From positions 7,750,001 through 7,814,000 of the forward strand of contig NC_060017.1 in assembly GCF_021134715.1 (NCBI RefSeq): 64,000 bases of DNA, written 5' to 3'. Position 1 is the first letter of the stretch, and each line of letters begins with the position of its first letter. The notes beneath the pieces were generated by a model. The model worked only from the letters and a program-made list of their open reading frames with translations, was not told the DNA's origin and made no database searches. Below, piece after piece: positions 1 to 64,000 of this stretch. A program made the position numbers and the translations under genes. The stretch is from Daphnia pulex. Lineage: Eukaryota > Arthropoda > Branchiopoda > Diplostraca > Daphniidae.

Positions 1-3000
1 TCCTTATTCCGTATTATAAATTCGACGCGGTGTATTAGATCGAGAGAGAGATATACTGGGCCAGCTGCTTTTGCCGTGATTGAATCCTTTCCGCCCACTT
101 TTCTTTTTCTTTTTTCCGGTCCGTTTCCATCGTCTATAATGTCTTGCCTATCTATGATTTCTTTCTTTCCTTTTTTCATTTCCTTTTCCTTTATTATCCT
201 TTTTCTTTCTTTCTTTTTTGGGGTTTTGGTTTTGTTCTCCAGCGTCTGACTTTCATCAAGTAATCAATGCCCTTTCCGCCTACAGTACACGACGCAAAAA
301 GCCAAACGGACGAGTCTCTTCTCTCTTGTTCCATCCGGACGGCGCGGTCTATCCACTGGTGGACGCAGCAATCCTCCGTCCAGCAATCGTGCCATGTACG
401 CATCTAGTTGATGCGTAGATTGTCCACCCCCCACCCCATCTATTTATTAAGGGTCATCAACAGCCAATGTCTATTGCGCACTACCGTCTATATCTACTAC
501 ATCCCCCTTCCCAATATAGGCGTGCTGGAACACCCAAAAGGGCAACCGATCCTTTTTCTCCGATCCCTATCGTCACGCCACACAAAGTACACATACACAC
601 ACGCAGAAGAAGAAGAAAAACCACGAAAGGATCTGAAGGACACACACCATCCCGGCCGTCCGATTTGAAAGATGATGTCGGAAAAGGGCTCCTTGTGCGA
701 GTTTGTTGTTTTGTATATCTACTCCCCCCCTGGCTCCTTGATACTCGCACGTTCCATGATGCATGAGATGCCCCTTGTCCTGACATAACCACCACTACTA
801 CTACTACACCGAGTACCGCTGTACACAGCATAGTCTAGTCCACACGCGGGGCCTTTTGCCGACAGCTCAAAAAAGATAAGAAGAGAGCTGCTGCTGCTGC
901 CCAGTTATAATATACCGGGCGCACGTTATAAGACTCATTTGGCATTTGGCAATTTTATATATGTTGCGGTCAGCGCCCTATAGAACTCACATCAAGTACT
1001 ATATAGAGTCGGCGTGTATGATTATTATAGTTGTTGTTGTTGTTGTGGTTTTCCACTCTAGTCCGTCATCGCCGGCGGTCTCGTGACAAGTTGGCAAATG
1101 CCAAGAACTGGGAAAACTAAAACAACCAACGAACGGAGAAAAGAAAAGAAAAGAAAAGAAGGAGACAGATGAAAGACGGAAGAGTTATCAAGGGACACAC
1201 ATCTAGAGAATCCGCACAGCTGGTACACACCATCCGGCCACACAAAACATGTACGGCCGGCCCTGCTGCTGGTCACATAAAAGTCTCGCGGGGGAGAAGG
1301 AAAAAAAAACAGACTAAACCGCGAACGGCCAACGTGCCAACGAGTATAATGAAAAACTTGTTTCTTTTTTCCTTTTTGGCCCACACACGCACGCGTACTT
1401 AACAGCTCTGATAACCTAACGGACGGACGGTTAACGAGAGTTTATACGGCTCATACTACGTATTATTCTGGCTTGCCATTTTGTTTCTTAATTTTTCGTC
1501 GGGACCCGTCATCCCGCCGTGGAGTTCGTATTATTGGCAGCATATTCATTTCCGTATTTCAAGATTCTCAACTCACACGAGGCTTATCAATCTGGAGTGT
1601 ATTATGCATCAACACGCGTCCTATATACTTTGATATGCTTAGAGAGAGAGGCGCACAGCACGAGGCAAAGGTCTGAAATGTTCAACAGATGGCATTTTTA
1701 AAGATGAATGAATAAACGCTGGGGCACGAGAGTAGTATCTAAGCTGCCATCCAAATGCGGAGATGACAGTAATCTTTTACATCAGACCTCAACTCTCGTC
1801 TCATGTATACTCACTCACGAATATTTGAGACGCAAACTAGTTAGCTAATCATGAAAGGGTAGTACAGCATTATATTCCTCTTACCTGTTACCTGGTGATC
1901 TCCAGTTTGGTGATATTGCTGGGATGAATCGAATAAAGATATAACCGAAACGGTGCCCGGCTACTGCTGGACGAAAAAAAAATGGAGCCAACGATTTTCA
2001 AACGTCCGGGCGGATCATCTTCCCCTCTGCGCCTAGCTAGGATGGCATTTGATTAGGAGGAGAATTGATGGCTCACAGGATCCTGACAGCAGCAGCGATC
2101 GGGATGATTGTCTGACTGCTGATGCGGATGAGCGGAAGCGATGCGGTCGGTCGACGTGATGTTTTTTGATTGTGTAACACAGCAGCACACGAGGCAAACT
2201 GGGCAAAAGGAAAAGGACCAGAGAGATGGGGGACCGTGACTCTTGGCTCCTGACGGCTCCTTCTTGACTGTGAGCCGTAACCGACGCTTCCTCGACTAAA
2301 TATCCCGCAGACCACCACCACCCACCACCCGTTTTCCGTCCACGGCGCTAGGGCGCACTTTCACGACGCATCAGGGCACGTCTATAATACGACGACGGAC
2401 GGCCCACAGGACCAGCACAGGAGCAGGAGCAGCAGCCAGCACACCCTTTGGGCGATCGTCAGGCAAAAGGGAAAGAGAAATAAGCGAATCGCATTTCTAA
2501 ATCTCGAGAGCGAAATGATTATTCTTAGATTATTATTCCTTATTTTCGGCGTCCGTTTTCTTCTTCTTTGGCCGGCCCTTTTCTCAACGCTGTATAATAG
2601 GCCTGGGCTTCTATCGTATTATTATGATATGCTGTATCGTTTCCATCGGTCGACCTTTTTATCTTTTCCTTTCAGCAGAGTCTCTGATTCTCAGGATAGC
2701 CTAGGATAGGGATTTGTTTTCGCTCGCCAGTCGCCACACACTTATTTATTTCTCGCTGGCCCAAGAGCATCAGAGAATAAGATGTTGAGCTGCCGCTCTT
2801 CTGGATTTATACTCGCTGGGATATATATATAAGATGGACTGTATGTGTGTGTGTCCGTATATATATATATACGGCTTCATCACCCAGTCAAGGCCTTATG
2901 TGTGCTGTTATAAGCGCAAAAAGAAAAAAGAACAAAACTAGAAGATGAAGTAGAGTAAGACGGCGCAGGAGGAAGTCGGAAAAAATACGGAAAGATATGA

Positions 3001-6000
3001 CGGAGGAAGGAAGGAAATAAGAGCAAATCAAGCACGATGACGGTGTGTGGCCTTGGCACGGATGGCACCAGAGCTTCTTTGCGTTAGCTGGATGTGGGGG
3101 GTATAATATTCAAATGAGAATCGATTTGAGAATTCAAAGAGGAAATAGTCCCCAAAGAGAGAAAAATGACATAATTTCCCAATCGGCTTTCTATTATACT
3201 ATACCATTGATATACTATAAATACTAGTAGCCCTATACTATTAGATTTACATTAATAGCCTCGAAATCCGATGGAATCGGTTTAACTTATTCAACATCGA
3301 GGACACAATTTCCTGACCGCCGAAATGTGTAATAGCCTATACTAGACGTTGAATAACTGTTAGCGGATTATTGCGGCTTAAATTGCATGCGTCTTATTTC
3401 TTCCCTATATAAACAGGAGAAGACCCGATTATATGTACAAGAAAAAATTGTATCCAACAACTTCTATACGGAGGAAGCCACAACAAAATTTTCTCTTCTT
3501 TTCAAAGAAACAAAAAATTAAAAAATAAATATGAATTTCCACGGAATGAGATAGCTGCCGATAGCTGCGCTTGAATAATACTACCAAATTATATACGGCA
3601 ATTCCCCCCAAAAAATAATCACACTACAGAGCTATACTGTACACTAAAATGCCAAAATAAGAGGATCACAAAAGGTATATGACTGGCGAGCGTCTCAGGT
3701 GACACTCTGGGCTTGCGTTCATCTTCATCAACGTGTCGTGAGTTAATTCGTTTTTTAAAAATAGCCAGACTGCTGAAAAGGTAAGAAAAGACCCAAGCCG
3801 CCTGGTTGGTAATAATAACGGACCGTAAAGCCCCATGCAGCGTTATTATCAGCATGTTATATGATGTGAAAAAAGCCACTATATATGATAACATCCGAGC
3901 TTATTCCTATATAAACATGAAGGATCATCAGGGAAATGCCACATAATATATACAGTAGACATGTACATCTCTATATAGATATACCATAGATATAGAAAAT
4001 AGAACCTTAGCACTTCACCCAGCAACTTGATTTATTACATTTAGACGTAATAACGTTTGCCTACTGTTATATATTCCTCTCGGATTGTATATACTCTAGT
4101 TTTCTCTCGCCCTGTTATTCACGATGGACTTGCGCTGCTCGTAGGCCTATTATGGGCGCCCCCCTCTATATAATGTAGATACGGGGATTACAGCACATAG
4201 AGGCCGGCCGGTGAATGATCTCGTGCAGCATATATAGCGTGAAGAGAAAAAAGGGAAAACTTATATTATTCTTTTTCCTTGTATTCTTCCTGTCTTTTAT
4301 TCCTCGTAGCGCTTATTCGTCTCCCTCCCACTGTCTCTCTCGGCTGCCTGCCACCGAATCTTCATCGTTAACGAGCTCTCGTTTCGTGAGACGCTCGACG
4401 TTATACGATTTACTTCCGTATTTATAATACGGCCTCCACACACACATACGTATGTAGGCTATACTAGTCTGCCTGTCTTATACTCTCACCAAAAGTTCAC
4501 GTCTATATATCGTCCAGCTTTTTTAGAGTTTCCGACTATTCGTTTTTATCCACACGGGTGCTATATAGATCCTGGACAAGTTGGAAACTTGGGCTGCTGT
4601 CGAATATTATATCCTGCCAGGGTTGGGCAGCAGGCGGGCTATTTGAAAAATGGTTAAGATTCTCGTGGAAATGTCTATAATAACCGCCTTCATCTTACGT
4701 CATTCAAATCTACTGAACCGCGATGGAATCAACCAGACCGGAAGATGGATACAATTACAGGATTATATAGCCAGACGCAAATAACGCGGATATGACTATA
4801 GAGATGAACGTTTGCAAATTATATTTAGCAGAATGGCGCAGGGCACACAGGACGAAGATATTACAGCTATATAATAATATAGGCAGATGAAACAGGAATT
4901 TCCAAAGGAAAATAAAAGAAAAAGGCCAGCAGCATATAATAATAATACTATTATGGCAGTCCTCCCGAAGATGACGAACAATACTGACGATGGAAGGGAT
5001 ATCCAGCTGGTTCGATCGGGTTTGCCATCAATGGTCTACATCTATAATATACTGTATACATGTTCAGCAGCAGCAGAAATGCGGAGGCAGTCTATATATA
5101 GTGACGTGATTTCGTTTGCGTCTATATAATGGATAGTCGAGGGAGAGGACTCGGTCGGCTGGTCCCCCCCCCCCCTTCAGGAGCGATTCGATTGCTGCAA
5201 TTGACGCTCTCTTTACTCGAGTGAACGCCGAGTGGCAGAGCAGCAGCAGGAGAAGCGAGTATGACGGACAGTTTTCGAGGAACCGATGGGCGGGGGGGAC
5301 GCGGTGAAAGCAATCGCAGCCATACAAAAGCCTGTATATACGAGGTTGAATGTATCTAGAGTGCCCGCCGTCTGTGGGCTACATAGCTGCTGGCAGATTC
5401 AATCTGCAGAATCGAATATCCACAAGCAGCGCAGCTAGGACTCTGTGTATAGATATTAGATATCCACGTATATACATATAAGAATCCCATTCAGTCGACG
5501 TCAAAAGTGGACAACTTTATTTCCTTCTTCTTTCTTTCCATTGGCAAGTATATGGGGCATGTATCACGCATCAGTTCGTGACAGCGTGGCCTTCATGCTG
5601 CTTCGACATATGCATCAGACGATGGATGCTCTAGGAGTCTTCTCTCCATCATCTGCAGCTTGTCCTGTACAACTGCATACAATACAATCAACGCACACAC
5701 ACACACGTGTATATTTTATATTTCTATGTGTGCACGTATATCTACCTTTTTGTCAAACACCCGGCAGCCGTGCGGTCCGAGCGATCGATAATCAGTCCGC
5801 TGGCAGAGGTGAGCGCGCGTGTTGTGTGTTTTTTTGAAAACGTGAAATATTATTTTATTTTTTAGACACAAGCACAGCAACTGCTGTTCGTCGGGTCTCT
5901 TATCCATAGATGGCAGTTTGAGCTGCATATGGGCATTGTCATTCGCGGGGGGTCTCCCAAAAAGATTTGATCGGTGCCGGGAATTAGTCAACTTCAATTT

Positions 6001-7240
6001 GGGCGACATTGAAACGCGCTCAAATAGTCAAATCTGATTAATTTCGTTTTTAATTACGTTTACAATTTTTTGAATTTTACAACTCTACTGGGGATAATCT
6101 TAAAAAGTTATTGTGAGCGTAAGAAATGCAGAAAATTCCTCGTCTGCTATGCGCTATTGGCTCCGCGCTAACGATGGTTTTAGATTATTGCTGACGCGGT
6201 CAAGTGCGTCGAAGGTTTCATATCCCCTGAATTGGATACAGTCATCATCAGTTATTCTACAGAAAAGATGGCGACATTAAAACCTGTTTGGTAGGCAGGC
6301 TGAAGGTGTTATCTAGAAATGAATTTACTCGTTTAACGGTTCTTTTCCCTGGAAAATGTCTTCCTAGTAATGCTGATCTCGTCGCGCATAACTTAAAAAG
6401 TTGAATGGTTAAAAAGGACCAACTATAGCATATTTTTTATTTCCTCTTGTATGAACGACAATGAAATATATTCTAATGTAGCAGAGAGAGGAATGTTGAC
6501 CTTCTGATGTCTCAGCATATGTTGGCCTATTTCAATAACCTGAATGAATTCCATGCGCTGGTCACGCCCGACTTTGACAATCTCACGCAATAGCACAACA
6601 ATTCAGTGATCCCGTTTCCTCATTAGAATGTCCCTATATGACCATCGTTCCATCCATATCAACTGGCCGACTTATTCGGAAAAATTTCTTCTTCACATCT
6701 ATTATTTTGAAACGGGAAAATAAGAATCTAACTTTCTGCGCTGTCGTTGATCAATCACCATATAGTAGAGTGCTGGGCAGGTAATATATATTCGACTTGG
6801 TTTCCTGTACGAGTTGATTGATGCAACGTCGCAGTATAATGCATAGAAAATGGTGCGGAACCGAATAAGAAAACAAACAAAATTCGGTTGTGCTTTTGTA
6901 TACAGTAGACATTTGAAATCTTTTCCAGTAAAATAATAATTACCTCCAAATTCCCAGCCATCACGATTATTACAACGATCATATACACGATTATTACACG
7001 ATCATATACAATTTCGGTTATAATTGATTCAGAGCAGGATGATGGGTTTACAATAAATTATATGAAATGTGTTGACAATTTCACGCACAGTTATTTGAAT
7101 AGATATACTGGCGGGTTAGTGATGAGGTCATGTTATTGGGTATACGACATTCTTTTGTTTAACGGATGCAGTCAGAATTGATTCCGTTGCAGGTTTTACC
7201 TCAAAAATGGCTTTTTTTAAATAGAAATAAATTCGTCAGA
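1..7240. other. Non-coding, microsatellite-rich region
   Basis: No open frame here resembles a protein I know, and none shows paired splice sites with a sensible product. The sequence holds many short simple repeats: GTT runs near 1030, AAAAG units near 1140-1160, TA runs near 2821, a C run near 5164, and CA runs near 5694. Many TATATA-like stretches occur but without a gene to anchor them. It may be intergenic or intronic sequence of a gene lying outside the window; nothing inside decides this. Confidence 0.5.
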
Positions 7241-8174
7241 CTAACACCGAAAGTTGTCACTGATTGCGCATTGGGGAATTGAGCCGGTCGTGGAGCAGAG
7301 AGGAACCGACGTGGACACGGTAAGTTCGGTGATGGTTGATCTTCTGGTCACCGACCAATAATTTTGCAAGAACTGGCGTTGCAAATTGAGGACGGGTCGA
7401 GAGAATCGCCTGTTCATGGGCGTGGCCATGGACTTGAATAAATCGTTTGGTTGGAAACCCGGCTCAATGTCTCGATTCGGATTGCGGTACATCAGAACGT
7501 ATTGCGGATCGGCAGCGCGAGCCTCTCGCTCTGAAAATGTTGGCAACTGGGTAGACTCGACTCTATATATACGCCCAATGCAAACGGACAACAAGTCTTT
7601 TAGTATATAATCCAACTGTTTGCAATTAAAAATTAAAAAAACTTTTACCGTTGAATGCGAGAGGGTAAAATAGCGAATTGATCGGCATAATCCTCGTCAA
7701 TCATAATTCCCTTTCCTCCATCTACTATCGCAAATCTGCAATGGATCAATACAAACACAAATGAAATATTATAGCCTATGATATAAAATGAAATAGACAC
7801 AATGTTATAGTCTGAATCAGATTGACTTACGGTGATTTTCGTGAGGGCGAGACTGCTGACGGTCTTCCAGGTCGGGCAGGACGTCTGGACGGCCGTTCCG
7901 GCCTCTCCACGACGGAAGTGCGAACAACGCAAGGAGTGTCGGTATATTTGGTGCAAACGAGGGTAGAAGTTGAAGTGGTCCATTCCATGATCGTCTGTCG
8001 GGTAGGTCTGACAGGAATGATCAACGACAAAGTCATCATCTGCTGTCGAAGGCCTCCCTCTTTCGGCTCAAAGTCGTCGGCCGTGTAGAAGTCGGACTCG
8101 TCCATTTCCTGCCGGTCTATGCCAGTCGCGGCACTCACCACGGCCAAGATAAGCAAAGAAAGTGTTAAACGCAT
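7241..8174 (-). CDS. Secreted two-repeat protein, paralog 1 (unknown family)
   Basis: Three coding exons (8174-7831, 7735-7649, 7562-7241), both introns in phase 2, give 250 aa; the length stays in frame. The start is the first ATG before a clear signal peptide (MRLTLSLLILAVVSAATG). The mature protein holds the same signature twice: about residues 43-75 (RQQMMTLS then RQTIMEWTTSTSTLVCTK) and about 206-233 (RQFLQNYWSVTRRSTITEL then a Cys followed by ST). Between them lie an Arg/Pro-rich stretch and a short acidic exon ending DQFAILPSRIQR. Two further paralogs follow upstream on the same strand with the same intron phases. I do not recognise the family; no catalytic motif is visible. It is probably exported; a structural or extracellular-matrix role is only a guess. 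Confidence 0.82.
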
Positions 8175-8288
8175 TTCGAAAGCACGCGACAGAAACTGAA
8201 TATAATGGGCAGCTTGGACAAGCAAGACTTGGTCAATTGGCTGATCTCTTGAACAACAGACTGCTCAAGTCCCAGCACTCAAAGTCCG

Positions 8289-8296
8289 TATTTATA
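8289..8296 (-). promoter_or_regulatory. TATA box of secreted paralog 1
   Basis: On the minus strand the bases read TATAAATA, about 115 bases before the ATG at 8174. That leaves room for a short 5' UTR. The paralogs at 10237 and 14619 have similar TATA-like boxes 65-105 bases before their ATGs. Confidence 0.55.
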
Positions 8297-8299
8297 AGA

Positions 8300-9292
8300 G
8301 AGCGCGCGGAGTGTGCTAACCATATTCAAATCGACGTTGAGGATCAAAAAGGAATAATCGGTAAACTGGTTTGCGCGCTCTTCTCCGAGTTCAACGTCTC
8401 CCATCGGCCTTTAATTAAAACAAACTCCCGAAATATATACGATCAAGAAAAGGTGACACGCTTTTCCGTAGTTCTCCTTATTCCATCTAGGGAGAAAAGA
8501 TATGGCAACGGAATTGAGTGGCCATTGTTGGAAGTTCAATATCAGTTGGACTGTCTGCTTGCTGACTTTTGCTGTGTCAACCGTGAAACTCGGTCACTGC
8601 AGCAGCGGTCGAGCCCAATCCAGTTAGATGGGAATTTTTGTTGGAAAGGTTGCCGTCATCCGTCAGTTGCGCGTACATTCCTATAAATTCGACCGTAGTG
8701 ATTGAATTCTTCGTATAACTAAAAATAGGACTGAACTGGCAGTCAACTGTAAACCAGTTATGTATATAGCATGACATTTACCTGCACAGTGCTTCTTTTT
8801 AAATAATGATCGAATTATTATCAACCAATTATTTGTGAAAAAACACAGCGCGGATGCAAGCGCACCGACACACCCAACCCGATATCCCAAAATAGGAAGA
8901 AGCCCCAATAAAAATAGAAAAGAAGAACGTTAACAGTCTAAATTTTTCTTGTACTTTATTCGGCAACTCTTTTTGACATCATCGTAATTATAAATGTTGG
9001 ATTTTGCAATGTTGGATCAAGATGGGAACAGCAGTGTAAAACACCACAATAAATAAGAATGGTTAAAAACGTCTGTATCGAATAGTAATCCGCAATTCAT
9101 ATTCGTGCGCACTCAGATGCTGTTGAAATGGTGACGAACGGGAACGATAAGAGAATAACTGCGCGCGTTTTAATTCAATTCCGTTTCCCGCATTAATTAA
9201 AATATTATTTTAGAGTGGATCGCTGAGAATTATTTAGAGCTTCGACTATTCGAATCCAATAAATACTGTATTAATTAAGTACATGCATTTTT
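8300..9292. other. Intergenic spacer between paralogs 1 and 2
   Basis: About 1 kb between the promoter of paralog 1 and the stop codon of paralog 2. The plus-strand frame around 8162-8686 mostly overlaps antisense of exon 1 and promoter and has no recognisable product. I see no further gene or RNA. Confidence 0.5.
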
Positions 9293-10237
9293 CTAATCCC
9301 AAACACATTGTCTTGGGGGTTTCTCAGGTGGGCATTGCGGGAGTCTCCCGAGGGTCGAACAAATGGGAGTCGATGTGGAGACGTCCATTTCCAGGATAGT
9401 CGTCCTCCTTGTCACCGTCATCAAACTTTGCAAGAACTGCTGCTGACGTTGGCCATTTCCGGATGGAATCCGCCTGTTGAAACTGTCCGAACGGAATCCA
9501 GACTCAATAATGTCTTCAGCCTGCTGCTGCTGGTTGCCATAGTATCTCGAAGCCACCACCAGCAATTGAGGGTCAGCAGCACGACCCTCTCGACTTGGGA
9601 ATTGAGTAGCCTCAACTCTGCAACAATATATAGAAAATTGTTATTTGATCGACCCACAAAGTTAACTTGATAAGAATGATAATACCCTTGCACAGCAGAA
9701 GGGAAAATGGGGAATTGATTCTCGTTATCATCTTCCAACAACATGTTGAATAAATCGTCAGTTTTCGCTGGTCCATAGCTGCGGAAATCGAAATCAAACA
9801 CGATTAAGTTCATTCTCCAACAAGCAATTCAATAATCGCAATCAAGACATAGCCTATATGTATATCGAATACTTTTGATTAGCCAGAGCGATTGGCGGTC
9901 GATTGAATCGCCACGGCCGTTGGGTTCTCCGTCGAACTGAGCACTGATTACTGACAGACTTGGTGCAAACGATGGTCGAAGTGGAAGTCAACGTTTCGAG
10001 GATGGTGAGCCGGGTCGGAAGGTTCACCGCCGGAAAGACGAACGACATGGTCAACATCTGCTGGCGATGCGCATCCGCGTTATTGTTGGACGATGGCTTG
10101 ATTTGCTCGGCGTAGTACGGGTAGTTTTTGTAAGGGAATAAACTGAACGCATCCGACGCCCGATCTTTGGCCGCAGCGGTCACGTACGCCGTCGTGACAA
10201 CAACAGCGATAGCCAGCAACGAAAATTTGCCACGCAT
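9293..10237 (-). CDS. Secreted two-repeat protein, paralog 2 (unknown family)
   Basis: Three exons (10237-9873, 9778-9686, 9617-9293), both introns phase 2, give 260 aa in frame. The start ATG begins a signal peptide (MRGKFSLLAIAVVVTTAYVT). The repeated signature is present twice: about residues 58-93 (RQQMLTMSF then RLTILETLTSTSTIVCTK) and near the C terminus (QQFLQSLMTVTRRTTILEM, then STSTPICSTLGRLPQC). Exon 2 is acidic and ends ENQFPIFPSAVQG, matching the equivalent exon of paralogs 1 and 3. Exon 3 opens with VEATQFPSREGRAADPQLL, closely like VESTQLPTFSEREARAADPQ of paralog 1. Function unknown; the same tandem array and probable promoter type suggest shared expression. Confidence 0.82.
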
Positions 10238-10299
10238 TTTGAAACGAGCGATGTAGCTTTTTGCAGGAGACTGTCGAGACAACCATCCCGAGATGTTTG

Positions 10300-10307
10300 T
10301 TTTTATA
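10300..10307 (-). promoter_or_regulatory. TATA box of secreted paralog 2
   Basis: The minus strand reads TATAAAAA about 65 bases before the ATG at 10237, a good distance for a core promoter with a short leader. Confidence 0.5.
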
Positions 10308-10399
10308 CAGCGACGGATGCGTTGGTATGCAGCAACCAGTTTGGGAGTATTGACATCCGGTAAATATCTCCGTGTTTCTAGCAAAATGCTTTTAGCTAT

Positions 10400-13342
10400 A
10401 TACATGCTTCAGTTTACCAACGTCCATCCAAGCATTTGGGATCGACAAGGTTGAGTTGCTTGATATTATTTGCTGTAGCTCGATTTCGGTCGCTTTGCTC
10501 AAGGCAGATTGACATGCCTTTCGTTTGTAAACAAGTTTTTCACATTTTTTTTAAATTTTATATATTTTTTTTGGGTGATTATCCGCAAACGAAAAGATAG
10601 CTTTCTAGTGCATGATTTTATGACTTTTATAGCTTCCTCACGTAGTCACGCTCTGTCCCTTCCTAGTACATATTATCTCCTTTTTAAATTTCGATGCTAA
10701 CGTCACGATATTAGCCTTTAATGCCATACAAAAGTTTAATTTCTTTCATGACCTTCCGTGACTTTATTTTAAATCGCACAAAGAGGCCAAATAGAGGACT
10801 TGTTACAATGTGTCATTGTATGATACACGTATGCAAGATACAAATGATCTTCGTGTAACTCCAGAAACTTTTATTTCCTCTTACCAGTGAACGTTAATTT
10901 ATTTTGGTAAGAGTTGATTGGACTCGCTGTGTGCTTAACAAAACGGTATCTATTATTACTCCTCTATCGTTGTAAATCTAGCCTTGCCAATATTTATATT
11001 TGTTTCGTATTAATACGGTTTCATTCGATTTTAATTAGTTTTATTTTATTTATTTTGGCTTTATTTTTTTGTTTATTTTATTTTGTAACTGAGTCATTTT
11101 TATTTTATCTTGGAATTCGCAATCTGGCAAATGCAAAACCGAGCCATTCCAGATTGCAGAATGCAGACAACAAGCAATTGCATCAACAAGTAGCCGAACG
11201 TCACATGAAACGTCTTTCTCAATTTTTGAGAGTGTGAAAAAACACTAGAAATCATTATCACATATAGATTATAGATCACATCAGATTTGTGCACTTCAAC
11301 AACGGACATTCTACTACTTTGTCAGGTATGTTTTGTCTTCATTTCGTAAACCTGAGTTGGAATTATTTTGTAGTGTAAAAAGCTGGCAAAGGCAGACACA
11401 GACATAGCTTTCTTTCTTGTCGGAGGCCAAACTGAGGTCACCATGACCGAATTCGAAGAAAACCTGATGAAAATGATGAAGGCATCATTCAGACATCTCC
11501 AAGTTTTCTTGTCCAACATCATGCATGTAAACAAGTCACTTGGTGGTTCTCGTTTGTGAACACACTCCAATGCATTAAAGAATAGGAATATTTTATTTAG
11601 TTTTTTATTAATTAAAAAACTAGATAAAACTGAATATTATATAGTTTATCATCTTGATTAAGGAAAAAACCCAATATTTATTTCATTTTATTACGTTTTT
11701 TCAAAAAAACCAAATTATTTCATTTCGTTTAATTTAGTTCTTGTCAAACTAAATTTGCAACTCTCCTCTTCTCTCTTTGCCAGTCGACGACCTTCACCTT
11801 TTTGAAGACTAGACAATATTTCAGCTTTAAACAACAAGTAACAAGCTTTTTGGTCCAGTTTTCTGTAAAAGGATTTCCTAGAAAATTGGGAGTAACAAAC
11901 TTGAACAGATTAAGTTACCTAATTTAATCTCTGTTTGCGGTTGTTCTGCTGCCCGTATATGTATAGTTATGTCACATGTTCTTTTCGTTACGGAATCCCA
12001 GTATTGCATATCAGAATAGATGAGCTTTCTTTGTTTCGCTTTGAAGTGTCAATTTACGTGCGATTTTTCCGCCAATTGGCATGCAATATTCAGTCGGTAC
12101 TTTACAGCGGCTTATTCAAATGTTGGATTCGTTTTTCTGTAGCGGTATCTTCAAAAACAAACCCCACCTAGCCTGTCTTCAAGGCCACTTTTATTACGCG
12201 GGTTGTCAATATAGTCAATTCCTTTCACATTGACAATTTGAACCTGCTGTACTATCGATTTCGTGAAAAACGATACATTCTCCATTGTTCAAGCGCTTTT
12301 TACAGTTATTTTCCCATTGCATAATATCTCACTTTTCATCGAAATGGATACCGTAGTATGATTAATGCGTTTTCCAAAATCCTAAAGCAGAATCTAAATC
12401 ACAGACCATTTTCTGGTTTCGCGGAAGCAACATTATGAAACAAACAGCTCGAAAATGTTTCCATGTTTGGTGAAATTTAGATTTTTTTTTTCAAATCAAC
12501 GTTTAAGCTTCGACTTAAAAAAGAGAAGAATCAAGTTTTAAAAAGAGTCGCATACAGGTGTGTTCGAAGGTTTTGACCAGCTATCGTGAAACCTGATTTT
12601 TCTTTAAAGATTCGTCTTACTTTTACTATACGACGATGGACATTAATGAATGCACATCGCATACCAAAAAAACAAACAAACCCATCCATGAGGAAAAGGA
12701 TAGGCATTACCTGGAATTACCTGTTTTGTTTCCTTTTTTGCTTGCCCTCCTTTTTCCGTGCGCTTATTTTATTAATATTACCTTTGGGCTTTGTCAGGGT
12801 TCGTGTTAGATGGTTTCAAAACGGGGAAGAATGTCAAGTTATACGTAGAGAGCCGCGCTTGTAAGAATTGAAGTCGGCGCAAGTCATTCGCAAAAGAACG
12901 CTTACAGTGTTTTTATGAAAAAACTTGCAAACAAATATTTCGAGTTCATTGCCTTTAAGATTGCGTCTCGAGATCTTGCAAGATGTGAAATAAAAAATTT
13001 ATAATAGACTAGAATAGAAATACCGCATCTTATACGGACAGTGTCTCCAGCATGTAAAAAAGGCCATGCATGCCACGTATTTCATTAGAATACCGATCAC
13101 GCATCATTTGTACCGTATAATGCAGTAACTATTTCCAATAAAAAGAATTCCGAGTATCTTCAGTCATGAGCTAAATATCTATTATACAAAACGCAATTTG
13201 ATTTCGTTTGAGGGATTACAATAAATTATAAACGAAATGTTGCCGTAAAATATGCGAGCATCGCATACGTTTGTGTTAGTGACGCATTTCAACGAGTAAA
13301 GCCTTTTTTTCTGTTCAACAGTGACGGAATTCTTCTTCTTCT
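10400..13342. other. Intergenic spacer, ~2.9 kb, with possible coding relic
   Basis: AT-rich sequence between paralogs 2 and 3. Only one part looks coding (see 11288-11560). The open frames near 10914-11237, 11935-12171 and 12586-12864 have skewed compositions and no recognisable motif. No RNA gene was recognised. Confidence 0.45.
11288..11560 (+). pseudogene. Possible exon pair or gene relic of unknown family
   Basis: A plus-strand block ending at a TGA near 11560 reads CKKLAKADTDIAFFLVGGQ and continues with EFEENLMKMMKASFRHLQVF. It is preceded by a splice-like 47-48 base interval (GTATGT to TTTTGTAG, about 11325-11373), which would join it to a short upstream frame. The composition is protein-like rather than random AT-rich sequence. 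No start codon or promoter was placed, and I do not recognise the family. It may be a gene relic, part of a DNA transposon, or chance. Confidence 0.25.
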
Positions 13343-14619
13343 TTATGTTTTTTCGCTTTTTTTCCCGCTTGGGCATTGTGGAATTCGGCCAGGCTCCGAA
13401 CAAGTTGGGGTCACGGTGAAAATGTCAATTTCAAATATCGTTGACTTCCTCGTAATCGTGAAAAACTGCTGCAGAAACTGACGCTGCTGGCCCCCATCAC
13501 CATATCGCTTGTTAGCTGCCATGTACGGTTTTTGATATCGTCGACTGAATGGCGCAATCACAGGATCATAAGAGCTGCTTAGGAATCCGGACTCGATGTC
13601 CTGAGGTTGGTTGCCGGAGTACACCACCAACAATTGAGGATCAGCTTCCGGATTAGCAACACGACCTTCCCGGGGTTTGGGCATATTTGTAGACTGAACT
13701 CTATACAAACAAAAAAAAACAAAATGAGTAACGATACTCTGTATGAAGATTCAGATTTACCTCTGGATGGCAGAGGGAGCAATAGCGGGGAATTGCTCAT
13801 CCTCATCGTTGGCTGCTTCAACCAAAATGTCGTTGACTTCTTCGTTGGCCAGAATTCTAAAACACATTTTTAATAAGAACAGATCGTGAATTAGAAAATC
13901 GAACGATGATATTTGAAAAAAAATTGATAACAAAAGGACTAAAAGCTTTCGAGTTTAAGTAAAAAAAACAAATATTTACTCTTGGATGGATGGGACGATT
14001 TCAGGTTCTTCTGGTTCCTCCGGTCTCTTTTTACTTTAAAAATGTTTTTTAAAACTTTAGTAAGCTGACAATAACTGGTAATTATATTCAAGAATTTTAC
14101 CTTGTAGAGGCAGAGGAATTGTGAACAGCCTCTTCTTCTCCGACTCTGTTATTATCCATAAAAGATAAGAAAAACGCTAATTTTAGGAATCTGGGCGATG
14201 GAATGAAAAGTGTCCATTTACGTTTCAACGGTTGACGTATTAGTAGCAGGTACTGGACGCGTTGGTCTCGTTGGCCTTGCTGGTCTTGCTGGACGTGAGG
14301 TAGACGACGGCCTTTGACGAACGCTAGAACACCTTTGGGCGACAGATTTGGTGCAAGTGATGGTGGATGTTGATGTAGTAGATTCCATGACTGTTTGTCG
14401 CGTTGGAATGAAATATGATTGCGATACGGTGGATACAACTGTCGTCGTTTGTGTCACAGTTTCCCTCGCCGGCAAGATTAACGACATGGTCATCATTTGT
14501 CGAAGCGATTCTAATTCGGTGCCGTAGTAATTTAAAAAATCGAACACTTTTGATGGTTGACCATTAGTGGAAGACGCTAACACCGCGACAGCCAACAACG
14601 AAAGCGCAATCAAACGCAT
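13343..14619 (-). CDS. Secreted two-repeat protein, paralog 3 (unknown family)
   Basis: Five exons (14619-14222, 14145-14101, 14024-13980, 13856-13761, 13700-13343), all introns phase 2, give 313 aa in frame. The signal peptide is MRLIALSLLAVAVLASSTNG. The N-terminal signature (LRQMMTMSLILPARETV, RQTVMESTTSTSTITCTK) is extended by an extra partial copy rich in Thr and Val. Then come an Arg/Pro stretch, two 45-base exons not found in paralogs 1 and 2 (acidic VGEEEAV and PEEPEEPEIVPS), an acidic exon ending FPAIAPSAIQR, and a last exon with RQFLQQFFTITRKSTIFEI and a final Cys-rich tail. The two extra exons are symmetric in phase, so their gain or skipping keeps frame. Function unknown. Confidence 0.82.
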
Positions 14620-14716
14620 TTTTGAACCACGAATAAAGTGTCACAGCTTGAGAGCAAATGGGAATATTGGTGATGCTCTTTGTCAAAAGACTGGGCAAAT
14701 TAGAGCATAGTGGTCC

Positions 14717-14725
14717 GTTTTTATG
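14717..14725 (-). promoter_or_regulatory. TATA-like box of secreted paralog 3
   Basis: The minus strand reads CATAAAAAC about 100 bases before the ATG at 14619. It is weaker than the boxes of paralogs 1 and 2. Confidence 0.35.
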
Positions 14726-14729
14726 CTGT

Positions 14730-15940
14730 CCAATTCTACGTACGTAAACTAGTTTGACGAATTTACCTATACAGATGCCAGAATATTCACTTCGTTCGTC
14801 GTGCTGTTTATAGGCAAACTACGCTCAGCAATGGTAATTTGAACTGATCTTTAAGGGGAGCAAAGCAAACAGGGTTTTTTTAAGTTCACGTCTCCGGTCC
14901 GTCTTGTTCTGTTTTCTATTTTTTCAAAGTCACAAATTAAAAAGAAACAACGAAAAAGCGCAATGACCTAATATCCTTATATATAATCGTATACAAAGAA
15001 TAAAACGTGACATTTCTCATCAGCTTAAAATTTTCGCAGGAATCCAGAGCATCCTTATACACTTTATAAAAACCTGTTGGTTGTCCAGCTTGGAAATTTC
15101 CCACATTCACGCCGTGTCCGGCTCCTCGTCCCTCCCAGTAATTTTTCCAACGTCAAACTTTCTTACCTGTGTTACACGTCTTGATTTTTAAGTGATTTTT
15201 TGTTTCATTCGACCAGAAAAAATTCTAAAATTTTTCTATTATGTCATATAGAATTCGCTACAAAAATATTCAATTTTCTTGCCTTTGAAGGTACTACAAA
15301 ATAAGACGACACTGTGCTGTAAACATTCAAGTTGTAATGGTTACAAGAAGAAAAATGTAAAAGCAATTATTCCAGTTTATGATTTATAACACGTATCCTA
15401 TAAATCATCCATAAAATAGCATTCATGCGCATCAAAAATTTGATTTAAAAAAATTGATTTCGTTTGACAGGGACAATGACCTCAAATGTTTCTCCTATAA
15501 ACTCAACGAACATTAAAGCTCGCTTGCCAATGCCCTTCTACCGGTATGCGGAAGCGATAATGTGATGATTCACCGATTAAAACGACTAGCGCACAAGCGC
15601 AGTATTCAGCAGTGTATATCATGTCGATATGATTTACTTGAAGCGTCTTGAACGTTGGTTGGATTCGTGCATACAAAAAAATGACTCCAATGTAAGATAA
15701 TTTTTTCGTCCAAAGCGAAGATAATGTTTGATTCTATCAGGAATTATCACAGTCTATACACGTGTTTCGATCAAAAGTGCAAGTCACCAAGTTAATGGGT
15801 CCTTACGTTTATGTTATCGGTAAAAATAATCCTTCAACTCATAACGATGCTTTGATTTTATTTTTTAATTAAAGTGATGTGTTACCATGCAGGCCTACGT
15901 GACCCCGTGTATAATGTCGCAACTGATAATAAAAAGAATA
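14730..15940. other. Intergenic spacer before the EndoU gene
   Basis: About 1.2 kb of AT-rich sequence between two divergently transcribed genes (paralog 3 on minus, EndoU on plus). It must carry both upstream regulatory regions. I saw no open frame or repeat of note. Confidence 0.45.
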
Positions 15941-15943
15941 TTG

Positions 15944-15952
15944 TATATAAAG
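15944..15952 (+). promoter_or_regulatory. TATA box of EndoU gene
   Basis: TATATAAAG stands about 20 bases before a TCAGT at 15964-15968, the arthropod initiator consensus. A transcript starting there would carry a short non-coding first exon ending at 16032 (AAAG before GTAAGT). That exon joins an acceptor TTTGCAG placed directly before the ATG at 16118. Confidence 0.65.
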
Positions 15953-16117
15953 CGACGATTTCTTCAGTAAGAAACATCACTGAAAGCGGAAGCGACTCTC
16001 ACCAAACAGCTTATTGCAACCAAATTTGAAAGGTAAGTCCAAAGCGCTTATAATACGTATCCTCAATATTTATTAGTAAAGTTATCTTTTACATATTTTG
16101 TGTAACATGATTTGCAG

Positions 16118-17305
16118 ATGAAATTAATAGCTGCCGTCCTCTTTTTGGCTCTGTTTGGAGTATCATCATCTAATGCCAAAAGCATTCGTGCCAGTAAGTT
16201 ATGCAGAATTGCCATTTTTGTAACTTTTGTAGTTCTCGTGTTTTCTAGAGAGATTGGAGAATTTCACTTTCAGTATCGTTTATCCACATGATGTTTTAAA
16301 ATATTTTTTTTTTACGAAGCTCCCATAACTGACGAGGAGCTGCTTGCCCTATCTAAGAATCTGCATATAAATGACGTAAATGGTGCTGTTGTCGAACTGG
16401 ATCTACAAGCCAAAACTACGATAGGTGATCTGTCAGACAAAGCTCCCACCCGGTAGGAAGCAACAAGCATATACTAACGAATTTCGGTCTAACCTAATTC
16501 GGAATTGTGATTTAATCGCAGGTTAATTACCAGTGACCTTACCGACGTCTTCACCAAGCCTACATACGCTGCCGCTCAGGGTCTGCTAAACAATTACGCA
16601 AGGAACTATTCCGTCCAGGAAGAATTCACTCCGGAACAATTAGCGGAAGAAATAGCTTTCATTGATTTGGTTATGGAGACTAGTGTGATGCAACTGCTCC
16701 ATGAGTTTCTCGTTTCCAAAGGTACATTACCCTTGTCCTATATGTTCCCTGTTCAATTTTGACAGTCAATTATTATTACCTAAACAGGTTTTTTCACCGA
16801 GGATGTGCAAGAGTTCAAACAGTTTCTGTGGAACAAATGGTTCGCCCGCTGGTCTAAATACGTACCGGATGTTGTAGCCAGTGGCGGCTGGGAACACACC
16901 AATCTGGGTGAAAAGGGGAGCGACGGAATACTTTACGGATTCCATAGCTGGATTCACGTTTACAACGAGGAGCAATATGGTCACCTCAACTATCTCGGCT
17001 ACATCGACGTGATCAAAACGAAAAGCACCACTGTCATGTCCATGCCCATCCTTTTGAATGGTAACCATGTCAGCAGTAAACCGTACACGAATTTGAACGT
17101 CGGCGCCAGTCCGGAACTTGAACTCGCTCTCGGGACGCTTTGCTACATTGCCCGCGATGGTGTCGACGCCCTTTGCGTCTTCCAGACTTCTGATGCCATC
17201 GAGTACGCCATGGACGTGCACTCGGTCGATTATAACGGATCGAATTACATTGAAAGTTCGCACACAAGTTTCGGGGAAGAATCAAACGGACGGTCCGTCC
17301 TGTGA
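16118..17305 (+). CDS. Secreted poly(U)-specific endoribonuclease (XendoU family)
   Basis: Four coding exons (16118-16193, 16320-16452, 16522-16721, 16788-17305) give 308 aa in frame, after a non-coding first exon. A signal peptide (MKLIAAVLFLALFGVSSSNA) points to secretion. The rest is one EndoU domain. The two catalytic His are in GWEH (about H173) and GFHSWIHVYNEE (about H189), and the catalytic Lys is in SSKPYTNLNVGASPELE (about K234). The GYI and VGASPE motifs are typical of the family. EndoU enzymes cut RNA 5' of or at uridines in a metal-dependent way, leaving 2',3'-cyclic phosphate ends; the role of secreted arthropod forms is unclear. The gene is single here and divergent from the secreted-repeat cluster. 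Confidence 0.93.
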
Positions 17306-17390
17306 TTGCGCAGCGCAGGAACTACAGAAGCATGTACGGCACTCGCTATTCAGTGCAAGCGTTTTGTTGAAGTCAATTAATGTAAAAGAA

Positions 17391-17396
17391 AATAAA
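17391..17396 (+). terminator. Poly(A) signal of EndoU gene
   Basis: AATAAA, 86 bases past the EndoU stop codon. Confidence 0.6.
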
Positions 17397-17399
17397 GAA

Positions 17400-19000
17400 A
17401 CAAACACGAATGTAGTCTGATATTAACGCGATCAAATAAGAGCCTTGGGAGGGTGACAGAGTTCGCGATAGCAAGTAAACTTGAGAATCCTGATAATAAA
17501 CTAAGACTTTGAGTGAAGTTACCAAAAACTTGAAACCTTGCGTAACGTTACCATGGCGATGTTCTCGTCGTTAGAAAATCGTTGAGAGATAAAAGAAATT
17601 TTGTGCGCGTGAAAGATGACGGTGACTGTATGTCTCAACGTCCTCACAACGGAATGAAATGTGGATGGTGTCAAATGGTGTCATGCCCATGTATATCTGT
17701 CTACCTGCAAGACAACCCAAATCTTGCAAGGGTTTTATATGGAGGTGCAAATCAAGAACTTGAATTGTGTGGTGGGAGGTTGAATGGTGTATACTTCTTA
17801 TTCTACTCTACTTTCATTTCGATCCAATACCCATGGGCACGTGCTCCATCAGAGTCGTATGTTTATTATACAGTTTACGGTGGTTTACGGAGAAGAGATT
17901 AAATGGGGATTTTGTCAACTTACAGGGTTTATGCAGTATCTTTATACAATCGCGTGTCTATACTTTTGATAAATAATCAGCGATTCACTTCAGGGCCAAT
18001 TGCTCAGCTGTTGCCCTTCTTATGAGGTAATAAGAGAAGATCCGATAAGATTTACCAAGAAATACGCCAATTGTTAAGCATCAGAGATTGGAGAAGGCTG
18101 CTGATGGACTAGTGTTGCATAACTGAGCAAATATCACGTAATATAGCGAAGAAAGCGTATAATCCAATAAGCGCATTATACAGCACAGAGTATACTCGTC
18201 CAAGAAAAAAAACAAATTTTTGTATTGCAAAATTTCTTCAAGGTTTTCTAAACAGGCTTTCGTTTTTTTTTTTTACTGGTATGGTTGTAGCCTCTGGTTG
18301 TAGTTGCCAATCGTCTCACTAGATGTCCACAAGCGGAAAAAAGCCGGGTGGAATGGCAACACTGCTTCCCAAAATGTCGTTCACCAAACCACATGAAGTG
18401 TCGAACAGTCGTGAGTCGTATAGTTCATGACGGTCGAAGTGTTTATAGGGCTTTTTAAATACATTCTACATATTTAATAGTTTCAGAAAATGATTTGTGT
18501 TATCATAGTGAACTTTCCAAAAACTTCCCTTGTATTTCTTTAGCCCCGTTGATACTAGATTCATAAACGTGTTGTTCCCATCTTCTTACGCCATGGATGG
18601 AACTGAAACAGCCCAGAAATGCACCAAACGTAAATGGATTTTAAGAAAGAATTGCGTACGTATTCTAACCACATAATCTACCAAACTGTTACCTGCTTTG
18701 GCCTTTTCCTTTATGTATGAAAACAATTCCAATTACCTATAACAGGTTGACCGTTGACGGCATAAATTTGTCATTCTTGGTAAGTTTGTTTCCATGAGCA
18801 AAGCTAATTCTGGCAGATGCACTGCTTAATGCAAATACAAATATGGTTAGAAATGTTAAGAATTCTACTGAAGGTGAATTCAAATGAAAATATTTATTAA
18901 GAGTTAATTTTTTAAAATGATTTAATAGCAGTAGACCTGTAATTAAAATATCTAAATGAATTTAAATGTTTTAAATTAAATTTGGCTCAGTTAAAGTGAG
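17400..19000. other. Gene-poor stretch after the EndoU gene
   Basis: The overlapping plus-strand frames at 17582-17976 give peptides of up to 106 aa with no motif I recognise, and they are not flanked by convincing splice or promoter signals. The rest is AT-rich non-coding sequence. Confidence 0.4.
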
Positions 19001-19009
19001 TTTTTAAAT

Positions 19010-19625
19010 TGAACCTGAAGAAAAGAATGCAGGTCATCTAACATCTGTATCCTACATTTACGATATTCTTCTTAGTTGATTTAACAATTTGTATTTTCAA
19101 AATTCCTCAACTTCAACTTCTAAGAGACTGAACATTCTTCTATTAGCAGTTGTAAACAAAGTGAATTAGACTGAGACAAATTCAAAATATCCAACTAAAA
19201 TTCCCTGCATAGATGTGGTGTATGTTTTATTGTAAAGTTTATACTAATTCTCCTTTTATTTCTCCTATAGGTCATGATCAGAACTATGGAAAACATTCTG
19301 TCCAGGGAATGACGCCTTAAAAGAAAGAACTGCGGTTGCGATCTTCAACAATCTTGCGTAACAATATTGCGTGAGTGTCATTTTTTTTAAAAATTTTCTG
19401 CTTGTTATTATTTTTGTTTCTAATTTTAGTAATTTTAGCAAGTTTCGATTAGCTAGAGCAGGGATCCTTTTCATTTTACTGTTTTAAATTTTAAACATTT
19501 CTTGTTTACAACGCTAGATGGCTTTACGATTGCTTAGATTGTTTTCAGCGTTCAAAAAACATTAGTTTCACTGTTTCAGTAAGTTTTACTATACACAATT
19601 ATTTTTTGTTTGTAAAACTGAAAAA
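19010..19625 (+). repeat. Left arm of diverged long inverted duplication
   Basis: Reading 19010-19625 forward matches the reverse complement of about 22870-23520 through many blocks. These include GAACCTGAAG, a shared GAAGTGAATT-like stretch, TTTATACTAATTC, ATTCTGTCCAG, then ATGACGCCTTAAAAGAAAG, and ATCCTTTTCATTTT through TTGTTTAC. Divergence and indels are heavy, so the event is old. Neither arm carries a clear open frame. It may be two inverted copies of an old transposon or of a non-coding transcript unit. Confidence 0.65.
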
Positions 19626-20327
19626 AAAAATCATCGATGAATTCTTCGTCAACGTCAATTTTGTTATGACAAAAAACAGTACATTAAGAATTCATCCCAT
19701 TAACGCTATTTCGTGTGCCCTGATACCCAGGATACGAATTACTTGTAATCTAAAATTGAGCGAAGATGGTGGACGAGAGTAGCAACCCAGAAGCTGCCCA
19801 CCTCTAGAAGGCGTTGAGCGAAGATGAAATCAATGTAAATTGCATTTGGTCCGTGTCTTCCACTGCCAAATCAGTCGCTCTGCTCAGAGCCTGATTGAAG
19901 TGATTGACGAATTTGGTAAATTGGTCCACCCATCAAATTGTGAAGTTCCCCTGATGGATTTAGTCGTAATAATTTTTTAAAAATTGTTATTGTTGTTGGC
20001 TGAGACACTGAAGATGACATCTGGTGGCCAGGTTTGTCTTCAGTTGTTGGTCGTAGGCAGGCTAGCCCTTTAGCCACTACCTTCTTGGTTCTTTGTTAAG
20101 TTGAATCATGGGTTCTGAGAGAAAGAGTCGCCATTTTCATTTGTTTGGGGTTTTGATGTTGATTGCTACTTGTTAGGCATTTTTTAGAATTTGTGATGGG
20201 TTTTAGTTGGTTTGGTTTGGCGGTTCGTGAGCTTGCTATTATTGTTGGTATAATTGATTCGATTAAATTCTATTCATGTGCAGTGAAATGGCCTGAAAGT
20301 GTTTAATTTCATCTTTTATTCGTAGAC

Positions 20328-20600
20328 GAATTTTGATGCTGAAAGACTTGGAAACCACGCTGTCCACCACGTCGAGAAGCTGAGTAACTTTCCGCGTGTA
20401 CAATGGTAAAATTAACAATTAAACTGATTGAAATATATTTGGATTATAACATGTGTAATGTTTGATTGCAGGCGCCTCTTAATAAAAGGAACTGAAGCCA
20501 TCCAATCGTGCAGGCTGCGTGGAAGTCGCATTTACCTTTGCTGTGAACATCATGAACACATACACTATTTGAAGGTGACAATCTTATCCAGTTCAGATTT
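20328..20600 (+). other. Possible two-exon coding fragment, unknown
   Basis: Two plus-strand blocks, about 20328-20404 and 20471-20600, join in one frame over a splice-like interval (GTAAAA to TTGATTGCAG). The first reads NFDAERLGNHAVHHVEKLS and the second RLLIKGTEAIQSCRLRGSR. The peptide has a normal amino-acid mix, unlike its AT-rich surroundings, but I cannot name the family or place a start or end. It lies between the arms of the inverted duplication and may be a captured or decayed gene piece. Confidence 0.25.
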
Positions 20601-21625
20601 TACAATTAAAATGTGATTAAGCTTTGCATCCATTGGTTAGTTTTAACATATGGGATTTGGTCAAGTCAACAGCCATTTCCTTCAGGGTTGTGTTCTGTTA
20701 TGGATTTTTTAAAGGGGAGTTTGTTCACTTGTTGTAAGCAAGAAAGGCAGATTCCGAAAGAAGTTTTGTTTATTTGTTGTTCCACTGTAGAGTATCCTTT
20801 AAAGGTTAAATGAATTTGTATTTAAATCTTAAATAAGTCATCTAGTTTCATGAAAATTTATTATTTTAAGTTTCCACGATAGGTATATAAGATAATATTG
20901 CCATATTTAATATATGGGTTGAATATTTGAAGTGATATAATTTAGCTCTTTTTTAAAATTTCGTACAGCATTTCCAATTATGCTGAAGATTAATTTTACT
21001 TTGATTATAGGTTCATGTTTACGTAGCAGTGGTGTTGCTGTCCAATATGGTGTGTTGTTGCAGCCTATGGTGGTGAAAGATATCTGCATCAAGTTGCTGT
21101 TCCTTGTGCATCCAAGGTGCTGGTTTTGTGCTACAGAAGTGACATCCAGTACTGTGTTCGATTGCTATTTGTGTCTTTGCAGTTTACCTTTATATATTGA
21201 GAAGGAACAAAACAAAAGTAATACGGGGAGGTTTATGTCAAACAAATAATAAACATGTCCGGGATAGGGGAATGAGGAGGAAGTTGGGGTGGGGTATTTG
21301 GTAATGATTTATTGAAAGAAGTGAGGTATATTTATAATGAATATGCAGTACTTGGTGATAAAATCTGTTTTTAACCTACTTCCACTTACACATCTATTCC
21401 TCAAACCCCACTAGCACCAACATCAAATCCCACATCTACTCACATCCGTTCCTAAAACCCCAAAATCTCCAATATCAAATCCGCAAACTTGTTGTATATT
21501 TAATCATAATTATATGTAAATAAATAAAATAACATAATATATAAATTGTGTAAATTCTATTTATTCTGGAACATTTGCAAAATAAAAAATTCATTAAACA
21601 GAGCGTCCGGTTCAAGACATTTTTT

Positions 21626-22142
21626 TTATGCGAGGCTTTTTTAGAAAGCAATCCGCCACCTAATTTGACAAAAAGTGATAGTTTGTTTTCACGGAAATCG
21701 CGTTAGACGGTTAAAAAATTTCTAGTTCAAAAATCTCATGTATAAATTAGCATCTAGTCTACTGGTCCAAATTGCGATTCTTTAAGGATTAATTTAGGTG
21801 ATGTGTTAATAGCTACTGCGGGTAGCTAAAAAATTGAACTAATCCACTTTTTCTGAATATTTTGGTTTTAGATCACTGTTTTTTAGATTTTATTGTGATC
21901 TCTCTTCAAAATATTCTAAGCGAATTAGTTCAATTGTTTAGCTACCCACAATAGCTAACGCATCACCTAAATTAATCAAGCTTAAAGAATCACAATTTGC
22001 ACCAGTAGACTAGATGCAAATTTCTACATGAGATTGTTGAACTAGAAATTTTTTAACCGTCTGACACAATTTCCGTGAAAACAAACTATCACTTTTTGTC
22101 AAATTAGGTGGCGGATTGCTTGCTAAAAACTCGCACATGCAG
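21626..22142. mobile_element. Foldback (long-hairpin) MITE-like element, ~515 bp
   Basis: Left half 21626-21865 and right half 21900-22142 are imperfect reverse complements almost end to end. Landmarks in order on the left are GCGAGGCTTTTTT, GCAATCCGCCACC, the CAAAAAGTGATAG block, CTAGTTCAA, TAGTCTACTGG and a TTAATTTAGGTGATG block; each recurs inverted on the right. The central loop is only about 40-60 bases. No coding capacity is present. This fits a non-autonomous foldback or MITE-type DNA element. I could not define a target-site duplication with certainty. Confidence 0.7.
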
Positions 22143-22430
22143 TGTCGGCGTAGATCCAGGGAGATTACCTGGAAATGGAAGAGGAGAGAAGAGTGCGAGG
22201 CAAGTTTTACTGGGGAGCGATTAGTCACTACTAGGCTTCCGGGTTAGACTCATGACCCTCTAAAAGTTTTCGTCGGATCATGCGCCTTCCAAGTCCCCGT
22301 TCGACCAGAGCCCTCCCCTCCTCCTGGTTTCACAGCGGGTGAGTGACCACCGGCGGGCGTTGGTTAATGGTTAGTTAGGGAAACGGGGCCGCAGAAAAGA
22401 AGGGAGCCCAGATATGAACTTGTAATTTAT
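22143..22430. other. GC-rich patch beside the foldback element
   Basis: About 290 bases with clearly higher GC than the surroundings, lying directly beside the foldback element and before AT-rich sequence resumes. No rRNA, tRNA or coding motif was recognised. It could be part of a larger mobile element or a conserved non-coding block. Confidence 0.3.
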
Positions 22431-22869
22431 CTAACTACACAATTTATCAGTCTTGAATTACAGCATTCTCTCCTCAGTTTCACCATCCGATGGGTCAGTC
22501 TATGGAAAGGTGGCGACGGATTCACCTGAAAGGAGATTTAAGTAAGATTTTATCAATAACGAGGCGTAGGGAAACAAGTCAACAAAAAACAATGGAGAGC
22601 ACTTCAAAAATATTGAATCAAATCAGCAAATCACGAATATGCACTAATTGTTGTCTTATGCCATATCCTATAGTTCAGGAAAAATCTCTGTTAGTTTTCT
22701 TGGGCGTCTAATAAGTACTAAATGAAGTACTGACTCATTAAAAATCAAAAGTAGAGAAGCAAATTACCAATGTCTAACAAGTGAGCTTTGTGGCACGGTC
22801 AGTTATCATACAAAATTATTTAACGTTAACTGCCGATAAATGTCTTTAGAATTGCGTAAAGTAAAAGTA

Positions 22870-23520
22870 TCTGAAACAGTGAAACTACTGTTTTTTCTGA
22901 CTGATGAAAAACGATCTAAGCCATCGTCTAGCCTTGTAAACAAGAGATGTTAAAATTTTAAACAGCAAAATGAAAAGGATTCATGCTCTACCTAAATCGA
23001 GACTTATACTAAAATAAGAAACAATCATAACAAACATAAAAAACCTAATACTCACGCATCAATACTGCTACATTATAGCAACCCAGTTCTTTCTTTTAAG
23101 GCGTCATTTTCTGGACAGAATATTTTCCAAAATTCTGATCACGATCAAAAGAAGAAGTAAAAGGAATTAGTATAAACTTAACAGAAAAAACTGACAGTAA
23201 AACTTACACCACGAATATGAAGAGAACCTCACTACCTCAGTTGGATACTTTGCATTTGTTTCAGTCTTAATTCACTTCGTTTGCTACTGAAGAACAGCCG
23301 GGTCATGCAATTTTCCTTTCACATGGATTTCACTGTTTCAAAAAATCTGACATCAAAAGATTTGGCAAGTGTGAGATTCCAAGTCAAGGAAATTAAAAAA
23401 TACAAATTGTCAAATTAACTAAGCAGAATATCTATAATGTTGGATACACATGATGATAGATACAGGATAATTTGCGTATTCTTCCTCTCTTCAGGTTCAG
23501 TAAACACTCATTTTAACTAC
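22870..23520 (-). repeat. Right arm of diverged long inverted duplication
   Basis: This is the inverted partner of 19010-19625 (see that entry for shared blocks). The similarity may run somewhat farther out, to about 23530, but becomes unclear. The 3.2 kb between the arms contains the foldback element and a possible coding fragment. Confidence 0.65.
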
Positions 23521-24507
23521 CAATGATACCTTATTCAACCAATGAAGATTGTCAATACTTAATCTGCTTTACCACATTATGCTATTTAACACACATTTTG
23601 AAATGCTTATTAGTTCAATTTAAGTACTGCATCGAAACGTGAAAGAGAACAGCAACTAATCGTACTGTGTCAACTCACTCAACTGTCAACTCTCAAGTGA
23701 GCACGCAGACGAACTTTAGTCTTTACAATACAGAACAGTGAAGCGGTGTTGCCGATTTATAAAAATAAGTGAGCTTTATTTTAAAAATTATATTTTTTTC
23801 AATAAATTAATCCATTATAATTAATTGAAAAGATGTCGACGCTTAAGATTTTACTAGAGATAAACAGTATCATTACTGACCTGTTATCCTTCTCGTACAG
23901 GTATATTTGAATTACTTCTTGATTACACTGAAGTAAAGATGTTGTTTTCATTGTATGCTTCTACGTGTAATTTTGTTGTTGTGCATCGGCGAAATAATTT
24001 CCGGTTTTAGTTATCCAACCAAATTACATTTCCTAATACATATTATATTTCTGATATTGCTCATATATCGCAACAAAATAAAAATACACTTACACACGTT
24101 GCCAGTATTTCTTACGCTTTCCGACCGCGGCAAAGTGTAACTATACAAAACTTGCGCATCAAGTTTGTTTGAGTTTATTATAATACTATAAAATTTTTCT
24201 TGTTTGTAGAGAACGAAACAGATTGACACATTGATTAAGTAGGCTCGATTGACAAAATAGGAATACACAGGTAATAAAGGTAGTCTAAAATTCATGGCGG
24301 AAATATGCTAGACGAATATCCGTCGGAATTTTAGCAGCAAAACAACATTATAGCCATTGATGATTTCTCGTTGCTGTATTACTAAGAATTATTCCACATT
24401 TTCATAAATCTAGGTACCGATAATAAGGACTATCTAAGATGTCTTTAACCAATAAGTTCACTACAATATCTTTGACCGAAACGAGTTTTCTAGATAAACG
24501 AGTTAGT

Positions 24508-26785
24508 TCAGAATAAGACCGATCTGATCTTTCGAATTGCCGTTCTATACCATGACCTAACGGGTTCTGAATAAAAAGAAATAAGACATAAATAATTTAG
24601 ATTTTGAAGTTTAAAATTATGTACCCTACAAATTAAAATATTAATAAATTAGCTTACGGTTGCACGAAGCAAAAGACGGTCCTGTACACCCACCAACTTT
24701 GGGATCGAAAACATTGGGTGCAGGGCAGAACTGTAAACAAAAGAACAAATATAGTGTTGTTAAAATATTATCGTTTTTGCCCACCAAAACATGGGCATTG
24801 AAATTGAAATTTTGTTACAATACATTTGGACCACTTAGTTGCCCATTGTAGCATGTATAATATTCTCCAACGCAAGCAGTGGGGCTGATAGGTACAAAAC
24901 AAGCGTCGGCTGTAGGGCAGCTGCAAGCGGCTCCTAGAAAATAAATATTTATACATCACTCTATTAATATTTATCATTGTTTCTCTTCTTCATATCAATT
25001 TTTGAGTATGAAAGCAATTAACAAATTTTATTTTTATTTACCATCAACCGGAGGCGGTGCTGTTGTTGGTGGTTCAGTTGGTGGTTCAGTTGGGGGCTCA
25101 GTTGGGGGCTCAGTTGGGGGTTCAGTTGGGGGTTCAGTTGGGGGTTCAGTTGGGGGTTCAGTTGGGGGTTCAGTTGGGGGTTCAGTTGGGGGCTCAGTAG
25201 GGGGCTCAGTAGGGGGCTCAGTTGGGGGCTCAGTAGGGGGTTCCGTAGTTAGAACTAAAATTTAATCAAAGAGAAAAAGATAATGAAGTATGATTAGCTA
25301 AGAAAGGACAGCAAAATGATAACACAATACTAGAAAAAAGACAACTTACAACAGGTCGTGTCTTCCGGACGTTTGCAAGCCGAAGTTGGTGGACCGACAA
25401 AAATTGCGTTTCCTGGGCAAGTCTGCGCAGTACCAAACATATTTAAATTAATAAAATTTAAAAAATGCCAAATAAAAAAGGAAAAAGTTTTTAAATTCAA
25501 TGAACTTTCTTTATTTTAAGACTACAACTAACAGGTCTTACTTGAGGGTATTCCTGTCCTCCGCTGCAAACGTAGTACGTTTGAATGCAAGGAGAAATTT
25601 CGAAGAATCCATCTGCGGGGCAAGTAAACGGTGCCAATGTAGTGGTCGTCGTGGTTGTTGTCGTGGTTGTCGTAGTCGTGGCTAAAAACAAAGGCGTTTA
25701 TAAATGAATTCACTTTTTTTCATTATGTCAAATTAATAAGTTGAAATACCTTTGCAAGGAGCAGTGTCTACTGAGACGCAAGTCGACGTGGATGGTTCAA
25801 AAACGCCATTCGGAGGGCACATCTACAATTTCAGAATGTCAACTTGTTTTTAAAATACGCAAAAACATGATTTCCAATGCTTTCATTACACACCTGTGGG
25901 TATACATCTCCTCCAATGCAGATGTAATAGCTTGAACTACAGGGTCCCACGGGGTAGAAACCATCAGTCGGGCAACTGAAAGGTTTGATGGTGGTAGTGG
26001 TGGTCGTGGTTGTAGTTGTGGTCGCTAAATCAATTTAGACAAATTTCTAAAGTAAAATTTGCTAACGATTTTATACATGTAAAGGTAGGAGTATACTTAG
26101 GCAAGATGCAGTGCTTGGTGCGACACATTTCAGAAGAACTGGGTCGAAGGTACCACCGCCTGGACACGTCTACGAATTTTACGATGAGAATATCGAATCT
26201 TAATCTCCAGTTATTTTCTTGAACTTTCTCCTTTAAAAGTTACCTGTGGGTAGTAAAGTTCTTCAATGCATGCGTAATAGTCTGAAGCGCAGGTATCGGG
26301 GATCGAATAGAAGCCGTCCGGTTGTCCCGTGCACAAAGCAGCATTTCTTGTATCAGGCTGAAGCAAAAGCAATTGATTTATTAGCGGTAAAAAGAAAATC
26401 AACGAACTTTAATTATAAATAATACTATTAAATTCACTTGGTATTTTTATTTAGCTGTATCAACTTTAAAAAATAATTGTTTTATTGTAACTTAAATGGC
26501 TTAAATTTTAAATTTCAATAGCAACAAAATCTTCGCCAAAATAAAAGAAAATGAATAAAATACAGCATATAGCTTACCACATGATTGAGGGTTGGATCTG
26601 CAAGCCAAGCAGACTTGAAGGAATCTTGTGGCATTGCCGATGCTACATCCCACACGCAGCCTTTACATTCATGGAAAACACGGTAAACAAAATTGATTTA
26701 GTTCTTCTCCAGTTCTTTAACAATTACAATTAAGCTTACCATAGAGGCACACGAGGGCGACGACGACTAGTAGAGCTTTCGTCAT
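24508..26785 (-). CDS. Peritrophin-like protein P1, four CBM14 domains
   Basis: Twelve exons (26785-26740, 26660-26578, 26357-26244, 26169-26097, 26024-25894, 25822-25750, 25681-25542, 25422-25350, 25254-25042, 24933-24824, 24730-24658, 24566-24508) give 395 aa in frame. A signal peptide (MTKALLVVVALVCLYG) precedes four six-Cys chitin-binding peritrophin-A (CBM14) domains. Thr runs link domains 1-2 and 2-3; a 15-unit Pro-Pro-Thr-Glu repeat links 3-4. The second half of each domain is coded by an exon of exactly 73 bases, phase 0 to 1. It should be secreted and bind chitin in peritrophic matrix or cuticle. It is the most downstream gene of the eight-gene cluster. Domain 4 has a divergent Cys-rich start (CSCPTADACF). 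Confidence 0.88.
25068..25247 (-). repeat. 12-base coding minisatellite (Pro-Pro-Thr-Glu x15)
   Basis: Fifteen near-identical 12-base units sit inside exon 9 of P1 and code a Pro/Thr/Glu linker. Units differ at third positions only, mostly in the Pro and Thr codons. Unit changes are multiples of three bases, so length variation would keep frame. The opposite strand is also open (Gly-Gly-Ser-Val) but this is a by-product of the repeat. Confidence 0.9.
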
Positions 26786-27550
26786 AGGTAATATGGAATC
26801 AAAGTTTTCAGGACGCTGTGTGATTTGATAGACTTGTTGTCTCGGTTAGATCTCCTATTAAAATGTAGAAATGAAAAGTGATTTTGTACATATATATTTT
26901 TAACTTAATCCACCTTTATCGTTACACACGGTTCTCTCTGACGATAGTTCTTCAGTCATTTATCGTGATTATGAAATCATTGAGGATTAAACCTATCTGA
27001 GAAAGTTTCGAGATACTTGAAAGACCTTGTGCTTGGTGTCATCTGTGGATTTTTAACTGACACGTTTACAACAGACCGCGTTTATTGCTATGTAAACTGT
27101 ATTCTGGAGTTGAGTCTTAAATTGTCATATGTTCACAACCGGGTTGTTAAACATTTTTAGGTGAAGGGCATATAATGTAAAAGTTGCCATATTTCTAGTT
27201 TCGTCATCCTTACATTTTTCGGAAAGGCCCGAACTAATAAATCCGTTATTTTAAATCTTGGCGCCTTTGTCAACAGAAATGCGAGCGTTTTCCCCACCAA
27301 ACTTGTTTCTTTGTTGCGATCCGGCCTACACAGAGTGATTGAGATAAGTATGTCGTTAATGCATGTTTTTCGGACTCGGTGGCATTTAAAAAACGGGGAG
27401 TCGGTTACGTTTAGATTGCGCACAAAAGGATTATAGGCTCTGACATGACTGCGTTGACACTTGACATGCATGCCAGCCGAAATACAAACAATATGTTAAG
27501 CAATATAAAGCGCATATCCTTGAGTGTAGTGCAAAGCATTTCACAATTAA
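26786..27550. other. Spacer between P1 and P2
   Basis: AT-rich upstream region of P1 and downstream region of P2. The minus frame at 27157-27471 has no family resemblance, signal or splice support. Confidence 0.45.
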
Positions 27551-29492
27551 CTATAGAACTGATACGGAAAATATGTACAAAGTGAAAAGTTCCGGTAATT
27601 GACGATGACTAACCTGATCTGATGAACCTCCTTCACAGCCTGGAACGTTGTAAGGCCAATCGCATGTTCCAATTGCAGGATTGAAAACAAGGCCTGCCGG
27701 ACAAACCTGAAAAAAGAACAAAGCGTTACATATGACGACGTGTTTCAACACTACGACGTTGAACATTTACAAATAGATTAGGATTAGAGTTGGAACATTG
27801 GTAGTATTGGTTGCAGGAGTTGGGATCGGCAAAATTTCCATTTGGCGATGGACAGGTGAATGGAGCGGACGTTCCGGAAGGCTTGGTGGTTGTCGGTGTT
27901 GCAGCTGACGTGGTTGACGTGAGTGAAGCCGTAGGTGACGTAATCACACCTATTCAATGTCTCGGATACTTAAGCCAGTCACAAAGTAGATTAAAAAATT
28001 CAGTAGTCGCTATACTTACCACAAAAGGAACTATTAGTGGTGCAAATCTTTTCAATTGGGTCGAACACGCTGTAGCCCCGACAAGTCTAACCGACGAATT
28101 TAAAAAAATAACTTGTCAATGATAAAACTGCACAATTCGCAAAATCATAATTTAGTATTACTTCAAGGTATGCATTTCCATCGAGGCATGCATAGTAGTT
28201 ACTACTGCAGGTGGTTTCTGTAAAATTTTTGAAATTTAACAAATTATTCAATTAAAGGTGAATTTTTGGAAATTGCAAATTACCGCTTATTGGATAAAAA
28301 CCGTCTTCGGCTGGACACTGAAAGGCCGCTGTCGTAGTGGTAATCGGAGGGGTGGTAGTTGAGGGGGTGGTTGCTTGTGAAATGGAAATTTTAAAGTTGT
28401 GAAATAAACTTTTGCTTAACAGTCTGTGATCACTGTAATGTCACAGAGATTAAATTGAGACTTACTGTATTTTGTGCAAGCCGGTGAATCAGGCGAGACG
28501 CAGACTTTTGAAATCGGATCAAAAACGCCGTTTGCTGGACATTTCTATGGGCGAACGGTATAGATTTAAGGATTTATGTATTAAATAGAGATTACTCGAG
28601 GTGGATAAAGAATCAACGTGATTACGGCAGGATAGGGAACCCAATCAAGGCATTCAAAGTAGTTGGGGTCGCAATAATCAGGATAAGCTGCAAAAAACCC
28701 ATTCGCTTCCGGGCAGGTAAAATTTCCAATTGGTGTTTGAGTAGTTGTCGTCACTGAATTAGATAATATTTAATAGAAGCAAATAAAATACTTCTTTCTG
28801 CATTATTACAAAAGACACTTGTGTGGAAACTTTACCTTGTCCAGGAGGAACACGATCACCACAGTCAACCTGTTCTTTCCAGTTGCAACCGTAGTAAGTC
28901 AGATCGAAGAGCAAATCTGCTTCGCACTGCATTAAATAGGTTGGCTGGCCTCCATAGCAAGTATAATATCGGTTGCATTGAGTATCAGGGTAGACAACGT
29001 AGCCAGTCGGGCACTGGAAATCACTTTCACCCAGATTAATGTCTCTTGCTGCTGCTGCTGCGTTTACGACGCTGTGCTGCCCTTGTGGCTGCTGAATAAT
29101 TTGACAAAACAAACAAAAAAATGGAGGGAAATTTCTTTAAGGTTGGACACACAAGTTTTGCCCAACAAGTATTCTTTTTTTCTTTGAAACATGTCTTTTA
29201 AAATGACCTTTGTTTAAACCTAATATTGCTATTTTTACCTGCCTTTCCTTTGTTTTTATTTAACCCCCCAATAACTTTAAATTTTTGTTCAACCCTTTTG
29301 ATTTTGATTGACGCAAGTAAAAGATGTTTCAATTTACCTTTCGATGAAGCTGCTTCCATTCTTCATTTGCAATGCATGCTACCCAGGATAAATTGAAATT
29401 TAATCAGGAATCAACATTAATCATAGTACTTTAGATTGTATACCTTGAATGCAGGCAAGTAGTACGATTAGCACAATGGGGGATCTTAACAT
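27551..29492 (-). CDS. Peritrophin-like protein P2, four CBM14 domains
   Basis: Ten exons (29492-29444, 29378-29338, 29091-28836, 28753-28626, 28544-28466, 28373-28284, 28217-28162, 28086-28020, 27949-27771, 27706-27551) give 366 aa in frame. A hydrophobic leader (MLRSPIVLIVLLACIQA) precedes four CBM14 domains, starting FQCPTGYVVYP, FTCPEANGFF, FQCPAEDGFY and FTCPSPNGNF. Thr/Ser linkers precede domains 2, 3 and 4. Domain 1 is coded by one unsplit exon, unlike all others in the cluster. The 3' end is uncertain: after SSDQ the frame can run on to the stop at 27551, or splice at a GTTAGT donor to a short tail. Expected role: secreted chitin binding. Confidence 0.85.
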
Positions 29493-31275
29493 CTTTAGTA
29501 ATCAAATCAAAATATTGAAAATTTTCCAAATTATATGTCATAAGGACTACAGAAATCTAGCTCCAAACAAGTATATTATGACTGAATACCTTTCCAAATC
29601 TCTCTTGAAATCTCTTTATTGCTATCTCCCTGGGCATAATTGTTATCCGGGCTCATCAATTGTATGATATATACATGTCAAGTAATTTTGCAATCACCAT
29701 TCTGTAGGACGTCAGTCAATTCTAGAACTAGTGCTTTGAAGAGAAACAAATATCGAATCCACGGCTTGCTGATGATCTCGTGATCTCTGATCACGTTAGT
29801 CAAAAACAGGGTATTTTTTTCCATTTTTCTCGAGCGATCTAGCTATACGACAAAGAGAAAATGATGAAAAAGAAAAATTAAAAAACAAGAGATTGAATAA
29901 TCATTGGGCAAACAAAAGAAGCCAAGAGATACTGACATAAGATAAGAGATCACAAGATGCATGAAAACTGAACTTTGAGGCGTGACTCCCGTCAGTGATT
30001 AAGTCAATAAGCGTCGTCTGCTAAACTTCATGACTTCATCGACTTCATGCAAATGGAAATAAAAGATTATGCTGAATAATGTGCGCGTTGTGTATTGCCT
30101 ATAAAATTCCTCGGTGAATTTGAAAGAAAATATCTGGAAGCCGCTATGTAAAGCCAATTTATATCTTGTTGCTTGACTTTCTTTGTGACGCGAGCAGGCA
30201 AGCTTGTGAATTGTGATCTATAACGATAGGTCGATACTCGATAGTTAATATGAAACGAAATGACTTAAGTGAAGATTAGTTTAAGAATGCGGTTGCGCGG
30301 GTTTTTCAATTTCCCCCAATCCTAGATCGCGTCCATCACGTCATTTTCTTTTCTTGTATTATCCATAGTGAGGAAACCACAAATGTACCATATTAGTTGC
30401 ATCTTATCTTGTACCGATTAACCTGGATTTGTTAGTCGTGGCACCAACATCCGACGAACACCGAAGAAGCAAATACTTCAAAGGAAAAATTTGAGCACAA
30501 CCGGATGTGTCTCCAGTGCACACAGAATTATTTTATTTTGAAGTTGTTGATTAAAATAAAAAATTTTTAGTACATATCGCTACATATATGACAGTCCCCT
30601 CTGACCTTTTACGGCTTGCTTGATAGATAAATCCCTAAGTATATATCCGGGTCTAAGCGAAATAGAATTTTAAGCGTTCTTACTTCTACTTTTTTTTTCA
30701 ATTTACGCTGAAATATCTTTGACATTTTCAAATCCATTCGTTTTATGAAACACATACACTGCACTGTTGTTTGTCGAAAGGTAAGGTTGCAACCAATTTA
30801 CGAAACTAGGAATTTTACGTTTGCTATTGACCGTTTGCGTCATCCGTGTAGTAACGGATTCCGCTTTTTAAATCTCATTAAATCATGCTTTAAAACCACT
30901 TATTTATTTAAGGAAGGTTTAACTCGCATCGAGTTGCCTATAAAACGTGCAGTATTCGATCTAGGCAGTTTTAATCAGTTTTATATTGAATATCCTATTT
31001 TGTAAAAGCTTATCAGAATTCAAGAATAATTCATGATATTTAATGTCAGCGTGTTTATTTAATCAATATTTTTTTTGCGTGAAAGGATGCTACACATACT
31101 AGCGTTAACACGGATTATTGTGCTATTAACCGCTGTTTCTGGGTTTGCACATAGCAGATTTGATTTGATGTCAGTTCAAACTGTTGATGAAATAAAGTAA
31201 ATGGATTTTGATTTTTTTAGAATATGAAACTGAACACAAACCTTTTAAATTGTATACAGCAAGTGGAAGACCTTA
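29493..31275. other. Spacer between P2 and P3
   Basis: About 1.8 kb without a credible gene. The plus frame at 30745-31005 shows no motif and no splice or promoter support. The P2 promoter should lie at its left edge. Confidence 0.45.
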
Positions 31276-33047
31276 TTACTTTGATTCCTTCACGAAAGGA
31301 TTCGCTAAATGAAGTAAATACAAAAAACTAATCATCTTTTCTGAATTTGAAGCAAATATTTATACTTACAACAGGTAGCTTGATCAGGTGATGTACAGAT
31401 GAGAGTTTCGGGATCAAATATATTTCCGTTTGGGCATGTCTGTGAAGGGGACGTAAATTGATTAATATACGTAAAAAAAATTTAAAAAAAAAACCACAGC
31501 AGCATTATCATGAAAATTATTAAATAAAATAAATAAAAATAGTGAGATAAAAATGAGTCAAGTAAATTACCGAAATGGAGGGAGATCCTGATACACACAC
31601 GTAGAAATCTGACCCACATGTTCCTATGATGGAATAAATTTGTTTAAATGCTTGGACATACTCGAAAAATATCGATGCGCTTCAAACAATCTCAAATTCA
31701 GTTGGTTTACCTGGGATTGGGTAGAAGCCTTCCGATGTAGGACAGGTGAATGTTTCAGCTAAAAAATAAAAAATTACGATAGTTCAAAATTCATTTACGT
31801 GATAAAATTAAACTGTCAAGTTACAGCAAGATGCATCCTCGGGTGCTACACAGGTGTTTGTCTGTGGATCGAAAATGGTTTCACCGGGACAAGCCTAAAA
31901 GATAGCGTAATTAGACATTTGTAGAAATATTGGCTCGAATAGGAACTTACAGTCAGAGTTGGAACCCCACCAACACAGATATAGTATGGACTGTCGCATG
32001 TCCTAGATAATCAAATTTTAAACAAATCAATAAACAACACTGTTTTTAATAAAATGTAATTCATGCTTCATTTTCACCCAGGAATAGGGAAAAATCCATC
32101 GGGCGCTGGGCAAGTAAATTCGCCAGAAGGAGTTGTGGTGGTGGATGTTGTCGTAGTGTCGTAGGTGGGTGGGGGTGTGGTACTTAAAGTCGTGGTCCTT
32201 GAAGTAGTGGTAGAAGCAGTTGTCGTGCTGGCAGTAGTCTGACCTGCAATCAATAAAGATGTGATCAATAAAACTCGAAGCCAATCTTGATCAGATTTTG
32301 GCTTCTATTTGACTTCAGAAAGATTCAATTTACCATTATTACAAGAGGCTTCTGCTAACGGAACACAGTGTTTTATCTCAGGGTCAAACACCTCATTCGC
32401 TGGACATTCCTAGTTCATTAAAAATATACGTTAAGAAGTATTCTACAACAGTGTAACAGCGTGAGTAATTTTTCATACCTGCTGAATTGGTGTCCCTCCA
32501 ACACAAGCGTAGTACGTACCTAAAATTTAGAAACTTGCGTATTTTAAATAAAATGCGCATTGAAATATGGTTGGATGGCATCGTCGTATTTACCTGAACA
32601 TTCACTGATTGCCAAATATCAGGAAGAGAGAGAGCAAATGAAATTACATAGGTTAATACAATTAAAAGAATACAAATAATCATTCATTTTACCCGGGGAT
32701 TCCATAGAAGCCATCGCTTCCAGGGCAAACAAAGTCAGCGCGCTGCTAGTAAATAAACGATAAAAATTATTAAAAGAGGTCAAATATTTTGCTTTTATCT
32801 ACTATGCAGTTATGCTGTTGCTTGAATATTTGATTACTTGCCTGGAGCCTGAACGCCGCCTTAGGTAATAATTTCTGTCTTAAATCATGTTCCACAGTGC
32901 TACTTCCTACTGGAGAAAATGTAAAATTCACTGGTTAAGTCAGTATGGTGCTGCAGATAAGACCTTGAAGAAAATGTTAACAACTTTACCTTGGAAAAGA
33001 CTGAACGCCAACAAAATTGGTAATAGTATTGCGCGTGTTTCCAGCAT
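31276..33047 (-). CDS. Peritrophin-like protein P3, three CBM14 domains
   Basis: Thirteen exons (33047-32990, 32909-32842, 32742-32693, 32604-32594, 32519-32479, 32409-32334, 32243-32078, 32002-31951, 31894-31825, 31758-31711, 31623-31571, 31439-31370, 31304-31276) give 263 aa in frame. The start was set at the ATG before the signal peptide MLETRAILLPILLAFSLFQ; upstream in-frame Met codons would spoil it. Three CBM14 domains follow, with a long Thr/Ser linker between domains 1 and 2. Exon 4 has only 11 bases, and exon 2 ends in a GC donor (CAG then GCAAGT). The acceptor of exon 3 could lie three bases earlier, adding one Gln. Expected role: secreted chitin binding. Confidence 0.83.
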
Positions 33048-33519
33048 GTTGCTTGTAGAGAAGTTATTGGTAAAACGAACTGACAACTTGTGCGACATGA
33101 AGTTCTTATGGGACACAGACATTAGTTGATAAGGTATCGATATACAAACCCTCCACTCTCAAATACATATCTGTAAAGTTCATTCTATATCAGAGATGGT
33201 TATCACCAATAGACGAACGTCAATGTGGGAAAGAACCTGATATGAACGGCATACATACAAACACAATTATCCTGCTTTGAAATCTGCAAATACTTGATCC
33301 AATAAAACTTAATGATTTTTTTATGTTCAGTCGCCATGTTACAACTTAATTTCCCAAGCAAACAATATGTTATTTCTCCATTGTACTGTATTTCAGTGAC
33401 GAAAATGCTGTACGTATAGGCCAGCAAGATTAATTTTTACAGCATTCTGCCCTAGATAAATTTTGGAATGAAACATGCAAATGAAGCAAAAATGTCATAA
33501 TTCATGCGCCGCGTGTAGG
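33048..33519. other. Spacer between P3 and P4
   Basis: About 470 bases holding the P3 promoter and P4 3' end. No open frame of note. Confidence 0.5.
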
Positions 33520-34938
33520 TTAACAAGATGCTTCTGCTGAAGGAACGCACTTCAACCGAATCGTATCAAATACGTAATTTTCATTGCAGTTCTGCATTAT
33601 CCAGATTTGATTTAAATCATCAAAGCATCCAGAAAATAGTAAGAGTTAATCATTGTTGACCTTGTGATACAAACATATAATGCCCATTTTCATACCTGCT
33701 CATAAGATTTTCCAGATACGCATGTGTAGAACTTATTACTACATGCTCCTATATTTGATACATAAAAAGATTCAAATGTTAGGTTGTGTGTGACTGTTTG
33801 AACTTTACGCTAATCTTTACAGCACCTGCAATGGGGAAAGAACCGCTATCCGATGGACATTGAAATGTTGGTGCTGAAAAGGTAAATACAATTTTAGATT
33901 CAATGCTGGACTGAGAATGAAAAAGTGGTGTCCATCCATACTTACAACATGAGGCAGACTCTGGCGATACGCATATCAAAGCCACAGGATCAAAAATCGA
34001 ACCACCAGGGCAGGTCTAAAATAATGTAACAATTAAGAAAATGGTTAATTCCTGTGATATATATAATAACACACATTTGTGTTTTAAATTCCAATAATTT
34101 CTCTCCGTCTCTTTAAAAGGGAAAAAGCTCACCGACAAATATGGAACACCACTAATGCAAGTGTAGTACAAATTGCTGCAGGGGCTTTCAGGAACGGGAT
34201 AGAATCCACTAGAACTTGGGCACGTGAAGACAGCCGGTGTAGTGATAGTGGATGAAGTTGTTGAGGAAGATGTGTAGGTAGACGACTGAGTTGTTGTTGT
34301 TGTTGTGGATGTAGTCGTTACCCCTAAGAAATTGAATTATCGGGATTATCCGACACAAATTATTTTATCGAGCCAAATAGCCGATTTTCAACGCACCTTG
34401 GCAGGAATTGGCTCCCGGAGGAAGACATACTTGTGTCTGGGGGTCAAAGATCGAGTCCCCTGGGCAATGCTGTAGGGGTGAGGATAAAATAGATGTAGCA
34501 TTGTAGCCTAATACAATTTAGGCAACGAAAGAATTTATTTGCATGTCTTATAAAGCCTACCTGGACGTATGGAACACCTTCGACACAAAGATAATAGTCG
34601 GAGCACGTTTCACTCGGGAAAACTCCGTTTGGCTCTGGGCAGACAAAATTTTCAAACATTTCCTGTCCGTTCATAAGAAAGTAAAATTTCATAGTCAATA
34701 TGATATGCACAAAAATGATGATATTTTGTTGAGGATGGAATTAAAAGTTTTTTTTTACCTTGTGATTGTGGAGTTTTTGATTCAGTGCAACTTCTGATCT
34801 AGTAAACGAGACTGGGATATAACAAGTACAAGGGAAAAGAGCAGCTTTACTCAGTGAATCAAAACTTTAAATGAGATATTGCACAAATTTGAAAACGCTA
34901 CCTTGCAACAACAGCGCAACAAGAATGGTCTCCTTCAT
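33520..34938 (-). CDS. Peritrophin-like protein P4, three CBM14 domains
   Basis: Nine exons (34938-34902, 34793-34759, 34662-34561, 34469-34397, 34323-34133, 34015-33946, 33873-33826, 33748-33696, 33591-33520) give 226 aa in frame. The short leader MKETILVALLLQ is followed by domains starting FVCPEPNGVFP, FTCPSSSGFYP and FQCPSDSGSFP. A Thr/Ser linker lies between domains 1 and 2. Domain 3 is split by an extra intron inside its first half, at the same place as in P3, P6, P7 and P8. The protein ends directly after the sixth Cys of domain 3. A stop codon separates it from P3, and P3 has its own leader, so they are two genes. Expected role: secreted chitin binding. Confidence 0.85.
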
Positions 34939-35446
34939 TCTTAGGTGTAGAGTTGACAGCGAAATGTGTGTACGCCTTTCCGTAACAAGAGCTATCTAAC
35001 AATTCATGCGAATGTCAATTAGTGGCCGTATAAATCCTTATTTCAAAACTTTGTGATATCGCCGTTCCAAACTTATGTAATGCTTCATTCCACTTTGATT
35101 GTTATCACAAAAATAAATATGAACCATCGTTCGACGTCTGCTCTTTAAAACTGATCTGGTCGTCTGATGGTGCGGTGGTGCCTAATAAAATAAGTGTCCT
35201 TTTGTTTCAAATCGATTATTCTCCCTTAAAAAATGGCCACATAATAGTTTTCTAACATTAGCAAGTCTTACTAAAAATTAGATTTTCACGAGCGAGGTTA
35301 ACTGGGTTACTGCCTTTATTTTAAAATCTTCTCGTATTACCGTAAGGACATTTATAGTACATAGAAAATGTCCTTTGCGCAACTTATCGTTAGTTCGTTA
35401 CACACAAAAAGCAACAGTTAAATGCGTAAGAGATGCGGTAACTCAG
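34939..35446. other. Spacer between P4 and P5
   Basis: AT-rich, without open frames of note; should hold the P4 promoter. Confidence 0.5.
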
Positions 35447-36760
35447 TTATGTGCTTTTAGACGATAGGTTGCGCTGTCTTGATTCCATTTTGTTTTTATT
35501 TTCAGGCTGAAATGAGAGAAATTTATGTTATAATCCACCAAATTGGATAAATATTATACACAATTTCTATTAGTTTACCTGCTTTTGATTTCCGGTATCA
35601 CTTTTGATGGGATTACAACCATCGACATTATAATAATAGTCACAGACATTAAGTGCCGGGTTATAAACCAGATTTGCTGGACAACACTAGAAACGCACAA
35701 GATAAACGCAAACCAAACAGGAAATTATAAAAGGTTATTTGTAAAATAAATAGTGTGTTCAATGTGAAATTATTATTACGGTAAGATAGGCCATTCCGTT
35801 TGAACACTGCCAATACAGAGATGAGCAGTCGTCATAAGGATATTGTCCACTGTCCCCATCAGGGCAAGTAAAGCTGTTGGTTGTAGAGGAATTTCCGCAA
35901 GTATTGGGTGTTCTGGTTGTAGTTGAAATCGATGGTGTTGGTGTAAATGTAACTGTAGTTTTGGTCGTTTCAGTAGTTGTCGGTTCATCACTTGTTATCG
36001 TCGTAGATTCGGTGGTGATGGTAGTAGGATCCGTGGTCGATGTGGGTGGTTCGGTTGTCAGTTCCGTGGTCAGTTCCGTTGTCATTGTTGTTGTTGAAGT
36101 CGTCGTCGTCGTGTCAGTTGGTTCTGTAGTCGTTGCCGCTGGATCTGAAAAGAAGTTTTAAACAAATATAACATTTTTTAATTGATGATTTTTCAATTAA
36201 ATATTTTTGGATTTTCAGATGCATCTTCGGAAAATAAATTAGTTTGAACCTTCACAAACACCATCTTCTGGACTGACACAAGATGGACCTGTTGGTTGAT
36301 AAGGATCGAAAACGGTACCAGCAGGACATTCCTGCAAAAGTAAGGAAAGTCGTTGGTACTAGAATTTCTAATAATTGTAATAGGCATTATTCGGTAATAT
36401 CTCACAAGTTGGTATTGTCCACCAGCTGCTGTGCAATAGTAGTAAAACTGAGTACAGGGTTCAACAAAAAAGAATCCCTCTTCTCCCGGAGGACATACGA
36501 AATCCGCACGATCCTGCGGTTACGGTTAAGGTAAATATACTTTTACTGGTTCAAGGAAACAGTTATATGTAATGGATCATACCTGTAATGTCTTTAAAGG
36601 TGAACGTTCAAAGCATTGACCAAAACCTGCGTGTGTCACAGAAAAAATTATTTAGATATGCAAATCAACAAAAAGTCAGTTTAGACACAACAACACTCAA
36701 AGACTTACATAGAAACGAGAAAAGCAACACAAGAAGAGGAGCCAGAATTTCCTTCGTCAT
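35447..36760 (-). CDS. Peritrophin-like protein P5, two CBM14 domains
   Basis: Seven exons (36760-36709, 36626-36583, 36513-36406, 36331-36250, 36144-35780, 35686-35579, 35506-35447) give 272 aa in frame. The signal peptide is MTKEILAPLLVLLFSFL. Domain 1 (FVCPPGEEGFFF) and domain 2 (FTCPDGDSGQYP) are separated by a long Thr-rich linker of about 80 residues, likely O-glycosylated and mucin-like. The last exon is a choice: if the intron after NQKQ is not removed, the frame stops at 35570 two codons later. The splice is favoured by a good GTAAAC donor and a pyrimidine-rich TTTCAG acceptor in the right phase. The donor after exon 4 (GTTCAA) is weak. Expected role: secreted chitin binding. Confidence 0.82.
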
Positions 36761-37706
36761 CTTTCGTCGTTTGATTAACCAAACTATAGTGAAATACTGA
36801 TGAAAATTTCTGATATTTGTTTGGAGTGATGATCAGGTGATCGATAACGGATCGTTTCTGCTATGGCGTTAAGATTTTATGGATCACGCAATCATTGTCA
36901 GCCCAGTAGCTAGATTACTAGTGTTTATTCATTTGTTAACTGAATGCATGGCAAGACTTATCACACTGATGCAAGACATTTTTTACTAGATAATGATTTT
37001 GAGCAATAAAAAAGATGCAAGACAGGTAACCGGATAGGTCGTACTAACAGCTGTCGTCATAAAGGAAATTCCGTCGCTAGGATGAATATCTCCAGTGTAG
37101 TAAATGTATGCACCATTTTTTATTATGGTGACTATCTATCTCTATGATATCATACTATCATCGAAGGAATTGAGAATAAATTTTTAAACAAGTGCTACAA
37201 TAACAAACGCGAGACATATGCTTCGAAAAGGTTGATTCAATCAATAAATCCGATCTGTTATGATAATGATAAACAGTACTAGATACTAGATAGCTCATCT
37301 CAGGCTGAAATGTAAACGCCTAGGTGATACATGGTGTCGAGAAAATAGTGATAATATAGTCTATAGTTACTTGTCTTACTTTTACCACTTTTGAAACCAT
37401 AAAAAATACTTACGCGTCCATTCGCCAGTTACACATGACGAAGCGAGAAAATAACTGGATGTCTCGGTTTGCTGTTAACATCAGATTTTTGTATTGAATT
37501 ATACAAGAGAAAAAAATTTTAGTATCATCCTATTTCCTGTTTTCAATCTGGTCAAATGCTGAGTTCCGTTCATTGGCTAGTCATATGTCTCGTTCTCATT
37601 TAAATGCACTGGAAAATAAGAGAGTTTAGTGTATACTTGACGTGGACATCATCCGAATTGCTTGAGTAAAATACTTTGTACAATTGTTTAAATGATTTAC
37701 CCTTTT
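36761..37706. other. Spacer between P5 and P6
   Basis: About 950 bases of AT-rich sequence without a credible gene or repeat. Confidence 0.5.
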
Positions 37707-40043
37707 TTATCCCATAGTTGCACACGACAATTTTATAGGGTCAAAAACCGTTACTCCTGGGCATACCTTTAATGAATAAATATAATATAATTATGCTACA
37801 ATAAAACAAATTCTACTTCAATTTTTCTTTATAGCTTACCATAGGGTACGGAAAACCACCTACACACGCAAAATAGTGTGACCTTACGAATTTGTTGGGG
37901 AAGTAGCCATCATCGCTTGGGCAGCTGAATCCCTTATTGACCGAATAATCTTTCTTATCCTTTGAGAGATCATCATCACTAAAGTTTTCATCCACCTGTG
38001 CATACAATACACCCGGATGTCAATTGCAATTGTTAGTCTTTTAAATCAATATCTTACTAGTTCATAATATAAATCTGTGACGGCGCACTCGGGTACATTC
38101 TCCGGATTATCACAGAAGGTTGTGTCCGGATTGTAAACCAGTCCAGAAGGGCACGGCTGATGCAAAAAAGAAAGAAATGTTTAATAGCAAAATCTGACAG
38201 AAGTATATACATCAATTAAAGTTGCTTAAAAGTTGCTTACAACAGTTAAAGGATCAACACCAGCAGCTGTGCAGATGTAGTAAAGCGAGCAGTTCCCTGG
38301 GTAAGGATAGTTGCCCTGGGCGGGACACACGAACGGACCTTCAGGTGTAGTCGGAGTTGAAGATATGGGGGTTGTCGTTGAAGTTATGGGGGTTGTTGTT
38401 GTCATTGGTGTTTCTCCAGCTGACGGGAAAGTACATTTGATTATCAAGAAAGAGCCGCTAAGTAATTTTGCAAAAATTAACCTTACGTGAACAAGGAGCG
38501 TTTTCATTCAATACACATTCCAAAGTTTCCGGATCGAAAATTGTACCTCCAGGACAGTACTGTAGGTCCGAAAAGTAAATTTTAATTAATCCAATACTTA
38601 AGGTGAACACGTGCTCTAACATTCATGTAAACAATGTACCTGTACTGTACTTTGGCCGCCGGTGCATTGGTAATAAAAAGTAGAACACACCTCTTTAAGA
38701 CAAAAGGGATAGAACAATTCCTTCAGTTAAATCCCCACTTTCTTAAAGTTGAATTATAAGGTAAAAAAAGTTTTTACCAGGGTAGGGGAAAACCCCATCT
38801 GAAGTCGGACAAGTGAACGGCTGGTCTAAAGAAAAATGCGGCAAAAAAAAAATTTTGTTTTGTCGTTGACAAATGTGGCGTAAAATTATTTTAAAAAATT
38901 ACGGCATGAAGCCTCTTCGGCTGGTTCGCAATCTAGGTTTACAGGATCAAATACTGCACCCGAAGGACATTTCTGCAATTCATTTTACGACGAGCCATAA
39001 TGTCAAGTACATTTATAAGTATTTCATAAGTCGGTTGATAAATTGATCTTACCGTGGGGGCCGATTGATTTGCAACACAGGTATAATAATCATCGCCGCT
39101 GAACACAATTAAAAAAGATCAAAATGAATAACATTTTTAAAATAATTGAAATTTATAATGTACCAGGTACCGGGAACCGCAAAGAACCCGGAAGGTTCCG
39201 GACAGGTGAAGTAGCAAAAGGCACATTCGATTGGTACACAAGTTTTGGTTTCAGGATCAAAAGCAGTAACACCAGGCGTACCAGGACAGTTCTGCAAAAC
39301 AAAAACAAAAACAAAAAAATTTATTATAATGATTAAATTTGACAGTTATTTGTAACCATAGTTATTGTGTGACCTGAGGATATGCGATTGAGTTTGCGCA
39401 AGTATAATAGGACCCACTGCAGAAGGGATCTGCAGGATAAAAATCAGTCTCCGCGTTTGGACACACAAATTCACCTTCACGTTCCTGTAGTGGTTTAATA
39501 GGAAACATAATTTAAAAAAAAAATGTGATTACTATAACAAAAAGTCTTTAACAAAACAGGCGATTTTTGACCCACCCAATCGCCGATAATGTTCATGAAG
39601 CTCATTGCGACAAAGTCAAATTTGAAAAAAGTTTGAACGAAATAATGTTTTGACATTAATTTTCGTTTTCTCTTAGTACCTGTTTTGTTGGTATTCTCAA
39701 ACTAATTGTATCCAAATTAGCGGATGGATCAAAAACTGCCGGTAAACTGCAATCCTGTAGGGTGAAGAACATAAAATCCGCTTAGAATATCACGAGAAAG
39801 AATGTACATACAGAGCCCAGTTATAAGTTTGTAGGAATACGTAATAGTCTTTCTCTTCATACCTGTTTTGTCGATATTTTCAGATTTGCACCAAAAATTC
39901 CTGCAATTACAAAAATTTTTTTACAAATACAAACAATCGTGCCCGTCACAAAGTCAGCCTAGTTTTATTTCAAAAGTTTCTTCTTCTACGGTACCTGCGC
40001 AAACATTAAGAAGGAGAAATGCAAGTATCACGCACTTCGTCAT
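37707..40043 (-). CDS. Peritrophin-like protein P6, five CBM14 domains
   Basis: Fourteen exons (40043-39995, 39900-39863, 39754-39680, 39484-39374, 39291-39164, 39098-39053, 38972-38903, 38825-38778, 38692-38640, 38559-38487, 38419-38241, 38156-38058, 37995-37840, 37766-37707) give 394 aa in frame. A leader (MTKCVILAFLLLNVCAG) and two short exons each ending in a TKQ motif precede five CBM14 domains, starting FVCPNAETDFYP, YFTCPEPSGFF, FTCPTSDGVFP, FVCPAQGNYP and FSCPSDDGYFP. Domains 1 and 2 share an exon without a linker. Domain 5 lacks the second and sixth Cys and ends the protein. P7 is its closest neighbour in sequence and layout. Expected role: secreted chitin binding. Confidence 0.86.
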
Positions 40044-40474
40044 TTTGAGCTGTCAAAATTAATTGAAAGCCGCTTTGTTTAGTCTAGAACTCAAAAACTC
40101 GCTTGACGAAGCCAGCAACAACAGTGTGATTATACAAACATTTTAAATGTTGTGTCTACAAATTCGAAACTGATTACGCTTACTTATCACAAAAGTCGTT
40201 CAATATTTGTTTGTTTGATGGAATCTAATTTGGACTCGAAACACCTTATCACAAATGTCGTTGTCAATCTTCACTGACCCCCAAATGAAAATTCGAATAT
40301 TATTGCGATTGTACACTTCGACCCCAGAGATTTTATGTAACATGCGAAGAAAAATTTATTAAATTTTTTAAGTCGTACAAAAAATGTAATTTCGGAGTAA
40401 ATTTATATCCGCTATTTGTTTTTGTCCTTGTCAAAGTATTCTTGATTATGGATGTAGAGTTGCGGACTCGTCGG
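40044..40474. other. Spacer between P6 and P7
   Basis: About 430 bases holding the P6 promoter and P7 3' end. The minus frame reaching down to 40333 is the wrong frame of the last P7 exon. Confidence 0.5.
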
Positions 40475-43285
40475 TTAAACGCAAGTGCCAATGCTAGGAC
40501 GGAAAACTTTGCCATTTGAGCAATTCTGTAAAACAATCAAATCAGTGATATTCTAATTATTGCTATGGCGTTGAAGGGATCAATTTGTACTTGAAGTTCT
40601 GGGATCCCATTACGACAGTTCCAAAACGCCAAGCGATTCCCATGGACTTGGAAATTTCCGTTGGGTATTGGACAAGTAAAAGTAGCTGAAGAAACAGTCG
40701 GCGTTGGCGAGGCTGTGGTGGTATTCCATCCATCAGCTAATCGAATGAAAGAATAGAATACGCGTTCATGTTAGTCTTTAGTGAAGATTAAGGTGTCAAC
40801 AATATACTATTATAGAACCGTACGAGCGCAGGTGGTGTACAAGAACAAAACGCAGCTTGAATATTCTGGAACAAAAACCATATCTCCAGGGCAGGACTAC
40901 GGAGTCAGAAATAATTCTTTTGTTAAGTAGCTGATGTATACGGTAAACATAATAGCGCTGCAAATTGCGTGTTTTAATACAAATAAAGCAAATGAATTCC
41001 TAGTACTCAATGCATTGAAGAAAAAACCATATATGTGGTTGCTGGTGTTTTACTCCACCAGCTAGAACCACTAAGTGACTTGTTCAACATGCACAGGGAT
41101 GCTAAACAAGAAAACTCTGAGATCAGCTGAACCTAATTTAACCTATAAACTAACATTTATTCCAAGTTTTCTTTTAATTCGGCCATGGTGGCATGTAGGA
41201 ACTGTTCCTATACCATGATGGTGGCATCAGCCTGGCCTCTGACAAGAAAACAAGTGCCTCTGCCAGCTTTTTAAACTACAAAATAATTCACACTCAGGTT
41301 TACAATTAAGACAAACGTACCTGCCAATAAAATAGTAAAATATTAGTTGGGAAGGGCACAAACTGTTTTTCCTTCATCACTAATCACTTCCATCATTCCA
41401 TGTGTCGTTTGCTAAATTGTAGTCTGCAATCTGGGAAATCATCCAGTTTTGCCAAATTGCGAAATTGACTCAAAAGTGTTTTTTTTATCGAATTTGTCTT
41501 TAAAAAAAATATTCAATAAAAATGACTAGTTTTAAAAAATAAACTAAATAAAACAATACTTAAAAAACTAAGTAAATTAAATTATAACCGCCGATAAACT
41601 AGATTTGCAACGCTAAAATATAATAGACCAGTTAGACCTGCTTTCAAGATAAGTAGATAATTAATTTTACCTCAACGTAGAATTGTCCTCCGGTGCAATT
41701 ATAAAAATTGCCAGTACAAGATACGCCTTTAAAAAATGGAAAATAACGACGGCCATGTTTTAAATTGAATCAACATTTTCTACTTTTAAAAGACAAAACT
41801 TTTTACAAAAAAAAAATTCACTTATTACCGGTAGAGTAATATCCGTCACCGGGACATACAAATGGTTCCGGTGTGGTAGGTATTAAAGTTGTGGGCGTTG
41901 AAGATGTCATTGAGCTAAAAGTTGTCGTTGACGTTGTCGTAACACCACCAGCTGAAAAGGGGGAAAGGGATCTATAAAGGAAGCCTTAAACATAATAGGA
42001 TGTAAAGCATACGTGCGCAACTAGCTTCCTCAATCAACACGCAGCTCAAAACTTCTGGATCAAAATAATAGCCGCCAGGACAATACTATTAATGACACAA
42101 TGTCGAAAACGTAAATTTCTTTCAATTTGCAGGTGCAATAAGGCCGACTTTGTGTTAGAATATTATCTTACCTGTACAGCGCTTTGACTTCCAGTGCAAT
42201 TATAATACATTGCGGAACAAGCGCCTTTAAAATGATGTTATTACTTATTAGTCAAGATTTCTTTAATCATTTTAATGATTTCATAATTAATCTTAAAGAT
42301 TTACCAGGATACGGGAAAAGTCCATCTGAAGACGGGCAAGTGAACGGCTGGTCTGGTGGAAAACGCGGTAGAAATTAGCTATGTGATGTCTGTACGATGA
42401 AAAGATATAATTTAAAAATTACTGCATGATGCTTGCTCGGGAGGTACGCAGGCAAAAGTGACAGGATCGAATATTGCTTCAAATGGGCATGTCTGGTGTC
42501 ATGGATGAGAATTCAAATATTATATCCATTAACAGTTTATCACGTCTAGTGAGGGTAAGAACGTCCTACCGCGGATGAAGGATTTCCTCCGACACAGATG
42601 AAATAATCACTTCCACAGGTTGCGGGTACTGGAAAGAATCCTTCGGCAGACGGACATGTGAACGAAGGCACTAAGACACACAAAAGACGCCAAGCATTTG
42701 CGCATTAGTTGCCGATATTAGTACAGTAGTACCTCCATGGGGAATTTACCGTAACAAGAGGAAACTTCGAAATCAACACAAGTGGAGCTAACAGGATCAA
42801 AAACAGTTATTCCAGGGCATTGCTATTAAAACAAAACTTATAGAATGTATTGGAATTTAGAAAAATTCTAGGCCGACAATTTGAAAAAGATTACTATAAT
42901 GATTCATATGGGATAATTACCTGGGGGTAAGCAACGCCATTTACACACGTGTAATAAGTAGCGGAACAAATATTTTCATCTTCGGGATAGAAACCGGTCT
43001 CTAGACCGGGACAAACAAATTCTCTCTCCTGGTCAAAAATAATTGGTTAATAAATGAAATAACAATTTTTATTTTACGAGTACACCTTAAAGGTGACCAC
43101 TAATTAATTAGGTTTTAGATTACCTGTTTTATCGATATTCTCAAACTTGAACTCAAACTCCCTGTAACGTAATCAACAAAACAAGGATTACCTATACATT
43201 CAAATTTACTAACATAACGGATTGTTTACCACTTACCACCGAAGAAATTCAGAAGGATCAACAAATGAAAGACGCACTTGATCAT
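40475..43285 (-). CDS. Peritrophin-like protein P7, five CBM14 domains
   Basis: Fourteen exons (43285-43237, 43161-43124, 43028-42921, 42822-42750, 42670-42570, 42492-42423, 42352-42305, 42224-42172, 42085-42013, 41951-41829, 41726-41671, 40896-40824, 40736-40591, 40525-40475) give 353 aa in frame. The leader is MIKCVFHLLILLNFFGG, then an exon ending RISIKQ as in P6. Domains start FVCPGLETGFYP, FTCPSAEGFFP, FTCPSSDGLFP, FVCPGDGYY and FTCPIPNGNFQ. A Thr/Ser linker precedes domain 4. Domain 5 lacks the second and sixth Cys, the same pair lost in P6. The intron before exon 12 is 774 bases, ten times the usual size here. Expected role: secreted chitin binding. Confidence 0.86.
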
Positions 43286-43931
43286 TTTTTGTTTCGATAG
43301 CAACACTGATTATCAATACGTGCTCTGAACCAAACCTTTTTCTTATTTGAAGATGTTAGAGACGAAAGTAGATGAGACCCTCGACCTGGAAATTATTTAC
43401 TTGCGAGTCTACAATTATCCACACACTTATCACAGGCGTCACTCACAGTCTCGCATTTGTTTGTTAAGAAAAACTTGGAGTTTAGACCGAGACAGAGTGA
43501 CAACAACAAAAATTTCGAAATGTTTTGTGACGTGTTTCAGAACCGATAAGAGAATCCGCCAGCTTGGAAATCGAATCAATGAGCAAAGATCACACGTTAT
43601 ATAATGTGATCGAAATTTACATTATACATTTGCCTACTGAAAATGTTTGAACTACTTTAAAACAAGCAGAAGGAGAGTAGTCAAAATTGTGAAATAAAAA
43701 CATGCAAATATTGATGAAGTAATATTTTTTTTATTTTTTTTTTCTTAATTAATTAATATACTCTTTTAAAATCACACCTGTCTTCTCGGGAGTCCATCAC
43801 ATAGTCGGTTGAAAATACAGTTACTATGTTGATTCTGTCTACAAAATATTGAATAAAGAAAACATTTTGAGAAACTTTTAAAAATTACGCGTAAATTCCA
43901 TATCTTGGTAAAATAAAATCTTCTTACTCTA
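43286..43931. other. Spacer between P7 and P8
   Basis: About 650 bases; the plus frame at 43347-43604 has no motif. Should hold the P7 promoter. Confidence 0.5.
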
Positions 43932-46541
43932 TCAAATGCGGTCACCGCAATCAGTGACTTTCGAATACCGGCATCTTTGGTACTTGGTTTCATATAGAGA
44001 ACCTTTCTTGCATTGCCAAAGATGGGCTCGTTTAATAGCCGACTGGTTGTCACAGGTGTAGAAGAGACGGCACTGAGTAGGATGCGGCCAATTGCCATTG
44101 CCGGAGCAATGAAAATTTGTATCGATACCTAGGAGTCGGTCTTTTTCATCTTCGTCAGCTTTTAACTGTAAAGAAAAAGTATTTACTATTTGAAATAAAT
44201 ATGCTATACTTTGACAAAGGTAACAAATTACATAAAAACAACCAACAATGTTGAAAGGAAAATCGCAGGCTCCAATAACAGAATTGAAAACTGTATTTGG
44301 GGGACAATTCTGTCATCCGGGAAAGAAAATAGTTATAACAGATTGTGATAATTAGTAACAATAAGAAATTATACTTGTATAGTGTATACTCCATTGGTGC
44401 AATTATAAAACGAAGTGCAATTCCCGGGAATTCCAAAGTTACCATTTGGCATTGGGCAAATAAAACCTGGGGGGAAGGTCGTGGTTGGTTTACTGGTTGT
44501 TGTAGTGGTTTTGGTTTTATATTCGTCAGCTCTTAACTGTAAAGTAAAAGTTATTACGAATTGAAACAATGTACTATACTTTGACAAGGTAGCAAATTAC
44601 GTAAAAACATCCAGGAACGTTGAAAGGAAAATCGCAGGCTCCAACAACAGGATTGAAAGCTGTGCCAGAGGGACAATTCTGTCATCAAGGAAAGAAAATA
44701 GTTATTTCAGATTGAGAAATTTAATAACAATAACAATTATACTTGTATAGTGTATACTCCATTGGTGCAATTATAAAACGAAGTGCAATTCCCGGGAATT
44801 TCGAAGTTACCGTTTGGCATTGGGCAAATAAAACCTGGGGGGAGGGTCGTGGTTGGTTTAGTTGTTGTTGTAGTAGTTGTTGTTGTTGTAGTGGTTGTTG
44901 CAGTGGTCGTTGTTGTGGTCGGTGTAGTGGTTGGTGTAGTGGTTGGTGTAGTGGTTGGTGTAGTGGTCGGTGTAGTGGTCGGTGTAGTGGTCGGGGTAGT
45001 AGTTGGTGTAGTAGTTGGGGTAGTAGTTGGTGTAGTAGTTGGGGTAGTAGTTGGGGTAGTAGTTGGGGTAGTAGTTGGGGTAGTAGTTGGGGTAGTAGTT
45101 GGAGTAGTGGTCTTTGGCCCGGCTGATAAACCAAAAATAGAAGGTAATTTAACAATCGTCATACTGCTACAGGTAAAAAACATTAACAGGTAAACAACAT
45201 TACCACAGGTAAAAAACAGAGATAGCTATACTTTTTATTAATAGCATAAATACGATTTTATACTGTTGTTTACTTACGCGTGCATGTTTCTTCTATTGGC
45301 TTACAGGTAGACAAGTTTTGGTCAAATACGGAACCCGATGGACAATACTATAGCAATTGTATATGCGTAGTTAAAATGTTTAGTTGTTCAAATATTGTCC
45401 CCATTAATTATTTTACCATTGTAAAACTTTGGCCGCCAGCACAATAAAAATACAATCCGCTACAAGTGTCTGACAAATATAATAATGAATTAAGATCACT
45501 CACTCTATTAATCCGATTTGTTTTATTGTATTTACCAGGGTACGTGTAGTAGCCGTCTTCACCGCAGTCGAACGACGCATCTATCATATTTACAAAATAA
45601 ACAAATTAATAAGCCAATTTTGCGCATCACGTTTGAAGAAATATACTAAAACTTTTTGTCGACGGAAGTCTAAAGAAAAAAATTACTACCGGTATTGCAT
45701 GTAGCTTCACCGGAAGGTACGCATTCATAAGTCACAGGATCAAAGATGTAGTCGTTAGGGCACGTCTACATTAAGGAAACGGAGATGGTCAAAGAACATT
45801 TTTTAAATTGGAAAAATAATAAAGTAGTAAGACCAGTTTTTGCGGGTATCCCTTAGTGCATTCGTAATATTCACCGACGCAGTGTTGAGGAACAGGATAT
45901 TTTCCTTCTTCAGCGGGACATTCTGATAAGAAGAAAAAGAGAAAGAAAGAAGGAAAGAAAACATAACAGTCATTACGTTACTGATTTTCAGAAATGTTTA
46001 AGTCAACTAAGGACTTACCGAAACAAAGTGCGGGTTCGACGCAAGTGTGCATTTCTGGATCGAACAATTGTGGTTCTGGGCAGAGCTAATAAGAACAACA
46101 TAAATTTACAAAATACGTTACTTCTGCTTTTATGAAGATTGTTTTAGTCTTTTGTTCGTATACCTGGTAATTTATCATGTTTCCACCATAGCACAAGTAA
46201 AAATCATTAGTGCACTGGTTGTTCATAGTGTAATAGCCATCTGGTAGGTCGGAGGGGCAAACGAAATCAGGTGACTGTGTAATAGTAAAAAATAAATGTA
46301 AAATATTTAACTTTCCGCACTTTAAAAATAAATGCAATGGAAAAATAGTGCTGTAATTGACGACGCCAGAAAATACTTACCGGTGTTGGCGATTCCTTCA
46401 AAAAAGAACAAGAGTAGCCTGATCAAGAAGAAGAAATGAAAACATGATTAAAAACAACTATAAATGCGCAACATATTTGAGTATAACATTACCTTGAGTG
46501 ATTACAAGAATCAAGATAAATTGTATCCACCGCTCCATCAT
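43932..46541 (-). CDS. Peritrophin-like protein P8, six CBM14 domains
   Basis: Fourteen exons (46541-46493, 46418-46381, 46274-46164, 46085-46019, 45922-45834, 45765-45690, 45580-45536, 45469-45417, 45347-45278, 45122-44743, 44678-44601, 44536-44375, 44309-44232, 44165-43932) give 509 aa in frame. The leader is MMERWIQFILILVITQG. Domains 1-3 are ordinary CBM14 units. A Thr-Thr-Thr-Pro repeat of about 16 units then leads to domains 4 and 5, which are nearly identical (FICPMPNGNF both). A divergent sixth domain (FHCSGNGNWPHPTQC) ends the protein after ADEDEKDRLL. Exon 2 is 38 bases, as in P6 and P7. It is the largest member and the first gene of the array in the direction of transcription. Expected role: secreted chitin binding with a mucin-like linker. 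Confidence 0.87.
44166..44865 (-). repeat. Tandem duplication of two exons and introns in P8
   Basis: The segment 44166-44500 and the segment 44539-44865 are close copies with a period of about 371 bases. Each includes the end of a Thr linker, a CBM14 first half, an intron, the second half and the next intron. Introns match nearly as well as exons, so the duplication is recent compared with the rest of the cluster. Confidence 0.85.
44918..45112 (-). repeat. 12-base coding minisatellite (Thr-Thr-Thr-Pro, ~16 units)
   Basis: About sixteen 12-base units inside exon 10 of P8, followed by a further pure Thr run. The repeat keeps several frames open on both strands, which produces long antisense frames with no meaning. 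Confidence 0.9.
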
Positions 46542-47220
46542 CTTTTTCTTACAGAACAGATGGGAGACGAGCAGGCGTGGAACACAACGGATAAACTGTA
46601 GATGCACAAGTCAACGACTGAACTTACTAGAAACAGCATTTTCGTTTGTTTTAACCACTTCGCGTCGCAGAGTTTATCGCGGATCTTATGAAAAATCACG
46701 CCTAAAAAAAAACTAACTAAATCCTTATCGTGTGGCGCAACAACATTTTCAGAGGGCACAGTGACCAGATATGACAGTAGTTGTTGTTTGTTCATTACCA
46801 GAGGCTAAACGGAATGTCGGTGGATCAGTGACGGTAATAGATAGCAATAACACATTATATAAACAGGTCAATAGAGTGAATGCGACATTTATACGCATTA
46901 TACACATTGTTATATTTTTAGACAGGCAGAGCCACACCTTTTTTACCTGTCAGTTGCGAAGCACCGAATAACCGTTGTTAATTTATGATTGCAACTTTCC
47001 AAAGTTACGCTGCATTAGGAGATAATTTATACAGATGATGTCTAAGTTGCTTACATGTAATATCTAAAATATTAGGATGAAACAGAATACATTTATTACA
47101 CTATTCGTTTTGATCACTTCGTTTGATCTAATCGTCGTGAAATAACTGTTCAATGCTTCCAAAGTATCAACACATGTCTTTATTTGACTGAACTGAACGG
47201 GAGTACGCCAGCGAAAGACA
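46542..47220. other. Spacer between P8 and the topoisomerase gene
   Basis: About 680 bases. The minus strand has AATAAA at 47097-47092, about 125 bases past the topoisomerase stop, a likely poly(A) signal. The P8 promoter must lie here too. No other gene seen. Confidence 0.45.
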
Positions 47221-50200
47221 TTAGGCAAAATCAGGACAATGATTTCTAGTGTGACCTGCATTCAGAAATTAACAGTTTGTAAACAATACGAAAAGGAATG
47301 TAAATATTAGCCTACCTTCTTGACCGCAGTTTCCGCATTTCCTCGCTCTTCTTTCGGTAGTGGATGACGGATCACTAGACTTCCCACGACCGCGTCCTCT
47401 TCCTCGCCCTCTTCCTCTAGAACCCGTGTCTTGATTCGATCCTCCTCGGGAGTCTTGATCAAATCCACTTCCGCTAGCGCCGGTGTCATCCATCCACTTG
47501 AAGAAATTGCACTGTGCCTCACGCGGTTTGGCGCAACAATAAAATTGACGCCCACAATTTGGTCCTGGTTTTTGGGTTGTTCTTGTCGTGGCCAATTCAC
47601 GACCCCCTCCGTCACAGTCACAGTAAGTCTCCGAATCATCGTTATCACGTCGCTCATTCCGGGCAGTCGGCTGACGGAAAAATGCTTCTCCTGCCCCACC
47701 ACGACCATTTTGAGCAGCTGGTGCCGGTACATTGGCAGCATCAGCCCATAGGAAAAAATCGCAGCCATCCTGTTGTTTTGCACATTTATAGAACTGCCGA
47801 CCCGTGTTGGGACCTTCCTTCCTAACCGTTAGGAGCAAAGCATCAGGTGCGTCCCTGCACTTGCATACAATCGCAGAGTCCCTAAGCAACAAAACAAAAG
47901 GTTTAGATTGTTTAAGATCCATTTCACTTTAGTAAATCATAAATACCCGTTGTTGTTATCAGATCTTGATGGCGGATGAGGCACAGGTTGACGGAAGTAC
48001 GGCTGTGAAGGGATATTCGGTTGGGTAGCTCCAGAGAACGCTGAAGGAATTGGCGGTCGAGCACTTCGAGCGTTATTGGGAGCCATTGGGCGAGGCTGGA
48101 CTTGAGGTCTAGGAAGAGTCGAAGCAGAGGAACGGGAGCTATTTGCAGAATACTGAGATCCGGAAGCGTAACCAGAAGAATTCCCAGAATCATTGGCAAC
48201 TCTAGTGTTACTCGGCTGAGTGTTGTTTTGGTTTCGGGGTTGTGTTGCCAACGGACGGATTCCTAGAAGTTCCATAAAGTTTGGGTCGCATCCACCAATA
48301 CAACCGCGATGAGTATCCGGGTAAAATGGAGCGTAAACTCCCGGGGTGAATTGGAACCGCAATAGGGGTGGATGAAAAGGACACTGGAGAAGAGATTGAC
48401 TTGTAAAAAACAGAGAAGCACGATAGTTGTTAAATAAAAGACGAAATACAGACCGCGTTACACTTTTCCGCATCAACTTCCACTTGCTGTACAGCAGCTG
48501 GCAGCCAGACGGCGGTTTTACATTCAGGAAAGCCCATACAAGAGAAAAAGAAACTGTTGTCCTTTTTCCGTCGCAGAGTCATGTCCAAGTTACAAGCAGG
48601 GCACTTTCGGTAAGGCAAATTTGCATCTGGTCCTCCCTCAGGAATCATCGGTGGTGCTTCCTGTCGTTCCTCATTAAAGAATGTCGAAAGAGCCTCGTCG
48701 ATTTTGATGACCTATTGTGGTTATTGTAATTATTTTAACTTGATTTGAAATGGCAACCATTCGTGAAAACAAGTTTACCTGTTCCATTGCTTGTACAAAC
48801 ACCCTTCTGTATCTTTCAATCTGCTCTCTCAAGACATCATTCGGATTCCTTTCTCCATCGCAAACTCTGCAAGATTAAATGTGCAATTAATACTAGGACG
48901 GGGTTAGGTTTTAATTTAATTTTTCCAACCTTTTAAGATCAGCCTCGAGTTCAGCTCTGAGATTTGGCTTTGAAAGCGCGATCCCCATGGCGTCATAACC
49001 CTGTACGAGTCCCATACCCAATGAACAAGGTAAGAAGCGTCCGTCGCCTTGTACGCCAGCGTACTGCCGCGATTTGACCGTCTCAATATGGTCAGCATGT
49101 GTGGCGTCAGTACCAATTCCATGTTTTTCCATCAATGAAATCAAATCAGCTTCACTTAATAGTTGAGGTGGACTAGTTTCTCCCTCATCCATGGTTATCG
49201 ATGTCGGCTATAAAAGGCAAACAACAATTAGTATTTGACCGGAATATCCTGGAAATGTTTAAGTTTTATACGATGAAGCGCTGGCCTTCATTGAGTTGGG
49301 GAAGACTACGATCACTCCAGCGCTCGTACGGATATACTTCCAAATAGTTTCTTGCTACTATTTGCAATCCACTGGCGACGAAGCCTTCTTCTTGAATTTC
49401 GATTTCGGCCACCGTTTCGTAACCCTGTAAGAACCATAAACTTAGCGGAACGTGGAAATAAAATAAATTCCTCAACATACCTGGGCATCCTTACTGACGC
49501 AAGCTAAAAAATGGCGAACGATAAACTCGTAAAGTTTGCGTTCATTCTCATTATTTAAATTTCCTGCATATTTTGTTGGATGAATGGGAGGATGGGCCTG
49601 ATCACTTTTCTTCCCCTGGCGAGGGTTCAGCCCTTCGTCCAAAACGCGTTGAGCGAATCCTCCCCAAGCAGGATCAACCGTCTAATGCAAAATATTTTAG
49701 CGTAACCAATATGATTATAATTCAAGAACACGAATAGTTAAGTTTGTCATGATATACCTGACACTGGACCAAAGGAGTCAGGTCCAATTCTTTGGGAAAG
49801 ATATTTGTTTCGGTACGTGGGTAACTGATGAATCCTTGAGTGTACAATTTCTCGGCAATCTTCATCGTTTCCTTGGCATTGATTCGCAGTTTCCTGGATG
49901 CTAGCTTTTCAAGTTCCTATGACATAAATCGTGATGTAAAATTATATGCGGAAAAATAGACCAGACAAAAAAATTTCACATACAACAGTGTCTAAAGGCA
50001 AAGGTCTCCATTTGCTTTTATTCTTTGTTTGAACTTTGATTATTTCAGCTTCAGGGTTCTCCTGGCATCTTTTATCAATATCATAGTAATATAAATTTAA
50101 TCAAAACTAATAACACTTGAATTTTAGTTGATAATGCTAGTTGATAATAATAACAAATACTTTTCAAGGAGTATTTGAACCACTGTTTGATCAAACAAAT

Positions 50201-51400
50201 GGTGTCTTTTCCAAAGGAATTCAACGCGCTCTTCCTCATTGAGCTCCCAGACAACTTTGAGTTTCCAAAAATTCTCTCTCACAAAATCCTGTATGGCTTT
50301 ATATCGCTCGACAATAAAGCCTAGAGTTGGGAACTGACACGAACCATAACTGATCATAGATTGGCCTACAAATTTTAAACATTATTATTGAAATGTTGAA
50401 TTTATTTGTCGTAGACTTGATACAGCCAACAAATCCACTTACCAAGTGAGCCTGGGAAGACTTTTTGAAGTCGTAGAGTTTGAAATCTTGTAAATGCAGC
50501 ACCAATTCTAAGATCCAACTCAATTCTAAGATCCACTGCATCACTGACATTTTTGTTAGGGGGGCCCAAATTTTGAAGTGCTCGAGCAATTGACTATAAA
50601 ATAAAATTAGACAAATGGAATTAGATTGTAAATTTCATTAAGATAGTTAGCCTTTTACTTGGTATGTTATTTCAGAGAACTTTGCTCTGAACACTTGAAT
50701 GCTAGGCTTGATTGCCTGACATACTGTGATTACTTCATAGCCAATATTTTCACCTTCTCTATCACAATCGGTCCAAATGATCAGGTATTTGCTCTTTTTG
50801 GTTTCTTCCTCCAAAGTTCTTTTGATGTCTTGATAGTCATCGGCAACAAATTTATGAATTGGAGCTTCAAACAAAGTAACAGGATTAACCCCATGCCACT
50901 TTTTATAATTTCCAACAAAGTCAGAAGATAGAAGATGACCAGTTACTGAAGTAACTGCCATTTTGACATTTTGGTTGAAAAGATTATGTTCAAACTCATA
51001 GATTTTGTTGAATTTGCTTCGGCCTTCTCTACGATTTGCACGACCTAATGTAATGAAGAACATATAATCCTATTACATTTGGCAGCTTAAGCATTGTGAC
51101 TGTGTGAAGTATTACCGCGAGAAAGAAGTTCAGCAATATTTTTGGCAGCATCGTTTTTCTCTGCTACATTAAGCACCTACAGATAAACATCGAATTTGAG
51201 ACGAACGTTTCGTTCAATACCCATGAGGAAATAGTAACATCATTCGTACAAGGATGATACCAATTCTTGCGACATGTTACCTGGACCATTTTACAAGACT
51301 CTGCTGATACGGCAGTTGTTTTACAACATCTAGTAAACTCTAAACGATTCAAAGAAACGTGTTTAATCCCCGACAATTTGAAATGAGAAAATAATAACAT
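47221..51400 (-). CDS. Top3a: DNA topoisomerase III alpha
   Basis: Fifteen exons (51400-51281, 51176-51116, 51044-50659, 50593-50443, 50365-50161, 50068-49984, 49916-49758, 49681-49481, 49424-49272, 49207-48930, 48866-48779, 48711-48454, 48383-47947, 47881-47316, 47255-47221) give 1060 aa in frame. This type IA enzyme cuts and reseals single strands and, with BLM-type helicase and RMI1, dissolves double Holliday junctions. The Toprim domain shows [18 protein letters not shown] and [10 protein letters not shown]; the catalytic Tyr is in [11 protein letters not shown] (about Y368). The C terminus has a four-Cys zinc finger (KCPACNLDM...), two GRF-type zinc fingers, an Arg-Gly tract, and a CCHC knuckle ([16 protein letters not shown]). 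The first 38 residues are basic and may be a mitochondrial signal; a second Met (MVQ) would give a nuclear form. Confidence 0.95.
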
Positions 51401-51829
51401 GACTTCCCATCCCTTTTGTTAGATCACCCGCCAATATGGAAGCCTCTTCTCTCCGCCAACCTAATGCGTCGCTTAAAAAATTTAAGCTAATTTAAGTTTT
51501 TTAAAAATTAAAATTATAAGACAAAAACTACTTGTTTAGGCAAGAGTGGATCATTTATTTTAAGAGAAAAGAATTGTACAAAGCACAAAAACATTAAAAT
51601 AATTTGAAATAAAATTTAAAAAACAATACTATAGAATTATAGATTAATAGATGTGGAAAATCCAGTGGTGAACTGACAAAAGTTGTAAAGTTGCGTCTCT
51701 AAAATGACTTAAAAGGCAAGCTTATTTGCGTTGCAATATTCTAATAATAAAATGTTGATAATTTGTTTGGCAAATAATGGCAAGTACGTATGCTGGTAAA
51801 CGACTATAGAAAATATTGATTTAGTTTTA
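51401..51829. other. Spacer between topoisomerase and carbohydrate kinase genes
   Basis: About 430 bases, AT-rich in the middle. It holds the topoisomerase promoter and the 3' end of the kinase gene. No repeats or open frames of note. Confidence 0.5.
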
Positions 51830-53293
51830 TCAATCCGTGGGCGTTCGTGGAGTATTTAAAGCGGCCAGAGCTGCTCCGTAAGATGCATCTCCTTCTTGCA
51901 CGGTTTTAAATGGAATGTTTTTATATTGAACGGCAACTTGCTGTTGAAGAGGTTGGTTTCGACTAAGGGCAGATCCGGTTCCAACCAACTGGGTAACTCC
52001 GTACTGTTCCAGCAGAGTGGTGGACATCATGCTGTTTGGTGAAAACATAAAAATCAAACCGTCAAGAAAACTAGCAATAAAGAAGATAATTTATTACTTG
52101 TGCAAGTTGGTGATGAGTCCCTCAAATAATGCTTTCGCCACATTGCCGAGACTAATATTTCCCGAATTTATGTTGGATACTTCGGCGGCGGGCAACCTGG
52201 ATAGATGACGTTCGCCAAAAAGGGTCGGAATGATGGTCATGGCTTGTTCAGTTGAATTTGATTGCTTCACCAGGGTCAGCATTTTATCCCAAATCAAGCT
52301 CTGCGGAACCCCGAAGCCCAAATCCTGCATCCAGGACTGCAGCATCCGAACGAAAGAAGCCATGACGTTGCCCCCGTTCAACGAAGCAGCGACGGCCAGA
52401 TAGCGGTTGTCAAAATACGGGAAATATTCGATAGATGATTGCGTGTCCGGCAGAGTGAAGTCGGCCGGCATGCGAAAAGAAAGTTGAGCAGATGTCGAGA
52501 TGTTTAACACGGCCGTGCATGCAATCTCGTTAGCAAGGGTGGATAACACGGAGCACTGCATGTCCCCCAAGGCGGTAAGCACTTGCGTTCCACGCGGGAT
52601 GCCGCACCAGGTTTTCGACAAGGTACCCGCCACGGATCCGCTATCCATTACTTTCGGGAGAAGATGGATGGGGAAGTCGACAGTTTTCAAGATGTCTAGA
52701 TTCCACGTCTTGTCTTGAGTGTTGAAGTAACCCCAACTGGCAGCATTTTGAATGGACATGACAGGGCAGTCGAGGTCACAAAGCATGGAGACAAGAAAGT
52801 CTTGGATGGTCCCTGCACAGCTGTAAAGCGAAAGCTCTTCTGGCTCATTTCTCAGCTTCCATAAAAGTGTGGCACATCCATATCCTGATGCAATTCTCAA
52901 ATGGGAGTCTGGTTTGGGAACTTCGCTGAGGAATTCCAAGGAGCACCTAGAATCTTGCCAAGTGTACAGTGAGCTAAACGGACCCTTACCCAATTCAAAG
53001 CGATCACTGCTTGATGTGGTCCAAGCGGTTTCCTTATTCCAAAGCACAACACCATGCATTTGTCCACAGACGCCGATCTTTGTAACATTCTTGAGCAAAT
53101 CTCTAGGAATCCGACCGATGCAATTATGAACGGCCGATATGATTTTCGAAACATCTTGTTCGGCTCCTTCGCCGGCCTGTGTGTCCTTGCTTTGCTTGGC
53201 TACCACTTTGCGTGAATGGATATCTACAACGCTGACTTTAACAGAAGTAGTTCCTAAATCCAGACCGAGAACGAGATTGGCTGCTGTGGCCAT
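51830..53293 (-). CDS. Shpk: Sedoheptulokinase-like carbohydrate kinase (FGGY family)
   Basis: Two exons (53293-52098 and 52031-51830; intron phase 2) give 465 aa, close to the size of vertebrate sedoheptulokinase. The FGGY-family ATP-binding start is clear: LVLGLDLGTTSVKVSVVD. Other family marks are IGVCGQMHGVVLWNK, LYTWQDSRC, QNAASWGYFNT, TALGDMQCSVLS and, in exon 2, LVGTGSALSRNQ for the C-terminal nucleotide site. The QMHG and WQDSR motifs favour sedoheptulokinase over xylulokinase or glycerol kinase. It should phosphorylate sedoheptulose to sedoheptulose 7-phosphate, feeding the non-oxidative pentose phosphate pathway in the cytosol. The start is the first Met before the ATP-binding motif. 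Confidence 0.92.
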
Positions 53294-53439
53294 GTTTTTC
53301 TTCTGCTTCGTACGTGACTCTGCTTACCGGTCAATAGTTGGGAGGTTGTTTATTTGTCAATTTCTCGTTCTGTACTGCTCGAGACAGACAGACGAAAGGT
53401 CTTGTGTTTGTTTTGGTTTTTCAAAGCTGTCTGCAAGTT

Positions 53440-53580
53440 CGGCTGCTGTCCCTAAACTGCGAAAGCGAAACGCGAAACGCGAAACGCCTAAAATGCGGAA
53501 AGGCTGTGCGAAACGGACCAAAATTTTTGGACCGTTTCGCGGGACCAAATGCCGGAGGGCATACTAAAATGCGAAACCTC
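53440..53580 (+). repeat. Left copy of ~140-base inverted repeat (GCGAAACG-rich)
   Basis: Matches the reverse complement of about 55424-55562. The core starts GCTGTCCCTAAACTGCGAAAG, cut here as GTCCCTAAACTGCG, and continues with three to four GCGAAACGC units, CCTAAAATGCGG and GTGCGAAACGGACC; after that the match weakens but returns at TACTAAAATGCGAAA. It lies about 150 bases before the kinase ATG, in the likely promoter. Confidence 0.8.
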
Positions 53581-53599
53581 AAAATGCGAAACGAAAATG

Positions 53600-55420
53600 T
53601 TTTCTTTTCCCCACCAGAGTGCAAATTGACGGATGAGGCCCGTTTAGGCCGCCATGTTTCATGACTCATAGTATATGTAATGTGAATGTATGTATGGATA
53701 TGAATGTGTGTACACTATATATTAACGAATATTACTTTTCGCTAGAGTTTTGAAAATAAAATGTTTGTATTTCATGGGAAAACAGTCTTATCAAATTAAA
53801 TTTATTTAGTCGACTCGATTACTCTTGTTTCTTCAAGAGCACGGGGGTCCCTCGGATGAGCTCTTGAATGAGAAATCTCCAATTAAGTCTTTGTGGAATA
53901 GAGGCGGAAGAAGCTTTCAGCACGTTTTAGCTGGGTGGCATTTTCAATAAATTTCAATCGAATAGCTATATATATTTAGACGCCGGGCTGCTATCGGCTG
54001 ATAGTTTTTTCCATTTGACTTGGTCAGCCGATTTTCCTCGGCGAACAACTGTTGAGAGAAATTCCGGCTAAGAGAAACAGATTGATCGAATGACATAGAG
54101 AACGTCGACGACGTAACAATGTGTTAATGTACCCCGCTGGGCGCTGTGGGATTATTTTATTTAAGACATTGAAAGGGGGGAGCAATTAAATTTCATTTCT
54201 TCAGCCGCTACTTTATTTCGGTTTAAATTATGAAAAATTGAAGTCAAAAGTCAGCTATGCGTCTTGGGACGGGCTGATGAGTGATTCAACCGAGGTATGA
54301 AATAAATCAGCCTACACCACCTAATGATAATAAAAGAAGAAAAGATTAAAACAAATTCTATTATCGAGCAAATTAAGCTTAACATTTTTCCCCCGTTGAC
54401 AAAGTCATCGACACGAGCGTTCTTTCCATGCGCACATGCACACATATTGTATCCACCTAGCCATCACAGAAGAAGAAAAATCAAGAACCGAAACTTTCCT
54501 TAAACATAAAAATGATTCTTTGATACCTGAATTGTAGATTGAAAATACAAAGATTTGATTTGTGATGCCAATCTTCTAGCGCTTGTAGCAAAAGTAAAGC
54601 ACAGATACGCCTGCTCCACACTATTACTTGGGCAGCATGAGCTATGAAACTATTACCACTCTCAGAATTCCACCAAGGTTTTCTATGACAGGGATAACAA
54701 ATTATTGCTTTGAACAAGAAAAGCGATTAGAAAAGAAAACACTTGCATAATTTTTCCGTCACCTCAGAAACAGTAGATGTATTACCTATGAGAACAGACA
54801 AGTATGAGAATAACATGCAGACAGCATGATAATTTTAACTAAAAAATACCTCAGAGAATGTAGGTTACAATGTATCAGGTGAAACATCATGTCACCTCAC
54901 ATTGGGAAGTTTTTTCTTTACTCTCATTTATTTCTTTGCAGAAAGACAGCTTACTTCAGCAAAACGACAAAGCAAGTTTCATGAAGTGGACATCTCCCAT
55001 GACTTTAATTATCTAAAAAAAATGCATCAATTAGTTGGGCGAAGAAAAATATTAGAAAAAACAAAGTATCTTAAACATCAGATGAGTTAAGTTTGGAATC
55101 AATAAATTGACTATGTCAAATTCAATCCATTCCCTCCATTAGATCATCAACAAAGATTGCAAAAACCCACGAAATTACATACCAAGTTTAAGAAGTATTG
55201 CGGTGATTGAATGGCAAATAACGTGAATCACAAATCAAAATCATGAATACAATAGGTAAATACACAAAACTGTAATATCCTTTTAATTTAACGAATTATA
55301 TACAAAACAGAAACTAGGATAAACTAACTCGAAGGCAAGGTGTTTTTATCTTGACGAGTAGATTTTTGTGACGCAAGTATGTTAATGGCGTCGTCTGTTG
55401 ACGTTCTGTTGACGTTTCGC
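53600..55420. other. Interior between inverted repeats, non-coding
   Basis: About 1.8 kb with no credible coding frame on either strand. A short possible hairpin occurs at about 53827-53876 (CAAGAGC pairing with GCTCTTG). Together with the flanking repeats this could be one non-autonomous element or two separate insertions. Confidence 0.4.
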
Positions 55421-55423
55421 ACC

Positions 55424-55562
55424 CACCGATTTCGCATTTTAGTACGGACCCAAGGCCTAAAATGAGAAACAAGGTCCCAACTTTTGGGTCCGTTTCGCAC
55501 AGCTTTTCCGCATTTTAGGCGTTTCGCGTTTCGCGTTTCGCTTTCGCAGTTTAGGGACAGCC
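55424..55562 (-). repeat. Right copy of ~140-base inverted repeat (GCGAAACG-rich)
   Basis: Inverted partner of 53440-53580. It ends just before sequence with no counterpart on the left, so the edge of the repeat is near 55562. The inner part differs: one copy has a TTTCGCGGGACC-like block where the other has an AAATGAGAAACAAGG-like block. Confidence 0.8.
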
Positions 55563-55569
55563 TGCAAGT

Positions 55570-57512
55570 TCATCTAACGGCCAATTTTGGAACTTGCAGC
55601 GACTCACACAAATGGCTAACGTCTAGACGTTTGAAAAATGCTATTTTTGCATATAAGGAATTGAAATGAAATTACTCGTCAACAAAAATGACAATGGTTA
55701 TAGATCTGGAGAATAAGAGTTAAGGTTCATGTCCAAAAATGTAAAAAGCTCACATCCCTGAAGGCAATTCAAGCAGGTGAAAACCGGTTGAGAGAAACGG
55801 AAAAAACCAAAAACAACAACAAATGTTTTAAGGGCATCATTATTTCTAGGTACTAGAGAAAGGTTTGTTGTCTTTTCTCTCTCTCTTCGTGTTTTTCAAA
55901 AAGAAAAATCGAGCTACAGAGTTCGTCCATACCTTCGGGTTATTAGGGTGGGTCTCTTATGAAAGCGGAAGATTTTGTTGCCATGGCCTTTTCCCCTTCA
56001 CCCATCGTTATCTTATCACACAATCAAAACAGGTCAACGGACGAGATCTTCTTCTCGCGTGGTCTAAAGTCTAAACAAGTAACTTTCCAGAAAAGGTTTT
56101 CCCCATCATCATGAGACAAGTAATAAAAACAAAGAAAGATAACATGTTTCTTTTTTTATATAGATATAGCATTTTCTTATATTGTCAACTGAACAATTGC
56201 GACTACAATCGAGAGATGATCGAAGGTGGGAGGGGGGGGGGGTTTGATACGGAAAAATCGAAAATTTTTCTTTTTTGGGTTTTTCCCTTTCAACTAACCA
56301 AACGAATGGCACTACTACCGTGGAAGTATACGCGAGATTCCTCGTCGCAAGTCTTACGCATTTTTACCGGATGTGCGGATTCAAAATAGTAAACGCGCGA
56401 ATCCGCACATCCTTCAAAAGGCGTAAGGCTTCGACAGGGGCTGGATCCCTCCACCCGGTTCAATTTCCTCAACACCACACCCTTTACACATTATTAAATC
56501 AGTATATGAGGGGGGAGACAGAGTCAGGTCACATGTTTTCATGCCTTAATATTGTTTCAAATCATAACTACATTATCATCATCAATTCAGCTGCTCTCCA
56601 GACAGACATGCTTTCACACATTCATTCGAAAACAAATGAACCAGAATAAAAAAAAACAGAAAAAAAATTAATCATTTGATTCAAATAAATCAAAAAACAA
56701 AAAAATACCCAAGGTCGGGGGGTAGGTCAAAATGGCCGTCAAGTTTTTAGTGTGTGTGTGCCCTTATATGTTGTCTACAAGAAAAGAAACCCGATCGTAT
56801 CGTAAATATAATAGAAGACTCGGGGGACGAACGTACAACAACGGGGGCAAGTCCGGTGCTCATTTGACTTTCATTTCTTCCAACCTTCTCTCTCACTACA
56901 GATTTCCATTTTTATGTCTTTCTCTCTCCCCCCCACAACTAGTATCACATTCTTCTAATGAGTTCCGACCATCAACCACGAACAAAGAAAAATCCTACGA
57001 GAAGAGAAAAAAAAATATTTGGAGGGGGACCTCCCCCAAACAGTTCACCCGTTTCCGATTGACTTAAAGCAGCCCGCAACCAAGTAACGTGAGCACTCTT
57101 TAAGTGGATCGGATTCTTGGAGAAACTAAAGGGGACGACGAGAACAGGGAGGGATTCTTCTTCTCTCTACCAGATGTGTGGCGACTAAAATAAAAATATT
57201 TTTAAACGAAAGATATGGCAGCTACTTTCCGGTTCACCTGATGTTTTACATTATTTGTGTGTCTCGCTCTTTCCTTACTCCCCACACTCACGCCTATTAT
57301 TATTTCCTTTTAATCATTCATTCAAATCTCATCTTCTTCTACGGCTTCGTCAGGGTGCTCTCGGCAGGATTCTTTCCAAGAAGTTTGTTTCTTCTTTCTC
57401 TTTTTTGTGTTTCTTCAAGGTGATGAGAAAATGGTTTTCTTTTTTCTTTTACAGGTCATAGCTCGCTCGGCATTTGTTTTTTTGTGTAGAGACCCTGATG
57501 GCCGGTTGGCTT
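55570..57512. other. Non-coding stretch before the MCRIP-family gene
   Basis: Mixed AT-rich and simple sequence, with a G run near 56225-56240. Frames at 56275-56649 and 56732-57067 are low in complexity and unrecognised. The MCRIP-family 3' UTR probably covers part of the right end. Confidence 0.4.
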
Positions 57513-59269
57513 TCAAATGGATTGTGTCAGCGTGTGGTAGAGACGACGGCCCCACCATCCCTCCAGGTCGAAAGGTTCGAAATCTGTAAACAACGTCGTA
57601 AAAAATTATTAGACCATTATGATTAGATAAGAGACTATGCAAATGATTCTCACCTTGAAGGGCTGGATTAGGACTGGCGTCCTGGTAATACGTCACGGAG
57701 GTACCTGTCGTGTGTACAAAACGACTCCATTAACATCAAAGTCAAAATAATTAGCTGAATTAAATTGTGTGACGCAACATTTACCCTCGGCAGTTGGCAC
57801 AGTTGATGTTTTCAATTCTCGATTCACTCGCTGCCATCCTGCAATGGAATTCAAACAAAACAACATTTTTGTCAGTAAAATATGACTCGAGCAACTCACG
57901 TGCACGAGGCGATGGGCGGGAGTTGGGAGGACAAGTTTCAAGACGGGTGGGAAAAAACTCGAAATAGAATTTCTCCTGGCCCCCAACGAATCGATATTTG
58001 AGGCGTGTTCTTTAAGGATCGATCATAGAAAGCGTGAAAAAAAAAGAAAAAATTTGGCCGTTGCCAAGACTCGGTTGCCATGACAACGCAACCGGTTTGG
58101 TGTGTGTGTTATCTGTTTTCCTGCTATGGCAAGCACACCTCTCGTATCCAGTTTGCTCATTGGTCGGTTTCGCCGGGCTACAGAGAGTTGGCTGACGTCA
58201 AGAGGCCTTGGTGCCATAGAGAACGTGTGGTTCCATCTTTCTCCGTTCGTTCAGAGATTCACACAATAGACTACCCCATAAAATGTCCGACCCAACTATA
58301 TCGATAGCTAAGCTCCATGTTTTCTTTTAAAAAGTTCAATGTTTGTTTTCCGACTAAAAAGAATCTGGCGAAACAAAAAACAACCAGGCGCCCCCATGGC
58401 GACAGGGTTGTTTAAACACAATTCGAAATAAATGTTTAAACTTACTGTCGTAGACGTATTTGATTAATTCCTGTTGACTCCTCGTGAGGATTTCAGGCTG
58501 TTGGTGATGGTGGTGATGTCGGTGACTACTGTGAAAGTGGCGTTTATTCGTCGTGCTCACAGCTTGGAATACAGGTCTCGGTGGGCTGACAATATCAAAA
58601 GAAACACGAGATGAAAAGAGTTAATTGCGTCAGCCAAGTAACTCGAGATGTGTGTCGCAGTTATTATGCTAAATAAACTCACCTCATGGAGCCCAGAGAT
58701 TCCACTTCATCCGAATCGGAATTCTTCCTCGTCATGTCGCGAATTGTGTCCAAACTCTCCAATTTCTGCGCCAATCCTGTTACATTTGAAAAGAAAAATG
58801 AACTTGTTAGTAGATCTTCTTCGGCTGCAGCTTCCATCGTGGTTACGTAACAGACACAACAGTCGAGCCGGACAAAGGAAAAAGATTCAGCAAACTGAAC
58901 GTCTTTTGGACCTGTTCCAAAACGTTTACATTTCTTTTCACTTGTCCAAAAGAGGCATGGCCACATTTCACGAATAGAAATTTTTTAAGTTAAAATATCA
59001 AGATCACGAGCGAGGAGGTTCAAAATCCACAATGTGTACCTGTGCCTTTTGACCTGTTTATTTCCAAGTCTCAATCCACACGCACTATCGTGTGTGTGTG
59101 TACCCACAGACATTTTCAAAATAACAATTTTCTCTTTCTGTAGAAAATCCCCTCCCCCCCCTACACACACATACAAGGAAATGATTCTTCTAGAAATTAA
59201 TAATAAATGAGGCTTACCTCGCCGGGTTTTGGCCACGATTTGACTAGGTCCTTTGGAAATGGTGTACAT
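57513..59269 (-). CDS. MCRIP/FAM195-family protein (MAPK-regulated corepressor-interacting type)
   Basis: Six exons (59269-59218, 58776-58683, 58585-58446, 57838-57785, 57704-57654, 57583-57513) give 153 aa in frame. It starts MYTISKGPSQIVAKTRR and then reads LAQKLESLDTIRDMTRK. A His-rich stretch (HRHHHHHQQ) precedes the core, ILTRSQQELIKYVYDRWQRV. The end has YYQDASPNPALQDFEPFDLE followed by GWWGRR. This layout (helical segment, short Pro-Asn-Pro motif, F-P-x-DL-E) fits the MCRIP1/MCRIP2 (FAM195) family. Vertebrate members bind the corepressor CtBP in an ERK-regulated way and associate with stress granules; the arthropod role is inferred. The call rests on remembered family motifs. Confidence 0.78.
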
Positions 59270-62200
59270 CCTTCAGGTGTGGAGTTTTACGTGATGTCAA
59301 CGACGGAAATATGAAAAGGTTTCCTTCTTTGGATGATTGATTGGAGAAAAAGTAAGCTGGATCAAGTTTCAATAATCCAGCAGCCAAAGTCGGTGATGAT
59401 ACGACGAAATGGGTGAAAGTTTCGTCTGGAAAGAAACTTGTGTAGTGCAACGCCGAAGCAGTGCAAATGGAATAAATTGTTACAGCGGGATCGACGTTTC
59501 TCTACGCCAGTCTTGTCTGCACGAGTTGTGTGGAGGGAATGGGAACTACACGGAGGCCGGAAAAAGATGGGAGGAGCTTGTTGGATCCATTTTCTGTGGA
59601 GGGAGAATCCTAGACGCCATCTGTGAGTCGATTTGTAAACTGTTTGGTAAAATTTCATCGATTTCCAATGCCAAACGAAGGATTTTTGTTGTTTTTTCTA
59701 GGCCATTTTGTCAGGTCGATTAAATGGCGAATCGATCGTCGAAATTCCGCCAAAGGCCCGTGAAATGAGAAAATGGATTCGCTCGCGAAATTTTTTTCGA
59801 GCCAGCAAACAAACAAACGAATTGGTTGTCGACAGCAATTTGTCATCGCCGCGGCGTTCCGGTTCCCCGAACGTTGCGCCCACATTTGAACACGTCGAAA
59901 ATGTCTTCCCAATCCAATCATCTGATTGATTGAACAGCGCCAGGCAAAAATATAAAAAAAACTTTGAGGGAAGAAATTTTTGAAAAATAGAAAATAATAC
60001 GACGGTGGATTCAATTCGGTCGGTTTGACGGTCAAATTGATGGGCATAATCCGTTGTAAAGTGGACGCAATTCATCGTGAAAAAATAAAAAAAAAAGACT
60101 TGGCGTATTATAAAAGGGGCGAATCTCTCATTCTGGCACGGTTCTCACGAATAGCCTAGTACATTACTCTACTAAAAGAAAAGGAGCCCCAAAGTTCGAT
60201 TGCGCAATCCGTATAATAGAGCCTCTCTCTTTGTACACATTACACTTCACTCAATCACGTCCAAATGGACTTGGCCGAGTTCAGTACATGGACCTTTTCA
60301 CACAAATGATGTCGACTTGCGAGCGCATCTTCACCAACTCTCCTGCTGCCGCTAGGAGCTTCATTAGGAGCACCTTTTCAAAGAATGCTCAACCTGTTTG
60401 TTGCATTCATTTCAGATTTTGTTGAATTCTTTTATCTACGTGAACAGTTGGAAATATTCTTTGGGGCTCCTGCAGGTCGCAGGTGGACGACGAACTTTGA
60501 TCGTCTCCCCAAAAATTATTAAAAGCAGACACACATGTATCTCCCTCTATTGAATGCAGCTGGCAAAAAAAAAACAAATGGAGAAATAAATAAATAAATA
60601 AATAAAAGGAGATTTGACTGGAAGATAAAAATGGGGAAAATAGTAAAAGGTTATACAACTACGTGAGATGATTGGCTTTTATTTCGGCGAAACGCATCAC
60701 GCCTGGCTCTCTATATATCTTTAATTGATGGAGCACATCTGCTGCCATGGCGACGCTTTCCAATTATCGCAAGGATATGGCGCTCCTCTGCTCGACGCAC
60801 TTGCACCGAAAATACACACCTAGCTCTAAAAGCTCACGCCACGCTCTAAAATGTGCACCGGGAGAAATTTATATCTCGCTCTATACGTCGCTATATGTAC
60901 GTATACGTACGTACATACACAAAACTATCAGGAATGAAAATTTAGACTCTGCTCGTCCTCGGCATCACCGTCAATTATTCAGCGCTGCGTTCTATAATTT
61001 GCTATTCGACAAAGTTTTTACCCGGCTCTTATTTTCTGGTTCCCCCAACAGTTTCTGTTTTATTTTATTTTTTTGTTACGTAACTTTTCACGTTATACTT
61101 ATAAAACAAACGTAGAAAAACTGCGCACCGCCATTTATTTCACGTGTCTAATGCGTTTAAAGTTTGTGTGTGTATCAATATCAACTGTATGTATAATAAC
61201 TCGTGTATTTTAACTCTATTAGACATATCAGCTGTTGGTTGTTGCGTGAGTGTCTAGACTTTTGATGAAACGCGCCGGCGGCGGTAGTTGGAAAACTAAA
61301 AAAAAATACAGACGAGAGCCTGAAATGTCGAAATGTGTGTAGTACCCGCTCACGTATACGTCTCTCTATCTCTCTAGGCCTCCTCCAACTTGTTCAAAAA
61401 CTTTTGGGGCGCGCCAGCAGACGCGTGACGTGATGAATAACAGAATTGAGCCAGAAATAATCAAAAGAAGACGACGCGCTCAAGCCTCAAGGTGAGATAT
61501 TTCGATTGTTCTGTCCTTTTTCGCGGTGGTGGTTTACCTATTGATTCAATCTAATTGAAATTGAATGATCCAATTGAATCACACAACATTATTGGGCTTT
61601 CTAAATATATTGTAGTAGATATAGTAATATGTACCCGGACGCGGCGAGACGCGGTGTCTGTCGTGCGCTAAAGGGAGAAGGAAATCCACTTGAATCCTTG
61701 TAGACATTCGAGTGCGTTCACGTGTATGGAGCGACGACGCCGGTAAAAGGGGTCGGGCGTCGTCAGGTGGCAAAAAGGGGGTCGCCTTAGTGATTCTCCT
61801 TGACGAGGTGCATTTCACAGCGACTCTGAGCACTGTGTGCTGTGCTGTGAATCGATTCGTCAGCTGAACAGGAGTCGAGGACATATAGATCCTAGCAGCC
61901 GCCACCGCCGTGATGTGCACCAGGATGGAAAGAAACGGGACTGAAAAGAATAAAAGAGTCTAAGAGTCGTGATAAAAGAGAGACGGGCCAGCACAGTCAG
62001 GTAGAGAGATATCTAGATCTAGCGCGATGAATAATGGATGCTGGCATTATTTAAACTCTCCTTTCTATATACTTTCTATATATGCTCTGCTTTGGCTGGC
62101 GTGGCTTTCTGCCCTGGCTGCTGCCGTGTGACTCTCGTTCAACTCGTTTTGGCTGTTTCCTATGGGAGTTGCACACAGTATAGGAGGTTGACAGGATCAC

Positions 62201-63459
62201 GCAGGGAGTCAAGTGGATAGCCCACCCTTTCCTACACTCGTGTGATCGATTTCGCCGTTCAACACACACACAGCACAGAGGAGAGAGGAGCCACGAAAGA
62301 TCACACACACACGCATTTGATATAGACCACCCGACTATATAACACACATGCAGCCCAGCAGCACAAATCTATATGTAATAATAGATAAATGGAAGAGAGG
62401 AGTACCGTCTGGCCTTATACATAAAAGGCACAGGGAGAATCTCTAGTCCCTGGAACAAAACGTCACGTTTGCTTTGCTTGGCTCCGATCCTGCTGGTGCT
62501 GCGTGAATGGGATCGACTGAAATCACACGCCAACAATCACGCGGCATACATCTTATTATTCTCTTTCTCTCTTCTATATTTTTCATATGAAAGAAGAAGA
62601 AGAAAAAAAAGAGATGAGACCATCCAGCATCTCACCCTTTTGTCATCTCTAACTATTCAGCCGCTATTCAGTTTATTATATCGTCTAGCCAGAAAAATGT
62701 CATGTGTATTTTCTTTTTATTATTATCATTATTATTAGATTTCATTTATCAATTATTGTTTTGATATTTTAGACTAAATTTTGGGGGATAAAGTCAAATG
62801 AATTGGTGCCATCAGGATGGATTATTGTATAATGACTTTGTTTGACTGTTTTTGGGCCATCAGAAGGATTTCAGGGATGGATTAGCTTCTTCCGTGTCAT
62901 CCGCAGTTTTTATTGTTGTTGTTGTTGTTGTTGTACCTTTAGTATAGATGGTTCTGTGGCCTCTGGGGATGCGCTAGAGCCGGGCAGAAATAACAAAAAA
63001 CAAGAAAAAGAATAAGGAAAAACAAACATCCATGTGAAGAGGATATATAGAGCGCAAGCGCAACTATTGTGCTAACTCAAGTGCTGCCTCCTCTTTTTTT
63101 ATATTCCGCCGGCTGCTGGATGCTGTGTGCTTCATCCGCTTTCTCCAGGGCGACCTCAACAGAGCTAGCAAGCTGCCAACATCACCACTAGAGGCCATAT
63201 ATAGAAAATGTTCACATAGTACTATCTTATAGACCCGACCCCCCTTTCCATCCATCCATCCATCCATCCATCCATCCAGGATAGCTAATACATATCCTAT
63301 ACCATCCATAGCCGTGGGCGGGATTCTACATATCCCAGCCAAACTGCTGGGAGAGAGAGCTAGATCCCTCCCTCTTTTTCAACTCCTCCAGGCAGGGACA
63401 GTCGACTGTGGAATAGTGGCGAGAGTGCATGGCGGATGCCGTAACAAGACCCAGCAAGT
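59270..63459. other. Non-coding, microsatellite-rich stretch
   Basis: Upstream region of the MCRIP-family gene and beyond. The overlapping minus frames at 59655-60075 and the frames near 61579-61920 show no motif or splice support. Simple repeats include AAAT units near 60580-60605, GTT units near 62911, and TCCA units near 63246. It resembles the first 7 kb of the window in composition. Confidence 0.45.
63246..63278. repeat. (TCCA)n microsatellite
   Basis: About eight perfect TCCA units in a row. Confidence 0.9.
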
Positions 63460-63710
63460 CAGTCACTCGACGATTCCGGGACGGAGCGCACGCGTTTCCA
63501 ACCACGTCCGCCGCTTCCACATTGGAATCAGACTTTTTTATTATTTCTACCAATCATTTTCGATTCACAGTTCGCTCATATCCAGTTCGATTGATCAAGT
63601 TGACAACAACCAGCACCGACACCCAGCACCCCAGTTATATTCCCAACTATAGTAGACAACATCCAGTGAACTTGAACATTCAAATCGGCTATTTCACACA
63701 CGACAAAAGG
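63460..63710 (+). other. Possible plus-strand first exon (5' UTR or short coding)
   Basis: A TCAGT initiator-like site at about 63460 is followed by 250 bases of moderate GC sequence ending in a strong donor (AAAAG before GTAAGTAA, about 63710). A frame from an ATG at 63429 stays open across it, but the peptide has no recognisable motif. It may be the first exon of a gene that continues past the window. Confidence 0.3.
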
Positions 63711-64000
63711 TAAGTAATTTTGAATCGATTCTTGGTGCTGATATTCTGTGTAGAGCCTAGCTAATTGGCTAGAGACGTGATACATCTATTAGCTACTTGC
63801 TGTGTGTTTCGTTCGCCCGGTTCCTATACAAAGATGAGATTCCCAGCAACAATTTTAACATAGAAAAAGGGGGGATGGATGATATTTTTTCCACCTTCAT
63901 TTCACAAAAAGTTCAGAATCCATATTATTACACATTATACTGTTTTTCTTGTTATTTTCTTGCTGATCAATGGCCAACTCTTTGATGTTTCTGCGAGTCT

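What the first reader, a model, noticed from the sequence alone, without database searches (positions are those of the whole stretch)
7241..14619. Tandem family of secreted proteins with a two-fold internal repeat and no known relatives
Three head-to-tail minus-strand genes share a leader peptide, phase-2 introns, TATA-like promoters and a signature found twice per protein: RQ(M/F)(M/L)..., then R-x-(S/T)-(T/I)-(I/V)-x-E-x(3)-ST-S/T-x(2)-C-(T/S). I cannot link it to any named domain. The conserved single Cys in each repeat could make one bond between repeats or between molecules. All three reading frames join exactly over 11 exons, so these are real genes and not shadows.
Basis: partly seen in the sequence, partly recalled or inferred. 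Interest (0 to 1): 0.75.

Follow-up and report, generated by a model that had tools for sequence, protein, structure and literature searches.

The report
Water-flea family of two-part secreted proteins
Three neighbouring genes, almost certainly from the water flea Daphnia pulex, belong to a large, unnamed family of secreted proteins built from two similar units joined by a linker with conserved protein-cutting sites, probably to make slime or surface coatings; this was predicted from sequence only.

Summary
The three genes are real: 11 exons splice with GT-AG, phase-2 introns into secreted proteins of 250, 260 and 316 aa. One key detail is wrong: each repeat has two cysteines, not one (C-x7-C in unit 1, C-x8-C in unit 2). 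"No known relatives" holds for Pfam, NCBIfam and PDB, not for the same genome: 23 immediate-family loci (22 intact) on one chromosome and about 47 loci with the same plan on five. Shared plan: signal peptide, T-rich strand with Cys hairpin (unit 1), usually a polybasic site, acidic linker, RxxR, second T-rich Cys hairpin (unit 2). A linker RxxR occurs in 31 of 35 models against 5.4 expected by shuffling. Close relatives show dN/dS 0.14-0.37. Core-family promoters pair a TATA-like box with a CAGT initiator in 21 of 22 genes. Three paralogues carry mucin-like inserts. Best reading: furin-type processing gives two disulphide-closed chains for an extracellular matrix or mucus. Cleavage, bonding and role are inferred.

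The parts
7241..8174 (-). Gene A, 250 aa: exons 8174-7831, 7735-7649, 7562-7241
   Evidence: GT-AG, phase 2, open to stop
9293..10237 (-). Gene B, 260 aa: exons 10237-9873, 9778-9686, 9617-9293
13343..14619 (-). Gene C, 316 aa: exons 14619-14222, 14145-14101, 14033-13980, 13856-13761, 13700-13343
   Evidence: the 45 and 54 nt exons rest on splice signals and open frame only
7929..7955 (-). Gene A unit-1 Cys hairpin, C-x7-C (residues 74-82)
9941..9967 (-). Gene B unit-1 Cys hairpin, C-x7-C (residues 91-99)
14329..14355 (-). Gene C unit-1 Cys hairpin, C-x7-C (residues 89-97)
7517..7528 (-). Gene A REAR, furin-type RxxR site just before unit 2
   Evidence: (P1 Arg invariant in 17 of 17)
9581..9592 (-). 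Gene B REGR, furin-type RxxR site
13661..13672 (-). Gene C REGR, furin-type RxxR site
7268..7297 (-). Gene A unit-2 Cys hairpin, C-x8-C (residues 233-242)
9332..9361 (-). Gene B unit-2 Cys hairpin, C-x8-C (residues 239-248)
13373..13402 (-). Gene C unit-2 Cys hairpin, C-x8-C (residues 298-307)
8291..8296 (-). Gene A TATAAA, 34 bases before a CAGTC initiator (A at 8262)
10302..10307 (-). Gene B TATAAA, 35 bases before a CAGTC initiator (A at 10272)
14720..14725 (-). Gene C CATAAA, 33 bases before a CAGTC initiator (A at 14692)

Best explanation
A Daphnia family of secreted two-unit precursors. After signal-peptide removal a furin-type convertase cuts at RxxR just before unit 2 and, in most relatives outside the window clade and its nearest kin, also at a polybasic site after unit 1. 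This frees an acidic spacer and leaves two similar chains. Each chain has a variable, often Tyr/Pro-rich stretch, an Arg-aromatic motif, a T/S-rich strand and a Cys loop (mostly 7-9 residues) closed by its own disulphide. The chains then build an extracellular matrix, coating or mucus. In A and C the polybasic site is replaced by an RP-rich linker (B keeps RRR and RPWR), so the window genes probably give an N-chain with a basic tail plus a C-chain. Shown here: gene structures, duplication, cysteine pairs, conservation of the sites, purifying selection among close relatives, shared core promoter. Inferred: actual cleavage, disulphide pairing, O-glycosylation, structural role.
For: Clean gene models. 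In 17 terminal exons the P1 Arg is invariant, with one Phe and the two unit-2 Cys the only other invariant columns; the P4 Arg is nearly invariant. Linker RxxR in 31 of 35 against 5.4 by shuffling; RxxR within 14 residues after hairpin 1 in 28 of 35. Four cysteines in 20 of 22 core proteins, unit-2 spacing 8 in 19 of 22 and unit-1 spacing 7 in 16 of 22. Unit 1 resembles unit 2. Mucin-like S/T inserts between hairpin 1 and the polybasic site in N2 and N3, and after hairpin 1 in N, which has no polybasic site there. dN/dS 0.14-0.37 in 35 of 36 close pairs. Eight exon-level matches to the convertase P domain in this genome.
Against: No expression, proteomic or structural data. AlphaFold2 models of the window exons are uninformative (mean pLDDT 47.9 and 48.6; a low-confidence helix in one, a helix and two strands at low confidence in the other). 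Gene A's linker is so Arg-rich that RxxR is expected by chance (0.79 of shuffles; C 0.36, B 0.30), so the evidence rests on family-wide conservation. In the script four of 35 linkers lack RxxR: K (KITRK), W2, X1 and N, whose REARAADPQ fell outside the slice but is visible. In V2-V4 and W1 the counted site lies elsewhere, so RxxR just before unit 2 is in about 28 of 35. A and C lack a polybasic run after hairpin 1, as do D, E, F and N. None of the 36 dN/dS pairs is a window gene. T-rich runs inflate repeat scores: reversed controls also score high, and D, E, O, F, S, U and X1 have z below 2. The sequences are paralogues, so counts are not independent.
Confidence: 0.5

Rival explanations
1. The precursors are signalling peptides: convertase cuts release small disulphide-loop hormones or the acidic spacer peptides.
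For: Basic and RxxR sites in a fixed order. The 7.26-7.29 Mb cluster repeats GLFY-type peptides between RRRR, RDRR and GR sites.
Against: About 47 loci, low-complexity T-rich chains and mucin inserts are unusual for hormones (established knowledge); no receptor or expression data were available.
Confidence: 0.15
2. Immune or pathogen-facing mucins and effectors diversified in tandem arrays.
For: Tandem expansion and mucin-like members, secretion.
Against: 35 of 36 pairs above 55% identity have dN/dS 0.14-0.37 and one has saturated dS (whole-gene averages, so single fast sites are not excluded). No immune domain in the proteins scanned.
Confidence: 0.15
3. Secreted structural or mucin proteins that are not cut; RxxR and the polybasic site are conserved for another reason such as charge pairing with the acidic spacer.
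For: The acidic spacer lies between basic sites; the window clade has mostly lost the polybasic site but kept the rest.
Against: P1 Arg invariant and P4 Arg nearly so in 17 terminal exons while the two residues between vary (E-A, E-G, V-V, N-E, M-E, K-D, K-G).
Confidence: 0.2

Closest known systems
Insect vitelline membrane (eggshell) proteins, e.g. Drosophila sV23/Vm26Ab
   Same: Small secreted matrix proteins, cross-linked by disulphides and then by bonds that include dityrosine (passages of PMC10697589); sV23 has an N-terminal prodomain (reference title only). C-x7-C and C-x8-C spacings recall the VM domain (recalled, from no call).
   Different: The VM domain is one hydrophobic C-terminal stretch (passage of PMC9455775) with three cysteines (recalled). 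In the window proteins two Cys pairs lie about 140-200 residues apart; no VM hit in Pfam among the proteins scanned; expression unknown.
New glue family PF21827 and arthropod mucins
   Same: Short secreted T-rich proteins; weak hit of relative V5 exon 1 (E 2e-6, 27.9 bits).
   Different: Below the curated cut-off of 31 bits, covers leader plus T-rich part only, and the window proteins do not hit it.
Two-chain hormone precursors (proinsulin type, recalled)
   Same: Two chains around a spacer flanked by basic sites.
   Different: No Pfam insulin hit; low-complexity chains; each unit has its own Cys pair.
Orphan and tandem genes of D. pulex
   Same: Genes without homologues and tandem duplicates are described in general terms (passages of PMC3584848 and PMC1940262).
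   Different: The passages seen do not describe this family.

Membership tests
Insect vitelline membrane (VM domain) proteins | Match to the VM domain profile (that Pfam holds one is recalled) | tested here: not met
   no such hit at E<=1: three full window proteins, 17 terminal-exon peptides, 10 relatives or exon pieces
Insect vitelline membrane (VM domain) proteins | Three cysteines C-x7-C-x8-C in one stretch (recalled) | tested here: not met
   two separate pairs, e.g. A 74/82 and 233/242
Insect vitelline membrane (VM domain) proteins | Follicle-cell/eggshell expression | not testable with these tools
   no expression data
New glue family PF21827 | Score over the curated cut-off | tested here: not met
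   27.9 against 31 bits for V5 exon 1; no hit for A, B, C
Mucins (mucin-type O-glycosylated proteins) | Long S/T-rich repeat region | tested here: inconclusive
   present in 3 of 22 core proteins (N, N2, N3; S+T 0.32-0.50), no long domain in A, B, C (S+T 0.17-0.22)
Furin-type convertase substrates | R-x-x-R before a non-proline residue in a protein with a secretory leader | tested here: met
   31 of 35 linkers against 5.4 expected; A, B and C have REAR, REGR, REGR; chance alone could explain A's
Furin-type convertase substrates | Cleavage observed | not testable with these tools
   needs mass spectrometry

The most novel reading that the evidence does not exclude
A previously unnamed modular superfamily in which one precursor yields two paralogous T-rich, Cys-hairpin chains that co-assemble into a Daphnia-specific mucus, fibre or coating. 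Cutting would act as the assembly switch and the acidic spacer as an intramolecular chaperone, with dozens of paralogues tuning the material.
Probability: 0.25. Interest if true: 0.7.

Novelty: new variant of a known kind. Interest (0 to 1): 0.5.

Why it matters
Over a third of D. [quoted passage not shown] This gives about 47 such loci one architecture, testable cleavage sites and predicted disulphides, and gives the core family a shared core promoter. One mass-spectrometry and RNA-localisation study could then assign them to a tissue and a material.

Tried and rejected
AlphaFold2 on window-only three-row alignments gave mean pLDDT 47.9 and 48.6; not interpreted and not fold-searched. Weak Pfam and PDB hits, all below curated cut-offs or E>0.05, were taken as chance or composition; profile search of PDB and NCBIfam scan gave none. 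GTDB scan with one relative (V10): 51 pattern matches, none confirmed. Viral contigs were not scanned. Upstream 6- and 7-mer enrichment over 22 core promoters gave no motif that I trust (best z 5.1, 6 of 22). Whole-gene positive selection rejected for the close pairs. Literature: eight searches, of which I saw the capped listings. 'Find' passages were read of PMC3584848, PMC9455775, PMC10697589, PMC13322756, PMC12102780, PMC12926508 and PMC1940262, no whole paper. Nothing seen describes this family, but subscription papers and supplements were not searched, and no animal protein database was available.
Full report
Source. D. pulex is given as 133.2 Mb (passage of PMC12926508), so the species is inferred from size and gene style, not named by any tool. 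Of 77 long window ORFs ten were scanned against Pfam: hits include an FGGY sugar kinase, Toprim and GRF zinc-finger domains and a chitin-binding CBM_14 domain.

Observation. Genes A, B and C splice exactly: 3, 3 and 5 exons, all 8 introns GT-AG and phase 2, giving 250, 260 and 316 aa with hydrophobic leaders. C's 45 and 54 nt exons have no counterpart in A or B. B and C are 43% and 44% identical to A. Each half carries two cysteines, not one: C-x7-C in unit 1 and C-x8-C in unit 2.

Relatives. tblastn of A against the genome gave 21 matches, all in three clusters on C1. Q, J, P and F gave 39, 39, 50 and 14 matches at E<=10, the weakest being chance-level. Models: A, B, C by hand, 13 by a script with phase 2 imposed, F by hand, 18 with phase left free (22 starts tried, 4 gave none), and N2 and N3 with phase 2 imposed: 37 in all. 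Of the 18 free models 16 chose phase 2; V6 chose phase 0 and W1 phase 1, and both may be incomplete. The immediate family has 23 loci on C1: 3 in the window, 13 at 5.39-5.415 Mb, 5 at 6.904-6.916 Mb and singles at 2.893 and 7.528 Mb. One of them, T, stops before its last cysteines. Adding the 24 other N-terminal exons picked out by a motif filter gives about 47 loci with this plan on C1, C7, C8, C9 and C10. Ten of the 47 (including T) lack a full model. For the C10 loci the tblastn support is weak (E 8e-4 to 0.25), so their kinship rests mainly on the shared plan. The window trio is one clade (95/93) nearest D, E and F of the 5.4 Mb cluster, though few inner branches are firm (3 of 19 starred).

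Architecture. Leader; variable, often Tyr-rich stretch; Arg-aromatic motif (RLF, RFF; RQMM/RQFL in the window); T/S-rich strand; Cys pair; usually a polybasic site; acidic spacer; intron; in the core family VExT...R-x-x-R-A-A-D-P-Q or a variant; second stretch; Arg-aromatic; T/S-rich strand; Cys pair; end. In 17 terminal exons the invariant columns are the P1 Arg, one Phe and the two cysteines. Linker RxxR not followed by Pro: 31 of 35 against 5.4 expected by composition shuffles. The slice missed N, whose REARAADPQ is visible; in V2-V4 and W1 the counted site is a different one; N2 and N3 were not in that test. RxxR within 14 residues after hairpin 1: 28 of 35. A polybasic run there is absent from A, C, D, E, F and N, and present in 29 of 35 (B has RRR). 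Cysteine number is four in 20 of 22 core proteins; the unit-2 spacing is 8 in 19 of 22 and the unit-1 spacing is 7 in 16 of 22.

Internal repeat. hhalign of a unit-1 profile (8 relatives, no window gene) and a unit-2 profile (17 proteins): probability 82%, E 1e-5 over 38 columns, without a shuffled control. Smith-Waterman within each of 35 proteins: z>2 in 28, forward over reversed in 33. T-rich composition helps these scores, and in A and B the script took the extra terminal Cys as the end of unit 2. I treat the repeat as real but its exact length as unsure.

Selection and promoter. Of 36 pairs over 55% identity, 35 have dN/dS 0.14-0.37 and one has saturated dS; many dS values exceed 1, so the ratios are rough, and no window gene is among them. 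The window trio gives dN 0.45-0.53 and dS 1.17-2.61. A TATA-like box 28-37 bases before CAGT occurs upstream of 22 of 35 genes against 0.7 expected from mononucleotide shuffles. In the core family it is 19 of 20 (R lacks it), plus N2 and N3; among the other 15 genes it is only 3. The paralogues share ancestry, so these are not independent.

Mechanism. The invariant Arg of an RxxR in a secretory protein, with changing residues between, is what a furin-type convertase needs (established knowledge); the genome has 8 exon-level P-domain matches. Two similar chains each closed by a Cys loop would result. Long S/T repeats after hairpin 1 in N, N2 and N3 point to a mucin-like, O-glycosylated material. 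I therefore favour a matrix, coating or mucus role, by analogy with cross-linked insect eggshell proteins (passages of PMC10697589), without membership: no VM-domain hit. Tissue, cleavage and bonding are untested.

Novelty. No curated family passed its cut-off and no paper seen describes it. The genes are probably annotated as uncharacterised proteins in public sets (inference). The kind, a tandem secreted family without known relatives, is known; the two-unit, convertase-site architecture is the new part.

Noticed in passing
L031 (C1:6,906,501-6,912,000, minus strand): Two paralogues (N2, N3) have long S/T repeat inserts between hairpin 1 and the RRRR site, i.e. a mucin-like domain placed at the end of chain 1.
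   Followed up: yes
L032-L034 (C1:7.258-7.287 Mb): A sister cluster of at least 11 genes repeats GLFY-type acidic peptides between basic sites, e.g. GRRRRGLFYDE...GRDRRGLFYNDEE.
   Followed up: partly
L023 (C1:5,389,918-5,390,187, minus): Gene T's terminal exon stops before the last cysteines: probable truncated copy. Left as it is.
   Followed up: no
L029 (C1:6,919,564-6,925,857, minus): A 2,098-codon open frame that looks like a retroelement polyprotein near the 6.9 Mb cluster; seen in passing only.
   Followed up: no
window 43935-45225: Chitin-binding CBM_14 domain ORF (E 2.1e-12) and a weak one below cut-off (0.0025), in a stretch with GC skew 0.238 at 44001-46000.
   Followed up: no
window 47272-53323: GRF zinc-finger and Toprim ORFs (a topoisomerase-3-like gene, name recalled) and an FGGY carbohydrate kinase ORF.
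   Followed up: no
L036, L039, L042 (C10): A more distant branch with RRKR after hairpin 1; L039 and L042 end in CLPTGWIIC and CLPAGYFVC: same plan, different hairpin.
   Followed up: partly
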